Source: a virus. From it: 54,287 bases of DNA. Positions 1 to 54,287 of the stretch are shown here, piece by piece. Position numbers and translations under genes: made by a program. The notes beneath the pieces were generated by a model that was not told the origin of the DNA, did not search any database, and was given only the letters and a program-made list of their open reading frames with translations. Location: IMG/VR virus record IMGVR_UViG_3300017987_000113, positions 1-54,287 of that record; one strand, 5' to 3'. The number at the start of each line of letters is the position of its first letter. Position 1 is the stretch's first letter.

Positions 1-259
1 TAGATCCATTATCGTTAGGATCGGTGTAGATATCTATTACCCGGTGAACATTACAAGGAAGTTTAGCTGCATAGTTGGTTACAACCAAAGGAACTTGCAG
101 GAATAAAAACATATTGTCCACATCTCCCAGATAATCTGTTTCCACCTCCTGACACCATTCCATTACATCATCAGGGTGAAATTCTTTTTGCTTTATATAC
201 CTGGTTAACCTTGCAAGTATATTTAAGTGATCAGTGTATTTAGAGTTGTCGTAATTCAT
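1..259 (-). CDS. Hypothetical late protein, partial (3' end outside window)
   Basis: Open frame of 86 codons reading leftwards off the window edge from an ATG at 259. The visible part is acidic with aromatic residues (MNYDNSKYTD at the N terminus) and has no signal peptide or membrane segment. Its start overlaps the end of the upstream gene by 20 bases, as elsewhere in this late operon, which suggests translational coupling. Position after the ring/connector-like genes suggests a structural or assembly role, but I do not recognise the family. Confidence 0.7.
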   Translation of the reverse strand, partial: MNYDNSKYTDHLNILARLTRYIKQKEFHPDDVMEWCQEVETDYLGDVDNMFLFLQVPLVVTNYAAKLPCNVHRVIDIYTDPNDNGS

Positions 260-776
260 ATTTTATCTTTTTCTGAGGTGCATAACGGTGGCCGTTATCA
301 ATCTCGATGTAAAGACGCTTTCTCCATCTTCGGGTAAACCGTGTATAGTACATCTTTCCTATCTTCTTATAAGAGTAGTTCGAAAGAAGTATCCGGGGAG
401 CAAAGTTTAGTCCTTCAGTCATTATATTAAACCGGTAGTTAGGACTATCAAAATCGTAATTAATCCCTATGGTAAGTTTGGCAAAGCTGTTATATGGAAA
501 CACAAAAGTCTCATTGTGGTATATAACATCTTTCATCATTCTATCAAGAAAAGCATATACTACCTCTGTAACTACTTTCTGCCTTAGTGATTTTCTGCTT
601 CTCTTATAATGCTTGGTCTTACCTTCTACCAGATTCCCGATCAGCTCCTCCCAGGATCCAAAGTTGCGGTTTACCTTATACAAAGAACTTTCATCATTTA
701 ACAAATCATATATATCTACCTGATCATATTCTTGAAGGTGTGGCTTAAACTTCCGGTTGCCCTGGCTGTTTTCCAT
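240..776 (-). CDS. Hypothetical basic late protein
   Basis: 178 residues, acidic near the N terminus (YDQVDIYDLLNDE) and strongly basic in the C-terminal third (TRFTRRWRKR, QKKIKYELRQL). No membrane segment, cysteine cluster or catalytic motif is visible. It overlaps the upstream gene by 32 bases and the downstream partial gene by 20 bases. Its place at the end of the head-tail connector block suggests a virion or assembly component. Family not recognised. Confidence 0.75.
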   Translation of the reverse strand: MENSQGNRKFKPHLQEYDQVDIYDLLNDESSLYKVNRNFGSWEELIGNLVEGKTKHYKRSRKSLRQKVVTEVVYAFLDRMMKDVIYHNETFVFPYNSFAKLTIGINYDFDSPNYRFNIMTEGLNFAPRILLSNYSYKKIGKMYYTRFTRRWRKRLYIEIDNGHRYAPQKKIKYELRQL

Positions 777-1230
777 ATCCTTTCGATCTTTTCATTATTC
801 TGTTCTGCTCTTTAATCTTCTGTATGGCCTGTTTATAACGTCTGTCGTTAATATCAATCTTGTAGGTGTTATCTATCGGCTGACCGAATACATCTCTTGA
901 GGTCTGTATCATGTCCGGAGTCTTATCCTCATACTTCTCCCTGGCATACTTGTCTTTGTTCTGCCATTCTTCAGGTATCTCCGGATTATAAACGACACAG
1001 GCGTAATCAGGTATCCAGAAATACTCATCATCCACATAAACCTTATAATGGATCATTTGCTGTTTCTGGTATGTTACGGCACAATCCTCACACTGATTAA
1101 CAATCATCTGAGTATCCGTATAATCGTACTGTCTGTTAACCAGGAACCACTGGTAGTTATCTTCACTACCTTTCATCCTGATCGATTCATACATTACGAT
1201 TCTTCCTATTACCACTTCCCCATCGGACAT
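745..1230 (-). CDS. Hypothetical late structural-region protein
   Basis: 161 residues; N-terminal half rich in Tyr/Trp and Asp (NYQWFLVNRQYDYTDTQM), C-terminal 40 residues highly charged and probably helical. Three cysteines (NQCEDC and YACVVY) do not form an obvious zinc site. The start ATG at 1230 overlaps the preceding Cys-rich gene by 22 bases. Context is the head-tail connector part of the late operon; the function is unknown. Confidence 0.72.
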   Translation of the reverse strand: MSDGEVVIGRIVMYESIRMKGSEDNYQWFLVNRQYDYTDTQMIVNQCEDCAVTYQKQQMIHYKVYVDDEYFWIPDYACVVYNPEIPEEWQNKDKYAREKYEDKTPDMIQTSRDVFGQPIDNTYKIDINDRRYKQAIQKIKEQNRIMKRSKGYGKQPGQPEV

Positions 1231-1478
1231 GCTGATTTATAACTCCTTGTTTTTGTTTCTATAGGACACTTACATTTAGTGCAGCCTATGTAAGAGACCT
1301 TTTTCAGAACAGGGATACGCCTGGTAACTGTAATTCTATCGCAGTAGAAACAATCCGAGCATATCTTAATTCTTCTGTGGGCCTCTTTTTCAACATTTGG
1401 GTTTTCAAATATGTAATTTCTCCAGCCTGCTATTATCTGCCTAAGACCTTCGGCTTTCTCCTTTACATTTAATGCCAT
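1209..1478 (-). CDS. Small Cys-rich (zinc-ribbon-like) late protein
   Basis: 89 residues with a helical N-terminal half and a C-terminal cluster of cysteines: CSDCFYC, then CTKCKC, then a last Cys in SACPMGKW. Spacing of the CxxC pairs is typical of a zinc ribbon. Small zinc proteins of this kind occur inside structural modules of several large phages, but I cannot name a family. The gene sits three bases after the ring-like protein gene and overlaps the next gene. It may be an assembly factor. Confidence 0.72.
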   Translation of the reverse strand: MALNVKEKAEGLRQIIAGWRNYIFENPNVEKEAHRRIKICSDCFYCDRITVTRRIPVLKKVSYIGCTKCKCPIETKTRSYKSACPMGKW

Positions 1479-1481
1479 TTC

Positions 1482-2171
1482 CTATTGTTTACTGGTTCTT
1501 ACATTTTCTCCCAGTGTCATCATCGGTTCTCTCAGGGCATCATTAATATGATCCCTGGTCAGGCCGTATGCAGATAACACCTGCTTTAATACCAATAACT
1601 GTAACTTGTTTACTGAGGGTACAGGATAATCATCTTCAGCATCATAATTACAAGCTGTAAGCGGATCATTTAAGATCGCTACCATTGTAAGAAACTTTGG
1701 AGATAGTGAGGGCAGGTTCTTTAAAACAGCCTGTTCTCCGACAACAGTATATAGAGGATTATGGCCCGTGTACCTGTTTCCTGCAGAAGCTATATATCCG
1801 GATAAGGTTTTGCGTACAAAGTTATTTCTTGTGCCGAACTTATCAGTACCCAGATATTTTATGTTCTTCCATTCTATCTTTGTTACAAGAGTAGGCAGAT
1901 TAACATAATAAAACTTCTCATTAGACTCAATAGTAATACCGTCAATGGTACACTCAGAAGCAGATTCACACTGTACTTCCAGGCAATCCACAATCTGATA
2001 GTATTCATCGGACATTTTCTTATTATCGAAATCTTCTCTTATCAGAGAGGCACGCATAATATCCATCTGATCTTCTATAAACTCAGGATCAAGTAAGCTA
2101 TCATCTGTTAGCTTTAGACCCTCAAGCTGAAGAATGATGTTATCTCTTATTTTGTATTTAGGATTTGCCAT
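1482..2171 (-). CDS. Head-tail connector / ring-like protein
   Basis: 229 residues, mixed alpha/beta, with an N-terminal helical part (DNIILQLEGL, EDQMDIMRASLIREDF) and a C-terminal motif around NYDAEDDYPVP followed by a helix. This overall plan, including a near-C-terminal D-D-E/D-Y-P-[IV]-P stretch, resembles the small ring/connector proteins I associate with crAss-like phages; the resemblance is from memory and not tested. It follows an intrinsic-terminator-like hairpin at 2181-2218, so it may be made in lower amount than the upstream structural genes. Confidence 0.6.
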   Translation of the reverse strand: MANPKYKIRDNIILQLEGLKLTDDSLLDPEFIEDQMDIMRASLIREDFDNKKMSDEYYQIVDCLEVQCESASECTIDGITIESNEKFYYVNLPTLVTKIEWKNIKYLGTDKFGTRNNFVRKTLSGYIASAGNRYTGHNPLYTVVGEQAVLKNLPSLSPKFLTMVAILNDPLTACNYDAEDDYPVPSVNKLQLLVLKQVLSAYGLTRDHINDALREPMMTLGENVRTSKQ

Positions 2172-2180
2172 TGGTGTGTT

Positions 2181-2218
2181 ATTAAAAGAAAGAGAAGACA
2201 GCCCGAAGGCTGCCTCTC
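2181..2218 (-). terminator. Intrinsic terminator with TTCG loop inside the late operon
   Basis: On the minus strand a stem GAGAGGCAGCC / GGCTGTCTTCTC (about 11 pairs with a small mismatch) closes a TTCG tetraloop and is followed by a pyrimidine-rich run TTTCTTTT. It lies in the 64-base gap between the 479-residue structural gene and the ring-like gene. The T run is interrupted, so it is probably a partial terminator that sets the ratio of structural proteins. Confidence 0.65.
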
Positions 2219-2235
2219 AATCTTGTTAGTTTCGA

Positions 2236-3675
2236 TTACGGGCCAATTACCGGACAGAACGCTTCTATCAGATCATCAAAAGATGAATCCGGTATAGCCG
2301 GATCTGAATCCATCCAGTCATTAGAATCCCAGAGAAGGTCATCGACCAGGCTCTCAAGGATATAAATTTCAATACTTCCTCTGAACAGGTTCAGGTGGCT
2401 CGCACCCTCACTAAGCGAATCAACGTGATCACAGGTTGAAGTAAGGATATACTTGACGTATCTTTCACCGTCAATAGGTTCATTCCTTCTGTAAGTCATA
2501 TTGGAAAGCATACCATTCTGAGGAACGTGCATAAACACCCTGAATACATCATCAGACGTAAGATACGGGAATCTTCCAAATGGATCTTGCACAAGCCCTA
2601 CCAGTAAAATACTTGAGCCTGCAGGGAATGTTACCCTGATAGAAAGATCATCGAATTCCTGCACACCTGTTACCCAGACATGGTATCCGTCAACATTAAC
2701 AGCACGAAGACCGATATCTGCATCATTGATAGAATCTACAAGGTCGTCAATATCTGCTTCAGAAAAACTATCTCCAGATCCATCCTGGAAGTAAATATCC
2801 ACATCTGCTACTGAATCATCAGTACAATCAAGCATAAATCCGTAGCATCCTTCAATACCAGCTACAAATGAATTATCATACTTAACGTGGAACTGAACGT
2901 TCACATCTTTCTGCCTGATAGCAATCTTTCTCCAGGTTATACTTGTATCGGTGCCAGCTTCAACCGTGAAGTTAGCTCCCCCTACAGGAGAAATAAGATA
3001 AAACTCTGTATCAGTAGCACCAGGAAAAGCAGTGATCTCGCCGGCAAGCTGAACATTGATAGCAGTAACAAAATCACTGATTCCGGTAACAGCCGGGGTA
3101 CTGTGATCGCCTGCTACTGTAATGGTAATAGTGTTTCCGTTACTGTTAATAACAAGCGTACTCTCATCTGTAGCATCATCATCACTGATCAGGTACATTC
3201 TTCCGGCCTCCACAATCGCATCCTCATCATCAAAGATCTGTTTCAGGATTGTATCCTCCATCAGAAGTACATCTTCTTCACTCATCGTTCCATCGCTGCA
3301 TTCCTGAACATTATCAAGGACACTACCATAAAAACGATTGGTAGGGTAGTAGTTATCATTAAGCACACCGGGATCTCTCACGGTACCCTCAATGGTAATT
3401 CCGTATTCGTAGTTACAATCCTCGCAAGGGCAAAGATCGTTAATAGTAAGCAGTTGGCATTTGATTGAACCATCATCCGGCTCAATCTTCTCTCTGGTAA
3501 TACACCCAGTCATGTAACACTCCATTTCAAGGCCTACACCAAGAGCATGAAACTTAAAGCCTGGTCTGAAATAGCTGCCTTGCAAAGCGATTAACATATC
3601 CTGAGATATGCCAAAGTCTGAAGCCGCTAATGTATTAAAGAGCAGCTTCGGGATAGGTTTTGATAAATTTCCCAT
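2236..3675 (-). CDS. Virion structural protein (479 aa)
   Basis: Acidic, beta-rich protein of 479 residues with many Asp/Thr/Ile stretches and repeated short beta segments. The middle part (about residues 160-350) contains two similar domains, each with a strand-DGYHVWV or TEFYLISP-type ending, suggestive of duplicated immunoglobulin-like or jelly-roll folds. An N-terminal CxxC pair occurs at CPCEDC. It lies downstream of capsid and connector genes and before a terminator, which fits an abundant head or neck decoration protein. Exact role unknown. Confidence 0.65.
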   Translation of the reverse strand: MGNLSKPIPKLLFNTLAASDFGISQDMLIALQGSYFRPGFKFHALGVGLEMECYMTGCITREKIEPDDGSIKCQLLTINDLCPCEDCNYEYGITIEGTVRDPGVLNDNYYPTNRFYGSVLDNVQECSDGTMSEEDVLLMEDTILKQIFDDEDAIVEAGRMYLISDDDATDESTLVINSNGNTITITVAGDHSTPAVTGISDFVTAINVQLAGEITAFPGATDTEFYLISPVGGANFTVEAGTDTSITWRKIAIRQKDVNVQFHVKYDNSFVAGIEGCYGFMLDCTDDSVADVDIYFQDGSGDSFSEADIDDLVDSINDADIGLRAVNVDGYHVWVTGVQEFDDLSIRVTFPAGSSILLVGLVQDPFGRFPYLTSDDVFRVFMHVPQNGMLSNMTYRRNEPIDGERYVKYILTSTCDHVDSLSEGASHLNLFRGSIEIYILESLVDDLLWDSNDWMDSDPAIPDSSFDDLIEAFCPVIGP

Positions 3676-3690
3676 GATTTATAATTTATT

Positions 3691-4521
3691 TTATTTAACT
3701 GTTTGGTTATTCTGTCTTAAAGATTGTTCTGCAAGATAGGACTGATACCTGGGATCGCCAGAACCTTCAAGATAAGTACGCACTGCGATAGCTACTATAT
3801 CTCTGCGATATAGTGGGTGTATCTCACAATTAATACTTCCATAGCCATTAACATACGGATCAACATCTACTGCAGGAGTAAAAGTACCATGGTCTCTGCC
3901 CGCTACAAATTCATCATCATCATACCATATTTTGCGGGGATACCTCAGATATTCTAACCGGAAACTGTGCCCAGTGGCACCACCGGTATATAAATAAATA
4001 AGGCCACCTTTGATATCGTACTTAATTCTTCTGTTAGTAGCTTTCTTATAATGATTGTGTTCTTCGGCAGTTCTGGCATCAGAACGGATTAAATCCAGTT
4101 CCAGCCAATCACTAATACCCGATTGCTCACAATTATCATCATCTCCGTAGTTAATTTTAAACGAAACTCCCAAAGCTCTTATATACCTTGGATAGTTCTG
4201 TGTAGTCTCCTGATCATTCGGAATGTCGGCATCAGGATCCAAAGGCAGTGTGAACACGCTCGGATTGCCGGCACTCTCAGGTGTGATAGGATATAAAGTT
4301 ATTCCTTCATGCACACATACTCCATCTGTTATAACGTGGATCGCTTCCAGTTTATCTATGTTTTCTTGAGTAAGATCGGTGAAAGGAATGTTCTCTCTTA
4401 TCCATATATCCTGAGCATCATTGATCAATCGATTAAACCTATCCGGAGGCACTGTATCTGTTTTATAGTTACGGATACCATCCAAAAAGGCATAATAAAG
4501 CTCTTGAGTCGTTAATAACAT
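3691..4521 (-). CDS. Head-tail connector / ring-like protein (276 aa)
   Basis: 276 residues. The N terminus (TTQELYYAFLDGIRNY, FNRLINDAQDIW) is helical and typical of connector proteins that begin by describing a helical bundle; a beta-rich centre contains EYLRYPRKIWYDDD, and the C terminus is helical (LYRRDIVAIAVRTYLE). This plan, with a YLRYP-type strand followed by a late helix, resembles ring/tail-stabilisation proteins next to the capsid gene in crAss-like phages (inference from memory). Only two bases separate it from the upstream gene. Confidence 0.55.
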   Translation of the reverse strand: MLLTTQELYYAFLDGIRNYKTDTVPPDRFNRLINDAQDIWIRENIPFTDLTQENIDKLEAIHVITDGVCVHEGITLYPITPESAGNPSVFTLPLDPDADIPNDQETTQNYPRYIRALGVSFKINYGDDDNCEQSGISDWLELDLIRSDARTAEEHNHYKKATNRRIKYDIKGGLIYLYTGGATGHSFRLEYLRYPRKIWYDDDEFVAGRDHGTFTPAVDVDPYVNGYGSINCEIHPLYRRDIVAIAVRTYLEGSGDPRYQSYLAEQSLRQNNQTVK

Positions 4522-4523
4522 GG

Positions 4524-5630
4524 CTATATAAGATTAACTGTAAAATCAATAAGAAGATCACGGCCAGCTCCCTCAAAGAGTTTCTGGGCATGAGCTTCTG
4601 TTACACCATTTTCAATAGCTATAGCAATTAGCTTATCATCATCTTTAGTTCTTGACATCCTCGATTTCAGCTGTCCTCTTTTTGCATTACGCACTTTAAC
4701 CTGGTTCTCTAAAATAGCTTTCTCCTTAGCCTTTTCTTCATCAACACCTTCAACACTGGTTTCCGGAATATCATCGGGAAGGGTCTTTACTTTATCGTGG
4801 TACTGTTTAGCCCACTTGGTTACAAAGGTTTCGTTTTCCTTTCTATCCATAAAGCGAATGACTTCTTCTACCGTAGCACCTAAGAACCTGCCACCATCAA
4901 AAAAGTTACCCTCTTTACGCTGAATGATCTTATTAGTTTCCAACTTGAGTATATAAAGAATCTGTTTAGAATCTTTGCTATAACTCTTAATAACATCATA
5001 CGGGTGCTTTTCACAAGCCACAAGGATCTTCTCCTCTAACTGCAGCTTTGTTAAAACATCAACGTTTACATTAAAGCCCGGGACACTATAGTTTAGGAAA
5101 AGAGCCACATCGACCAGAGATCGTGCTGCTGTCTGTTCCCTAACCAGTTTCTGAGCTTTGAAGATTGTATCTTTTTTGGTTACATATTGCCTTGCTTCCT
5201 GTTCCTTATCTTCAATATAAAAATAATGTGTACCCTTTTTAACTTTGTCTTTAGAGGGTGCAACAACTCTCCTCTGCAGTTGATAGAAGTCATATAGAGC
5301 TTTATCCTTCGGAGCTACATAACTTCCATCTTCATATCTGCTGAGGTTAAGTCTTTTTAAATGAATAATCGGAACGGGATTTTCAGGGTTAATAATATAA
5401 GGAAATTTCTTCTTCTTATCTTCACTCAGGTCTACTTCGCCAATCATTTCCTTAATAGTCAGGTTGCCAATAGTGCTTGGGTCTTCCGGATTAATGTGCT
5501 GGCCCGTGATGTAAGTATTGGCTCTTTCATCAAGAACGGCAACAGCCGGATAAGGAGATTTCCTGTACCTGGGGTCAACTGATATGACCCGTACAACTTT
5601 TTTAGTTATTCCTGTGCTTTTCATTGTCAT
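4524..5630 (-). CDS. Capsid-adjacent structural or assembly protein (368 aa)
   Basis: 368 residues, rich in Lys and Asp/Glu, beta-rich N terminus (VVRVISVDPRYRKSPYPAVAV) and helical C-terminal third ending in a basic region (KRGQLKSRMSRTKDDD). No membrane segment or catalytic motif. It begins 17 bases after the major capsid gene. In large Bacteroidota phages a protein of this size commonly follows the capsid gene and is a virion component; that is an inference from position. Family not recognised. Confidence 0.6.
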   Translation of the reverse strand: MTMKSTGITKKVVRVISVDPRYRKSPYPAVAVLDERANTYITGQHINPEDPSTIGNLTIKEMIGEVDLSEDKKKKFPYIINPENPVPIIHLKRLNLSRYEDGSYVAPKDKALYDFYQLQRRVVAPSKDKVKKGTHYFYIEDKEQEARQYVTKKDTIFKAQKLVREQTAARSLVDVALFLNYSVPGFNVNVDVLTKLQLEEKILVACEKHPYDVIKSYSKDSKQILYILKLETNKIIQRKEGNFFDGGRFLGATVEEVIRFMDRKENETFVTKWAKQYHDKVKTLPDDIPETSVEGVDEEKAKEKAILENQVKVRNAKRGQLKSRMSRTKDDDKLIAIAIENGVTEAHAQKLFEGAGRDLLIDFTVNLI

Positions 5631-5647
5631 AAATTAAATAGTTAATA

Positions 5648-7126
5648 CTACTGTGATCCCTGGTCTTCAAGTGTAAGGTACACTGAATCGCTCTGAACAG
5701 GGCGGAAGATTTTCTGGATCTTATTCCTGGAAATGATACCGGTCTGGAAAAGTACATGCTTATGTGAACCATCAACTGAGGTAGCCATTTCACCACCTTT
5801 ATCAATACCACTTACTGTACCGGTCTTAGGAGGCCTGAGCTGTACAAGCTCTACACCTTTATCGCCACCCTGAGTATTGCCCAGAGGAACAAAAATACCA
5901 TCCCAAGATCCTTTTCGTGTACCATCATCAAGATACATAGAAGCTCTTTCCTGGCTATCAAGCCAACGGTACCTTTTAGGTATGATCCTTACACCGTCAA
6001 CCTCATAGTAGCTATAGGTGTTGATAACACCCTTTGAAGCACCATCGCCTACTACGTTGTTATTCTGAGTAACAAACCCAGCATCACGTAATGCCTGTGA
6101 GAAACCAGAAACAGCTTTACGGCCACCCAGGAATACAATTTCCTGTAGACCATCCATACCGGCTCTGATATCAGCATCTTCCATAAGCGATTCAATGAAC
6201 TTCATTGTCCATTTGTTATAAGGATATTCATATGCACCGTCATTCTGGTGTATAACACCCTGACCGGCCATAACCTCACGGTTTTTCTTATCCTTCATCA
6301 ACACTTCACCATCCATACTGACCGTACCTTTACCCCAAATCATCCAGTATTCGTGATACTGTGCTGCACGTTTCATCATTTCATTCTGAGCATGGGTAAG
6401 GAAAGTCTGCTGGCCATTATGGATAGTCCATAATTTATCTTCTTTCATAGCGGCAGCTGTACCTGACCAGGAATATTTCAGCCTTTGAAGAGTCATGTAA
6501 GCGTGGCCCCAACCATCGAAGGTATATTTCTCAACACCTGTTTCGGAGAAGTCATGGATATCCATTGTTGATACGACTCCGATCTCATTGCCTTCAGCAA
6601 GCAGTGAAACATCTACGAAGTCTTCTTTTACGGTGGTAATCAGCTTTACTTCATATCTCCACGCATCACCGAATTCTACAGGAGGATTATCGTCATAAAT
6701 ATAAAGCTGTGTGTCGTTGTCGTTAAGTTCAAGGATCTCTTTTGGGCCCGCCCAGTTACTATCACAAAAGATGTAAAAGGGTGTCTGGTTAAAACCAGGC
6801 TGTGTCGGGTAGGTAGGAGAATAAAAAGTAGCACCCACATCAGGGTTACTTCTTATACGCAGTTTGCGTTTATCTGAACTCTTAATAGCGTACTGGACAT
6901 GATTCGACTTTACTACACGGTAGTTTTTATTTACCATGCCATCGAAAAGCCCGGTAGTCTTCATCCCTTTCACATTAAGAAGCGACGTAAGAGGAGATTC
7001 TTCCTCTTTCCACAACTCAAAAACTGTAGGGAGAATATCAGCGTTTGCTACGGCAGCGTCCATTAGACTGTGAGAGGATATAGACTCATTTGCAATATCT
7101 CTCGGCTGCCCCGGTAAATATCTCAT
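5648..7126 (-). CDS. Major capsid protein, HK97-fold candidate
   Basis: 492 residues, predicted alpha/beta without low-complexity sequence. It starts with a helix-rich arm (SISSHSLMDAAVANADILPTV), and has a central segment with many aromatic residues and a C-terminal domain (ELVQLRPP, then HKHVLFQTGI). Size, position right after a scaffold-like gene and portal, and lack of enzyme motifs support the capsid call. The length is typical of crAss-like capsid proteins (about 490-510 residues). No separate maturation protease is visible; the short N-terminal arm may be the part removed or ordered in the capsid. Confidence 0.75.
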   Translation of the reverse strand: MRYLPGQPRDIANESISSHSLMDAAVANADILPTVFELWKEEESPLTSLLNVKGMKTTGLFDGMVNKNYRVVKSNHVQYAIKSSDKRKLRIRSNPDVGATFYSPTYPTQPGFNQTPFYIFCDSNWAGPKEILELNDNDTQLYIYDDNPPVEFGDAWRYEVKLITTVKEDFVDVSLLAEGNEIGVVSTMDIHDFSETGVEKYTFDGWGHAYMTLQRLKYSWSGTAAAMKEDKLWTIHNGQQTFLTHAQNEMMKRAAQYHEYWMIWGKGTVSMDGEVLMKDKKNREVMAGQGVIHQNDGAYEYPYNKWTMKFIESLMEDADIRAGMDGLQEIVFLGGRKAVSGFSQALRDAGFVTQNNNVVGDGASKGVINTYSYYEVDGVRIIPKRYRWLDSQERASMYLDDGTRKGSWDGIFVPLGNTQGGDKGVELVQLRPPKTGTVSGIDKGGEMATSVDGSHKHVLFQTGIISRNKIQKIFRPVQSDSVYLTLEDQGSQ

Positions 7127-7168
7127 ATCTTTTTAATTTAAGTGAGAATAAAAAATGTTTACTCCATA

Positions 7169-8230
7169 TTAAACCAACCTTGAACGGTCTACCGCTTTCG
7201 GTGCCGCTGGTGGCCCTGCCTGTTCCTTTGGAGTTACGCCTAACTTTGTGCTAATATCCTTCTTTATGGATTCCTTCATATCACTGATCTTCCCACGCAT
7301 TTGTTTTTCTCCGAGCCAAACCAGCGGTGCGAGCTTTAATATAAACTCATCATTGAATATTAATTCTTCGAACTTATTCATCCGTGTTTTGGGATCTCTT
7401 GTAAACATTGCCGGAAGATCTTTTATGAATTGAGCCCTATCTGCTTCGCTAAACTCTAAGCCCATAAAAGATTTCTCATTAGCTATAGTTTTTATATGAT
7501 CAGCTATAAGCTGCTGATTATCCTGTTCTGATTGCTGGAACCTCTGTATTTCTGCCTGCTGTGCAGCCTCTCTTTGCTTTGCACCTTTGGCATCGAGTTG
7601 CTTCTGCCAATCTTCCTTCATGGCGTTGGCCTCTCTATCCAGCTCTATACGGTTTTTACTGGAAATATACTCTGAAATATCTTCCTCTGTATATCCGTTA
7701 GGGTTTTCTTCAGTCTGGCCGTTAGTCTCCCTGAGATAAAATTCCAGAAACTTATCTGAGGGTAAACCAAGAACAGAAATTTCCTGGCTCTGTTGAATCA
7801 ACCATTCACTCCTGTTAAAATCTTCTCCCTGGCTGGCAGTAACATAATTCTGAATGAAAGGATCATTTAGAATCTCTGCCTGGGGAGGTCTTACATTGTT
7901 TTCGATAGCTTCAATGATAAGATCTGCCTCTGTTCTGCCTTCCGGAATATTACCGCTTGTTATAGCTTCCGGAATAACAAAAGGAGTTTCTTCTGTGCCA
8001 TACTTCTTAGAAATAGAATCCCATATAGGATTAACCGTTACTGTTTCCTGTGTCTCTGTAGTCTGCTGTGTTTCGGTAGTCTCTTGCGTTTGTGTTTCAG
8101 TAGTTTCTTGTGTTTCTACTGTTTCCACGGTCTCTATAGTTTCTGCCGTTTCCGGCTCTACTAAAGAATTATGATCCACCGCTGCAGTCTCCTGAGTTTC
8201 TTCTGTTGCATTTACATCATCTGGTACCAT
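7169..8230 (-). CDS. Scaffold-like protein with Thr/Glu/Gln repeat N terminus
   Basis: 353 residues. Residues about 5-70 are a low-complexity array of ETVETQET / TQETTETQ units with no hydrophobic residues to speak of; the centre (about 190-260) is a long helical coiled coil (AKQREAAQQAEIQRFQQSEQ); the C terminus is basic and Pro/Ala-rich (PPAAPKAVDRSRLV). An acidic, elongated, helical protein between portal and capsid gene is the usual place and make-up of a phage prohead scaffold. It could also be an internal head protein. Confidence 0.65.
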   Translation of the reverse strand: MVPDDVNATEETQETAAVDHNSLVEPETAETIETVETVETQETTETQTQETTETQQTTETQETVTVNPIWDSISKKYGTEETPFVIPEAITSGNIPEGRTEADLIIEAIENNVRPPQAEILNDPFIQNYVTASQGEDFNRSEWLIQQSQEISVLGLPSDKFLEFYLRETNGQTEENPNGYTEEDISEYISSKNRIELDREANAMKEDWQKQLDAKGAKQREAAQQAEIQRFQQSEQDNQQLIADHIKTIANEKSFMGLEFSEADRAQFIKDLPAMFTRDPKTRMNKFEELIFNDEFILKLAPLVWLGEKQMRGKISDMKESIKKDISTKLGVTPKEQAGPPAAPKAVDRSRLV

Positions 8231-8292
8231 TGTTCATTGTTTTAGATTAATAATTATGTAAAATTATAATATAAATATAGTCATGTCAATTT

Positions 8293-10953
8293 TTAATTAT
8301 CAACTAAGTGTTCTTTTCGGCCCATTGTCTGTGCCTTCTTATCTTCCACTTTTATCTTCTCCATAGCCTCTGTATGCTTTTTATCATCTGTGTCCTTTTG
8401 CACCTGAAGCTGTGCAAAATTCATTACCTGCTGCATCTGTAATTCTATAGCACGTAGTTTTTCCTGAATGGTCTGGTGCTTATCCTGGTTCTTAAGCATA
8501 TTGCTTTCGGTTTTATCTTCCGTAGCAATTTCCATAAGACGAAGGTTCTTATCAACATCGATTTCGTATTTCTTCAATGCCTGGTTCTGTCTCTCAAGAT
8601 CCTCTGAACGTTTAGCCTGAGCATCATCTAAATCAGCTTTATACTTTTCTATCTGTGCTCTCTGTTCTTCAAAGAATTTCTTATACTGATTATCCAGCTC
8701 TATCTTCTCACGCTGCAGCTCTTTTTGATTGTGCTGTTCCTGCTGTGCCATTTTAGCAGCAAGTTTCTGAGACTCCTCTGTAAAGTACTCCAGCTTAACC
8801 TGCATCTCTGCCAGGGATTCTGAAGTCCACATTGTAAGAAGATCCAAAAACGGTAACTGCCCCTTTTCATTCTGACGAATAGCAAACTGCTTCAACTCTT
8901 CCATTGTCCTTAGCTGTTTGTTATTATCACTTACCAGTACCTCAAAATCTGCATTAAGCAATTTACCTTTAGGTATCTTAACAAGATCACGGTTAAGGTT
9001 GGCATCAAATACTTCGAAATGTTCATCTTCAGACATTCCGTATTTTATCTTCAAATTGATAAGCTGGGTAAGTGCCCGGGCCTCTATAGTATCATGGTCG
9101 TAATAAAGGATCTCTGTAATAAGCTCAGACATTTGTTGAGACTGCTGATTGGTTCCTACTTTATCAGTAGATACCTGCTGGCCCAAACGTGGTCTGGAAA
9201 TGCCCATGGTTTCACCGATCTCATTATCTATGCTTACCAGGATATTGTCCAGAAATTGAATAGCCTGGCTAATGGTATGATCATATCCGGGAAACTGATT
9301 AAAAGAGGTATCTCTACGCCGGCCATCTTCATCAGTACTGGAAATGTACCAACGGCCCATTTTCATCTGATACTCCCACTCATCTCTTGACAGATCAGGA
9401 GGCTTTTGAGACATATCCATAATGTTTCCACGGGTTCCGGAGACAGCCAGCATCAGCTCTCTGTGATAACTTACGATCTTATATAGCTTCTGAAGGTCTT
9501 TCGTACTCCAGATAAGACTATACGGCCTGTGGGTAATGCTATTGTAAGTATATCCTACTACCGGCAGTAAAACATCTCTCCAGTTATCCTGAGTTCTTGG
9601 CTGTATCACATCTTTACCATAATCAAGGAATATATCATAATCAATAATAACAGCTTTATAGCGATCATCAATGTAATAGGTCTCAACCTTATCTCCTTTT
9701 TTCTTACTAAAGGTCTCTACTCTTTCTTTCGGATAATATTCTGTTTCATCTTTCTTGTTAAAGTAATAACCGTTATCATAAAAATACTCAGAAGAATCGA
9801 TCAAAATTTTATCTTCCGGGATATAGTGGGAAAATACTTTACCAGGCTCATGTTTATTTTTAGAAATCTTCCGGAATACTTTCCTTTCAACCTTATACCA
9901 GATCTTATACACCCTAATACCATTACCGTTGGCATTTTCTTTTGTTCCGGCATATACATTCTCAGCAAGCAGGGCTCCCATATCCGGAGTAGCTACAAAG
10001 TCAGCACCATCATCTATATTCTGCCAGTAACGCTGTTCAAGTGCTTTAAGCTCATCATCAGAAAGCATATCTCCATAACTCTTAACAATATTGTCATAGG
10101 TCATAACTTCTTCTGTCATTACCCAGGGGCCTTCCTGCACCCACTCTACTGAATCTGTAGCAGGGAAATATACTTTGAGGGTGTCCAGTGCCTCGAAACG
10201 GGGATTTTTCTCTCCGGGAATATGATCTACATAATAAAACTCTTTTCCGGTAACACAACAGTTGATAAAACTACGGGTACTCTTTCTGGAAATGTTCAGT
10301 TCCCTTCTCAGATCATCGACTTTCTTTTGAGCAAGGATCTCCTCTACCTGTTTTTTACTTGCACCTTTTAAAGACTTAATCTTACGAAGTTCTTTATCGG
10401 TAAAATACTGTTCTTCTTCGATAGTAGACTTCATAAACTCTATCTGATTGTTTAGCTGTGGCATCATCTGACGTAACTGTTCCTGACGCTGTGCCTCTTC
10501 TTCAGACTGTGCTTGTTTTTGTAAAAACTCAGACACCTGGCGTTGTTGCTGCTCAAGCTCTACAAACTTTGTAGAAAGGATAAAGTGCCTCATTTTGAGC
10601 TTTTCATCAATAATATCTAAATTATTGTGTATCTGTTTTGAATACTTACGTTCCAAAGAGGCCTTATCTACAGTAGTAACATCAAAAACAAAAGGCCTGC
10701 GGGTCTGCTGGCTGGAAAGCAAGTTGATCTTAGGTCTCTGCTTACCCACATTACGAACCCTGGCCGGCAGATCGAAGTCTCCTACTTTAGTCAGATATTC
10801 AAACTCCGTATCATCCTGGTATTCGTTATACATATTCCAACAATCAATATCCCGTTGTCTTTGATTAGAGGAGGCCATAGCCATGTCTCTTATCTCAAAG
10901 GCCCGATCCTTTCTCCAGGATTTAGTGATTTTTTTATTCCTTAGCTTAGCCAT
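8293..10953 (-). CDS. Portal protein
   Basis: 886 residues. The first 130 residues include a conserved-looking segment (RPKINLLSSQQTRRPFVFDV), there are two long helical regions, and the last ~190 residues are a Gln/Glu/Lys coiled coil (KMAQQEQHNQKELQREKIEL), as is common in portals of podovirus-like phages of Bacteroidota. The gene lies three bases downstream of the large terminase, which is the usual partner. The length (700-900 residues) matches large podoviral portals. The extended C-terminal coiled coil would form the portal barrel. Confidence 0.75.
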   Translation of the reverse strand: MAKLRNKKITKSWRKDRAFEIRDMAMASSNQRQRDIDCWNMYNEYQDDTEFEYLTKVGDFDLPARVRNVGKQRPKINLLSSQQTRRPFVFDVTTVDKASLERKYSKQIHNNLDIIDEKLKMRHFILSTKFVELEQQQRQVSEFLQKQAQSEEEAQRQEQLRQMMPQLNNQIEFMKSTIEEEQYFTDKELRKIKSLKGASKKQVEEILAQKKVDDLRRELNISRKSTRSFINCCVTGKEFYYVDHIPGEKNPRFEALDTLKVYFPATDSVEWVQEGPWVMTEEVMTYDNIVKSYGDMLSDDELKALEQRYWQNIDDGADFVATPDMGALLAENVYAGTKENANGNGIRVYKIWYKVERKVFRKISKNKHEPGKVFSHYIPEDKILIDSSEYFYDNGYYFNKKDETEYYPKERVETFSKKKGDKVETYYIDDRYKAVIIDYDIFLDYGKDVIQPRTQDNWRDVLLPVVGYTYNSITHRPYSLIWSTKDLQKLYKIVSYHRELMLAVSGTRGNIMDMSQKPPDLSRDEWEYQMKMGRWYISSTDEDGRRRDTSFNQFPGYDHTISQAIQFLDNILVSIDNEIGETMGISRPRLGQQVSTDKVGTNQQSQQMSELITEILYYDHDTIEARALTQLINLKIKYGMSEDEHFEVFDANLNRDLVKIPKGKLLNADFEVLVSDNNKQLRTMEELKQFAIRQNEKGQLPFLDLLTMWTSESLAEMQVKLEYFTEESQKLAAKMAQQEQHNQKELQREKIELDNQYKKFFEEQRAQIEKYKADLDDAQAKRSEDLERQNQALKKYEIDVDKNLRLMEIATEDKTESNMLKNQDKHQTIQEKLRAIELQMQQVMNFAQLQVQKDTDDKKHTEAMEKIKVEDKKAQTMGRKEHLVDN

Positions 10954-10956
10954 ATC

Positions 10957-13008
10957 TTATATCGTTTGGAATGTACCATTTACAAATTTATAAGCCCTGT
11001 AAGGCCGTTCAGTATTCTCTTTCTTATGTCTGATTACTTTTATATGCTCCTCATCTTTTTGTAAAACTTCAAGTAGTGCTGCAGTAATTGTTATATCACA
11101 ATTATACTTCTTACCTGAAGGATCATATCTGTACTTTGCAAGAGCCGTTATCAGCTCTACATCATCCATCTTTTGAATGTTCTCATAAGTAAGACTTTCA
11201 GAAAGCAAAGTTAACCAATGTATTTTAGTTGAAGGATCGATGCCATATTTGTTAGAAGCCTTGCTCTTTTTAATCATAGCTGCAGTAACAAACTCCGGCC
11301 TTTCTTTCAGCATATAACCCAGGCCATGCTGTATGTACCAGTCGATCACCAGTATCTTTGAAAACTCTATAAGGTTTATCGCATTATACATAACACACAA
11401 CATTGCAGTATGCTCATAGAATTTCTCTTTACCGCCTTCAGCTGTTCCTGGCCTCTCAGTAATCCGGGCAACGTGTTTGTTGTAAGTATGATTGGCATCG
11501 AGAAAACCTTTCTTTATCTGGCAGCTACCCATTGATGTTGAGGTGTGAGCCTCATCCTGATCATAGGAGTCAGTAGCAGCACCATAAAGATTCTTATAAA
11601 CATTACCATCCTCATCAAGTTCCGGAAGTTCATAGATAGTGGCAAATCCATCCGGATCATCTTTCCATGTAACACCGGCCCATGGTTTTTTAGGGTCTAT
11701 CCAGTCTATACTTATTTTGCGTTCTCCTGTAGCACCTTTATGATTATTCAGCCATGCTTTTCTCTCATTGAGCATTTGTACCTTAGCCTCTCCGAAGAAA
11801 CCACCGCTTGAGATAAGGAAAGCTTCTGAGGCATAGATAGGATTCTGAGTGGTGAAGATGTATTTCTTCTTAGGCTTTTTAAGTGCTGCATACTCAGCTC
11901 TGATCTTTTCTATACTCTCTTTCCTTAAACTATTGCCGTCTTTGTCAATAACCCTGAACATCCATTTAGGAGTAAAGTGTCCAACTCTTGAGGTAGTATC
12001 TACGCCTTCAGGTTCATACTTATTCTCAAAAGAAAGGATATTTTCTTCATCCGGATCATAATGTCTCTGTTCAAGATCCTGGGCCCCCTCTTCCATCTCT
12101 CCACCTGTGCCTATATAGATCTGGTATCCTGTCTTTTCATCCTCTGCATATATTGAAGGCTTAACAAACTCCGCTACATCTAAAGACCAGCCTTTTTTAC
12201 CCTTTCCGATCTCCTCATACCATACCAGATAAGGTGAGTAACGTGAGGCTGTCTGTGGCTTATCCTTAGCCGTCAATGCCCTGATCTCTGAAGCAGTCTT
12301 TCTGCTTTTCTTTACTGAGGAGCTGTCTCCACCTATTGCTCTCTGCAGGTAGAACTGTGTATTGATAAGATCATCGAGCCCTCTTTCGCAATTTTCGAAG
12401 GTATGCTCTGCGTCTGTAGCTTCTCCACCAACAATAACATTTACGGAAGCAGGTATGAAGGTGTAGTTGTATCCGATAATACCACCTGCTCCCTTTTCCG
12501 AGAAACCCAACTGGCGACCTTTCAGTTCTTGTGAATCCTTACTCTGCTCCTCCATCATATACCACCTACGGAAAAAGAAATAATCCAGGTCTAAGAAACG
12601 GGGAACAATAACATCTTTTACCTTCTGATCCTTTTTCTTAGCATAAATCTTCCAGAAGTTCAGATAGAAATACTGTCGACCTGTAAGGTGTACCCTACCA
12701 TCTTTAAAGACAATATCGTACTGTGGTACATAACAATCGTTACCTGACCATATAGCATCAATACCGTCAATGTAAGCATCTCCACCTCTCTCAATAGCAT
12801 TTTCAAAGGTTATACCATTCATACAGCGATCATACTGTTTCTGCCACCAATCATCATCGATATAGATATTGTGCTCATTCATGTAAGCTACACGCTCTTT
12901 GGCTGAGGTAGGGATACCTTGAGGATCGTGATGAAACAAATCATCTTCCCAGGGTAGGTCGATCTTATTAGCCACTGGGCTAAATCTATGTGTGTCTACA
13001 AATCTCAT
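10957..13008 (-). CDS. terL: Large terminase subunit (packaging ATPase/nuclease)
   Basis: 683 residues. The ATPase half shows a variant Walker A motif, GRQLGFSEKG at about residues 164-173 (R-Q-x-G-x-S type as in other terminases), and a Walker B PYLVWYEEIG at about 260-268 whose second Glu is the likely catalytic base. The C-terminal half has acidic positions typical of the RNase H-like nuclease (YGAATDSYDQDEA, then LVIDWYIQ), with an alpha-helical tail. It would pump DNA into the prohead through the portal encoded just downstream. Its start overlaps the preceding gene by four bases. Confidence 0.85.
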   Translation of the reverse strand: MRFVDTHRFSPVANKIDLPWEDDLFHHDPQGIPTSAKERVAYMNEHNIYIDDDWWQKQYDRCMNGITFENAIERGGDAYIDGIDAIWSGNDCYVPQYDIVFKDGRVHLTGRQYFYLNFWKIYAKKKDQKVKDVIVPRFLDLDYFFFRRWYMMEEQSKDSQELKGRQLGFSEKGAGGIIGYNYTFIPASVNVIVGGEATDAEHTFENCERGLDDLINTQFYLQRAIGGDSSSVKKSRKTASEIRALTAKDKPQTASRYSPYLVWYEEIGKGKKGWSLDVAEFVKPSIYAEDEKTGYQIYIGTGGEMEEGAQDLEQRHYDPDEENILSFENKYEPEGVDTTSRVGHFTPKWMFRVIDKDGNSLRKESIEKIRAEYAALKKPKKKYIFTTQNPIYASEAFLISSGGFFGEAKVQMLNERKAWLNNHKGATGERKISIDWIDPKKPWAGVTWKDDPDGFATIYELPELDEDGNVYKNLYGAATDSYDQDEAHTSTSMGSCQIKKGFLDANHTYNKHVARITERPGTAEGGKEKFYEHTAMLCVMYNAINLIEFSKILVIDWYIQHGLGYMLKERPEFVTAAMIKKSKASNKYGIDPSTKIHWLTLLSESLTYENIQKMDDVELITALAKYRYDPSGKKYNCDITITAALLEVLQKDEEHIKVIRHKKENTERPYRAYKFVNGTFQTI

Positions 13009-13643
13009 CTGTTACCGAAAGCCCCCTGCTCAAGTAATGTTGCTGAACTCTTACGCCTTTTGGTCTCCTTATTCTCCTTAATAATCTTCAGGCGAATCTT
13101 CTCCTCAAGGTCTAATAGCTCATTGGCACGTTTTAAGGCATCCATCTTCTCTTTAGAATTATCCATCTTTTCATCAATGTCCACTTCTACACTACGCTGT
13201 ATCTCCTTCTCTCCGTCAAAAAGACTTACCTCTACTGTTTTCTTAACCTTAATATCCTTATGGAAAGGAATATTTCTTATATGTTGTTTCAGGGCAAGCA
13301 TATCCTGTTTAATACCTTCATAGAACCACTCCGAAGGAGTATATTGTTCATTGACGTATCTTTTTATCAGTGCCTTTACCCTTTCATTGCTCTCAAATTT
13401 ATCCGGATCAATATCGTTCATCAGGTCTTTACATACCTTCTTTCTCCTGACCGGCAGACTGCTGTTAGAGAATATATGATCCTTTTTATAAACATGGTAA
13501 ATATAAGTTATGCACTTATTGAACCAGGGCTTGTTATCGCCACGTTTGTCGGAATTGTATAAGTCCTGTACTTCTTCCAGCAACATACCTTCCGGAGTAC
13601 AACTTACTTTTTCCGTTACCTCATCATAAACTAAAAAACTCAT
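13005..13643 (-). CDS. Possible small terminase subunit
   Basis: 212 residues from the ATG at 13643 (an upstream in-frame ATG at 13694 would overlap the spanin-like gene by 55 bases and adds a non-conserved-looking arm, so I prefer the internal start MSFLVYDEV). The protein is helical, with a basic C-terminal coiled region (DLEEKIRLKIIKENKETKRR). It ends four bases into the terminase gene. Position directly upstream of terL and helical build fit a small terminase, but no helix-turn-helix is obvious, so this is a positional inference. Confidence 0.5.
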   Translation of the reverse strand: MSFLVYDEVTEKVSCTPEGMLLEEVQDLYNSDKRGDNKPWFNKCITYIYHVYKKDHIFSNSSLPVRRKKVCKDLMNDIDPDKFESNERVKALIKRYVNEQYTPSEWFYEGIKQDMLALKQHIRNIPFHKDIKVKKTVEVSLFDGEKEIQRSVEVDIDEKMDNSKEKMDALKRANELLDLEEKIRLKIIKENKETKRRKSSATLLEQGAFGNR

Positions 13644-14341
13644 TTTATTATTGCTATACCTGTTACTAATCCTGCAAGGCCCAAGTAAACCCACTTGACT
13701 GCCTTTTGCCTTTTACTGTCCTTTTTATAAATATCCCGCTGCGTCTGTGTAAGATGTAGCTGGTCTGCTAAATTCACATTCATAGAGTCTGCTACGTGCA
13801 GCATCATATCCTTATACGAAATTAAACTCTCATAGTTATTTATCAATCCCTGGGCTTCATAATACAGTTCTGTCATTTCCGTAAGCTGCTCCATACAATG
13901 TTCTCTTTCCTGTATTTTAACCACTGCATCTCTTATGGCCGGCATACGGATCAATACCGCTTTATGTGTAGTATCCTCGATGTAACCCAGCTGTGCATAA
14001 AGTTTAGGAATAAGCAAACTATCATGCAGAGTTTTTATACTGTCAATAACAATATTATGAACAGCCACCAGCTCTGAATATTCTGCCTCCATCCTTTCTA
14101 TCTTAAATTTACGCTCATTTGCTATACCCTTCACGCTATCAGCGACGATCTCCAGCTCCGAGTACAAAGATACCAGAGAGCTATAATCATCTCTTAAATC
14201 TGAGAGTGTATCATTAATCTGATCAAGTCTGAACTTATCACCTTTTCTCAAAGAACGCTGGTTAAGATATCCGGCAGTTAATATAGTAGATACTATAAGT
14301 AAAAGAAGAATCAATATTGCTATTATCTTATTCTTGCTCAT
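13640..14341 (-). CDS. Spanin-like membrane coiled-coil protein
   Basis: 233 residues with an N-terminal membrane anchor (KIIAILILLLLIVSTILTAGY, residues 5-25), a long periplasmic coiled coil of about 170 residues, and a second hydrophobic helix at the very C terminus (VYLGLAGLVTGIAII). An inner-membrane-anchored coiled coil close to holin and endolysin genes is typical of i-spanins or unimolecular spanins that fuse inner and outer membrane. The C-terminal hydrophobic helix is unusual for an i-spanin and would fit a u-spanin-like topology. Overlaps both neighbours by four bases. Confidence 0.5.
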   Translation of the reverse strand: MSKNKIIAILILLLLIVSTILTAGYLNQRSLRKGDKFRLDQINDTLSDLRDDYSSLVSLYSELEIVADSVKGIANERKFKIERMEAEYSELVAVHNIVIDSIKTLHDSLLIPKLYAQLGYIEDTTHKAVLIRMPAIRDAVVKIQEREHCMEQLTEMTELYYEAQGLINNYESLISYKDMMLHVADSMNVNLADQLHLTQTQRDIYKKDSKRQKAVKWVYLGLAGLVTGIAIIK

Positions 14342-15903
14342 CGCTGTATTGCTTTTATTAATTGGGATCCGAATGCTTTATAACCGGCTACTGATCTTTG
14401 AAGAAGGCCTGGGGGCTTTTTATCTCTGGGCTCCTCTTTCTTTTTCTGTTCCACAAGCAGTCTCTTTTGATAATCATCAATATCCATATTAGGAACCTCA
14501 TCCTTATAGTCCGGCCTGAGTACAGTATGTATCTTCACGCCTGTTTTATCAGACAATGCCATTTGGCCCGGAGGCACATAGCTACGGTAGGCTCTGCCTT
14601 TATAGTTAGGTTTACCTCTGCGATTCAGCCCTTCCTGTACGTGGATATTGTGCATAACATAAAACCCACCGTCATTGTTTACTCTCTCGATATAACCAAC
14701 ATGAGTAGTACCTGAGCCTTCTTCATCAGCCCTCTCCTGATAATTGGATCCGGGATAAAACATTGTAACCACATCACCAGGCTTAAAATCATATTTGCCA
14801 CCTACCTTACGATTGATCTTATCATTACGGTTATAGCGATACTCTCCTCCTGCAGCAAGAATATTGTCTCTGTACTCCCAGGCATCGCCTTTGATCCCTA
14901 CAGTCTCCTTCCATACATCTTGCTTCATGGGAGGCTGCATAGCCATATACAGATTATTCTCTGCAAACTCCGCACACTGTCCTTCCGGACACTCCCCGAT
15001 CAATCCAGTCTTTCTTACATTCTTGTACTGGGATCCTTTCCACTGTGAAGCTTCGATGCCTCTTGGAAAATCACTCATCATTACCAATGTAGGAGAACGT
15101 CTTTCGCCTTTAGGGTTTCGTAAAGTATTGCTATCATAGTTGATATAGTCCTTCTCTGTAAAAGGCTCTCCGGTAGTTGAGGTATATCTTCTTTGGAAAC
15201 GGCCATTATCCACCATTACAAGGGTAGCCCTTCCGTATGTATTAATATACTGTTCTACCTGTGCAGCACGTTCCTGCGGATTGGTAGAATACAAAAACTT
15301 TGGATTTTTATAATTACGATCAGTAATAAGAATCTTCCCTTCCCGGGTAGGAACATAATTATCTACTGCCTCTCCTTTGTTATAAGTGGTAAAGCGGCCT
15401 TCTTCGACACCGGCACTATCAATATCCTGAGAATACTGAACCGGAATAACAACGCTGTTCTCCGGAATACGGTTTCTTCTGCCTATAACAAAGCTGCTGT
15501 CGGCCATATTAACACCATAATACAAACCCTGATCATCTTCCGGAACATTGGCAATGTTTATACTCTGATCAGTATCATAACCACCAAACAAAATCTCATT
15601 AGCCGGCATACTGGGCATTTCCCCCTGGTGTCTTATACCAAACTTGTACGGCTGGTTGAGATCCATCTGCAGGGCTCCACCTTTATAAGAGGTTCTTTCC
15701 TTACTCCTGCCTGTTAAATGATCAATAGGAATAGGCCTGCGGGGTATATTTTTCCCGAAGAAAGGATTATTAGCCATAAAATCCAGGTTAAACTGTAAAG
15801 CCTCAGCTCCGTTTACCTGAAAACCCGTTCTGTCTTGAGCTACTTGAACGGGCTGATAATAGTCCTTCTTAGGCGGGTCGCTATGTAATGTTACTAAAGC
15901 CAT
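14338..15903 (-). CDS. Large CHAP-domain peptidoglycan hydrolase, probably virion-associated
   Basis: 521 residues counted from the ATG at 15903, which overlaps the preceding stop as ATGGCTTTAG; an earlier in-frame ATG at 15951 lies inside the upstream gene. The N-terminal ~300 residues are unrecognised. The C-terminal part looks like a CHAP/NlpC-type domain: Cys310 in EGQCAEF, a KPGDVV strand, His401 in TTHVGYI and a later HN pair at about 418-419. This could cleave peptidoglycan cross-links. There is no signal peptide and the gene lies in the structural operon, so it may be a tail-associated lysin or internal ejection protein rather than the lysis enzyme. Confidence 0.6.
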   Translation of the reverse strand: MALVTLHSDPPKKDYYQPVQVAQDRTGFQVNGAEALQFNLDFMANNPFFGKNIPRRPIPIDHLTGRSKERTSYKGGALQMDLNQPYKFGIRHQGEMPSMPANEILFGGYDTDQSINIANVPEDDQGLYYGVNMADSSFVIGRRNRIPENSVVIPVQYSQDIDSAGVEEGRFTTYNKGEAVDNYVPTREGKILITDRNYKNPKFLYSTNPQERAAQVEQYINTYGRATLVMVDNGRFQRRYTSTTGEPFTEKDYINYDSNTLRNPKGERRSPTLVMMSDFPRGIEASQWKGSQYKNVRKTGLIGECPEGQCAEFAENNLYMAMQPPMKQDVWKETVGIKGDAWEYRDNILAAGGEYRYNRNDKINRKVGGKYDFKPGDVVTMFYPGSNYQERADEEGSGTTHVGYIERVNNDGGFYVMHNIHVQEGLNRRGKPNYKGRAYRSYVPPGQMALSDKTGVKIHTVLRPDYKDEVPNMDIDDYQKRLLVEQKKKEEPRDKKPPGLLQRSVAGYKAFGSQLIKAIQR

Positions 15904-16514
15904 ATAAAACGCATACCTTTTATCATTCCTGAATCGATCAAAGACTTGCAATGATCACTTTCGATAAACTGAACATAATGGGTCTTTAAATCTATATCAG
16001 TAGTGAAATCATCAATAAGTATTGTCTGAGGAGTTTCTCTTAATATTTTACTTCCTATAGGCAGACCAAGATACAACTGGTATAAACTCCACAACTTTCC
16101 ATGAACTTTCATCTTAGGGTTTGTTACCTGAAGGCTTTTTTCAAGAAAGTGCCTGTACTCTCTGCTAAAGACCAGGGCAAATATTTCCGGTTTGCGATAA
16201 AAGAAACCTATATCACCTTTGTAGGTAAATATCTGCCTTATACATTCATCTGAATAAATAACATCTCCCAGTAGAATAATAGACCTTTCATCGTTTTCTG
16301 TAACAGTTAGAATATCTGTTAGCAGGGCTGTTTGTTTATAGTCCAGGCAGATCCCGTCTTTATCAACATGAGGTTTTCTTACAACTGAAATACCACCTGA
16401 CTGGTTCTTTATCCTATCAAGGATAGTACAGCCACCAATATCCAGAAGCCACTTATTCTCGGCCCCATATCTTCTATGAGAGCCGGCACACATTATGTAA
16501 ACATTTGTTACCAT
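15894..16514 (-). CDS. Nucleotidyltransferase of the MobA/GlmU-like GT-A fold
   Basis: 206 residues. The N terminus carries the signature of NTP-sugar pyrophosphorylases, CAGSHRRYG followed by KWLLDIGG and TILDR (residues 9-33), and a second motif ILLGDVIYSD near residues 100-109 where the metal-binding Asp is expected. These enzymes join a sugar phosphate or cofactor to an NTP. The protein is shorter than bacterial GlmU or RmlA and lacks the beta-helix domain. Its location between lysis genes is odd; it may alter surface sugars or nucleotides late in infection. It overlaps both neighbours by 7-10 bases. Confidence 0.55.
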   Translation of the reverse strand: MVTNVYIMCAGSHRRYGAENKWLLDIGGCTILDRIKNQSGGISVVRKPHVDKDGICLDYKQTALLTDILTVTENDERSIILLGDVIYSDECIRQIFTYKGDIGFFYRKPEIFALVFSREYRHFLEKSLQVTNPKMKVHGKLWSLYQLYLGLPIGSKILRETPQTILIDDFTTDIDLKTHYVQFIESDHCKSLIDSGMIKGMRFIWL

Positions 16515-17062
16515 ACAAATCGTGCAACCTGATAAATCTGATCAATCGGCCTATGCCTTATAAACACCCCGTCTCCTTCTCTTGATCCTCCGGCATTGGT
16601 ATTGCCTTCCAGTGTCATTACCAAACCCTGTTCCGGGAGCCAGGCAAGAATAAACCCAACATGGGCTACCCTGCCTTTACTTCTGAAATAGATTCCAAAA
16701 GCATCTCCGAAACGTGGAATATAGTAGGTAAACTCTCCTTTCTTATAGATCGTAGTACCGGAAATAAACCAGCTGGGAGACCATGGAGTACCACAATAGC
16801 TAACATCAATCTGTTCATATCCCCACATAATGAAGATAGAACACCATGCTACACCCGGATTAAGTTCAGTAACCTCAAAATACTTGTCTATCTCCGGGCC
16901 GGTATTCCAGCCAGCCTCAGTATTGCCTACCTCTTCCAGTAAAAGCTCCCTTAAATCATTAAGGGCATCTAAAGTGTTGGCAGGATGATAGCTTTGTCCA
17001 CCAGATATTGTAGGAAAAGCAAGGCTACATACAAACAAGATATAAATAATACTTTTCTCCAT
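16508..17062 (-). CDS. Endolysin with signal peptide (CHAP-type)
   Basis: 184 residues. An N-terminal Sec signal (EKSIIYILFVCSLAFPTISG, residues 2-21) precedes a compact Cys-His domain: Cys74 in VAWCSIF, RFGDAFG, His134 in RVAHVGFIL and Asn154 in EGNTN, in the right order for a CHAP/NlpC-like cysteine amidase or endopeptidase. Secretion by its own signal would let it reach the periplasm without holin. It follows a holin-like gene and overlaps it by 94 bases. Confidence 0.7.
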   Translation of the reverse strand: MEKSIIYILFVCSLAFPTISGGQSYHPANTLDALNDLRELLLEEVGNTEAGWNTGPEIDKYFEVTELNPGVAWCSIFIMWGYEQIDVSYCGTPWSPSWFISGTTIYKKGEFTYYIPRFGDAFGIYFRSKGRVAHVGFILAWLPEQGLVMTLEGNTNAGGSREGDGVFIRHRPIDQIYQVARFVW

Positions 17063-17373
17063 TTTGCTGTGTCTATTACTGTACCGTTTTCAAATGCTGC
17101 TTTAAAGGTCTGATCCTTTGAACTCCATATTTTAGGAAATACCAGGCGAATAATAACCCACGCCCAGAAGTTAAACCAGGTAAACTTTAATGTTCCGAAA
17201 AACATATGCTCGATATAAGAGAAAGACATTCCACCCAGCGAAGGATCAAATATCTTACCTATAGGAACAAACCAGAACCACAACAACGCCATAACAAATA
17301 AAGGTGTAAACTCATTGAACAAGTACCACCACTTCCATGACGCTAACTTTTTTAAGAAATTCCAAAACCCCAT
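16969..17373 (-). CDS. Holin-like membrane protein
   Basis: 134 residues, with three predicted membrane segments: FTPLFVMALLWFWFVPI (about 22-38), FTWFNFWAWVIIRLVF (about 64-79), and VLFISCLYVALLFLQYLV (about 108-125). A short basic N terminus is rich in Trp/Lys. It lies directly upstream of the endolysin in the operon, and its coding end overlaps the endolysin start by 94 bases in another frame, a common arrangement of lysis genes. Holin function is inferred from topology and context. Confidence 0.5.
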   Translation of the reverse strand: MGFWNFLKKLASWKWWYLFNEFTPLFVMALLWFWFVPIGKIFDPSLGGMSFSYIEHMFFGTLKFTWFNFWAWVIIRLVFPKIWSSKDQTFKAAFENGTVIDTAKWRKVLFISCLYVALLFLQYLVDKAIILPTL

Positions 17374-17388
17374 GATTAATTGTTTTTA

Positions 17389-17982
17389 TTATAAACCTAC
17401 TTTAATGGATTCTCTGATAATCTGAGAAAGAATATCCTGAACAAACTCAAGCAAAGTCCTCTTAAACCGATCTACCCTGGAATTATAAAGATTATCATTC
17501 TTAATCTCTATAACCTTAGCAATAAATACTCCTACCACCGGTTTAAGATATTCATTAAGGTTAGCCTTCATACAATCATTTCCCACTTCATCCAGCTGAT
17601 CCCTGAGTTTTTTTGAAAGAGACTCAAAATTACCACGGATCTCCTGACAGGAAACATCTTCAAAGCCTATCCCTACCACATAAGAAAAGAAAGCCTTAGC
17701 TGAATAACCCTGCAGGTTAATCAAAGCCATAACCTTTTCATCTTTTATGTAGTATAGCGAATCTCTTACCATTTCGTCGATCTCTTGCTCTATATCTGCT
17801 TTTTCAAGTATTTTCTTTAACTGTTGATTATCAAAATCTACGGTCTCTCTAAGACTTTTAACATCAGTTTTCACAATCTTCAGACCCTTATTTATGGTTG
17901 ATAAATACCAACCTCCTCCTACCGTAACTATTGCTGTTAGGCCAGCTGTTACGAACTCCGAAATAATCTGCATACTTGCCAT
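17389..17982 (-). CDS. Membrane-anchored coiled-coil protein
   Basis: 197 residues: one N-terminal hydrophobic helix (FVTAGLTAIVTVGGGWYL, about 10-27), then a coiled coil (LKIVKTDVKSLRETVDF...), and a helical C-terminal domain with two cysteines (SCQEI, DCMKA). It sits between the adhesin and the holin-like gene. It might be a lysis regulator or accessory spanin, but no family is recognised. Confidence 0.6.
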   Translation of the reverse strand: MASMQIISEFVTAGLTAIVTVGGGWYLSTINKGLKIVKTDVKSLRETVDFDNQQLKKILEKADIEQEIDEMVRDSLYYIKDEKVMALINLQGYSAKAFFSYVVGIGFEDVSCQEIRGNFESLSKKLRDQLDEVGNDCMKANLNEYLKPVVGVFIAKVIEIKNDNLYNSRVDRFKRTLLEFVQDILSQIIRESIKVGL

Positions 17983-18022
17983 ATTTAGTTAAGTATTGAT
18001 TGGGTAAATAACTAAATACTCC

Positions 18023-21000
18023 CTATTTTGTCCACTCATCTCTGGAGCCTATTGTATTAACCTCTATATGGGCATCGATCTCATGTAAAGCTGCATCTTC
18101 ATCATAGGTATCAGCTGCATCGCCAGCATCTCTGAATAACCTACAAATAAGCATACAGCTTATAGTCAATCCTGTTCCTGATATACCTGAAAATGACGCC
18201 ACCTGGTGCTTCTTAGCCGTACCGTCAGCTGCATCATTAACATAAATAAGAGTAGTATTGCCGAAAGTACCATCTACATTGGCTACGGTATATTCCAGGC
18301 CCCAGCGTACTGTACCGGTATCTGTATCCATGGGCGACCAGTGTACGTGCATTTCAATGTCAGTACCCTCTTTATAAGCATGAGGGATCTGCATCTCAAA
18401 ATATACTTCCTCTTCAGTATTCTTATTAAACAGATAAGTATAAACTCCCTGAGAAGGCGTACCGCCACCATCATCCATGAATTTTGCAAAGTCGGGTGCA
18501 TTTGCAGATCCACGGTTAGTCGCAGAAAGCGGAACCCTTACATCTTCCCAGTATGTTTCAAGCAATGTAAAATCACCTTCAACAGTAGTATCTCCTGTAA
18601 TGGCTATCTGGTCTCCATCGATCTTCAGGCGTGAAGCCATTGATGTGCCGTTATGCACTTGAATATCGAGTTGAGAATCCAGATTAGGTGAAGCCCAGGT
18701 AGATCTACCGGAAGCAATAATCTGTATTCCTGTATATTCATCATCCCTATCATCATGTCCTCTGAATTGTAATACTCCTAAATAATCTCCACTTACTACA
18801 CGGTCATAACGGTTAAACCATAACTCTGAAGCAGAAGCGGCTGTTGTATCGTTGCTTGTCAACTCTACAGTAATGTTCCTGGTTGAACTTGTAGAACCGA
18901 ATATTTCTATAACATCTGAAGCTGGTGCATTTATCTTTGCCCTGTTAGAAACGGCCCCTGCAGTACCACCAAGGATAAGATAATTACTCGCAATAACCCT
19001 GGCATCTCCATTAACATCGAGTTTAGCATAAGGAACCTGTGTTCCTATACCTACAGAAGATCCGGTATCACTAATTTGCTTACTATAAAAGGCTGCCCAA
19101 ACATTTGCCAGAGCACCCAGGTTAATAGAATCAGTTGTATCAGGATAAAAAGCAGGATCATTGGGAGCAGGTGTAGTATCAAGGTTTATCCTGTTAAGAT
19201 CAACAGCATTATCAATCAACACCAGGCTCTCTGTAGTGGCATTACCTCCGTATATCTCTCCCTCTACCGTAAGATCATCATTGATAGTTACCATTCCGGT
19301 AGAAAAATCTCCGTGAATTAAAGGAGTTGCAGTATTAGAATTGGCTATATATAACTTATTATCTCCCGTTTCATTTGCACCTGCATAATAACCGATAAAC
19401 ACATTGCTTGATCCTGTAGTTGTAGATCCGGCCCAAGCTCCAAGAAAAGTATTATTACTTTCTGTAACCATATCGGTACCGGCATTATATCCAACTACTG
19501 TATTATAGCTCCCAGCCGTAAGAGCATCAGAAGTAGTTGCACCAATAGATATATTTCCACTGGAAGCATCTGCAGAAAGCAGAGCATTATGACCAATAGC
19601 TATATTATTACTCCCTGTTTCTAAATTTATCAATGGACTAAAACCAATGGCTATATTATATCCTGCAGTAGTATATTTTGTTAAAGCATTATGACCAATT
19701 CCAATATTAGCAGATCCGGTTGAGGTTCCACCAATATCCCCTTTTCCTGATTGTGATCCTATAAATACATTTTGACTTCCTGCTGTAGCATACCTCATTG
19801 CTTCATAACCAAAAGCACAATTATCCTGACCCGTTGTGCTGTAAACCATACTATCATGGCCAACGGCTGTATTTCTTAAACCCGTTGTTAATGAATACAT
19901 ACTATTGCGACCTATAGCAATAGAAAGATCGCCTGTAGCAGTATATAATGCCTGAGAGCCTATAGCGATATTATAGTCACCAGAAATATTAGTATGAATA
20001 GTATTATAACCTATAGCAACATTATGCGTACCATCTGCTGTATTAAACAATGATTGAAATCCTATTCCTGTATTAGAAGTTCCCGTAGTAAGGTTTAAAA
20101 GTGCTCCTGCACCAATAGCAATAGCTCTGCCAAAATTAGATGTTGTAGAAACCCCATGCCCGGCATTACTGCCAAGTAAAACATTATCATTTCCAGTTGT
20201 TAGTTCACCTCCAGCACCGACACCTACAATAACATTACTTGCCCCGGTTGTAATATCATAACCGGCCTGGTATCCAATTATAGTATTCTGCAACCCCGTA
20301 GTAAGACTAAACCCCGCCTGATAACCAAGCCCAACATTTCTGTCTGCGTCAGAAGTAGCCGTAACACCCATTCCAGCTTGATCACCTAAAAATACATTAT
20401 ATTGCCCCGTCTGATATCTCCCGGCATAACTACCAACATAAACATTATAAGAAGAAGCTGTATTCTCATATCCGGCATTCTTGCCAATAACTACATTGCC
20501 ATTGCCAGAAAGCAAGGAATAAGCAGCATCGTGACCAACTATTACATTAGAACCACCTATTGTTAGATCATGCCCAGCATTGTGCCCAGCTGCAACATTA
20601 TTAGTGCCACCTAAACATGATACCATAGAATGATAACCAATAGCAGTATTATAAGATCCGGTTGTAATAACACTTAAGACCTCATAACCAACAGCAACAT
20701 TGCTCCCTGCGGTATTTGTTCCTGATGCTCCTCTTCCTACATTAGATCCTATATAAACATTGGAACCTGCCGCTGTATATTGACCTGCAAAAGTCCCTAT
20801 CATCACATTCTCTGTCTGAGTAGTTAAGACTATTCCTGCCTGGCGGCCTATAATAATATTATTTTCGCCAGTAGTTACTGAATAAGCACTTTGAAAACCA
20901 ATCGCAATATTACTATCTCCATCAGTAAGACTCTGTAATGCAAAAGAACCAATAGCTACTGTATAAAGATAACCTGCACCTACAGATCCTTGTCCTGCAG

Positions 21001-22714
21001 TCATTCCTATTATTACATTATTATCACCTGTTGCATTTTGTCCAGCTCCACTACCTACATAAGTATTTGAAATACCTGTTGTTGTATTAATGCCTGCCTG
21101 ATGCCCAAGATAAGTATTTGAATTACCTGTTGTAATATTTGCTCCGGCCTGTGAGCCAAGTACCGTATTAAAATTACCAGAAGTAATATCAAGAAGTGCC
21201 TGGTATCCTACTGCAGTATTATTAGCAGCCGGTACTGTTCCGGAAACGCCTTTACCTGCCTGATGCCCAATAAATACATTATGGCTGGACTCCGTATAAT
21301 AACCTGCCTCAAAGCCAATAGCAATATTATTATTGCCGGTAGTAACAGAAACAAGACTACTGGCTCCAAAAGCAGTATTATAACTACCAGTTGAAACATT
21401 GTATCCCGCATTTGTACCTACCAATGTATTGTAACTACCAGACCCAGCAGTACTGGAGCCTGATCCTGCACCAACGGTTGTATTAGCAGCTCCGGATGCC
21501 CTGTTCCGAGAAGATCCAAGACCCACCGCAGTATTACTGTAGCCTGCAGTAGAAGCATATAAAGCCTCATGGCCCAGAGCTGTATTAGAACTCTGTGTAG
21601 CATTAGAATACAAAGCCTGGTATCCGATAGCTGTATTTTGTGTGCCGCTTGTATTGCTATTCATTGCATTAATACCAACTGCAGCATTAAAATTATTACC
21701 ATCATCACTTGTACCGGAACCTGATCCAAGATAAACACTCGATACATCTGAGACAGCATCCGAAAGATCATCTATTGCTGAAGCACCGCCTCCGCCACCG
21801 GCACCAAGATCAACAGTAGATCCGTTTATCCTGGCATACATACTTGTAGTAGTAGTCCATATATCTCCGTTCTGAGGAGCAGAAGGAGCTGTACCATGTG
21901 CAATATTAAGGCTTGCTCTTGATGTAGTAGAAGCAGAACAAAGCACCCGATCTCCAAAACTTACTTCTCCAGCCTGGGTTGATATAGCATAATTTTGTGC
22001 AGTTCCTCCACTTACATTTCCGATTAAAAGACCATAATTTTGTGTAGATGTTCCAGTTACACTTCTGATATAAACACCATAATTATTTACACTGCCACCT
22101 GTTATGTCTCCGATACGTACTCCTGTATTGCCCAATGTACCAAGGCTAAAATCTTCTATCCAGACACCATAAGCATTATCGATGGCAGATGTTCCACCAT
22201 TAGAATTTTCCAAACGTACACCAGAATAAGTATCTGCTGTCATTGTGGTACCGGGAAGAATAACAAGATTTGATTTTAATCCGGCCATAGTTCCATATTC
22301 GGAATCTGTCAGATTAAAAATAACACCAAACATTCCACTGGCCATATTTAAAACACCCCCTCCGGTATTATAAACCACTCCACCAGCTCCGGCTGCTTCA
22401 TATATCGTCGTAGGTACTGTATGATTAATAATACCATAATTAGTTGACACTATAAAATCCATATCATCAACACCAGCTGTTGTTGCATAATATAATGCAC
22501 CTGCAGCACCTTGCAATCCCGTTCCAGTACCAGGAGAAATTATAGTTACATCTGATTTAATCCCTGCATCTGCCAATGATACTCCACCAGGAATAGGTGT
22601 AAATACTCTTTGATGTTCGATAAGCCCATTGATACCTTTTTCATACTCGGAGCCCACCTTTAAAAACGAAAAGGTATTCTTTCTGTGAATACCTGTACCT
22701 CTTTCTTGTTTCAT
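18023..22714 (-). CDS. Giant repeat adhesin / tail fibre (1563 aa)
   Basis: 1563 residues. An N-terminal ~330-residue beta-rich region is followed by roughly 800 residues of short repeats (about residues 330-1130) built from NTAIGYQAL / NNIAIGFEAG / NTVVGYNAG-type units alternating with TTG linkers, as in the head domain of trimeric YadA-like adhesins. Next come a LDVNGDA-type fibre segment (about 1220) and a terminal ~170-residue jelly-roll-like tip containing MQIPHAYKEGTDIEMHVHW, a motif seen on many environmental phage fibres. It probably forms a trimeric fibre that binds the host surface. No S74 chaperone domain is visible. It overlaps the upstream gene by one base. Confidence 0.8.
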   Translation of the reverse strand: MKQERGTGIHRKNTFSFLKVGSEYEKGINGLIEHQRVFTPIPGGVSLADAGIKSDVTIISPGTGTGLQGAAGALYYATTAGVDDMDFIVSTNYGIINHTVPTTIYEAAGAGGVVYNTGGGVLNMASGMFGVIFNLTDSEYGTMAGLKSNLVILPGTTMTADTYSGVRLENSNGGTSAIDNAYGVWIEDFSLGTLGNTGVRIGDITGGSVNNYGVYIRSVTGTSTQNYGLLIGNVSGGTAQNYAISTQAGEVSFGDRVLCSASTTSRASLNIAHGTAPSAPQNGDIWTTTTSMYARINGSTVDLGAGGGGGASAIDDLSDAVSDVSSVYLGSGSGTSDDGNNFNAAVGINAMNSNTSGTQNTAIGYQALYSNATQSSNTALGHEALYASTAGYSNTAVGLGSSRNRASGAANTTVGAGSGSSTAGSGSYNTLVGTNAGYNVSTGSYNTAFGASSLVSVTTGNNNIAIGFEAGYYTESSHNVFIGHQAGKGVSGTVPAANNTAVGYQALLDITSGNFNTVLGSQAGANITTGNSNTYLGHQAGINTTTGISNTYVGSGAGQNATGDNNVIIGMTAGQGSVGAGYLYTVAIGSFALQSLTDGDSNIAIGFQSAYSVTTGENNIIIGRQAGIVLTTQTENVMIGTFAGQYTAAGSNVYIGSNVGRGASGTNTAGSNVAVGYEVLSVITTGSYNTAIGYHSMVSCLGGTNNVAAGHNAGHDLTIGGSNVIVGHDAAYSLLSGNGNVVIGKNAGYENTASSYNVYVGSYAGRYQTGQYNVFLGDQAGMGVTATSDADRNVGLGYQAGFSLTTGLQNTIIGYQAGYDITTGASNVIVGVGAGGELTTGNDNVLLGSNAGHGVSTTSNFGRAIAIGAGALLNLTTGTSNTGIGFQSLFNTADGTHNVAIGYNTIHTNISGDYNIAIGSQALYTATGDLSIAIGRNSMYSLTTGLRNTAVGHDSMVYSTTGQDNCAFGYEAMRYATAGSQNVFIGSQSGKGDIGGTSTGSANIGIGHNALTKYTTAGYNIAIGFSPLINLETGSNNIAIGHNALLSADASSGNISIGATTSDALTAGSYNTVVGYNAGTDMVTESNNTFLGAWAGSTTTGSSNVFIGYYAGANETGDNKLYIANSNTATPLIHGDFSTGMVTINDDLTVEGEIYGGNATTESLVLIDNAVDLNRINLDTTPAPNDPAFYPDTTDSINLGALANVWAAFYSKQISDTGSSVGIGTQVPYAKLDVNGDARVIASNYLILGGTAGAVSNRAKINAPASDVIEIFGSTSSTRNITVELTSNDTTAASASELWFNRYDRVVSGDYLGVLQFRGHDDRDDEYTGIQIIASGRSTWASPNLDSQLDIQVHNGTSMASRLKIDGDQIAITGDTTVEGDFTLLETYWEDVRVPLSATNRGSANAPDFAKFMDDGGGTPSQGVYTYLFNKNTEEEVYFEMQIPHAYKEGTDIEMHVHWSPMDTDTGTVRWGLEYTVANVDGTFGNTTLIYVNDAADGTAKKHQVASFSGISGTGLTISCMLICRLFRDAGDAADTYDEDAALHEIDAHIEVNTIGSRDEWTK

Positions 22715-23481
22715 TATGAGTTAGATTTAATTCCGATTATTTCAATTTGAGCTATCGTACCACCTCCATCATCAACATCTTCTGCCATGGTCTGTAAGGA
22801 AATGTAAGGAGTGCCACCGTCTGTAGAGAATACTACTTTGGTGTACTGATCTTCATCTGTGAATTCCTCGATATACTGGGAATCCTCTCCCATACCGTAG
22901 TTAGTTCCTCCGGTAGTATGCCTGGACATGATCCTTAAGTGTACTCCTGCAGAATCATTGATCACTAACCTGCAGTATAAGGTAAGGGTGTTGTAACCTG
23001 TCATATCAATCTGGGATCCGGCAGTGATATACACTCCGTCAGCTGCACCGACATTGGCCAGGGATCGGATAGTAGAAGGTGCTGAAGCACCACCGCCAAG
23101 AGCTGCCAAGATCTGTGTAAGCAGTGTATCATCATCTGCTATAGCCACCCTTAATGTTCCTATTGTGGAATTACCCTGGTCAGTAGCAATCGGATTACCG
23201 CCTAACTGTGCTACATCGACGCTTGCGGCCACACCGCCGGAAGAGCCTATGTAGGTTCGCATATCTTCAATTACTGCGTCAATGGTTGTGGGAGGAGCAC
23301 CGTCATAAAGGGAAAGATCATCGAAATCGATTATGTACCGGTTCTGCGGGCCCTGGGTTCCGGAGATAACAATTTTATCACCCCAGCGTTTAATGCTTCC
23401 TATCTGCAGAAAGAACTGGTTGGTGTATTTGTTATTCCTTTGTTCTATCCGGAAAGCATTGCTTAATATTTCTATTTGCAT
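22714..23481 (-). CDS. Fibre-base or head-fibre-like structural protein
   Basis: 255 residues: N-terminal short beta domain, a low-complexity Ala/Gly/Asp hinge (VAQLGGNPIATDQGN, then ILAALGGGASAPS), and a beta-rich C terminus of about 110 residues. The hinge followed by a jelly-roll-sized domain is typical of phage virion appendage proteins. It is placed directly before the giant adhesin and overlaps it by one base, so it may anchor or cap the fibre. No enzymatic motif is visible. Confidence 0.6.
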   Translation of the reverse strand: MQIEILSNAFRIEQRNNKYTNQFFLQIGSIKRWGDKIVISGTQGPQNRYIIDFDDLSLYDGAPPTTIDAVIEDMRTYIGSSGGVAASVDVAQLGGNPIATDQGNSTIGTLRVAIADDDTLLTQILAALGGGASAPSTIRSLANVGAADGVYITAGSQIDMTGYNTLTLYCRLVINDSAGVHLRIMSRHTTGGTNYGMGEDSQYIEEFTDEDQYTKVVFSTDGGTPYISLQTMAEDVDDGGGTIAQIEIIGIKSNS

Positions 23482-23780
23482 TACGTCATGGAATTTAGGT
23501 TTTCAATAAACTCTAATACCGCAATATGTCCTTGCTCTGCTACCTCCCATGGTATAAGTTCATTCTTGTGGAATTTAGCTGTTACCAGCTCTCCCTCTTT
23601 ATTCCACCAATGGCATTTAACACCCATAAGGTGCATTTTAGTTTCCTTTTCATCAGGATTGTGAGAGTTTGGCCTTTCTACAAACTTTTTTATGAAGTCT
23701 TCGACAAATAGCTTTTGGGAGAGATGTTCTTTGTGTGCTACTTCCCGGCCTACCTTAATCCAGTTTCTTTCGTATTCCAT
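23481..23780 (-). CDS. Small DUF2158-like protein, first gene of the late operon
   Basis: 99 residues. The C-terminal half (VKCHWWNKEGELVTAKFHKNE, split here by its Trp pair) resembles the short beta domain of YodC/DUF2158-type proteins, in which a Cys-x-Trp strand is followed by an x-F-x(3)-x-L strand. The N-terminal half is helical and basic. The ATG at 23780 lies only five bases after a TATCTTTG promoter box, so its mRNA from that promoter would be leaderless or nearly so. The role is unknown; it could be a small regulator. Confidence 0.6.
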   Translation of the reverse strand: MEYERNWIKVGREVAHKEHLSQKLFVEDFIKKFVERPNSHNPDEKETKMHLMGVKCHWWNKEGELVTAKFHKNELIPWEVAEQGHIAVLEFIENLNSMT

Positions 23781-23785
23781 GCAGA

Positions 23786-23817
23786 CAAAGATAATAAAGA
23801 ATATATACTAAAAGCAA
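23786..23817 (-). promoter_or_regulatory. Bacteroidota-type promoter, late operon proximal
   Basis: On the minus strand TTG (23817-23815), 21 bases, then TATCTTTG (23793-23786), matching TTG-N17-23-TAnnTTTG known from Flavobacterium/Bacteroides. The box ends five bases before the first late ATG, which predicts a leaderless transcript or one starting inside the gene. Confidence 0.6.
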
Positions 23818-23899
23818 ATGTGTGTTTTCGGTATGTGTTGGTAGGAATTTAGTTACCTGTTCCAGAGCGAAGCTGGTAAATAGAAGAGGAAAAAGCAAA

Positions 23900-23980
23900 C
23901 CCCCCTTTCCCCCCTTACCGCTTTTAGCTTACTGTTCCGTCGCTTGCTGGCAATTCTCCCGGGTACTCAAACAACCCCCC
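23900..23980. repeat. Three CCCCCCT motifs in the late leader
   Basis: Runs of six C followed by T occur at 23900-23906, 23909-23915 and 23975-23981. On the minus strand, which is the sense strand of the late leader, they read AGGGGGG. The same heptamer recurs three times at 27294-27439 and I did not find it in coding regions. Candidate protein-binding or G-rich RNA motif. Confidence 0.5.
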
Positions 23981-24000
23981 TAAACAAGAGTATAAGAAAA

Positions 24001-24114
24001 CCCGGCTGTCAGGAGAAGGGTGCCGGGCTAACTTTAAAAAACATGAGTAAAACTATGGTATCTTACTACTGATACCGATTTGATATTCAGTATCTTTTAT
24101 TTTCCCTTCTCCTG
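24001..24114 (-). promoter_or_regulatory. Attenuator-like leader of the late operon
   Basis: On the minus strand a hairpin CCCGGC / GCCGGG (24027-24022 with 24006-24001) is followed by TTTTCTT and looks like an intrinsic terminator. Its 15-base loop contains CCCTTCTCCTG (24020-24010), perfectly complementary over 11 bases to CAGGAGAAGGG upstream (24114-24104). Between them lies a smaller hairpin GGTATC / GATACC. The upstream segment could pair with the terminator loop as a pseudoknot or antiterminator, giving conditional read-through into the late genes. Confidence 0.55.
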
Positions 24115-24143
24115 GACTTTATATAAACCTACTAAGATCACCA

Positions 24144-24175
24144 CAAAGATATTCCTATAAAAATAGCAAAGTCAA
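24144..24175 (-). promoter_or_regulatory. Bacteroidota-type promoter, late operon distal
   Basis: Minus strand TTG (24175-24173), 21 bases, TATCTTTG (24151-24144). A transcript from here would carry about 350 bases of leader through the attenuator-like structure before the first late gene. Confidence 0.55.
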
Positions 24176-24195
24176 CAAAAGTTTTCAACAGTAAA

Positions 24196-24228
24196 AGAAA
24201 AAGCCCCGGCAAAAACCGGAGCTTTTAT
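24196..24228 (-). terminator. Intrinsic terminator after the leftward accessory operon
   Basis: Stem AAAAGC-x-CCGG / CCGG-x-GCTTTT with a short A/T-rich loop. On the minus strand it is followed by TTTTTCTTTT. It separates the 24,304-27,184 operon from the late promoters. The symmetrical A/T flanks could also let it act weakly on the plus strand. Confidence 0.75.
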
Positions 24229-24281
24229 AATCGGAAAAACGTTGAAGCCGAATTACCGAGCTTAGAACAGCAAGCTGATTG

Positions 24282-24312
24282 CAAATATATAACAACAGTC
24301 TACCTATCCCAA
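24282..24312 (-). promoter_or_regulatory. Promoter-like site between operon end and terminator
   Basis: Minus strand TTG (24312-24310), 20 bases, TATATTTG (24289-24282). A start about seven bases downstream would give a ~75-base RNA ending at the terminator at 24196, with no open frame of note. It may drive a small RNA or be a chance match. Confidence 0.4.
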
Positions 24313-24642
24313 ATTTTTAAGTTTGCAATGAGCAAGCATCTTCTTAGCTTCAGTAAGTGCTTTTAAGTACCTACCCCTTGCCTTCTCTGCCTTTGGGATA
24401 TTCCGGGCCCTTGTTAATAGCCTGTTAATATCTTTTTCAGACTCTTTGTAGCTAAACCAGGGTTTTTGCTCTGCTTTGCTTTCTTCTGCCTTCTTCTTAG
24501 CCTCCTTTAATTTAGCTATTGGGCCGGTGGCTTTTGGTTTTTCGGCTGCCTTTGTTTCCTTTTCAGGAACCTTTCCTTCGGTTGCTGAAGGATCGGGTGT
24601 TACTTTAGCACCATCAGGTGCATCTTCTTTTTTAGTTGTCAT
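24304..24642 (-). CDS. Lys/Ala/Glu-rich, partly disordered protein
   Basis: 112 residues. Residues 1-65 are low complexity (Lys, Glu, Pro, Ala, with AKLKEAKKKAEESKAEQK), and the C-terminal ~45 residues are helical and basic (DINRLLTRARNIPKAEKARG). Such make-up occurs in nucleoid-like or internal virion proteins, but no family is recognised. It is the last gene of the leftward accessory operon. Confidence 0.65.
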   Translation of the reverse strand: MTTKKEDAPDGAKVTPDPSATEGKVPEKETKAAEKPKATGPIAKLKEAKKKAEESKAEQKPWFSYKESEKDINRLLTRARNIPKAEKARGRYLKALTEAKKMLAHCKLKNLG

Positions 24643-24661
24643 AATACAAAATTAGTTTAAG

Positions 24662-25231
24662 TTAAACATCACGAGAATAAGCGAGAATATCAAACTTCTT
24701 AGCCTGGAAATAACCTACACCGTTATACAGGAACAGATCATTTACAACCTTTACATCACTCATAAACTTAGGCTCTCTTGTAAGGAAAACCCTGTCTCCG
24801 GCCTTCATGCCGGTCTGCTCTGTTACCTGATCGGATATAGCTACGATTATACCCTGATGTGGGTGCTGATCGAAACTTCCGGGCTTCTTAAGCATATCTC
24901 CTGTGGCGGAGCGTAAATCGCTGATATTAGTAGGGATTACTGGAATCATTGCAATAATGATATTATTCTCAATAGGCTTTATGTCTGTGAGAATATCCGT
25001 GGGAACATATTGGAAGCTGCCTTTAAAGTCAGGACACTTGCCTTTTACATATTCATTGAAAGCTTTTCCGATACTGTCTGCCTCGGTCAGTTTTTTGTAG
25101 ATCTCAGCCGTAACATAGTAGTAGTGATATACTGCATTGTTGTTAAACTCTACCTCCAGGATCTCATACTTGGGCAGATAGCCCACGGACTTGATCATAC
25201 TGCTTTCTGTCGGTTGTCTTTTCATATACAT
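24662..25231 (-). CDS. KTSC domain fused to a GroES (Cpn10)-like domain
   Basis: 189 residues. Residues about 12-65 (IKSVGYLPKYEILEVEF, YHYYYVTAEIYKKLTEADSIG) match the KTSC domain pattern, a short beta-beta-alpha module usually found alone. Residues about 88-189 look like a Cpn10 fold: IIAMIPVIP, a long mobile-loop-like segment (GDMLKKPGSFDQHP), GIIVAIS, MKAGDRVFLTREP, and a final GVGYFQAKKFDILAY strand pair. Phage GroES analogues (such as T4 gp31) help fold the capsid protein with host GroEL. The fusion of the two domains is unusual. Call based on motif recognition only. Confidence 0.5.
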   Translation of the reverse strand: MYMKRQPTESSMIKSVGYLPKYEILEVEFNNNAVYHYYYVTAEIYKKLTEADSIGKAFNEYVKGKCPDFKGSFQYVPTDILTDIKPIENNIIIAMIPVIPTNISDLRSATGDMLKKPGSFDQHPHQGIIVAISDQVTEQTGMKAGDRVFLTREPKFMSDVKVVNDLFLYNGVGYFQAKKFDILAYSRDV

Positions 25232-25252
25232 TTAATATTAATGGTTAATAAA

Positions 25253-25864
25253 CTATTGCTTTATCGCCACATCTTGCTCAACGGCTTCACTGGGAGGATC
25301 TCCCGGGTCTTGTTTATCATCATCATCGATGGGGATTGTCTGCTGTGCCTGCTTGTCGTAATACAAAAATTCATAACACTCCGAAATAATATTGTTCACT
25401 ATATCATGGATCTGGTGCGGCTGGCTTTCATCAATATCTCCTGAGAGCCATATAGCATTTGTATTCAAGGCTACTTTCTGGCCGTTGTCTACCTCATAAA
25501 CAGAAGTAATAACGACCTTGCGTTTATCATCCTCTCCTGAGAGGGCGATGCCGGTAACGGTGATCTTATCCACAATACTGTAGTACAGATCCTCAATATC
25601 CATGTTTTCGGTTTTCAGAGCCACAAAGCGTATCTTATCCAGCCTGAATGTTTTCGATACAAAAGGCTTTAACAGTACCAGCAGTCCTGTAAGATCAGGA
25701 TGCGGAGTTCTGTCCGATTTGCGGCTGTGTGTAACCGTGTAGGTTTCATCTGAAGCTGTTTGCTTTGTAACAAAGTTCAGCTCCAGGCCACCCTTAGACG
25801 CAAGGTGCTTGACCTTGGTAAGAGTGAATTGACTTGGTGATGGGTTTTTCATAATCATAAACAT
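25253..25864 (-). CDS. Hypothetical protein (203 aa)
   Basis: 203 residues with a beta-rich N-terminal half, a central segment (DKITVTGIALSGEDDKRKVVITSVYEV) and an acidic, probably disordered tail (DDDDKQDPGDPPSEAVEQD). Three Met codons lie within the first five residues (25864, 25858, 25852), so the exact start is uncertain. The acidic C terminus resembles those of ssDNA-associated proteins, but no family is recognised. Confidence 0.65.
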   Translation of the reverse strand: MFMIMKNPSPSQFTLTKVKHLASKGGLELNFVTKQTASDETYTVTHSRKSDRTPHPDLTGLLVLLKPFVSKTFRLDKIRFVALKTENMDIEDLYYSIVDKITVTGIALSGEDDKRKVVITSVYEVDNGQKVALNTNAIWLSGDIDESQPHQIHDIVNNIISECYEFLYYDKQAQQTIPIDDDDKQDPGDPPSEAVEQDVAIKQ

Positions 25865-25880
25865 TTAATTATACATTGGG

Positions 25881-26132
25881 TTAATTATCATCCTTAACAA
25901 ATATATTGCCTCTCTCAAAGAGAGCCTGTAAGAACCACTTGCGATAGTCCTGGTATTCCTCAACAGTCTCGCTGCGTTTGCTTTCTGATCCGTCTTTATT
26001 GAGTGTTACCACCCTTTTGCGGATGGTATGCTCTGCCAGCCGGCTGCCGTGTTTGTCTCTCCAATAGATAACAGTGCCCAGCTTAAGCTCTTTAATGTCC
26101 GTAACCTTACGGTAGCCTTTGGGTGTATCCAT
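25881..26132 (-). CDS. Hypothetical small basic protein
   Basis: 83 residues, charged (KGYRKVTDIKELKLGTVIYWRDK), beta-rich N-terminal half with a KLGTVIYW strand reminiscent of small SH3-like barrels, and a helical C-terminal half. It sits between two other short genes with gaps of 1-16 bases. Function unknown. Confidence 0.65.
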   Translation of the reverse strand: MDTPKGYRKVTDIKELKLGTVIYWRDKHGSRLAEHTIRKRVVTLNKDGSESKRSETVEEYQDYRKWFLQALFERGNIFVKDDN

Positions 26133-26133
26133 A

Positions 26134-26319
26134 TTACAAATCCTCTACAATAGGGATAACCTTATCATAACGGCCAAAACGATCACGCTTGGGCTCAAGG
26201 GCGTAACCAATAATTTCGTATTCCGGAAATACATTGGAGATAACCCTGCCCCGGGCATCGATAACATAACGCTCCTCCTGATTAGAAAATCTGCTCTGTA
26301 TGATTTCTTTCTTACTCAT
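26134..26319 (-). CDS. Hypothetical small protein (61 aa)
   Basis: 61 residues, mixed charge, no motif that I recognise (DARGRVISNVFPEYEIIGYALE). Reading frame, spacing of one base to the next gene and three bases to the SSB gene support it as part of the leftward operon. Confidence 0.6.
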   Translation of the reverse strand: MSKKEIIQSRFSNQEERYVIDARGRVISNVFPEYEIIGYALEPKRDRFGRYDKVIPIVEDL

Positions 26320-26322
26320 AAC

Positions 26323-26718
26323 TTAAAAAGGTAAATCATCGTCGTATTCTTCTACTTCTACTTCTGCAGCCTCCCCCTCTGCCTTTAATGCTGTCTGTGT
26401 ATCATCCTTTTTTTTGCGGCCGGTAGCCGTATTTATATTCCATACCTGCAGGGTGGTAAAGTTCAGCTCCTCGCCTTCGGGCTTCTGCCACATCTTGCCA
26501 CGTATGAAAAATTCTACCTCTACAAATTCCTCAAGTGCAAACTGATCTATCATGTCGCACCTCTCGTTGATAAGCTCAAACTTAATATGGTCTATAAAGT
26601 CTTGCTTGTTGTGCCTGCGTTCCATTCTCAGGATAAAATCCCGCTTCTTAAACTTTGTCCACTCTCTTGGTTCATTAATCTTGTGAACGTACCCTTTTAC
26701 TTTGAAACTTCCCTTCAT
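26323..26718 (-). CDS. Single-stranded DNA-binding protein, DUF3127-like
   Basis: 131 residues from the ATG at 26718 (MKGSFKVKG); an earlier in-frame ATG at 26760 adds 14 residues lying within the upstream gene. The OB-fold-like pattern (GYVHKINEPREWTKFKKRDF, then EEFVEVEFFIRGKMWQKPEG and FTTLQVWNI) matches the DUF3127/SSB-like family common in Bacteroidota. The acidic tail ending DDDLPF is the classical SSB C-terminal tip that recruits other replication proteins. It probably coats ssDNA during phage replication. Confidence 0.75.
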   Translation of the reverse strand: MKGSFKVKGYVHKINEPREWTKFKKRDFILRMERRHNKQDFIDHIKFELINERCDMIDQFALEEFVEVEFFIRGKMWQKPEGEELNFTTLQVWNINTATGRKKKDDTQTALKAEGEAAEVEVEEYDDDLPF

Positions 26719-26881
26719 TTTTCCGTGTTTTTGGTTTTTGGTTAATATAATCGTAGACAAGCCCCTGCAAAACCTTGCTCATGGTTATACCCCTGCGTTT
26801 GCACAGGAACATGAAAGCCTGCTTGTGAGGGCCCGGCAACCTGAATTCAATACTGCTGTCATTAATCTGTCTGTTCATCAC
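26675..26881 (-). CDS. Ribbon-helix-helix-like small DNA-binding protein
   Basis: 68 residues. One N-terminal beta strand (SSIEFRLPGP) followed by two helices (HKQAFMFLCKRRG and TMSKVLQGLVYDYINQ) gives the ribbon-helix-helix plan of CopG/Arc repressors; the C terminus is basic. It overlaps the SSB start by 44 bases. It may regulate the operon or the neighbouring C-tract region. Confidence 0.55.
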   Translation of the reverse strand: MMNRQINDSSIEFRLPGPHKQAFMFLCKRRGITMSKVLQGLVYDYINQKPKTRKNEGKFQSKRVRSQD

Positions 26882-27011
26882 TGCTTACATTTAATTGTTT
26901 ATAGTTATCCTGGTACCGCTTTGCATGGTCTATGAGTGCCTGGTTAAAAGCCTTCATGGCCTCTGCACCCATAAGCAATACCAACTCTCCATTTTCATCA
27001 TAATACATCAT
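26862..27011 (-). CDS. Small hypothetical protein (49 aa)
   Basis: 49 residues from the tandem ATGATG at 27011: MMYYDENGEL, then a helical part (GAEAMKAFNQALIDHAKRYQ). It overlaps the ribbon-helix-helix gene by 20 bases and follows the preceding gene by two bases, which supports it as a real operon member although it is short. No function proposed. Confidence 0.55.
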   Translation of the reverse strand: MMYYDENGELVLLMGAEAMKAFNQALIDHAKRYQDNYKQLNVSSDEQTD

Positions 27012-27013
27012 AA

Positions 27014-27184
27014 TCAATCCTCCAGCACCTCGCAGTCCACATCTTCAACCTGATCGCCCAAAGAAGCCTGTATCCTTAACAAGCCCGGCCAGTACTGCTC
27101 ACCATTCTCATCAATGTAAATAGTCCTGACCTCCTTTATTTGCTGCGTAGTCGCCCTGCCTATGCTCCGATATCTGTACTTCAT
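27014..27184 (-). CDS. First gene of the leftward accessory operon (56 aa)
   Basis: 56 residues from ATG 27184 (MKYRYRSIGRATTQQIKEVR). The open frame extends upstream to 27268, but the promoter box TATATTTG at 27250-27243 lies inside that extension, so the shorter form is favoured, with a ~50-base leader. The C terminus is acidic (DQVEDVDCEVLED). Family not recognised. Confidence 0.6.
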   Translation of the reverse strand: MKYRYRSIGRATTQQIKEVRTIYIDENGEQYWPGLLRIQASLGDQVEDVDCEVLED

Positions 27185-27242
27185 AATAAATAACTTGTAG
27201 TCACTACAACACCCCACTACATCTGCCACATTTTCATAACCG

Positions 27243-27273
27243 CAAATATATATAAACTGTCCGGACAAAACAA
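27243..27273 (-). promoter_or_regulatory. Bacteroidota-type promoter of the leftward accessory operon
   Basis: Minus strand TTG (27273-27271), 20 bases, TATATTTG (27250-27243). It is placed just right for the operon that starts at 27184 and abuts the C-tract array on its upstream side. Confidence 0.65.
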
Positions 27274-27293
27274 CAAAAACTTATTAACAACCA

Positions 27294-27439
27294 CCCCCCT
27301 AACTCAATAAGACTCCCCTCCGTACTTAGACTACCACCCCCTGCCAGAAACACCCCCCTGCTCCATATATAAACCCCCTATCCCTATTTATATACCACCC
27401 TTTTTACACCCTTGCCAGCCACCCCCTGATGACCCCCCT
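27294..27439. repeat. C-tract array upstream of divergent genes
   Basis: About nine runs of 3-6 C, most ending in CT, at spacings of roughly 10-24 bases. Three are exact CCCCCCT (27294, 27353, 27433). The minus strand is strongly G-run-rich and could form G-quadruplexes with long loops. The tract fills most of the gap between the leftward promoter and the rightward gene at 27510, so it is a candidate operator or replication-control region. Confidence 0.55.
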
Positions 27440-27446
27440 GTCCTTT

Positions 27447-27469
27447 TGCAGAAATCAAATCAATCTGCA
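27447..27469. repeat. Short inverted repeat upstream of 27510 gene
   Basis: TGCAGA and TCTGCA separated by 11 bases. It could be an operator or a leader hairpin of the rightward gene, 40 bases before its ATG. Confidence 0.35.
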
Positions 27470-27509
27470 TGAAATCATTTTTATTTATTAATTACTAAAT
27501 TTTATTATT

Positions 27510-27830
27510 ATGCCAGAAACATTTAACAGGCCAGAACCGAGGAGACTCGCAACGTTCGAACCAAACATGGAACCAACAACTCTCGAGCATGAGAGTGATG
27601 GTAGGAATGCTGATTATCCTGTCTACCGCAAGGTAGCTGAGGAGACTGAGTGGAAAAGCTTGATTCGTGTGAACTTACCAGCAGTGTCCGCATTGCAGGA
27701 AGTACATGCAGAAGAGCCAATCCTTATCAACAACGAAGGTGAAATTGCTGGCGTCAATGAAGAATGTAAAATCAATCCTGAAGTTACATTCACATCTGAC
27801 GGTATCGGCAACCTGCAGTTAGCATCCTAA
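27510..27830 (+). CDS. Stand-alone hypothetical protein (106 aa)
   Basis: 106 residues, acidic, soluble, no motif recognised. The N terminus is Pro/Glu-rich (MPETFNRPEPRRL); the C-terminal half looks beta-rich (VTFTSDGIGNLQLAS). Its base composition is richer in G+C than its neighbours. It has its own strong terminator at 27849-27877 and an A/T-rich leader, so it is probably a monocistronic, highly expressed gene. It is the first rightward gene after the C-tract array, a place often used by early take-over proteins. Confidence 0.65.
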   Translation: MPETFNRPEPRRLATFEPNMEPTTLEHESDGRNADYPVYRKVAEETEWKSLIRVNLPAVSALQEVHAEEPILINNEGEIAGVNEECKINPEVTFTSDGIGNLQLAS

Positions 27831-27848
27831 TTATCCGAAAGGAATACA

Positions 27849-27877
27849 AAGCTGGTGTAACAGCCAGCTTTTTTTTA
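27849..27877 (+). terminator. Intrinsic terminator after 27510 gene
   Basis: Perfect stem AAGCTGG / CCAGCTT with an eight-base loop followed by eight T. Confidence 0.85.
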
Positions 27878-27881
27878 TCGT

Positions 27882-28006
27882 GCTCCACCGACGGAGGCTA
27901 TGAAGGAGCTTGGAAACAATATCCTTTACCCAATCTATGTAAGAGTAGAATGCACTGGTAACGTAACCTATCAGTGCTTTCACTCTTGCTCTGCCCACCA
28001 AGGATA
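27882..28006 (+). ncRNA. Structured RNA candidate after the first terminator
   Basis: No open frame that looks real on either strand. Complementary segments: GCTCC / GGAGC (27882-86, 27905-09), TATCCTT / AAGGATA (27920-26, 28000-06) enclosing a long hairpin AGAGT..GCACTG / CAGTGC..ACTCT (27942-57, 27972-86). The hairpin loop contains AACGTAACC, which recurs in the next RNA candidate at 28371. Strand and ends are uncertain; no T tract follows. Confidence 0.35.
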
Positions 28007-28050
28007 GGAGTGTTATCATCTATAGGGGGATATCACATACTGGTCTATAG

Positions 28051-28070
28051 TAATATATTAACATATATTA
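28051..28070. repeat. A/T-only imperfect palindrome
   Basis: TAATATATTA followed by ACATATATTA, nearly self-complementary, in a gene-free stretch. Possible DNA unwinding or protein-binding site. Confidence 0.3.
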
Positions 28071-28115
28071 ACTACGTGAGGTGTATTATAACTGGTTGAT
28101 GTTGGTTAGGACAGC

Positions 28116-28337
28116 TTATTTATTTTGATTTGGCTGTTTTGTGTGTTTATCGGGGTAAATTACCAAGTGATTTCTGATAAATACCTGGTGTCTGCATAAC
28201 ATGGAGGTGCAGATGTTGTTTGTGAAGTAGTGAAGTATCTTGTGTACTTGTTGTTTGGTAAGGGATCTATACAGTATGGGATCTTTTTGTTTAAGATAAT
28301 TATAGGTGTGATCTACATAGTCCTCTGTGTATTTCAT
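28116..28337 (-). CDS. Isolated small basic protein on the opposite strand
   Basis: 73 residues, MKYTEDYVDHTYNYLKQ..., a helical first half and a basic beta-like part (HQVFIRNHLVIYPDKHTKQP). The pattern of a helix ending in a V-x-I/V-x-N-x-x-V/L-x-I strand is weakly reminiscent of HU/IHF-like small phage proteins. It is read against all neighbours and has its own promoter four bases before the ATG. No clear terminator is visible. Confidence 0.5.
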   Translation of the reverse strand: MKYTEDYVDHTYNYLKQKDPILYRSLTKQQVHKILHYFTNNICTSMLCRHQVFIRNHLVIYPDKHTKQPNQNK

Positions 28338-28341
28338 ACTA

Positions 28342-28371
28342 CAAAGATATAAAAAGGATAGATAGGGTCAA
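28342..28371 (-). promoter_or_regulatory. Bacteroidota-type promoter of the 28116-28337 gene
   Basis: Minus strand TTG (28371-28369), 19 bases, TATCTTTG (28349-28342), ending four bases before the ATG. It overlaps the first 20 bases of the structured RNA candidate on the other strand. Confidence 0.6.
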
Positions 28372-28478
28372 CGTAACCCGAGGCAGGCGTGTCCGGTGGA
28401 GATTTAGGTTCGAATCCTAACAGTCCAGGAAGCTGGCTGTAGAATAAAGGCATTTCGCTACCATTGTCTATCCTTTTT
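28351..28478 (+). ncRNA. Structured RNA candidate with a tRNA-like T arm
   Basis: A 12-pair closing stem (28351-28362 with 28467-28478, core GGATAGA / TCTATCC) ends in a T run, so the RNA would be closed and terminated by the same stem. Inside are GGGT / ACCC (28365-68, 28376-79), a T-arm-like hairpin TTAGG-TTCGAAT-CCTAA (28404-28420) with the canonical TTCGAAT loop, and CCAG-GAAG-CTGG (28425-28436). It does not fold into a whole tRNA: there is no matching acceptor or anticodon arm. It may be a tRNA mimic, a permuted remnant or a new phage RNA. Confidence 0.5.
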
Positions 28479-28505
28479 TCCCTTGAACACTAATAAACTA
28501 AATAT

Positions 28506-28510
28506 AGGAG
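28506..28510 (+). promoter_or_regulatory. Shine-Dalgarno AGGAG for 28519 gene
   Basis: AGGAG eight bases before ATG 28519; it decides the start against an upstream in-frame TTG at 28483. A matching AGGAGA lies before the ATG at 28847. Such sites are rare in this window. Confidence 0.6.
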
Positions 28511-28518
28511 ACATTACA

Positions 28519-28821
28519 ATGCTTAAAACTTTAATCACAATTACACCTAATGATGAGGTAACAGATCCTTTTGCATGGACTAATCAGATTACTACCTGGG
28601 TTTTGAATGAGCAAACTATTAATATGCTTGGTTACTCCAAAAGAGAGGTAGAACTGTATAACTATTATGTAGGATGCCTTAAAGTATTTGTTAGTGCAGA
28701 GTTGCATGAACAATTTATTACTACCTTAAATGAGGCTTCTGGTTGTGATTTCAGGTATATGATCAAGCACCTTACACCTGCTGAATGTAAGCTCTTAAAG
28801 AGAATGAAAGCATACGCATAA
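28519..28821 (+). CDS. Hypothetical protein (100 aa)
   Basis: 100 residues from ATG 28519 with a good ribosome-binding site. Helical, soluble; contains WVLNEQTINMLGYSKREVEL and a C-terminal LTPAECKLLKRMKAY. No family recognised. It follows the structured RNA by 40 bases and is the first of a run of small rightward genes. Confidence 0.65.
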   Translation: MLKTLITITPNDEVTDPFAWTNQITTWVLNEQTINMLGYSKREVELYNYYVGCLKVFVSAELHEQFITTLNEASGCDFRYMIKHLTPAECKLLKRMKAYA

Positions 28822-28846
28822 TAACCAATTAACAGGAGATACAACA

Positions 28847-29173
28847 ATGAGTATAACTAAAGCTGTAAAAACAGAAGATCATTTAGGTAATCAAGTGCCT
28901 GTAAATCCCTGGAAATTGGGTATGGATATTCAGTGTTCACAGGACACTGCTCTAATCAGGACAGGTGAAATACATACTGTCCTTTTTAATAAAGGCAGGT
29001 ATTTTGAAACAACTATCCATGATGCTAATTTAAGGCGTTATATCGCACAAGCTATCAAGTCTAAGATAAAGTATAAAACTATGATAGTTGACAGCTGGAG
29101 AAAGCTCGAAGCTTTTGTTAAAGCTATGAATAACAAAGGATATTATATAAAGATAAATATTGACTGGATTTAA
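28847..29173 (+). CDS. Hypothetical protein (108 aa)
   Basis: 108 residues, preceded by AGGAGA. Mixed alpha/beta with GYYIKINIDWI at the C terminus; no cysteine cluster or membrane segment. It shares with the preceding gene a near-identical leader (AGGAGAyA...ACAATG), which suggests a duplicated or co-regulated pair. Function unknown. Confidence 0.65.
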   Translation: MSITKAVKTEDHLGNQVPVNPWKLGMDIQCSQDTALIRTGEIHTVLFNKGRYFETTIHDANLRRYIAQAIKSKIKYKTMIVDSWRKLEAFVKAMNNKGYYIKINIDWI

Positions 29174-29194
29174 ATTAAACTAATACATAAAGCC

Positions 29195-29290
29195 ATGGAA
29201 AAAGAAACGTTACTTAACGGACTAACATTTTTACTGATAGCACTGCTTGTTATTACTTCCGCAATAGCAGCTGTTGCTTTCTGGTTTTAG
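29195..29290 (+). CDS. Small single-pass membrane protein (31 aa)
   Basis: 31 residues: MEKETLLNG followed by one hydrophobic helix (LTFLLIALLVITSAIAAVAF). The ATG sits in the recurrent context AAAGCCATG seen before other genes of this cluster, which supports translation. Very small membrane proteins of phages often block host functions or superinfection, but nothing here shows which. Confidence 0.5.
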   Translation: MEKETLLNGLTFLLIALLVITSAIAAVAFWF

Positions 29291-29292
29291 GC

Positions 29293-29363
29293 AGTGATAC
29301 GGGCCACGTAGGTATAAGTATCCTGCCTGGACTGATCACTAACCACACACAATATTTTTTTTT
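29293..29363 (+). terminator. Long nested hairpin followed by T9
   Basis: Outer pair AGTGAT / ATCACT (29293-98, 29335-40) with inner CCA..AGG / CCT..TGG pairs, then nine T at 29355-29363, 14 bases further. Possibly a terminator or an RNA structure between the 31-residue gene and the next gene; the gap to the T run makes an intrinsic terminator uncertain. Confidence 0.4.
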
Positions 29364-29367
29364 ACAA

Positions 29368-29406
29368 GGTAATGATGGGCAGTCTTAGGACTGCTCTATT
29401 GTTACC
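29368..29406 (+). promoter_or_regulatory. Leader hairpin just before 29422 start
   Basis: GGTAA / TTACC encloses GGGCAGTC-TTAG-GACTGCTC, a stable stem ending 15 bases before the ATG. Candidate translational control element. Confidence 0.45.
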
Positions 29407-29421
29407 ACAACATTGTTAGTT

Positions 29422-29649
29422 ATGAATAAGAAACATCTTAGAGATATTTGTAAGATAGGACAGGGTAAGCTTTGTTGCAGATACCTGGTAGTAGGTGGCA
29501 AGGGCTTTGAATGCTCTAAGCATACCGATACTAAAACATATATTGATGCCAGGGTAAAGGCTAAGAGTATGAATGCTCGGGGAGATAACTGTAAAGGATA
29601 TCCTGCTGAAGAATCAATCAGAGTACTTAATAATGATCCAGCTGAATAA
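29422..29649 (+). CDS. Small Cys-containing protein (75 aa)
   Basis: 75 residues from ATG 29422 (an in-frame TTG at 29413 is less likely). Pattern CKIGQGKLCCRYL, then FECSKH and DNCKGY, spaced so that four or five cysteines could bind zinc. This resembles small phage proteins of the QGxxCCRYL type that I have seen without a known function. It has a hairpin in its leader. Confidence 0.6.
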   Translation: MNKKHLRDICKIGQGKLCCRYLVVGGKGFECSKHTDTKTYIDARVKAKSMNARGDNCKGYPAEESIRVLNNDPAE

Positions 29650-29662
29650 ATAAATTAAAGCC

Positions 29663-29833
29663 ATGAGAAAGCCAAAAAAACATTTCACTGAGAGAGACCA
29701 AAGCAGAAGGTGTGTTGTCTGCAGAAGGCCTCTAAAATTAAATCTATTAGCTACCAGACCTGATGCTACACACTGCTACAAGCACTGGAAGGAGCTTAAA
29801 TTATCTAACTCTAAAAAACATTCAAAGCCATGA
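29663..29833 (+). CDS. Small basic zinc-knuckle protein (56 aa)
   Basis: 56 residues, very basic, with CVVC (residues 18-21) and a later Cys/His pair (THCYKH) that could form a CCHC or CCCH zinc site. Starts in the AAAGCCATG context and ends in an ATGA overlap with the next gene. Probably nucleic acid binding. Confidence 0.55.
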   Translation: MRKPKKHFTERDQSRRCVVCRRPLKLNLLATRPDATHCYKHWKELKLSNSKKHSKP

Positions 29834-30306
29834 AAGAAAAAAGAGCAACATTATTTATCATTTTTGCAGTAAATGTGATCCTGATAACAACATTGGTGAT
29901 CATATATTACACAACACCTCTGGATAACCTGCTTACCTATGGTCGGACAGGTGCATTCTGGGTGTTGCTTACCATTGAATTGATCATCCTGGGTGTAACC
30001 TTGCCATTTTGGGGAACATTATTATTCTACAGAATCAGACCTCCTAAACTCAGTGATCTGTATAAAGAGTTTGGGCAGGTAATGACTGTATACTTCAGCT
30101 TTATGATCGTACAGCTTTTGGTGATTATAATATTATGGGATGTTAAGTATTCCTTTAACCATGTAGTTCCTGATCGATTATACTGGTTTATGCACGATAT
30201 TAACTATCATGCCGGTATCGCACTGATATGTTCAGTTGCTATCCTTATGATCGCTATTTACAGAGGCACAAGACGTACTATTCCAAAAGAGACAAGCTAT
30301 GACTAA
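29830..30306 (+). CDS. Integral membrane protein (158 aa)
   Basis: 158 residues with about four hydrophobic helices: TLFIIFAVNVILITTLVIIY, FWVLLTIELIILGVTLPFW, VYFSFMIVQLLVIIILW, and IALICSVAILMIAIY. It overlaps both neighbours by 4-8 bases. No catalytic motif. Part of a cluster of small membrane proteins (29195-31069). Confidence 0.65.
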   Translation: MKEKRATLFIIFAVNVILITTLVIIYYTTPLDNLLTYGRTGAFWVLLTIELIILGVTLPFWGTLLFYRIRPPKLSDLYKEFGQVMTVYFSFMIVQLLVIIILWDVKYSFNHVVPDRLYWFMHDINYHAGIALICSVAILMIAIYRGTRRTIPKETSYD

Positions 30307-30514
30307 GCCTATGCAAATTGTAAAGGGCAATCGTATTGCTTTTGACTCTGCAGACAACAGAGTAAGGGGAACAGTTACTTATGTAGGTAGCTATTATTTT
30401 TATTTAACCCTTGAGACTACCTTTACAACCTGTGCTACGTGGAAACCAGGTGAAAGCAAAATGTTTACTTTTAATTCTATAACTAATCTTAAACAATTAA
30501 AACCAAAGCCATGA
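30299..30514 (+). CDS. Small soluble protein (71 aa)
   Basis: 71 residues, basic, beta-rich (AFDSADNRVRGTVTYVGSYYFYLTL); a compact beta-barrel size. Overlaps the next lipoprotein gene by four bases (ATGA). Function unknown. Confidence 0.55.
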   Translation: MTKPMQIVKGNRIAFDSADNRVRGTVTYVGSYYFYLTLETTFTTCATWKPGESKMFTFNSITNLKQLKPKP

Positions 30515-30642
30515 AAAAACTTATTTTTCTTTTTCTTATTATCTGTATGCTTGCATTGATGAGCTGTCAGAGTAGCCGGTGTACTACCGGGTGTCTTACT
30601 CCGGAACACAAAAGATTTCAAACATCACACTGCAGAAGATGA
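30511..30642 (+). CDS. Small lipoprotein (43 aa)
   Basis: 43 residues: signal KLIFLFLIICMLA followed by a lipobox LMSC (Cys at residue 19) and a short Cys-containing tail (SRCTTGCLTP). This is the plan of phage lipoproteins such as superinfection-exclusion Llp-type or Rz1-type o-spanins. Starts in AAAGCCATG context and overlaps the next gene by ATGA. Confidence 0.6.
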   Translation: MKKLIFLFLIICMLALMSCQSSRCTTGCLTPEHKRFQTSHCRR

Positions 30643-30854
30643 TACCTGAAGATAGTTTCCTATTGCTTATAGGAGGGGGAGTACTGCTATTGCTGTTTCT
30701 CTCCTTCCTTCAGTTTATCAAGCTGCCCTGGCGTAGAACATCTACAGGCAGACGTACTGATAAAATCGAATGGCTGGTTGTTACCTGCACATTACTCTAT
30801 ATTTTCATATCAATATTTTTGAGGTTAATACAAATAGCAAAGCAGATATTATGA
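30639..30854 (+). CDS. Membrane protein (71 aa)
   Basis: 71 residues from the ATG at 30639 (MIPEDSFLLLIGG); an upstream frame extension to 30579 lies within the lipoprotein gene. Two hydrophobic helices (FLLLIGGGVLLLLFLSFLQF and WLVVTCTLLYIFISIFL) flank a basic loop. Overlaps both neighbours by four bases. Confidence 0.6.
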   Translation: MIPEDSFLLLIGGGVLLLLFLSFLQFIKLPWRRTSTGRRTDKIEWLVVTCTLLYIFISIFLRLIQIAKQIL

Positions 30855-31069
30855 ACTATAAATGGAACTGGAAAAAGTATATTCTCTATACAATCAGTAT
30901 GCTGGTTATTGTTATGGCTCTGGGCAACTTTATGAGCCTGTATGCAGACCGTGATGAGCGTGGAGCTGCTTTAGGGTATCTGATCATTGCAGTTATCGTA
31001 GTAGCCTTTATATGGCTCTTAAGGTATGCTATTATAAAACATAAACAAAAGAGACCACCAAAAACTTAG
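30851..31069 (+). CDS. Membrane protein (72 aa)
   Basis: 72 residues from ATG 30851. Two hydrophobic helices (YILYTISMLVIVMALGNFM and LGYLIIAVIVVAFIWLL) and a basic C terminus (IIKHKQKRPPKT). Last gene of the small membrane/lipoprotein cluster before the RNA-rich gap. Confidence 0.6.
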   Translation: MNYKWNWKKYILYTISMLVIVMALGNFMSLYADRDERGAALGYLIIAVIVVAFIWLLRYAIIKHKQKRPPKT

Positions 31070-31343
31070 GTGTTGTTGTAAATACTTGCCGCAGTGAAGA
31101 AAGTAACTGAAAGATACTGGTTAGGTTTTAAACCGAGCAAGCATGAGTAGGGTTTAGGCAGTCATTAAGGAGTACCTGCAAAGGATACTTAGCAAGACAG
31201 AACGTTTTAACAGCCAAAACGGTGTAGATGTACTGGTGGCCACAGAGGATCTACCAACAACACTTATGATATTCCAAACCAGGCTGACTAAGTGGAGTTA
31301 GCTGTTAAGAGAGGGGTGAAGTATAGTAACCTCTCTCTTTTTT
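31070..31343 (+). ncRNA. Structured non-coding stretch ending in a terminator
   Basis: No convincing open frame. Local stems include GGTTT / AAACC (about 31117), CGTTTT / AAAACG (about 31202), GCTGACT / AGTTAGC (about 31283) and a terminator AGAGAGG / CCTCTCT followed by CTTTTTT (31308-31343). The density of hairpins and the terminal T run suggest a transcribed structured RNA of up to 270 bases. Its start is unknown and it could instead be the 3' untranslated part of the membrane-protein operon. Confidence 0.4.
31306..31343 (+). terminator. Intrinsic terminator
   Basis: AGAGAGG (31308-31314) pairs with CCTCTCT (31330-31336), followed by CTTTTTT. Confidence 0.75.
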
Positions 31344-31351
31344 AAACTTAT

Positions 31352-31456
31352 AGATCTGAGAGGCCGAGCAGACGAGGCCAAGAACACTCTGCAATAATGG
31401 TGTCTATGAAACAGTGCTGAGAGGCACAGACGGCCTGGCACCCTCAGATCTTTTTT
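31352..31456 (+). ncRNA. Structured RNA candidate closed by its terminator stem
   Basis: AGATCTGAG (31352-31360) pairs perfectly with CTCAGATCT (31443-31451), the latter running into six T. Inside are AGGCC / GGCCT pairings and ACAC / GTGT hairpins. The plan, a 9-12 pair closing stem abutting a T run around ~85-105 bases of structured RNA, is the same as for 28351-28478, though the sequences are unrelated. No open frame of note. Confidence 0.45.
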
Positions 31457-31469
31457 ACGAACTTTAGCA

Positions 31470-31494
31470 CTCCGAAAGGAGATCATATTTTTTT
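31470..31494 (+). terminator. Small GAAA-loop hairpin with T7
   Basis: CTCC-GAAA-GGAG (31470-31481) followed by ATCATATTTTTTT. Short stem with a stable tetraloop; weak terminator or RNA hairpin. Confidence 0.35.
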
Positions 31495-31521
31495 ATTCAT
31501 AGTTTTCAGATTTTAAGTTTA

Positions 31522-31553
31522 AGGAGGCAGTATAGTTACTGTCTCCTTTTTTT
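31522..31553 (+). terminator. Intrinsic terminator upstream of the RAMP-like gene
   Basis: AGGAGGCAGT / ACTGTCTCCT (one G-T pair) around a six-base loop followed by seven T. It is the third terminator-like element within 250 bases, so the gap 31070-31599 probably holds more than one short transcript. Confidence 0.75.
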
Positions 31554-31599
31554 ACGTCTTCAAGTTAATTTAATATATTACAAACCAAAATTATCTATT

Positions 31600-32235
31600 A
31601 TGTTATTAACTATTCCTAAAATTAAAAGCTTGGAGTATAGGTTTAAGATACGTAGTATCTCACCATACCTCCAGCACAAAATGAATGATCAAGACCTTCA
31701 AGAGTGGCTTGAGCACAGGGGTCATATCATCGAAAACAAAAGACAAAACATTCCTCACGAAATAATGGCTGATTTTCACAGCTATATTGATGAGGATGGT
31801 AAGTATTACTTTCCGACAAAACATCTCAAGCAATCGCTTGTTGGTGCCGGAAGACTGACTAAAGGAAAGGTAGGTAATTCTACACGATCACTCACAAATG
31901 TTGTAGCTGGTATGTGGAGAATAAAACCTGAAAGAATTTATATCGGTCACTGGGATAGTATTATGATTGAATCTGCAATAAATCACAGTGTAAAGGCCAG
32001 GGTGTTACCTATAAGACCTCAATGGGATTGTCTGGAATTTGAATTCTTCTTAACAGTAATGAACGACACTATGACAGATAAAACCGTCGTAAAGATCGTA
32101 CAGGACTCAGGACTATTTCAAGGGATAGGAAACTACCGGCCTGAACACAAGGGAGAGTTCGGTATGTTCGAGATTGTAGAAGCTGAAAGGCTGACAACAA
32201 AAGCAAAAGGAAGACCTAAGAAAACAGCTGCTTAA
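31600..32235 (+). CDS. Cas7/RAMP-like RNA-binding-fold protein
   Basis: 211 residues. The plan fits a RAMP (Cas7-like) fold: an N-terminal ferredoxin-like strand ending in ISPYLQHKM (19-28), an insertion (YYFPTKHLKQSLVGAGRLTKG, about 69-89), a second strand (RVLPIRPQWDCLEFEFFLTV, about 134-153) and a glycine-rich loop GLFQGIGNYRPEHKGEFG (171-188) as in RAMPs. Phages and plasmids carry a widespread family of such single-domain Cas7-like proteins whose function is not established. The C terminus is basic (KAKGRPKKTAA). It is monocistronic, flanked by terminators, and lies directly before the pentanucleotide array, which is a notable association. Confidence 0.5.
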   Translation: MLLTIPKIKSLEYRFKIRSISPYLQHKMNDQDLQEWLEHRGHIIENKRQNIPHEIMADFHSYIDEDGKYYFPTKHLKQSLVGAGRLTKGKVGNSTRSLTNVVAGMWRIKPERIYIGHWDSIMIESAINHSVKARVLPIRPQWDCLEFEFFLTVMNDTMTDKTVVKIVQDSGLFQGIGNYRPEHKGEFGMFEIVEAERLTTKAKGRPKKTAA

Positions 32236-32241
32236 TAGCAT

Positions 32242-32272
32242 AAAGGGGAGGCTTTAATAGTTTCCCTTTTTT
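32242..32272 (+). terminator. Terminator-like hairpin after the RAMP-like gene
   Basis: AAAGGG / CCCTTT with a 16-base spacer followed by six T. Read-through beyond it would transcribe the pentanucleotide array. Confidence 0.55.
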
Positions 32273-32845
32273 GATGTAATGTTTTGTGGTGTTGAGTACT
32301 TTAAAGCAACGTAGCGTATGGTGAAGTCCAGTTAAGCGAAGTATTGTATGGTTGAGTGTTTTTAACTTCATGTATGGTATTGTGAATTACAGCACCGTTT
32401 GGCGAAGTAGGGTGATGTATAGTATTTTGTGGTGTAATAAAGTAAAGTTCCGTCCTGTTATGCTATGTGCTGTACGGTAGGGTTATGTATTTTGAAGTCC
32501 AGTGAAGTTCTGCATAGTGATGTAATGTATAGTATTTTTATGTTATGTTATGTGGAGCAATGTAAAGTGTGGTTGTGTGTCGTATTTTTAACGTATTGTA
32601 TCGTCAGCTATAGTATGGCAGGGTTAGGTAAAGTTAAGTTAAGTGTTTTATGGTTATGTGAGGTATTGTAAGGTGTCGTTCTGTTAAGTTTTTTATAATA
32701 CTTCTTGTAGGGTGAGGTCTTGTACTGTAACGTAAGGCAAAGTAAAGTGTTTTATTGCTGAGTCTTGTGTGGTGTGGTAAGGTAAAGCAAAGCATTTTAT
32801 CGTGTAGCGGAGTATTGTCAAGTAAGGTAAACTATAGTATTTTTC
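32273..32845 (+). repeat. Degenerate NGYNN pentanucleotide array
   Basis: About 573 bases with a strict five-base period. A G followed by T (sometimes C) recurs every fifth base: at 32276-32356 in one phase, 32372-32582 shifted by one, 32593-32688 shifted again, then 32707-32837 back in the second phase. By my hand count about 75 of the 89 pentamers between 32401 and 32845 carry G at the set position, and most exceptions are runs of four to six T. These T runs are spaced at multiples of five: about 65, 65, 45, 50, 60, 45, 60, 45, 45 bases. The plus strand is poor in C and the other three positions vary freely. It is not coding: stops occur in all frames. Ends abut the terminator at 32272 and the A/T-rich leader of the gene at 32868. 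Confidence 0.9.
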
Positions 32846-32867
32846 AAATTTAAAATAAAACAAAAAA

Positions 32868-33218
32868 ATGAACAAATTTAAAGAATTAATTATCAAGAGT
32901 GGCCCTGAGATAAAAGCTCAAAGGGCACAAACGCTGGCAGATGCTACCTTCAGAAAGCAAACAGCATTAGTGAACAAACTGAAAGATGAACTGGCAGAGA
33001 TAGATCTGCAGATCGAGCAGATCACAGATATTGCACCTACCAATACATACAGTTTGAAACCTGGAGGCAAGTCCTTTGATCCTTCTAAATGGGTTGAGGA
33101 GTTACACAGGCTTAAACGTGAAAGGTATAATACCGAGATCGATTTAAGCATTGCTGTTGAAACACTGAACAGCTGGTTTGGAGAAATCCCTAATGTTACA
33201 ACAGATCAAAAGGCATGA
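32868..33218 (+). CDS. Coiled-coil hypothetical protein (116 aa)
   Basis: 116 residues, almost wholly helical, with heptad-like segments (ALVNKLKDELAEIDLQIEQI) and a short Pro/Gly break near residue 65. It is the first gene after the pentanucleotide array, with an A-rich leader (ACAAAAAAATG) and a four-base overlap with the next gene. No family recognised. Confidence 0.65.
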   Translation: MNKFKELIIKSGPEIKAQRAQTLADATFRKQTALVNKLKDELAEIDLQIEQITDIAPTNTYSLKPGGKSFDPSKWVEELHRLKRERYNTEIDLSIAVETLNSWFGEIPNVTTDQKA

Positions 33219-33718
33219 AGGTTTATCTGGCTAAATCTAACAAAAGCTCTGTCCAGGATATAATCTTTTTAAATGATTTATTCCGGAAATACAATATTGA
33301 GGTTGTTGAGCATAAAGGTGGAACATATAGCTATCTTCCTATTAAGAAAACTGATTACCTGTTTTTAGTAGCACCGGCAAACAATGTTACTTATAGATAT
33401 GAAGGCACAAAGCTACATACAGGGAAAGGCACAGGATCCGAAGTTAAGTATTTTCGTGAGCGTGTAGATATGGATAATGCTTATGCTTTAATACCAGGCA
33501 CTACTTTGGTTTATCCCATTATTCACATTCAACATTCGGATGCAGAAGAATGGGCAACAGATTTTTATAAGTTGACCTTAGCTGATATTTCTTTAAAGGA
33601 AGCTGATTACAAGCGTATGTTTCACCAGATTTCTTCACGCAAAACAACTGAACAAAAACAACCTGAGTCAAAGAAGAATATAATCGACTTTAAGGATATT
33701 GATTTTAGCGATTTATAG
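33215..33718 (+). CDS. Hypothetical alpha/beta protein (167 aa)
   Basis: 167 residues. The N terminus MKVYLAKSNKS and a later DYLFLVAP strand resemble Rossmann-like nucleoside deoxyribosyltransferase/DUF4406-type proteins, but the catalytic Glu of those families is not obvious, so I leave the function open. The C terminus is charged and disordered (KTTEQKQPESKK) with an acidic tail. Its last bases overlap the promoter at 33699. Confidence 0.6.
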   Translation: MKVYLAKSNKSSVQDIIFLNDLFRKYNIEVVEHKGGTYSYLPIKKTDYLFLVAPANNVTYRYEGTKLHTGKGTGSEVKYFRERVDMDNAYALIPGTTLVYPIIHIQHSDAEEWATDFYKLTLADISLKEADYKRMFHQISSRKTTEQKQPESKKNIIDFKDIDFSDL

Positions 33719-33728
33719 TTTATATTTG
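33699..33728 (+). promoter_or_regulatory. Bacteroidota-type promoter, plus strand
   Basis: TTG (33699-33701), exactly 19 bases, TATATTTG (33721-33728). Predicted start about 33735. The only clear plus-strand match found in the window. Confidence 0.65.
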
Positions 33729-33761
33729 TATTCTCTTGTATAAACAATAAAGAACAAAACC

Positions 33762-33830
33762 ATGATCATCTTAACCCGGAAAGCCCTTGGAAGGAGGAGC
33801 ATTCTTAAATATCCCAATCCCGGGGAATAA
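33762..33830 (+). CDS. Small basic peptide with its own transcription unit (22 aa)
   Basis: MIILTRKALGRRSILKYPNP plus GE, strongly basic. It lies alone between a consensus promoter (33699-33728) and a strong terminator (33863-33894), with the start in an AAACCATG context. The unit would give an RNA of about 155 bases. It could be a real micropeptide, a leader peptide or a small RNA in which the open frame is incidental. Confidence 0.4.
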   Translation: MIILTRKALGRRSILKYPNPGE

Positions 33831-33862
33831 TTAATACTTCATTTTGAAAAGATTTAGTTGAG

Positions 33863-33894
33863 GGGGCTGCCGGTTATCGGCGGCTCCTTTTTTT
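33863..33894 (+). terminator. Strong intrinsic terminator
   Basis: GGGGCTGCCG / CGGCGGCTCC (10 pairs with two G-T) around GTTAT, followed by seven T. Confidence 0.85.
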
Positions 33895-33915
33895 ATTAAC
33901 TTTAAAACAACAGCC

Positions 33916-34233
33916 ATGAGACAAGTTAGCTTTTTATCTGAAAGATTCTGGAGAGAGGATTTCTTCAACTTCAATGTAGAAGATAAGAAATACCTGGCAA
34001 AGTTCTTCAAGCCCTTCAGAATAACCGTTCAGGTAGATATAGTCAATAACACCTGCCACTTGACTATCAACGGTGTAAAAGACAAAATAGGAAAAATATA
34101 TAAATTTGCAGGTAGAACAGGTATGCGTAAGCTGGAAGAAATACTGAGCAGAAACAAAACAGCTACTATTATCCGTAATAACACAACTCCACAAATTATT
34201 AAATACTTACTGGTATGGGAAGAAAGCCACTGA
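33916..34233 (+). CDS. Hypothetical protein (105 aa)
   Basis: 105 residues, basic, aromatic-rich N terminus (FLSERFWREDFFNFN), then alternating strands and helices. Starts in a CAGCCATG context after a terminator, so it opens the long replication operon. Overlaps the next gene by 19 bases. Function unknown. Confidence 0.65.
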   Translation: MRQVSFLSERFWREDFFNFNVEDKKYLAKFFKPFRITVQVDIVNNTCHLTINGVKDKIGKIYKFAGRTGMRKLEEILSRNKTATIIRNNTTPQIIKYLLVWEESH

Positions 34234-34655
34234 AATACTATGTATCATTATCACAAGGCGGTACAAAAGCAAATCTGAGTAACTTTCCGGAACTGGAAAA
34301 ATACCTGGTACAGCATAATGACGCTGTAATGCACAATATTGAGCAAATGCGTAAACCTAAAGACAAGAGGTTTATCAGAAACCTCAGCGTATTTTATTCT
34401 CATTTTCAAGAATTGGTACAGCCTATTAAAAGACTGGATAATGTAAAAGATCCATGGGTAATGATTATATGGATCACCAGTCTTGAGCTTATGCGAATAA
34501 CCAGGCAAAAGAAATTATTCTACTTTACATGTCCTGAGTGTGGGCATACTACTCCTGAAACTAAAGCCAAACCTGATATCGAAAGATCTATTGTCAGATG
34601 CAGGGAATGTGGCTGTTCAAGAATACAATCATATTTTACTAAAACCTTTAAATAA
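34215..34655 (+). CDS. Zinc-ribbon protein (146 aa)
   Basis: 146 residues: helical N-terminal ~100 residues and a C-terminal zinc ribbon with CPEC (106-109) and CREC (129-132) knuckles. Treble-clef-like ribbons of this kind bind nucleic acid or hold a fold together. No known family recognised. Confidence 0.7.
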   Translation: MGRKPLKYYVSLSQGGTKANLSNFPELEKYLVQHNDAVMHNIEQMRKPKDKRFIRNLSVFYSHFQELVQPIKRLDNVKDPWVMIIWITSLELMRITRQKKLFYFTCPECGHTTPETKAKPDIERSIVRCRECGCSRIQSYFTKTFK

Positions 34656-34662
34656 TAAAAAA

Positions 34663-35304
34663 ATGATAGACAAAGGAAAAAACATTCTGGCCATTATAAT
34701 AATTGTACTGAGCTGTGGATTTCTGTTCTACTGGAACTGGATGATAGCACTGCCGGTTACTTTTATTACAATCACACTACTGTTAATACACATTGACAGA
34801 ATAAACCTTATAGCAAAAGCTTTTCTTCAGGTTGACGAAATAATAGCTGAAAGTATCGAAATGATTAAAGATAATAAGGAAGAACTCTTTTCATATATTG
34901 ATGCAGAAACTGGTCAATTAAGAAATGATTTTGAGTCTAATATCCTTGAATCTGCTGAAACTACAACAAATAATATACAGTGTGTTATAGATAAGCAAAA
35001 AACACATCTTAATATCTTAAGAGAACAATCAATAAAACAACTTCTTAGCCTTATTTACTTGCAGCTGAGTCCTGTTAAGATAGTTAAGGAGGGTATATGT
35101 CCACATTGCCAGGGAACGTTGCTTATACAGGCTAAATATACCAAAGGAGAGAAACTTTCTAATACTGGTTATCTATGCCTGGATTGCGGTAAAGCAAGCA
35201 ATACACTTAAAGAAATTAAATATGGAAAAACCGACACTGGAAAAACTAACACTGTTAAACGTAAATCCAAATCTGCTAAAAAGGATGAAGGAAAATCCGG
35301 ATAG
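34663..35304 (+). CDS. Membrane protein with cytoplasmic zinc ribbon (213 aa)
   Basis: 213 residues from ATG 34663; the frame is open further upstream but that part lies in the zinc-ribbon gene. Two adjacent membrane helices (ILAIIIIVLSCGFLFYW and ALPVTFITITLLLIHI), a long helical stretch, then a zinc ribbon CPHC...CLDC at about 166-192 and a basic tail (VKRKSKSAKKDEGKSG). This joins a membrane anchor to a nucleic-acid-binding-like end; it might tether DNA to the membrane. Confidence 0.6.
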   Translation: MIDKGKNILAIIIIVLSCGFLFYWNWMIALPVTFITITLLLIHIDRINLIAKAFLQVDEIIAESIEMIKDNKEELFSYIDAETGQLRNDFESNILESAETTTNNIQCVIDKQKTHLNILREQSIKQLLSLIYLQLSPVKIVKEGICPHCQGTLLIQAKYTKGEKLSNTGYLCLDCGKASNTLKEIKYGKTDTGKTNTVKRKSKSAKKDEGKSG

Positions 35305-35458
35305 ATATATAGTTGTCTGCAGAGACACTACAATCTATGTGGTATATAATGCCTACATCAAAATAGGAGAAACAACAAAGCCTGATCTAAACATCAAAGC
35401 ATGGAAGATCGAGGGTGACGTAATACATTTATTTCATTTTGAAAAAGTAACAGCATGA
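35222..35458 (+). CDS. Hypothetical protein (78 aa)
   Basis: 78 residues, basic N-terminal helix then beta strands (RYIVVCRDTTIYVVYNAYIKIG). It overlaps the preceding gene by 83 bases in another frame; a start further inside is possible but none is in good context. Last four bases overlap the next gene. Confidence 0.5.
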   Translation: MEKPTLEKLTLLNVNPNLLKRMKENPDRYIVVCRDTTIYVVYNAYIKIGETTKPDLNIKAWKIEGDVIHLFHFEKVTA

Positions 35459-35958
35459 GCCAAATTATAATCGATGAAAAAGAAATTATTGAAGCCTGGG
35501 AAAGTAGCCAGGCAGCAAGACAAGTCCTTAATAAACTCTTTCCTGCAGTACTCAAAGAACATAATGAAAAACTGGAGACTGAAGAAAGATGCAGGCGTAT
35601 CAGACTACTGCCTGGAACATTAATAGCCCGTATGTCAGGAGAAAAGTTCAAGCTATATATGGTTGTTAATGATAAGGATTTAGGTCATTCTTCATACCGT
35701 GTGGTTAACTTAACTAATGGGTATGTATGGAAAACAGTTTTCACCGGATCAACCGATACTATCTCTTTATATGAATTAGATCAGGGTATGCGTAAAACCG
35801 GCCTTAGAGTAAAACATTTTATTGTTTTTACCAAAGGTGTATGGAAGCAAATGGTATTACAATTATTAGGATCCAAAACTACATATTCAGAAATAGTATT
35901 TAACCAGGAATTGTTTACAAGTTATGCCCAAAATTTGTCAAAAAACCTCATGCGATAG
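35455..35958 (+). CDS. Hypothetical protein (167 aa)
   Basis: 167 residues, charged helical N terminus (EAWESSQAARQVLNKLFPAV) then alpha/beta, no cysteine cluster, no membrane segment. Overlaps both neighbours. Function unknown. Confidence 0.6.
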   Translation: MSQIIIDEKEIIEAWESSQAARQVLNKLFPAVLKEHNEKLETEERCRRIRLLPGTLIARMSGEKFKLYMVVNDKDLGHSSYRVVNLTNGYVWKTVFTGSTDTISLYELDQGMRKTGLRVKHFIVFTKGVWKQMVLQLLGSKTTYSEIVFNQELFTSYAQNLSKNLMR

Positions 35959-36445
35959 ATTTGTTTTTTCTCATGGCTACTGCAAGGTTCACCAGTATCT
36001 CCGCAAGGATGATAAGTGGGTTAAGCAGTTGCAGAAACGCAAGCAGGCCGGTACCAACAGTAGGTCTACCCAATCTGGCCGGTCTGTCTTGCCTTCTGTA
36101 TCCAAGAAACAACAAATTATAAATAATAAGATCCATGATAATAAACAAGATCTCATTCGAGCCAATGGCCAAACCTGTTTCTTTTGCGGAGGGTTTGCAA
36201 ACGATTACATGCACATTTTTCCAAAAAGCCTCTTTCCGGAATACGTCACAGAAAAGTGGAATGGTGTTTTATCCTGTAGAGATCACCATACCATATTCGA
36301 CGATTACCCTGGCCAACGCCACAAGCTACAAAACATTATGTTCTTACTTGAATTAATATTGTGTGTAGATATAAGGTACTATTTCAGGTTTATTGAAAAA
36401 ATGGAGGTTAAACTGGATCTTAGTAAATATATTGACGATGAATAA
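35924..36445 (+). CDS. HNH endonuclease-like protein
   Basis: 173 residues. A short N-terminal Cys/His cluster (C5, C10, C20, H23) precedes a basic linker and an HNH-like site: CFFCGG (C85, C88), MHIFPKS (H97), KWNG (N113) and CRDHH (C118, H121/H122). The order C-x2-C, H, N, C-x(2)-HH matches the zinc-bound HNH fold of homing-type and NinG-like recombination endonucleases. It may nick or cut DNA during recombination or be a homing nuclease, although there is no sign of an intron around it. Confidence 0.7.
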   Translation: MPKICQKTSCDRFVFSHGYCKVHQYLRKDDKWVKQLQKRKQAGTNSRSTQSGRSVLPSVSKKQQIINNKIHDNKQDLIRANGQTCFFCGGFANDYMHIFPKSLFPEYVTEKWNGVLSCRDHHTIFDDYPGQRHKLQNIMFLLELILCVDIRYYFRFIEKMEVKLDLSKYIDDE

Positions 36446-36899
36446 ACAACAGATAAAAGACGAATTTATCAACGCTTGTGAAATATTGGAAACAATGTAT
36501 AATCATAGGTGGCATGATGCTAAAGAATGTCCATTATGTCCGATAGCTATAAAGCACAGAAATATTTTTCTTCAGAAACATGAAAGAAACTACAGCCAGA
36601 TATGCAAATTTTGTATTCATGCACGCCATGATAAACCAGAATTTGATCCATGCTTAAGCCAATATACTTATAGACTATATGCACTAAATAATGCTCATCA
36701 CCTCAGAGAGCAGTTTTATTATGATCTTATACCTATACTGAAAGAACTGCCAGCAGAACGCTTCTATGGTGGGCATACGGCTACACGTTTTCCTGAGATA
36801 TATCGATTAGACTTTAAACTTTATCAAGATGTTATTACAAATCTTTCTAAACAGTCCTTATTCAAAAAGCCGGATAGAGGAAAGCCTTCTAAGCAATGA
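36438..36899 (+). CDS. Hypothetical Cys-rich protein (153 aa)
   Basis: 153 residues from ATG 36438, which overlaps the preceding stop. Cysteines in CPLCPI and CKFCIHARH may form a zinc site; the rest is helical. Such Cys/His pairs occur in small replication-region phage proteins. Function unknown. Confidence 0.6.
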   Translation: MNKQQIKDEFINACEILETMYNHRWHDAKECPLCPIAIKHRNIFLQKHERNYSQICKFCIHARHDKPEFDPCLSQYTYRLYALNNAHHLREQFYYDLIPILKELPAERFYGGHTATRFPEIYRLDFKLYQDVITNLSKQSLFKKPDRGKPSKQ

Positions 36900-37083
36900 A
36901 GAAGTTGCTCAAATACTTGAGGAGATAGCTCACCAGGTAAGAGAAGGCAACAGGCACAGACCAGATCATAACCTGGATTCTCACAGCGGATTAGAAGAAG
37001 TACTTGAGGCAGGTGTAGGCTGGACAATTTATTATAAACCATTAAAAGATGTCAAAATTCCAAAAAGAAAAAAGACTCAATGA
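36829..37083 (+). CDS. Hypothetical protein (84 aa)
   Basis: 84 residues. The first ~20 residues overlap the previous gene in another frame. The centre is acidic and helical (EEVAQILEEIAHQV), and it ends in a basic tail (KDVKIPKRKKTQ). The true start may lie later, but no alternative ATG is in frame. Confidence 0.5.
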   Translation: MLLQIFLNSPYSKSRIEESLLSNEEVAQILEEIAHQVREGNRHRPDHNLDSHSGLEEVLEAGVGWTIYYKPLKDVKIPKRKKTQ

Positions 37084-37255
37084 GCTTACGGAAAAAATAT
37101 ACCGTATAGCTAATACTCAAGGCTATGATGATGCCTTTGATATAATAAAAAATGAATTAATAGAATTCGAAAAAGATATTCTACCACCGGAAGAACCAGA
37201 TCCGGATGCTTATAAAAGAGACGAAGAAGATAAAACCTATGTCGCAGGATGTTAA
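37049..37255 (+). CDS. Hypothetical acidic protein (68 aa)
   Basis: 68 residues, helical and acidic in the second half (LPPEEPDPDAYKRDEED). Overlaps both neighbouring genes. Unknown. Confidence 0.55.
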   Translation: MSKFQKEKRLNELTEKIYRIANTQGYDDAFDIIKNELIEFEKDILPPEEPDPDAYKRDEEDKTYVAGC

Positions 37256-37628
37256 AAAAGAAGTTTTTCTTCAGGAATTTTTCAATATTAATCCTGCAGG
37301 AGATCCTGAGAAATCCTTTAAGTTAATCAATAAAATTATTTCCAGACAAGAGAAAACCTTTGAGAATGAACTGATAACTTTTAAATATATCGTAAGCAGG
37401 TATAAAGAATATTGTTCCTGGTGGAAAGAAGAATACGGAGATGTTGAAGGTCGGTTTATAAAAAAGGATAGAGAGCTGCTTGAACCGTATCAATACCTCA
37501 GCACTGGAGCCTTTAAAAGAGCTTATAATACAAATCCTACTAACAGGAATTATTATTTATTCCTGAATCATACTCCCAAGCAGCTTAAATCAAGTCTGAA
37601 AGAATTTTTAAAGTCTATAAAGAAATAA
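37239..37628 (+). CDS. Hypothetical helical protein before the helicase (129 aa)
   Basis: 129 residues from ATG 37239 (MSQDVKKEVFLQEFF). Wholly helical and basic, with aromatic residues (EYCSWWKEEYG, NRNYYLFLN). It ends two bases before the DnaB-type helicase. A helical protein of this size directly upstream of dnaB could be a helicase loader or primase-associated factor, but no motif proves it. Confidence 0.55.
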   Translation: MSQDVKKEVFLQEFFNINPAGDPEKSFKLINKIISRQEKTFENELITFKYIVSRYKEYCSWWKEEYGDVEGRFIKKDRELLEPYQYLSTGAFKRAYNTNPTNRNYYLFLNHTPKQLKSSLKEFLKSIKK

Positions 37629-37630
37629 TT

Positions 37631-39034
37631 ATGGCTAAAAGAAAGAGAGATTTTTCATTTGAGCATGGCAGGCTACCTCCACAGGCGATAGAACTGGAAA
37701 ATGCTATTTTGGCTGTAATGATAAACTTTCCACAATTTATTGAAGAAGTAAAGTTTCTGCTAAGACCTGAAATATTCTATAAAGATCACAATCAAGTCTT
37801 ATGCAGAGAGCTGTTAAAGCTATATGCTAAGAATGATAGTTTCGATATTGCCAATATTATTAATCATCTGAAAAGAGAAGGACAGCTGGAGATTATAGGC
37901 GGCCCTTATTATATTACACAGCTCAGTAGCAGTATGATTAATCCTATGAATATCCGGTATAATACCATGATAGTCTTTCAGCAGTATCTTAAAAGGCGTA
38001 TGATAAATAAATTCGGAGAGCAAGCAATGGAGTGTTACAATGATATTGCCGATCCTTTCGATATTATGGATAATGTGGAAAGCTTTTTACATGAGATAGA
38101 TATATTCAGGGAGATTAAAAGCAGTTCTACCGTAGAACAGACTGTTAAAAGAACATTCAGGGATATATTTATTCGTGGAGAAGGAAATATTAAAACCTTT
38201 TATAGTACCGGCAACAGGCGATTTGATAATATTTTGAAGATATCGCCAGGCAATATATTTCTTATAGCTGGTGCTTCAGGTGTAGGTAAAACTAAATTCT
38301 CTACAAGACTTTTAAGACAGCTTTTACTCAGGCATAAGGATATTAGCGTGATGTGGTACTGTATGGAAGATCCGGATGATAAGATTATCCGTTGCTTTAT
38401 AAGCCAGACAGTATTGCTAACCGACAGCCAGTTGCTCAGTAAGAATTACAAGCTAACTCAAGATGATTTGCACCTGATCGTACAGGCCCGCAATGAATTC
38501 GATGATTATGATATAGATTTCGTAACCAAAAGTGATACTATCAAAAACATAAAAAAGAACTTCATTACCTTCTGTAAAAAAAGAAAGAAAAAGAAGAATA
38601 TGAATATTCTGGTTATTGATAATATTATGAAGCTGGCCGACAATCGTATTATAAGAAATCAAAATGAGGCAGATGATCATATAGCTGCTACTATACAGTC
38701 TATAGAAGAAGATACCCGTGATTATCGTAGCCTTATCATACCACTGCACCACTTTACTAAAGATACAGTAGCCAGAACTAATTTAAAAGAGGCATTCAGG
38801 CCCACCAGGGATCATTTAAGAGGTTCCGGAAGGTATTTTGATGCTGCTACTCAGGTAGCATTTATAAACAAGCCTGGCGTCTTTGAAAGGCTCGTATCGG
38901 ATATGCCCAGCTTTAAAAATGAACTGGAGTATTTATTTATTACAGAAATAGCTAAAAACAGAAACGATAAGTTGGGTATAGTACGGTGGTGGGCAGATTT
39001 TGGATATAATGTATTTCAAGAAATGGAACTATGA
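37631..39034 (+). CDS. dnaB: Replicative DNA helicase, DnaB family
   Basis: 467 residues. The N-terminal DnaB_N domain shows LPPQAIELENAILAVMI (residues 15-31) and FYKDHNQVL. The RecA-like motor has Walker A GASGVGKT at 214-221 and Walker B NILVIDN at about 325-331, followed by a Gln/His-rich segment (PLHHFTKD) that suits the H3 motif. It unwinds DNA at the phage replication fork as a hexamer. It is the one clear replisome protein in the window; no primase domain is fused to it. Confidence 0.9.
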   Translation: MAKRKRDFSFEHGRLPPQAIELENAILAVMINFPQFIEEVKFLLRPEIFYKDHNQVLCRELLKLYAKNDSFDIANIINHLKREGQLEIIGGPYYITQLSSSMINPMNIRYNTMIVFQQYLKRRMINKFGEQAMECYNDIADPFDIMDNVESFLHEIDIFREIKSSSTVEQTVKRTFRDIFIRGEGNIKTFYSTGNRRFDNILKISPGNIFLIAGASGVGKTKFSTRLLRQLLLRHKDISVMWYCMEDPDDKIIRCFISQTVLLTDSQLLSKNYKLTQDDLHLIVQARNEFDDYDIDFVTKSDTIKNIKKNFITFCKKRKKKKNMNILVIDNIMKLADNRIIRNQNEADDHIAATIQSIEEDTRDYRSLIIPLHHFTKDTVARTNLKEAFRPTRDHLRGSGRYFDAATQVAFINKPGVFERLVSDMPSFKNELEYLFITEIAKNRNDKLGIVRWWADFGYNVFQEMEL

Positions 39035-39312
39035 AAGAACTCCGGAAGAATATTGTTGAGATAGTAGGTTTTAATATGCCTGCTGAAAGAGCTGAACTAC
39101 TTGCAGATTCAATTTTAACTATAATAAAAAACACATTAATGACTGAAATGACGCTTAAACATGGTGAGATTTTAAGTGAAGCTATGGACAAAATAATGGT
39201 ACTTGGCATAACTAAAGACCAATTTACAGCTATTGGCAAGATTATGTCTGATATTATTATTGATACCAATAATGCTACCGCTGAACATCTTGCTAAAACA
39301 GTAAAAACTTAA
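39031..39312 (+). CDS. Small helical protein (93 aa)
   Basis: 93 residues, all helical, rich in Met/Ile/Glu (EMTLKHGEILSEAMDKIM). Overlaps the helicase gene by four bases, so it may partner the helicase. No family recognised. Confidence 0.55.
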   Translation: MKELRKNIVEIVGFNMPAERAELLADSILTIIKNTLMTEMTLKHGEILSEAMDKIMVLGITKDQFTAIGKIMSDIIIDTNNATAEHLAKTVKT

Positions 39313-39322
39313 AAAAGAAAAA

Positions 39323-40096
39323 ATGGCAAGCAAAAAAAGATCACAACAAGAAGATTTAATTTCTATACAGAAGTTTTATCTGGCAGCCTGGGATTTAGTA
39401 ACAGGTAAAATTAAAGAGAAACTTTCTCTGACAGAACTCGCAGAAAAGCCGGAGATAAATATGGCTACTCGCTACATTACCGGTCTTAAAGAAAAAGGAT
39501 ATATCAAGCAGGTAAAAAGAAACTCCTATGTTATGGATCGCCTGGTTGCTTTACCACCTGATGAGCATGAAGCTCGCAGAGTTGCAGATGATGTATATTG
39601 GTATGTTCAGGTGCGACAGAAAACTGGCAAAAAGGCTAACGATATAAAAGGTAATCCGGATCAAACTACATTGTCTTTAGATGAAAAGAGCCACCAGAGA
39701 TGGAGTAAAAATGAAGAGAAACAACTAAAAGAACATATTGAAGCTGGATATACTGCAGTTACAATAGCCTCATCATTAAACAGGAGTATCGATTCTGTTA
39801 AAGCTAAAGCAACCCGTATGGGTATTTATTCATTTTCTAAAAAGGATCCGGAACCCACTACTTCAGAAAAAACTGAAGAACCTACATCTAAAGAACATCG
39901 TGATAGGTATGAATTTGAAAGTGAAACATTCAATGTTAATAATCTTAATAGCTTGATTGATGTTTTTAATAAAAAAGGAGAAGAAGGCTGGTGTGTTATT
40001 GCTATAACTGAAACAAAACAAGTAGGAATAGACAACAACAATCAACCGTTTGTTCACAGAATATTATTCGTAATTTATATGAGGAAAAAAAAATGA
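39323..40096 (+). CDS. Winged-helix / Myb-like DNA-binding protein (257 aa)
   Basis: 257 residues. Residues about 30-65 look like a winged helix (LSLTELAEKPEINMATRYITGL), residues about 128-170 like a Myb/SANT-type helix-turn-helix (RWSKNEEKQLKEHIEAGYTA), and the last ~60 residues like a DUF4177-type ferredoxin-like domain (LNSLIDVFNKKGEEGWCVIAI). The two DNA-binding regions suggest a transcription or replication regulator. It overlaps the next gene by four bases. Confidence 0.6.
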   Translation: MASKKRSQQEDLISIQKFYLAAWDLVTGKIKEKLSLTELAEKPEINMATRYITGLKEKGYIKQVKRNSYVMDRLVALPPDEHEARRVADDVYWYVQVRQKTGKKANDIKGNPDQTTLSLDEKSHQRWSKNEEKQLKEHIEAGYTAVTIASSLNRSIDSVKAKATRMGIYSFSKKDPEPTTSEKTEEPTSKEHRDRYEFESETFNVNNLNSLIDVFNKKGEEGWCVIAITETKQVGIDNNNQPFVHRILFVIYMRKKK

Positions 40097-40338
40097 GCGA
40101 ATTAACAATATATATAGATGAAAGCATAGTTTTACCTGATAATGATCAGTGGCAAAATCGCTTTGAAGTTAAATCCGAAACCAGCAACAGAGTTTATATT
40201 GTTTCTCAGCATAAGATCAAAAAACATTGGGCCTGTTCTTGCCCAGGCTGGAGAAGGCATCGTAAATGCAAACATTTAAGAGCTATTGGTGTACCAAGCC
40301 ATGAAGTTCCTTATGAAGCAAGAATATCAAAAAAATGA
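40093..40338 (+). CDS. SWIM zinc-finger protein
   Basis: 81 residues with a SWIM motif ACSCPGWRRHRKCKHL (C48, C50, C59, H61; CxCx(n)CxH). SWIM fingers bind DNA or proteins and are known in phage-borne and plasmid-borne helicase- and recombinase-linked proteins. Here it stands alone as a tiny protein. Overlaps both neighbours by four bases. Confidence 0.75.
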   Translation: MSELTIYIDESIVLPDNDQWQNRFEVKSETSNRVYIVSQHKIKKHWACSCPGWRRHRKCKHLRAIGVPSHEVPYEARISKK

Positions 40339-40880
40339 TATATCTGGTTACAGGCATGCCACGCTCTTATACAAGCATGGTAATGCGATTTCTATATGAC
40401 AATGGAGGGTATTGTCCGATTCAGGAAGAAAACCCGGATACTAAAGGAGAATACCCTAATTATGAAGACCTGCTCTTAAATAGTTTTGCCGGTGATCAAA
40501 ATCTATATGATCAGGTAGAAAAACACTTGCAGCAATATGATGATTATAGCAGAAATACTATTCTGAAGTCTCCGCTTATAGGTTTAAGATTACCTCAGAT
40601 AAGCAGAATGGATATCAGGAATGGTATATCTGTTATTTATGTTTTAAGGGATTTATATACCTGTATTAACAGTAACATCAATAAGAATAAAGGAAACTAT
40701 CAGGGATATGCTGTATTAAATCAACAGTTATATCTTTCAATTTCTTACTGTCCGTTTCCAATATATGTGCTGCTTTCAGAAAGACTGCTCGGTAAAAGAG
40801 AGCATACTGCAAAAACATTATTAAAGTTCTGTGGATTACACCCCAGAAATATTACTTACTCTGGAATAAAGTCAAATTAA
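40335..40880 (+). CDS. Sulfotransferase-like P-loop protein
   Basis: 181 residues. N terminus [14 protein letters not shown] (residues 2-15) resembles the 5'-phosphosulfate loop of sulfotransferases (GxPRSGT), and [14 protein letters not shown] (about 99-112) resembles their 3'-phosphate-binding R-x(n)-S motif. It is shorter than typical sulfotransferases (about 250 residues), so the acceptor domain may be reduced. It could add sulfate to a host or phage molecule, or be a divergent kinase-like P-loop protein. Confidence 0.5.
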
Positions 40881-40891
40881 CAGTTATCTCT

Positions 40892-41188
40892 ATGGGATTC
40901 TTAGACGGTTATAAAACATACGATCCAGAAAGAGAAGGCTATGGAAATTCCCGCCAGTGGCGTAGAGAATTCTTTCACAGAATGAGTGAAGAAGATGCTA
41001 TAGGTATTTTGGATGATGATGATCCTTATGTTGTATTAGGTGTGCCACGAAATGCTACTAAGCAAGAAATTAAAAAAGCTTATCGCAAACTGGCTATGAA
41101 GTGGCACCCAGATAAGAATAGAGGCAATGAAAAATATGCGGAGAAAATGTTTAAGAAACTTAATGCTGCATACTCTTTAATCGGATAA
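40892..41188 (+). CDS. J-domain (DnaJ-like) co-chaperone
   Basis: 98 residues. The J domain (about 44-98) is complete: [32 protein letters not shown] with the HPD tripeptide at 72-74, and a final helix ([11 protein letters not shown]). There is no Gly/Phe or zinc region. The protein would stimulate host DnaK, possibly on the DnaB-type helicase or other replication proteins. The N-terminal 43 residues are unrelated to DnaJ. Confidence 0.85.
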
Positions 41189-41217
41189 TATTTTGTATAT
41201 TTAATACTGGAAACCAG

Positions 41218-41379
41218 ATGAAAATGTTTATTGATACAGAGAAAAAAGAAATAACCTTCATCGGAGAAGGCCTAACAGAGTTTATGCGTAAATCCGGTGG
41301 AAACTGCATAATGATAGATAATAGCTATAAGCTGTTATCTGCACCTGCAACTGGACTATTTACTTACGAAACAGAATAA
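41218..41379 (+). CDS. Small hypothetical protein (53 aa)
   Basis: 53 residues from ATG 41218: MKMFIDTEKKEITFIGEG, then a helix (LTEFMRKSGG) and strands. It fills the gap between the J-domain gene and the next gene, ending two bases before it. Unknown. Confidence 0.5.
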   Translation: MKMFIDTEKKEITFIGEGLTEFMRKSGGNCIMIDNSYKLLSAPATGLFTYETE

Positions 41380-41380
41380 C

Positions 41381-41668
41381 ATGGGAAAAATGAAAGAGAT
41401 CTATATGATCTTACACTCAAGAGATCCGGATTTACGGCCACCAACGGCGGATGAACCGTTATTAGAACACTATATATACGGATTAAAAGATAAGACAGAC
41501 GGCAAATATGCCCTGATGCTCAACACTCAGACTCAAGTAGTCTTTATTACACATAATCCCAAAAAGCCATCGAAGAAATTTCCCCATCTTAAGGTTTTAG
41601 GAACAGCAGATACTAAGAAAGAATTAGAATGGTTAAAATCACTTCTTAAACATGTAAAATACCGATGA
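41381..41668 (+). CDS. Hypothetical protein (95 aa)
   Basis: 95 residues, alpha/beta, with a beta strand pair (YALMLNTQTQVVFI) and a helical C terminus. Overlaps the next gene by four bases. Unknown. Confidence 0.6.
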   Translation: MGKMKEIYMILHSRDPDLRPPTADEPLLEHYIYGLKDKTDGKYALMLNTQTQVVFITHNPKKPSKKFPHLKVLGTADTKKELEWLKSLLKHVKYR

Positions 41669-41892
41669 TAATAGAAACCTTAATCGTTAAAAGTGCGAAA
41701 GATTTATATTCACATGATCTGGATCTTGCTAATCCGGATATAAGTGGAATTACGAAAACTAAAAAACAGCAAAAAATAAAAGATATTCATTATCCTGGAT
41801 TTATAATTCACTATACCAGCGGACACAATGTTACAGTATATGATCAGCGTAATCTATGTGAGTTATGGAAAAAGGTAAAAAACCAAAAATAA
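41665..41892 (+). CDS. Hypothetical protein (75 aa)
   Basis: 75 residues, basic, alpha/beta; no motif. Ends with TAATG overlap to the SMC-like ATPase gene, so probably translated together with it. Confidence 0.55.
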   Translation: MIIETLIVKSAKDLYSHDLDLANPDISGITKTKKQQKIKDIHYPGFIIHYTSGHNVTVYDQRNLCELWKKVKNQK

Positions 41893-43328
41893 TGGCAAAA
41901 ACATTTGATATCAGCTTAGACCTGAAAAATTACAAACTATTAAAAGATAAGGAATTTAATCTAAAAGGATTTAATGTACTTATCGTAGAGGGGCCTAACG
42001 AATCAGGTAAAACCTCTCTGAGAACAATGCTCAAGGAACAATGGACAGCCAGGAGCCTGACAGAAGAACCATTGACAACCGGTGAAGAACAAGGTACGGT
42101 AAAAGCTACCATTCCTGATAAACACGGTAATCCGATAACCATTATCCATAACTTTAATAAGTTCGATCAGAAAGGATCTTTCTATGCTATTGATGAAGAC
42201 GGCAAGCCTATTAAATCAGCAGGTAAGATAAGAGAGCTTTTAGGAGGCATAGAGATGCTTTCTATCCATGAGATATGGGAACATACCAAAAGCCTGCCAG
42301 GTATCCGTAAACTGCAGGATAACTTCCTTATGAAGTGTCTTACGGATGAGGAGATAAAAAAGCTCGACGCTATTGACAGCAGGATAAATCCTAACAGTGG
42401 TACAGCATTCTTAAACCGTAGGGATCTTGCCCGTGATAAAGTAAAACTATTACAGGCTGTAGAAAGTATAACAATTACCGAAGAACAGCAGCAGCAACTG
42501 GAGATTATTGAAAAGGTAGAAGCCAATGTAAAAGAGATAGAAACAGAACTGCAGCAGGTTGACCTGGTAGGGAAAGATATTGAACTGATACAACAGGCTA
42601 TTAAAACCCTGGCTGATGAAAAAGCAGCTATTCCTGATGATATTGTTGGTGAAAAAGCACGGCTCGAAAGATGGATTACCAGGCGTGAGGAAGAAATTAA
42701 GAAAGCGGAAGAAGATATCCGTAACTGGAAAGCTGAAATTGAAAGCAGTCAGAAAGAACTTGAAGTAGTTGAAGAAACAGCTAACAAAAGAATCGCTGAA
42801 ATAGACAAGGAGATAGCTATAAAACAGCAAAAAGTACCTAAAGACGTTGTAAGTAAAGATGCCCTGGAACAAAGACTTGCGAAAGGTAAAGCATTTCTTG
42901 AAGAAACTATAAGGATTAAAACTTTAGCAGAAGAAAAGAAAAGCAAGCAAGAGGAATTAACTAAGGTTACTGAGCAATGGAAAGAAGCTGATGAATCTAT
43001 AAGACTGGACAGAGAAACTAAGGCAGATATCCTGGCTAAAAGTAAACTGCCCGGAGGAATATCTATGGAAGAGGATGATATTACTATCAATGGCCTGCCT
43101 CTGAGGGAAAGTCAAATATCAGAAACTACTGTTAAGGTTGCTTTTATTGAGCTGGCCTGTCAGATCAGTGAAGGAAAGCTCATCGATGGTGGCAGTGCAA
43201 GTGATTACGGACATGAGCGATTAAAAGCTATTTCCGATATAGCCGGTAAGTATAACAAGCTGCTGGTACTGGAAAAGGTTAATGATGATATCGGAGAGGT
43301 AAGAATTGTAGGGTATATACATGAATAA
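41892..43328 (+). CDS. SMC/RecF-like ATPase with coiled coil
   Basis: 478 residues from ATG 41892, which shares one base with the previous stop; an ATG at 41865 lies inside the upstream gene. The N-terminal half-domain has Walker A GPNESGKT at 34-41 after FNVLIVE. Two coiled-coil arms occupy about 190-370 (long Glu/Lys/Gln helices). The C-terminal domain (about 385-478) has ISEGKLIDGGSASDYGHERL, where the SMC signature and Walker B would be expected, but no clear acidic Walker B is seen. Resembles phage Rad50/SbcC- or RecF-like ATPases. A nuclease gene follows at 44090. Confidence 0.65.
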   Translation: MAKTFDISLDLKNYKLLKDKEFNLKGFNVLIVEGPNESGKTSLRTMLKEQWTARSLTEEPLTTGEEQGTVKATIPDKHGNPITIIHNFNKFDQKGSFYAIDEDGKPIKSAGKIRELLGGIEMLSIHEIWEHTKSLPGIRKLQDNFLMKCLTDEEIKKLDAIDSRINPNSGTAFLNRRDLARDKVKLLQAVESITITEEQQQQLEIIEKVEANVKEIETELQQVDLVGKDIELIQQAIKTLADEKAAIPDDIVGEKARLERWITRREEEIKKAEEDIRNWKAEIESSQKELEVVEETANKRIAEIDKEIAIKQQKVPKDVVSKDALEQRLAKGKAFLEETIRIKTLAEEKKSKQEELTKVTEQWKEADESIRLDRETKADILAKSKLPGGISMEEDDITINGLPLRESQISETTVKVAFIELACQISEGKLIDGGSASDYGHERLKAISDIAGKYNKLLVLEKVNDDIGEVRIVGYIHE

Positions 43329-43521
43329 TATGGCTGATAAAGTTATAATAAGAGAAGTTATAATTAAGGTTAAGATAAATCCTGATACACAATTTGCTAA
43401 TTTAAGTGTTACTCACAATAACCTATCTCCTCTTGAAGCTATAGCATATTTGGAACACGCAAAAAATATAATAATAACCGGGAGTAAAGGCGAAAGAACA
43501 ATGCCTCCTTCCATAAACTAA
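43321..43521 (+). CDS. Hypothetical protein (66 aa)
   Basis: 66 residues, beta-strand start (VIIREVIIKVKINPD) and helical second half. Overlaps the SMC-like gene by eight bases. Unknown. Confidence 0.5.
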   Translation: MNNMADKVIIREVIIKVKINPDTQFANLSVTHNNLSPLEAIAYLEHAKNIIITGSKGERTMPPSIN

Positions 43522-43526
43522 ATAAC

Positions 43527-44093
43527 ATGGGAACAAAATCAAAAGTAGTATCCTCCAAGCTGATAGATACCTGGCCAGCTCAGGATGGTGGAAACATGTG
43601 CACCTTCGAAATAGAATTTGAAGATGGTACAAAGGGTAATTATTACATTTCTGAACAGTATAAAGGTAAAATGCCTTTTACCGTAGGCAGAGAGGTAGAA
43701 TACACATCTTCCAAAAACCAGAAAGGAGATGTTAAGATTAAATATGTTAAACCTCCGCAAAAAGGCAGATCTTCTTATAATGATCCGGTAGCTGTTAGAA
43801 AGACAGCTATGAGTGTAGCTCAGTCTGCAGCTATAGATGCACTGATTCATATCGATCAGTTATCTGTAAGCTATGCAAGGTCTACAGCTGAATACTTCTT
43901 TAAATGGATCGTTAAAGTAGCTGAGGACAGAGATACTGTATCTATCCGCTGGAATAAGGTGTTAGATGCAGTAAAAATGATGCCTGCATATATTACCGTG
44001 AAAGTAAGCGAGCCAGATGATATTAATCAGGAATTGGCTAAGGTGCTTAAAAATGCTGAAGAATTTTATAACCAGGTACAGGCTGTAACATGA
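43527..44093 (+). CDS. OB-fold / ssDNA-binding-like protein (188 aa)
   Basis: 188 residues. The N-terminal ~80 residues are a small beta barrel (FEIEFEDGTKGNYYISEQYKG, then VGREVEYTSSKNQKG), reminiscent of OB-fold proteins; the C-terminal half is helical (AVRKTAMSVAQSAAIDALIH). It lies between an SMC-like ATPase and a Cas4/RecB-like nuclease, which fits a recombination or replication accessory role. No strict SSB signature. Confidence 0.5.
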   Translation: MGTKSKVVSSKLIDTWPAQDGGNMCTFEIEFEDGTKGNYYISEQYKGKMPFTVGREVEYTSSKNQKGDVKIKYVKPPQKGRSSYNDPVAVRKTAMSVAQSAAIDALIHIDQLSVSYARSTAEYFFKWIVKVAEDRDTVSIRWNKVLDAVKMMPAYITVKVSEPDDINQELAKVLKNAEEFYNQVQAVT

Positions 44094-45184
44094 AAGCTGA
44101 TATATGGGATACGTTTCCGGACAGAAAGAAAACTAAACCGGAAGAAACTAAACCAGCTGGGCCGATACCTCCGAAAGAACCAACAGATAAAGCTATTGCT
44201 GATACAGCAGAAAAGCCAAACATTGTTATTAAGAAAAAGGAGAAGCGACAGTTTTTCCTTACCCAGACTCTTACTAAAGAGATTAATAACCATTATGGTG
44301 AAAAGAAAGAAGTCTGTGCCCGCAAGATACGTGGTATATATATCACCGGAGAATACAAAAAGCCTAAAACTCCTCCTATGAATGAAGGCCATTTCTTTGA
44401 AACATTATGCCTGGGATCTGGCAGAGGTGGTAAGAGAGTAACTGAATTGCCCAAGCATAAGAGAACTGGTAAGAAACTTATCAATCAGGAACGCTTAGAG
44501 ATGCAAGCAGCACGTTTTCCTATTCTATGTGAAAAACATATGATTAATGTTATTCCTGGTGTTAATACTCAGGTTCCGATAACCCGTAAGCTGAAAGATG
44601 GAATCTACTGCAGAACAGAAATGGATATATTTCCTACTACAATAACTGTTTTCAATGAAGAAACAGGGAAGTGGGTCTTATCACCTGCAGTAATAGATCT
44701 GAAAGCTACTGGAGATATTACCAATACACATGGAGATTGGTGCTGGGGATCACCCTCTTTTATAGATCATGCTCAGGGAGACATGACACACTGGCTGATC
44801 AGAGAATTTGATTATGAACTGAATGCTCAGATGAATCCGGAATTTGAAGAAAGGATAGGATATAAAAACGTCTTTACCGATTTTATACAGCAGGTTATCA
44901 AGGAGGATATGGTAAGGTTTTTCTATATGGTTTTTGGTTATAAAGTAGCTGACCTTACAGATCAATTCAGGCTGTTTGAAAGAACTTATCGGGATCCTGG
45001 CAATAATAATAACAACCGACCTAAAGAATGGATAGAACGCATGAAAAGCACTATCCGTGAACTCCACTATATGAAGGAGGCCAACTGGCCTTTTAATGCT
45101 TCTGAAGAACTATGCAAGAATTGTCCTCTCAGCTCTGAAAATGGAGGGGATTGTAATGACTATAACAAAATAACACAAGTATAA
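44090..45184 (+). CDS. Cas4/RecB-like PD-(D/E)XK nuclease with Fe-S-type cysteines
   Basis: 364 residues. A positively charged N-terminal ~90 residues is followed by a nuclease core: EGHFFETLCLGSG (about 99-111), YCRTEMDI (Asp179) and VIDLKATGD (Asp203, Lys205), giving the D...DxK signature. The C terminus ends with cysteines in ELCKNCPLSS and GDCNDY, which with an upstream Cys could hold a 4Fe-4S cluster as in Cas4 and AddB nucleases. It is probably an exonuclease of phage recombination, possibly with the neighbouring SMC-like and OB-like proteins. Confidence 0.75.
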   Translation: MKADIWDTFPDRKKTKPEETKPAGPIPPKEPTDKAIADTAEKPNIVIKKKEKRQFFLTQTLTKEINNHYGEKKEVCARKIRGIYITGEYKKPKTPPMNEGHFFETLCLGSGRGGKRVTELPKHKRTGKKLINQERLEMQAARFPILCEKHMINVIPGVNTQVPITRKLKDGIYCRTEMDIFPTTITVFNEETGKWVLSPAVIDLKATGDITNTHGDWCWGSPSFIDHAQGDMTHWLIREFDYELNAQMNPEFEERIGYKNVFTDFIQQVIKEDMVRFFYMVFGYKVADLTDQFRLFERTYRDPGNNNNNRPKEWIERMKSTIRELHYMKEANWPFNASEELCKNCPLSSENGGDCNDYNKITQV

Positions 45185-46080
45185 TGGAAACATTTGATTT
45201 TACTAAAAAAGAAAAAGTAAAAACTATTGATTATGGATTGCTGCAACAATCAGCAAAACTTCTGGATGCTTCCCGTATGCCTCCACGTAACAGGCCACTG
45301 GAACATTATGAACTTATTGATCAGGTAGGAACACTGCTTGATAAAAATTCTCTGGACGTTACACTGCAAGATATCTGGGTATCTTATGCAGGAGCACGTT
45401 TTTCAGAAAGTGCCTCTACAAAACAGGCAGACGGAGATATTGATCGCTGGCACTTTAACCGGCTGGTAACTATGTATAAGATCAACAACGAGGCTAACGA
45501 TAATGATACTGGTGCTGTAGCTATCGGTTATACGGAAAATGGTATTCAGATAGCCTGGGGCACTCAGGTAAATATTTGTCAGAATATGAGTATTTTCGGC
45601 AACTGGGTTATCAGTACCTATGGCAAGAATTCTATTCAGGACTTAGCTAAGATATTTACGATCTTAAATGCCTGGGCACAGCGTTTCAGTATTAAAAGGG
45701 AGTTTGACCATATGATCTTTAACGAAATGTCTACTGTAGATTTTGGAGAGCTGGCAGCTACCAATGCTATCGGAGAATTATATACCAATGCAGTACATAA
45801 TGTTATTGATAAAAAGATTGAAGCTCCCCTGAATACCGACCAGATTTCTGCTATTACAAAGATGTATATTAAAGAGCCTAACAAGGATAATATCAGCCTG
45901 TATGATTTTTATAATTATGGCACCAATACCCTAAATCCTGGTGCGAAGAAAATAGATATATCTGTTATCTATGATCGTAATCAGATGTTTGGATTGTTCT
46001 TGCTTAATATGTTTGGTATAAGACAAAAGATTGAGCAAGATCAGCGTTTCGACGAACTTTTATATCATAATCAGTTATAA
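45184..46080 (+). CDS. Possible DUF932-like plasmid/phage protein (298 aa)
   Basis: 298 residues, soluble, alpha/beta. The segment GAVAIGYTENGIQIAWGTQVNI (22 residues, shown here as two halves in the record) followed by CQNMSIFG resembles the short beta core of DUF932 proteins found on phages and plasmids, but the match is weak. It shares its start base with the upstream stop. Function unknown; it precedes the PRTRC-like genes. Confidence 0.4.
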   Translation: METFDFTKKEKVKTIDYGLLQQSAKLLDASRMPPRNRPLEHYELIDQVGTLLDKNSLDVTLQDIWVSYAGARFSESASTKQADGDIDRWHFNRLVTMYKINNEANDNDTGAVAIGYTENGIQIAWGTQVNICQNMSIFGNWVISTYGKNSIQDLAKIFTILNAWAQRFSIKREFDHMIFNEMSTVDFGELAATNAIGELYTNAVHNVIDKKIEAPLNTDQISAITKMYIKEPNKDNISLYDFYNYGTNTLNPGAKKIDISVIYDRNQMFGLFLLNMFGIRQKIEQDQRFDELLYHNQL

Positions 46081-46238
46081 TGGATCACACCAAAATCAGC
46101 GTTGTAAAGTTTAGGGGTCTGGAATGGTATTACTATCCGGATTCCTTTACTTTACATTTATGCTCAGATCCTACATACAGTGTGCCATTAACCGTAGAAG
46201 ATTATTCAACAATACAAAAACAAATAGATAATGAGTGA
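46080..46238 (+). CDS. Small hypothetical protein (52 aa)
   Basis: 52 residues: MDHTKISVVKFRGLEWYYY..., beta-rich. Its ATG overlaps the previous stop (TAATG) and its end overlaps the next gene by eight bases, so it is probably a real coupled gene. Confidence 0.5.
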   Translation: MDHTKISVVKFRGLEWYYYPDSFTLHLCSDPTYSVPLTVEDYSTIQKQIDNE

Positions 46239-47643
46239 ACAAAAATTTGGAAAGTACAAATGCTCAGACTGTGGCCATGTTTATGATGATATAGGCGAAG
46301 GTCGTTGCCCTAAATGTAAAAGTACCGAAATAAGGCTAAATACTACTAAAAAGGATGAGCCTAAAAAGAAAGAAATCAGAGAAAAAGTAGAACAGCCAGA
46401 TATGTTTGGTAGCCAGGAAACAATACTGAAAAAACCTGTAACTAAAAAGGGTGCTTACAGAATGTACTTATGTGCTGAATGCGGTGCCATTATAACTGAA
46501 CAGCAAAAGCCTGATACCTGTCCTGTAGCTGGTTGCAGCAGTACTACAATTTATCCTTTAACTTCTGATAATAAAAAGAAGGTAATTGATAGTGGTGTTA
46601 AACCGTGGAAATATGAAGATGGTATGGTTAAGCCTGGTGAAAAGCAAGAATGGATATGTGATAAGTGCCATACTTTATTTAAAGCAGAAAAGCATATTGA
46701 AACATGTCCTTTTGAGGGTTGCAATGGAGGTACAAGTATATGGACTCAGGCTAATATAGACAGGCATATAGCTTCAGGTAAACCTGCATTTAAAGTTAAT
46801 AAAGAAACCGGTGAAGTAACCGATATACTTAAAGGTAAAACTTTAGGTGGTGTCGGTGTAGATCCTAAAGAGATACCTGATGAAGTTTCTGAACCAGATC
46901 CAGATCCAGTTAAGGATGATAGCTGGAAACTTGAAAAAGACAAAGCTATTAAAGATGATACTCCGGATGAATCAACAGAAAGTGCAATTGATACTACAGA
47001 GGAAACAGTGGATGATGAACCAGTGGAAGAAAAATCCTATGAACAAATAGTAAAAGAAAACAATGAACAGGCGGGTGATGAAAATATTACTATAGGTGCT
47101 GATAGCGTAACTGAAACAACTACCGGCTCCGGATTAGCTATATCACATAAGGGTAATATGAACTTCTTTACACAAATGGAGAAATACCTGGGCAAAGGAT
47201 TAAAGTCTATTACTATTACTGTTCAAAAGAACCTTAATGAACTTACGGTTGTCTTTCTTCCTGTATCTGCAGCTGATGATCCTGCTACACACAATTTTAT
47301 TCCATTAACCTTTACTGATACTGCAGAAAAACTGGACAGCGATTTCTTAGATGATATTGCCTCTCCTATGGAGAAAGTAACAGATTTCTGTAACAATGTA
47401 AAAGCTTTTGAAGACCAGCTTAAAGAAAAAGAGAAACAAACTAAAAAAGCTAAGGATGAGAAAGAGAAAAAGGAAAAAGAATACAAAGCCCTTATATCCA
47501 AAGGCGATAAAGCCATGGAAGCGAAAAAATACCAGGATGCTCTCGGACACTACGGAAAGGCCAAAAGCATTAAGGATACAAAAGAAGTTAAAGAGAAAAT
47601 TGATAAAGCCAGCAAAGGTGGCCAAAATACTATGAACCTATGA
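46231..47643 (+). CDS. PRTRC system protein E fused to three N-terminal zinc ribbons
   Basis: 470 residues. Three zinc ribbons lie in the first ~170 residues: C11/C14/C26/C29, C81/C84/C97/C102, and C143/C146/C159/C164. An acidic, probably disordered linker (about 210-300) leads to a C-terminal domain (about 309-470) beginning NMNFFTQMEKYL, with strands SITITVQKNLNELTVVFLP, then a LTFTDTAEKLDSDFLDDI segment and a Lys/Glu coiled coil. That last domain matches the PRTRC E family plan (a short FF-x-x-L start, two strands, helical tail). The zinc-ribbon fusion is not usual. A TPR-like end (KGDKAMEAKKYQDALGHYGK) may add a protein contact. Confidence 0.65.
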   Translation: MSEQKFGKYKCSDCGHVYDDIGEGRCPKCKSTEIRLNTTKKDEPKKKEIREKVEQPDMFGSQETILKKPVTKKGAYRMYLCAECGAIITEQQKPDTCPVAGCSSTTIYPLTSDNKKKVIDSGVKPWKYEDGMVKPGEKQEWICDKCHTLFKAEKHIETCPFEGCNGGTSIWTQANIDRHIASGKPAFKVNKETGEVTDILKGKTLGGVGVDPKEIPDEVSEPDPDPVKDDSWKLEKDKAIKDDTPDESTESAIDTTEETVDDEPVEEKSYEQIVKENNEQAGDENITIGADSVTETTTGSGLAISHKGNMNFFTQMEKYLGKGLKSITITVQKNLNELTVVFLPVSAADDPATHNFIPLTFTDTAEKLDSDFLDDIASPMEKVTDFCNNVKAFEDQLKEKEKQTKKAKDEKEKKEKEYKALISKGDKAMEAKKYQDALGHYGKAKSIKDTKEVKEKIDKASKGGQNTMNL

Positions 47644-48113
47644 TAATTACAATAGACGTAAGCGAACTTCATGTTTCAAGTGGAGAGCTTGAAAAACAAC
47701 TTATAAAAACTATCAAAAGAGAGGTTGTTGCTCAGATAAAAAAAGACACCGAAAAACAGATAGAAGATACTATCCAAAGAGTTGTAAAGGAAGATGTAAG
47801 AAAAACTATTTACCGAAAAGCACAACGATTTGTTGCAAAAATATTAGACACTACCAAATTCTCAAAAGATGGTTATAGCGATTCAAAAAGAGAATTAAGC
47901 CTGGAAGAATATATTGAGCATAAAATTCATGCTGATCGAAACTGGAATAGTCCAAAAGAACATATTGATAAAAGGGCAAAAGAAATTGCTGATGAACTTA
48001 AAAAGAGATATGATCTTCTGTTTGCTACCCAAATAGTATCTAAGCTTGAGGACAAAGGATTGTTAAAAGAAAATGTAAAACAATTAGTTGATACATTAAA
48101 TCAGAAAAAATGA
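47640..48113 (+). CDS. Coiled-coil hypothetical protein (157 aa)
   Basis: 157 residues, almost wholly helical and Lys/Glu-rich after a short N-terminal strand (IITIDVSELHVS). Overlaps the E protein gene by four bases. No family recognised. Confidence 0.6.
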   Translation: MIITIDVSELHVSSGELEKQLIKTIKREVVAQIKKDTEKQIEDTIQRVVKEDVRKTIYRKAQRFVAKILDTTKFSKDGYSDSKRELSLEEYIEHKIHADRNWNSPKEHIDKRAKEIADELKKRYDLLFATQIVSKLEDKGLLKENVKQLVDTLNQKK

Positions 48114-48811
48114 AAACATCAGCGGTAAAAAATATATTAGATTCTATCATACAAGATTTTGCTCACAGAGGAGTACCTTCAGCTTTAGGAGATTTTATAA
48201 AAGAACAGGCCTATATAACTGGTGGTTGTATTCCTTCTATGTTAATGGGTGAATTTGTCAATGATATAGATGTTTACTTTAGAAAAGATCCTAAATTAGC
48301 AATTAAGAAAAGCAATTTTACAGAAAAGACAAAACCTATATCTGATACTGAAAATGCTCTTACCTTTGAATTTAAACGTGGAGAACATACCTATATCATT
48401 CAGCTTATAAAAGGTTTTTATGGATCTCCTCAAGGTATTACTGATAGCTTTGACTGGGCACATATCAGATCTTATTATGATGTTAAGAAAAAGATACTGG
48501 TAGTACCTCCTGAGACTTATAGATTAATTACTGACAAAGAATTGATCTATACCGGAAGTGATTATCCATTAAGCAGCTTGCTGCGTATCCGAAAGTATAT
48601 GAAGAAAGGCTGGACAATGGATATTGTAGAAGGTATTAAGATAGCTATAGATATTCAGAAGGTAAACTTTAAATTACGCAAAGAGCTGGAAAGACATATT
48701 AATGGAATAGATCCTATGTACTGGACAGAGATAAGCGATAGTTTAAAACCTAAATATAATAGCTTGGAAGACCTCTGGATGGATTTGTGTAAATTTAAAC
48801 TTGATGAATAA
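48110..48811 (+). CDS. Nucleotidyltransferase-fold protein (poly(A)-polymerase/CCA-adding-like)
   Basis: 233 residues. Motif ITGGCIPSMLMGEFVNDIDVYF (about 36-57) has the GG-x(n)-DxD pattern of the pol-beta nucleotidyltransferase superfamily (G38/G39, D52/D54). A third Asp is expected in the strand near AHIRSYYDV. The C terminus is helical, as in CCA-adding enzymes. The protein may add nucleotides to RNA or be a toxin-like transferase; the substrate is unknown. Confidence 0.6.
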   Translation: MKTSAVKNILDSIIQDFAHRGVPSALGDFIKEQAYITGGCIPSMLMGEFVNDIDVYFRKDPKLAIKKSNFTEKTKPISDTENALTFEFKRGEHTYIIQLIKGFYGSPQGITDSFDWAHIRSYYDVKKKILVVPPETYRLITDKELIYTGSDYPLSSLLRIRKYMKKGWTMDIVEGIKIAIDIQKVNFKLRKELERHINGIDPMYWTEISDSLKPKYNSLEDLWMDLCKFKLDE

Positions 48812-49085
48812 GGAAGATTTATATACCATTATCGTGAAGCCTAAGTCCTCTTGTGATGCCTGTGAGCTTGATCTTAAAAAATTATGGACAAAACGTAATT
48901 TTAAGGCTATAGAGCAACTAACTGGACATGATATGACCAACAGGTGTATTAAGTGCTTTAAGCCCTTAAAAAGCCCTAAATCGATCCGTATGTGTATGGG
49001 GCCCACCTGCAGGAAAAAGTTTAAAGCCGATTACTGGAAACTTAGGCAAATTGATATGTTTAAAGAAGAAGAAAATGACCAATGA
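48801..49085 (+). CDS. Small multi-zinc protein, DUF6011-like
   Basis: 94 residues: CDAC (18-21), then CIKCFKPLKSPKSIRMCMGP TC with C49/C52 and C65/C70, matching the pattern of small DUF6011-type zinc proteins (CxxC-x-x-L-x-x-P-x-S-x(3)-G-x-G-P-x-C). Probably nucleic acid binding. Overlaps neighbours by 11 bases. Confidence 0.65.
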   Translation: MMNKEDLYTIIVKPKSSCDACELDLKKLWTKRNFKAIEQLTGHDMTNRCIKCFKPLKSPKSIRMCMGPTCRKKFKADYWKLRQIDMFKEEENDQ

Positions 49086-49311
49086 AGAACAAAGACTAAA
49101 CCGTGTAGAAGCTATCTTTACGGAACTCAGAGAGAGAAAGGCATTTGTTGAGTCTCCTGATACACATAAATACCAGGTACGATCTTATGAGACCGTACAT
49201 TGTACCGATGCTTTATATCATAATTTAACTGACAGAGAGATAGACTTTCTTAAGAATTTTAATAAAGTAAGAATAGCTGAATTAGAACTTGAACTTAAAA
49301 AACTACTGTAA
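49075..49311 (+). CDS. Hypothetical protein (78 aa)
   Basis: 78 residues from ATG 49075 (MTNEEQRLNRVEAI), helical, charged; C terminus LEKLL-type helix (ELELELKKLL). Overlaps previous gene. Unknown. Confidence 0.55.
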   Translation: MTNEEQRLNRVEAIFTELRERKAFVESPDTHKYQVRSYETVHCTDALYHNLTDREIDFLKNFNKVRIAELELELKKLL

Positions 49312-49835
49312 TGAATACTGACTTATCTAACAAACTTTACCATGACAGGAATGATCTGAAAATGATTATCGATCATATAGAAGCTAATACATCTGAAGGT
49401 ATAGATGGAGAAGAACTGTTTAAAGCTATAAAGCAGGTACATGGACATCTTGTAGAACTATCCGAATATCAGGTAAGACCTACACCACCTGAAGATGCAG
49501 CCCGTGAAATAGAGAAATTTCTTAACTCAACCGGAGCTGATATCCTAACTATTACTGATAAGCTGGCTAACAGAACACACCCTACGCTACAGCAATCATT
49601 TACCAGAATGGTGTTTATGTTTATCCTAAAAATGGCAGAGAAAAACTATTTTGACGGAAGAAACAAAGGTGCTGTTCAGGAATGCAGAACTATGCTTAAT
49701 GCCTGGCGGGAAAAGAAAAAGCAGGAAGAGATTAAAGTTATGATTGAAAGAGGATCATCACCTGAGCGTGCAGCCGAAAGAGCTGAAGAATATATTGAAC
49801 AAATGTATCCACACAACTATTTAGCACATATTTAA
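49311..49835 (+). CDS. Hypothetical protein (174 aa)
   Basis: 174 residues, helical, acidic N-terminal half, basic tail of the last helix pair (AWREKKKQEEIKVMIERGSS). No cysteine cluster. Shares its first base with the previous stop. It directly precedes the PRTRC C gene. Unknown. Confidence 0.6.
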   Translation: MNTDLSNKLYHDRNDLKMIIDHIEANTSEGIDGEELFKAIKQVHGHLVELSEYQVRPTPPEDAAREIEKFLNSTGADILTITDKLANRTHPTLQQSFTRMVFMFILKMAEKNYFDGRNKGAVQECRTMLNAWREKKKQEEIKVMIERGSSPERAAERAEEYIEQMYPHNYLAHI

Positions 49836-49836
49836 A

Positions 49837-50043
49837 ATGGCAAAACATCAGAAACTTGAAAGAGTATTCCATTTTGATGGAACAGATTATCCGGATATTA
49901 ATCCCACGTTACCTCCGGAAAAGATTATTGAACTGTACTCAGCTACAGTACCGGCAATGACTACTGCTTCAGTAGGAAAGTCCGAGGTAAAAAAAGATAA
50001 GCTGGTATTTAATATTTCCAAGACTGCTAAAACAAAAGGATAA
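49837..50043 (+). CDS. PRTRC system protein C
   Basis: 68 residues. RVFHFDGTDYPDINPTLPPE (about 9-28) and VKKDKLVFNISKTAKTKG match the short PRTRC C family plan: an [RK]-x-F-x-[FY] strand, a D-x-N-P-x-[LM]-[ST]-P-E-x-V/I-x-x-[FLY]-Y/S helix entry, an ELTTA/AMTTA-like turn and a final K-x-x-K-L-V/I-x-F/Y strand. Its length is right for the family. Its role is unknown; it is always found with the PRTRC B, E and ThiF proteins. Confidence 0.75.
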   Translation: MAKHQKLERVFHFDGTDYPDINPTLPPEKIIELYSATVPAMTTASVGKSEVKKDKLVFNISKTAKTKG

Positions 50044-50213
50044 TGCTACCCAGGGAATACTATAAGTATATTACCGAGAAAGATGATAACAAGAAACATT
50101 ATCGTGAAACATGGCAAGACGAGCAAGCAATAGGAGCAATTCTAATGGAAGAAAAAAACCAGTTAGAAGAAAGACAGCTGCTACCAAGTTCAGAGATTCC
50201 ATTAATTCCTTAG
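50043..50213 (+). CDS. Overlapping small open frame (56 aa), doubtful
   Basis: 56 residues from an ATG sharing a base with the protein C stop (TAATG), the coupling seen all over this operon. It overlaps the next gene by 103 bases in another frame. Either this is a real overlapping small gene or the true start of the next gene is further downstream. Sequence charged, no motif. Confidence 0.3.
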   Translation: MLPREYYKYITEKDDNKKHYRETWQDEQAIGAILMEEKNQLEERQLLPSSEIPLIP

Positions 50214-51217
50214 ACTTAAGAGGCAGTATAAATATACCAATAGGCGATGCCCAGGCAATAGATATTCTCAGAGATGTAGGATATGACCTGCAGGAGTATT
50301 CTGATGCCTATTTAGGCACTCAATTATTCGATAGGCATACAAAGCCTTCACAATTTTTAGCCTACCTTCTTCGCTGTATGTCTGATCAAGTTAACCACCC
50401 ATGGATGCTTTATGAAAAATATGGAAACTCCGGATCTTATGAGCTAATCTATTATGTAGATACAGAATATTGGGATTGGCCTAAGCTGGCTCCCTTACAC
50501 TGGATAGAAGAAGTATATAAAAGAAGCAGAAGCCTATTTGGTGTTGTCTTACGCTTATTAAGATACCTGCATGCAGTAAAATATATACCAATGTGGTGGA
50601 GTAATATCTCATGGCAGATACATGATGAATGGAAAACAAAGGTTAAAGAGTCTTACTATGAAGAACCGACACTTTCAGAATTAAGAGCTGAAGTAGAAGA
50701 AATGAAAGGATTTCCTGCTAAGATCGAAAAGACTATTAAGGATGAAAACTTTAATATGATTAACTGGTGGGAAAGAAAGGCTATAAAAGAAAGAATAGAT
50801 AGAATGAGGCCCAAAGGTTCATTTATGAATCTTGTTAAAAAGTGGCTGTTAATGACCTTTGAGTTGATGGATTGTCTGGATTACAGAGATTGGTATCAGC
50901 CTGATATCGATTATGATGTATCTGCTTTAAACAGGCACTATAATGATGAAAGAGCTGACCCATTAGATCTGGTAGGTTTTTGTTGGAAGAATGATGATAA
51001 TTTTACTTCAGAACTTCAGTATATTATGGAAAATAACCAGGACTATGGATATTTCCGAAGAACTCTGCAGATACCAGATTTACAAAACTTAGACAAGTAT
51101 AATGAACAATATAATATTTATGAAAATTTCTTTAAACTAACACACGAAATAGCCGATGTTTATAACGAGGAGCTCAGTATCCGTAACGGAACCAAAACTC
51201 TTATTGATCGTTTATGA
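50111..51217 (+). CDS. Possible PRTRC system protein F-like (368 aa)
   Basis: 368 residues. A basic N terminus (ARRASNRSNSNGRKKPVRRK) is followed by a helical, Trp/Tyr-rich protein (RLLRYLHAVKYIPMWWSN, SNISWQIHDEW). It lies between C and B, the place where an F protein of about 350 residues occurs in PRTRC cassettes, and its helical plan fits. Sequence similarity is too weak for me to be sure. Its N-terminal tail could bind DNA. Confidence 0.4.
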   Translation: MARRASNRSNSNGRKKPVRRKTAATKFRDSINSLDLRGSINIPIGDAQAIDILRDVGYDLQEYSDAYLGTQLFDRHTKPSQFLAYLLRCMSDQVNHPWMLYEKYGNSGSYELIYYVDTEYWDWPKLAPLHWIEEVYKRSRSLFGVVLRLLRYLHAVKYIPMWWSNISWQIHDEWKTKVKESYYEEPTLSELRAEVEEMKGFPAKIEKTIKDENFNMINWWERKAIKERIDRMRPKGSFMNLVKKWLLMTFELMDCLDYRDWYQPDIDYDVSALNRHYNDERADPLDLVGFCWKNDDNFTSELQYIMENNQDYGYFRRTLQIPDLQNLDKYNEQYNIYENFFKLTHEIADVYNEELSIRNGTKTLIDRL

Positions 51218-51227
51218 ATCTTCTTCT

Positions 51228-51896
51228 ATGTACTCTGACAATCCGGAATATATGGATGCAGAAGAAATGGAAGATAAATACTACATAGAACTGGCTACAA
51301 TAAGAAACGGCCAGATAGGTGAAGCAAAACCTATATCCTCAGAAGGTATAAGAAATATCCGAAATGTGTTTGCACCCAAAGGATATGAATTTATAAGATC
51401 CGGAACTCTGATAAACAGAAACCTGATTTATTTTAATACCAGTCCTGCAGACAGATTGTATATCTGGCACAGACCCGCACAACCAACACACTTTAATCAT
51501 GTTAATGAGAAGTTTTGTGGTATAGTTAATATGCCTAACCTTCTTTTTGTAATGGCTAAAGGAAGTCTTTCTGTATATGCTGTAAAAACCAGCAATATAA
51601 AAGCCTCTACAAAATTATTCTTTTCACCCTTACCTAACAATATGGGAAACAAAATATGTATGGGTACAGCAAGAGGCAAGAAGTCTGAAACTGATATAAT
51701 GAAATATATTACATCCTGGGAAGATGCTTATCTGAAAAGTAATTTCTCTGATCATGGTGCAGATATAAAAATGCTTACAGAAATCGTAGGCAGCAAAAAA
51801 CCTTTTCCTACAAGCAAGCTAAAGCCTGTTAAAGATTTAACCGTAGAAAAACTTATACGAAAAAATGAGACACTACATTACTTCAGAACTGATTAA
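51228..51896 (+). CDS. PRTRC system protein B
   Basis: 222 residues from ATG 51228 (MYSDNPEYMDAEE); an upstream ATG at 51156 is inside the preceding gene. Motifs of the family are visible: YEFIRSGTLINRNLIYF, WHRPAQ, MPNLLFVMAKGSLSVYAVK (about 100-118), and FSPLPNN...CMGTARGKK (about 130-150). Function not known experimentally; it accompanies ThiF-like proteins. Ends 32 bases into the ThiF gene. Confidence 0.75.
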   Translation: MYSDNPEYMDAEEMEDKYYIELATIRNGQIGEAKPISSEGIRNIRNVFAPKGYEFIRSGTLINRNLIYFNTSPADRLYIWHRPAQPTHFNHVNEKFCGIVNMPNLLFVMAKGSLSVYAVKTSNIKASTKLFFSPLPNNMGNKICMGTARGKKSETDIMKYITSWEDAYLKSNFSDHGADIKMLTEIVGSKKPFPTSKLKPVKDLTVEKLIRKNETLHYFRTD

Positions 51897-52638
51897 TTCT
51901 GTTAATCCTATTACGGTAACTATGGTAGGAGCTGGTGGTACCGGATCAGAACTGGTAAATAAATTAGCCAGGATGAACCATGCTATGCTCAAACTGGGCC
52001 AGCAAGGATTAAAGCTACAACTTGTAGATGATGATATTGTTACTGAAGCTAATGCAGGCAGACAACTGTTTACAGAAAGTGATATAGGCTATAATAAAGC
52101 CTCAGTACTTATAAGCAGAATAAACCGTTTCTATGGATTTGCATGGAAGGCTATACCAAGCAGAATACTTAATGTCGATCAGGTAATAGCTCACCGGAAT
52201 AATATTCTTATTACTTGTGTAGATAAAGCTGTTACCCGTAAGCTATTTGCCCGGGGCGTAGGTAAATATCCTAATAACAGTAATTATGCCCAGCCTCAGC
52301 GTACAGGGTATTACTGGTTAGATACTGGTAATGACAGAGACACCGGCCAGGTAATATTAGGTACGATAAATTCTATCGAGCAACCGGAATCTGAATATGA
52401 AACTGCAGATCGTTTACCTAACGTGGTAGAGGAGTTTCCTGATATGAAGGATAGCAAGAATGATGGGCCCAGTTGCTCTTTAGCAGAAGCCCTGGAACAG
52501 CAAGATCTCACTATCAATAATATGGTAGCTTCATGGGCATACTCTTTACTGTGGTCTATGCTAAACAGATACTATCTGGAATACAGAGGAGTATTTATTA
52601 ATCTTAATACCATGCGTACAAACCCTATCGCTATATGA
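51865..52638 (+). CDS. PRTRC-type ThiF/E1-like adenylating protein
   Basis: 257 residues. Nucleotide-binding loop GAGGTGSE at 22-29, LQLVDDDIVTEANAGRQLF (about 51-69) with the D-D-D-x-V-x-x-x-N-x-x-R-Q motif of E1/ThiF/MoeB enzymes, and CVDKAV at 118-123. A Cys in GPSCSLAEAL (C204) could be the catalytic cysteine, as in PRTRC ThiF proteins (I do not see a CxxC zinc site). It probably adenylates a small partner's C terminus or a similar group. Whether a ubiquitin-like partner exists is unclear. Confidence 0.8.
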   Translation: MRHYITSELINSVNPITVTMVGAGGTGSELVNKLARMNHAMLKLGQQGLKLQLVDDDIVTEANAGRQLFTESDIGYNKASVLISRINRFYGFAWKAIPSRILNVDQVIAHRNNILITCVDKAVTRKLFARGVGKYPNNSNYAQPQRTGYYWLDTGNDRDTGQVILGTINSIEQPESEYETADRLPNVVEEFPDMKDSKNDGPSCSLAEALEQQDLTINNMVASWAYSLLWSMLNRYYLEYRGVFINLNTMRTNPIAI

Positions 52639-52868
52639 GTGCTAAACATCAGTGGATACTTATAAGCTTTGACTCTTTTGAGACTATGTTCGAATTTATG
52701 AAGAAAACAGTACCCAAAAGCGTTAAGCCGGTAAAATCAAAAGAAATAAAAGAAATGTGCAATTTCCCCTATGAAGATGATAAACTATATATAACACATA
52801 CTTACGTAGGAGGCATTCACTCAGTAAAAATTATAATTAAAAATCAAGACAATGAAGAAAATCGCTGA
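52635..52868 (+). CDS. Hypothetical protein (77 aa)
   Basis: 77 residues, basic helix then strands (YITHTYVGGIHSVKIII). Overlaps ThiF gene by four bases. Not a clear ubiquitin-like fold; no C-terminal GG. Unknown. Confidence 0.5.
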   Translation: MSAKHQWILISFDSFETMFEFMKKTVPKSVKPVKSKEIKEMCNFPYEDDKLYITHTYVGGIHSVKIIIKNQDNEENR

Positions 52869-53418
52869 CAGCAAAACTATGCTGGTAAATTATGTAGACC
52901 TGGAAGAAGGTAATTTCTTTCAGGCCTGGTCAATCGCTAATGCTCATCCTTCACTGGAAAAACCATTGATAATGGCATATGCTTACAGTCCGGAAGACTT
53001 TCCTCCTGCAGTTGTAGCTACTTTTGATAGTGCAAAGGATCTGCTGGAGTCCTATATGTGGACAGATGCTTCTTTAATCGCTATTATTGATCCTCAGCTG
53101 AAAGATGTAATGAGGGAAGAATTACCAGATCTGTATGAACGCTGGTTAGAATTACAACATGATCCCGTAATAACTAAAAACAAAAAATCTATGAAAGAAA
53201 TTAAATTAGAAGACTTCAGAGTAGTTGGCAATATAAATGTCAATGAAGAACAAATGAAAGATGTTAATTTTCAGGTAGCTGCTTTTGCTAATGGTGACAA
53301 TATATCACAATTTATGATGCTACAAGGAAATATTATGCTATACATGGTTAAAAAATCTAAAACTGAAATACAGGTTTATCTTTCAGAAACAACCAGGCTA
53401 CACTATAAAAAATTATGA
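52852..53418 (+). CDS. Hypothetical protein (188 aa)
   Basis: 188 residues, alpha/beta, aromatic-rich (NFFQAWSIANAHPSLEKPLI). No metal-binding JAMM motif (H-x-H-x(n)-D) that would mark PRTRC protein A. Overlaps both neighbours by 4-17 bases. Function unknown. Confidence 0.6.
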   Translation: MKKIADSKTMLVNYVDLEEGNFFQAWSIANAHPSLEKPLIMAYAYSPEDFPPAVVATFDSAKDLLESYMWTDASLIAIIDPQLKDVMREELPDLYERWLELQHDPVITKNKKSMKEIKLEDFRVVGNINVNEEQMKDVNFQVAAFANGDNISQFMMLQGNIMLYMVKKSKTEIQVYLSETTRLHYKKL

Positions 53419-53930
53419 AATACGAGGAAGGACTTTTTGAAAGATTAGCTAAAGAAGGTTTCTCTATTGGTTTCTGGAAGGATATGTATAATGATAATGA
53501 TGAATGCGATCCGGAAGAAGCTAAAGAATGGTTATATTCTAAATGGGATCACGATATCTCAGATGGTATAAACTATGACGGTACTGCAGAGATGTTTGCT
53601 AAAACCTTAAAACTGCCTAAGAAAATGACCGTTACCTATGAGTGGGTAATGAAACAGGTATATAAGGAGAGTGTTTTTGTAAGCCTGGCCAAGTACTGTG
53701 CTAAACTGGTTAAAAAACATAGCATTGATGTATATCCTACCTCTTATGGTATTGGTGTATCTGTTATCTATAACAGAAACAGAGTAGAGCAGGTTAAAGA
53801 AGTGGAAGAAATATTACACCGACTTGATATTGACTATACCAATGAATTTTCAGATGCCCGATGGGTTTACCGGTTTAAGATATCTAAATCACAATCTAAT
53901 CTTGAAAAACTAAAAAAATTAAATGGCTAA
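53415..53930 (+). CDS. Hypothetical protein (171 aa)
   Basis: 171 residues, alpha/beta, N-terminal half acidic (YNDNDECDPEEAKEW), C-terminal half basic (RFKISKSQSNLEKLKKL). No known family. Overlaps the next, truncated gene by eight bases. Confidence 0.6.
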   Translation: MKYEEGLFERLAKEGFSIGFWKDMYNDNDECDPEEAKEWLYSKWDHDISDGINYDGTAEMFAKTLKLPKKMTVTYEWVMKQVYKESVFVSLAKYCAKLVKKHSIDVYPTSYGIGVSVIYNRNRVEQVKEVEEILHRLDIDYTNEFSDARWVYRFKISKSQSNLEKLKKLNG

Positions 53931-54287
53931 AAAATTAAAACATATATGTGAGTACTGTGGTTATAAAAATGATACTGTAGGCATATGCAAAAACTGCGGT
54001 TTCTTTATTTATGGTATGAGCTGGAATGAAGATATGAAACATGAAGAAACTGAAGCTGCCAGAGATATGTTTGCGGCTAATATGGCACCGGTACTATTTA
54101 CCGAAGCTATTAAATTATCATTAAAACAAGCTGCTCGGGGGCCTCTTCCTGAAGTTACAGATAAATACCTTAATAGCATAATAGCTAACACTGCTAAACA
54201 AGCATACAATTATGCTGATGCATTAGTAAAAGAAAAATTTAAGCGTATGGCAGAAAGAATGGAAAGACCCAGTGTAACTTTAGAAGA
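53923..54287 (+). CDS. Zinc-ribbon protein, partial (runs off the window end)
   Basis: At least 121 residues visible. CEYC (residues 9-12) and CKNC (about 23-26) form an N-terminal zinc ribbon (HICEYCGYKNDTVGICKNCG), followed by a helical domain with basic residues (FKRMAERMER). A further small zinc protein of the replication operon. The C terminus is outside the window. Confidence 0.65.
   Translation, partial: MAKKLKHICEYCGYKNDTVGICKNCGFFIYGMSWNEDMKHEETEAARDMFAANMAPVLFTEAIKLSLKQAARGPLPEVTDKYLNSIIANTAKQAYNYADALVKEKFKRMAERMERPSVTLE

Follow-up and report, generated by a model that had tools for sequence, protein, structure and literature searches.

A probable phage-encoded VIPR locus with a pentamer guide array of three variable bases per unit

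Introduction

VIPR systems were described in a 2026 bioRxiv preprint (PMC13142463, April/June 2026), the only description of them and the sole paper on such systems found in a literature search. According to that source, they consist of a small ancestral RAMP protein (Vipr), whose fold comprises an RRM core, a glycine loop and a thumb, and of guide RNAs (vrRNAs) containing 9–16 YNNGG repeats and, after these, a structured 3′ tail that does not vary. The NN bases of the vrRNA bind double-stranded DNA, one base of the target being skipped, and the system serves in inter-phage conflict through transcriptional repression. It was presented as the first RNA-guided gapped reading of DNA and as a likely ancestor of the CRISPR RAMPs. 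For all seven published types the repeat is given as GGY/NN "or a related consensus", the characterised one using a 1-nt skip; staggered arrays were reported for other types, and an accessory gene, vap, is given as typical (PMC13142463).

Here we analyze a five-base array found in a viral genome. The preliminary description of this DNA considered it a free-standing element of about 570 bases, not assignable to any known repeat class.

The pentamer array and the adjoining gene

The window, i.e., the whole stretch of DNA analyzed, is a 54,287-base IMG/VR virus record with portal, virion structural and DnaB-helicase genes. The five-base array, with units NNN-G-Y, lies in a non-coding gap and has the same orientation as the gene vipr, which ends 37 nt upstream of it. 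The features of the locus are as follows:

31521–31555, + strand: terminator-like hairpin closing the upstream gene, at the start of the vipr cassette (12-bp stem AAGGAGGCAGTA..TACTGTCTCCTT, then a T-run)
31600–32235, + strand: vipr, coding for a 211-aa predicted RAMP (Cas7-like) protein, phrog_4652 (PHROG match, AlphaFold2, Foldseek, tree)
32242–32270, + strand: strong terminator-like hairpin of 12 bp, running into a T-run, between vipr and the array (fold about −17 kcal/mol)
32273–32843, + strand: predicted vrRNA (guide RNA) array, NNNGY pentamers with T-runs between blocks (periodicity, alignment, pattern scan)
32273–32297, + strand: block A, 5 units (may be partial)
32303–32357, + strand: block B, 11 units
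32364–32423, + strand: block C, 12 units
32429–32488, + strand: block D, 12 units
32494–32533, + strand: block E, 8 units
32539–32583, + strand: block F, 9 units
32590–32644, + strand: block G, 11 units
32650–32689, + strand: block H, 8 units
32704–32748, + strand: block I, 9 units
32754–32793, + strand: block J, 8 units
32799–32838, + strand: block K, 8 units
32839–32844, + strand: last T-run separator
32358–32363, 32424–32428, 32489–32493, 32534–32538, 32584–32589, 32645–32649, 32690–32695, 32749–32753 and 32794–32798, + strand: other T-run separators

The strict five-base period noticed in the preliminary description was borne out by the numerical analysis. The G-periodicity power was 29.7 at period 5.00, whereas 1000 shuffles gave values averaging 1.0 and never above 7.4, and the G autocorrelation across the array was 0.42, 0.40, 0.35 and 0.37 at lags of 5, 10, 15 and 20 bases. 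When the record was scanned in 300-base segments, the period-5 power peaked over 32251–32551 and was far lower in the rest of the 54 kb. A phase-tracking alignment of 121 units, begun at 32241 and thus slightly wider than the array, gave G in 98/121 units, followed by T in 104/121 or C in 14/121, the remaining three positions being mixed. The same alternation of fixed and free bases had been perceived earlier, as had the three single-base phase shifts (+1, +1 and −1) and the punctuation by T-runs. The latter consists of T-rich units (ATTTT, TTTTT, GTTTT) that keep the phase and delimit blocks mostly 8–12 units long (one block has 5). The conservation of G-Y is high in each block, and the 3′ boundary of the blocks approximates WWAGT followed by the T-run; of 50 block ends, 32–35 have T at any one of the positions +2 to +5 after the block. 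The pattern GY(NNNGY)x7 occurs 14 times in the forward direction of the whole record, with 0 matches in reverse and 0 in the backwards control.

There is no tandem consensus over the length of the array, only two short tandem stretches being detected, and no inverted repeats. The window contains 0 Rfam matches at gathering score, and no DNA similar to the array region was found among cultured phages.

Concerning the 211-aa protein, it matches phrog_4652 (annotated as "unknown function") with an E value of 2.9e-11, and neither Pfam nor NCBIfam provided a match. Its AlphaFold2 model has a pLDDT of 91.5, and a Foldseek search with this model gave a best E value of 6.4e-7 and 111 matches at E ≤ 1e-3. 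The PDB matches listed are chains of CRISPR complexes (Csm3, type VII Cas7, Cmr4 and Cas7-11 where named), and for this reason the protein is called a RAMP, the predicted fold being that of a minimal Cas7-like protein. It carries the conserved C-terminal loop GIG..RP...G..G. The array is non-coding, as had been stated, but it does not stand alone: the gene at 31600–32235 and the array make up the first and second halves of one locus. The nucleic-acid-binding protein with a five-base step, previously invoked as the likely reason for the period, has a candidate in the adjacent Cas7-like protein.

The two terminator-like hairpins at 31521–31555 and 32242–32270 are similar in sequence (AAGGAGGC.. 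and AAAGGGGAGGC.., respectively) and flank vipr, as if it were a cassette.

Comparison with known systems

The closest described system is that of Escherichia phage SUSP1 (NC_028808). Its Vipr, AVU07_agp039, matches phrog_4652 with an E value of 1.4e-96, the neighbour agp038 (vap1) belongs to phrog_5926, and NNGGT arrays occupy the intergenic gaps flanking agp039. The window Vipr and agp039 could be placed in one family tree, their match being at the profile level only. Since SUSP1 agp039 belongs to phrog_4652 and has NNGGT arrays in the adjacent gaps, the window locus is, very probably, a phage-encoded VIPR locus. Therefore, the earlier opinion that no known repeat class fits the array does not hold, as the vrRNA arrays of VIPR systems (PMC13142463) do fit.

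Both loci share a phage-borne phrog_4652 RAMP with adjacent pentamer guide arrays, in which Y follows a fixed G and the remaining bases are hypervariable. There are, however, several differences. The SUSP1 units are NNGGY, with two free bases, whereas those of the window are NNNGY, with three; the GGY triplet is absent from the window, where only GY is fixed. The SUSP1 guides are separated by structured tails, whereas in the window successive blocks are closely packed, with nothing but T-runs in between, and a structured 3′ tail is not visible. The vap1 gene of SUSP1 (phrog_5926) has no visible counterpart in the window. The window blocks have 8–12 units (5 in one case), and the published guides have 9–16 repeats (PMC13142463).

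With respect to the RAMPs of Class 1 CRISPR systems (Cas7/Csm3, type VII Cas7), the likeness lies in the predicted fold and in oligomerization along a guide RNA at regular nucleotide intervals. The differences are a step of five rather than six, guides with short alternating stretches of fixed and free bases, and the lack of CRISPR repeats and of other cas genes. CRISPR-Cas loci are recognized by palindromic or direct repeats of about 23–47 nt with unique spacers and by several cas genes; the array contains no such repeats, and the proteins scanned gave no Pfam or NCBIfam match to cas genes, in agreement with the earlier judgement that this is not a CRISPR array. Nor is it an iteron, as had also been judged: iterons, plasmid centromeres and origins consist of near-identical copies of one site, with a Rep or ParB-type protein, while in the array only GY recurs. 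This, together with a RAMP as the neighbour, leaves unsupported the former suggestion of a replication-origin, segregation or phasing element.

A five-base step in RNA is also known from the sites of TRAP (trp RNA-binding attenuation protein), (G/U)AGNN in blocks of about 11 units. The array of the window resembles them in the step and in the length of its blocks, but the fixed bases are AG in TRAP sites and GY in the window, TRAP forms a ring whereas the candidate partner here has a predicted RAMP fold, and the free bases of the window appear to carry target-like information.

Pentamer arrays and Vipr proteins across IMG/VR

IMG/VR was scanned for GT(NNNGT)x7, so that the first array loci were selected by the GT pattern, unlike the clade relatives considered below. 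Among the matches listed, many contigs contained several separate matches, and the loci that were scored displayed long arrays of period five with varying fixed bases (NNGGY, NNCGY, NNTGY, CNNGT, TNNGT, GNNGT) and with conserved spacers separating the blocks. Of 40 independently found array loci, 31 encode a protein of the Vipr family at or near the array, as does the window, in most cases no more than 50 nt away; the next family reached 8. In this count all ORFs within the fetched flanks were compared, proteins were linked by BLAST, and L037 and L120 represent the same array. The other IMG/VR branches (CNNGT, TNNGT, GNNGT, NNCGY, NNTGY; e.g., L028, L037, L065, L086, L087, L101 and L112) share with the window the protein family, the period and a spacer between blocks, but they keep at least one further fixed base.

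Some loci showed peculiarities. L031 carries at 1695–2123 (− strand) an NNNGT array whose phase shifts by +1 at intervals of about 5–10 units, beside an ORF, a very divergent Vipr, that ends in a GIG.WR...GRF-like motif. L216, a Bacteroidota genome with a related vipr, the only one of 394 sampled genomes besides that of L148, has GC-dominated arrays (NNGGC, CNNGC) at 1297–1467 and 2083–2253, on both strands. In L148 (6677–6730 and 6798–6850) and in L057 (967–1923, reverse strand), the spacers between vrRNA blocks resemble pieces of tRNA, with a T-arm TGGTTCGATTCC..GG and an acceptor-like stem, which suggests processing of the guides by RNase P/Z; neither ARAGORN nor Rfam called a tRNA in them. 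In this respect, the main text of PMC13142463 mentions hammerhead ribozymes rather than tRNA-like spacers.

A clade of Vipr proteins with GY/NNN arrays

Relatives were sought with a protein-only query formed by the window Vipr and that of L047, with no array in the query. This returned 12 viral relatives with 37–47% identity, one of which (L141) is the L047 contig again, and one more in a Draconibacterium MAG (Bacteroidota). The same search with the window Vipr alone gave no match, and a 29-row family alignment was too diverse to be used as a query. Pentamer arrays were present at vipr in 13/13 relatives and ran in a single direction; the backward control gave none. When these relatives were checked for the plain coding gene that might have stood in place of the array, a period-5 array was found there in all of them.

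In the family tree, the window groups with L147 (support 98/97) within a 14-row Vipr clade (98/99), along which the pairing of array and vipr is maintained across about 40% identity. The arrays of 14/14 clade members are GY/NNN, with 0.03–0.38 bit at the base preceding G (position −1) and no other fixed position. In contrast, 27/28 other Viprs compared keep a further fixed base, with 0.67–2.0 bits, the exception being L049. Within about 6 kb, the only gene family common to the 14 loci is vipr, so that a vap gene is not evident in the clade. In the window and in L147, the next block begins directly after the T-run.

The clade-wide GY/NNN consensus, together with the neighbour statistics presented below, goes beyond the account in the main text of PMC13142463, although the GY/NNN type may be among the "related consensus" types of its fig. 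S17.

Several observations were made in individual members of the clade. The single-guide members L144 (6618) and L145 (5952 and 6608) show, in place of the T-run, a 3′ tail approximating GGCCTYYGG..GTGGGGTT, possibly structured like that of SUSP1. The vipr genes of L138 and L139 are 86% identical in aligned DNA and their guide arrays are entirely different, so that guides turn over much faster than the Vipr protein. In L137, a 121-kb viral contig, a tmRNA gene with a 26-aa tag (5700–6101) lies about 500 nt after vipr.

Neighbour statistics of the variable guide bases

A target-free test was applied, on the premise that variable bases copied from targets, or selected to match them, should follow the dinucleotide odds of phage DNA wherever they are adjacent in the target. 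As a positive control, the NN pair of canonical arrays was found to follow the genomic neighbour odds in CNNGT (z = 4.8), NNGGY (3.8), TNNGT (3.4) and GNNGT (2.5), which agrees with the model of PMC13142463; the small NNCGY and NNTGT sets showed no neighbour signal in the NN pair.

For the GY/NNN clade, the test was run with within-guide shuffles after removal of duplicate guides. A signal was obtained for the pair (−2, −1), with z = 3.7, and for the pair formed by −1 and the −3 base of the next unit, with z = 3.8 (P = 2.5e-4 each, 471–513 units). Six to nine base pairs were examined, and both P values survive correction for that number. The (−3, −2) pair gave z = 0.6, and the control pairs were likewise without signal. 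The signal of the pair that flanks GY persisted (z = 3.3) in nine loci, excluding the window and the loci holding duplicated guides or related to them. Adjacent-base mutation bias is an unlikely source of it, because GY separates both bases in the array.

These data suggest, as far as guide sequences can tell, that in this clade the base opposite the canonical 1-nt skip also comes from the target. Most simply, the target would be read in words of N(−2)N(−1)N(−3′) while GY is bulged out, i.e., the two bases of the CNNGT type plus the base that faces the skip. A (−3, −2) signal is expected to be weak if this pair falls at a codon boundary (expected z = 1.7), so the data fit alike a fully contiguous target and one with three read bases and a break. 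Tentatively, and at a little under an even chance, the code may be codon-sized with zero skip, so that an unbroken target would be read by three bases per Vipr subunit, the guide being interrupted by the bulged GY; in this the clade would depart from the 1-nt skip of the characterised system.

Codon-phase tests of the clade guides were inconsistent with one another. Taking the concatenated triplets as codons, the reverse frame 0 of the window was stop-free in 11/11 blocks, but there was no stop depletion clade-wide and this was discarded as evidence. All codon registers scored above the null because the neighbour signal is common to them; the best two put the wobble at −2 and the homologous guide pairs put it at −1, so that no register is claimed.

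Search for targets

Fetched phage and genome DNA amounting to 2.3 Mb, 43 genomes of the family of L148's genome and the IMG/VR guide scans yielded no target; in the last of these, one hit was judged to be due to chance. This hit, of block C in L174, agreed at 20/20 two-base positions over 10 units, the next 2 units failing and the third bases agreeing in 4/10, as at random. It is considered a chance match because 1–2 such 18-base hits are expected in an estimated number of about 1e11 searchable positions. When contiguous guides were compared by BLAST with cultured phages and with 393 genomes belonging to the same order as L148's genome, only weak AT-rich matches appeared, some of them straddling guide joins.

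Guides of two different phages, L139 (6821–6935) and L146 (6795–6894 and 6930–7049), share AAA AAT CAR CAY GTN, as if one conserved gene were targeted. Searched as a conserved coding target, this gave 10 IMG/VR hits; neither the third bases nor the flanks supported any of them.

Discussion

By analogy with the characterised system, the array at 32273–32843 would encode about ten guide RNAs (vrRNAs) of 8–12 pentamers each, with the T-run after each block marking the 3′ end of the guide. One Vipr subunit would sit on each pentamer, holding the fixed G-Y and presenting the variable bases to double-stranded DNA, and in the clade these would spell a word of three bases: two from one unit and, past the bulged GY, the first of the next. 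The resulting repression would silence genes of competing phages or prophages, as in PMC13142463. While the present analysis yielded the array, the family and predicted fold of the protein, the conserved association of array and protein, and the clade consensus with three free bases, transcription of the vrRNAs, RNP formation, DNA binding and repression of competitors are carried over from that work and would apply to the extent that the analogy holds.

The alternative with most weight is that this is the same VIPR system with the third free base unread: the contact with a formerly fixed base would have been lost, the position would drift, and two bases per unit would be read with a 1-nt skip. 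This is possible, though we give it distinctly less than an even chance. It accords with the GGY/NN-related consensus and the 1-nt skip reported so far (PMC13142463), and no target was found with a matching third base. Homologous guide pairs of L141 and L146 differ mostly at −1, but −3 and −2 were the positions used to score their alignment, which biases the comparison. Against it, the neighbour correlation spans −2, −1 and the next −3, across GY, and an unread, drifting base should not display genomic odds. It is also conceivable, but highly improbable, that the array is a non-functional relic or that it yields vrRNA-like decoys that poison the Vipr of a rival phage. The lack of targets would be in line with that, but vipr is intact, with its conserved residues, array and gene have been kept together across about 40% identity, and every block conserves G-Y.

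More improbable still is that the array acts without RNA guides, as an origin, a centromere or an element for phasing or packaging to which a filament- or array-binding protein attaches, in essence what the preliminary description proposed in view of the strict spacing and the in-phase T-runs. The array adjoins a RAMP gene in phages whose neighbouring genes are otherwise unrelated, the consensus varies among Vipr branches while the period stays at five, the free bases carry genomic neighbour statistics, and the published relative makes vrRNAs (PMC13142463). As to a low-complexity repeat born of replication slippage and in neutral decay, the superficial look of a five-base repeat and the two short tandem stretches could evoke it, but it is scarcely credible. 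Tandem copies would decay everywhere, whereas the array retains two positions and leaves three free along some 110 units, a pattern seen in 14 divergent loci, and the pairing of array and vipr is unbroken in the relatives. The earlier claim of selection for the five-base spacing is upheld.

Returning to a VIPR system with three target-derived bases per unit, if this is true, the clade would be a case of evolution in the code itself, and a small protein would attain higher specificity per unit. Besides, the neighbour-statistics test infers which guide bases are target-derived without any known target, and, because it recovered the expected result in the four main canonical consensus types, it should be usable on the codes of other Vipr branches.
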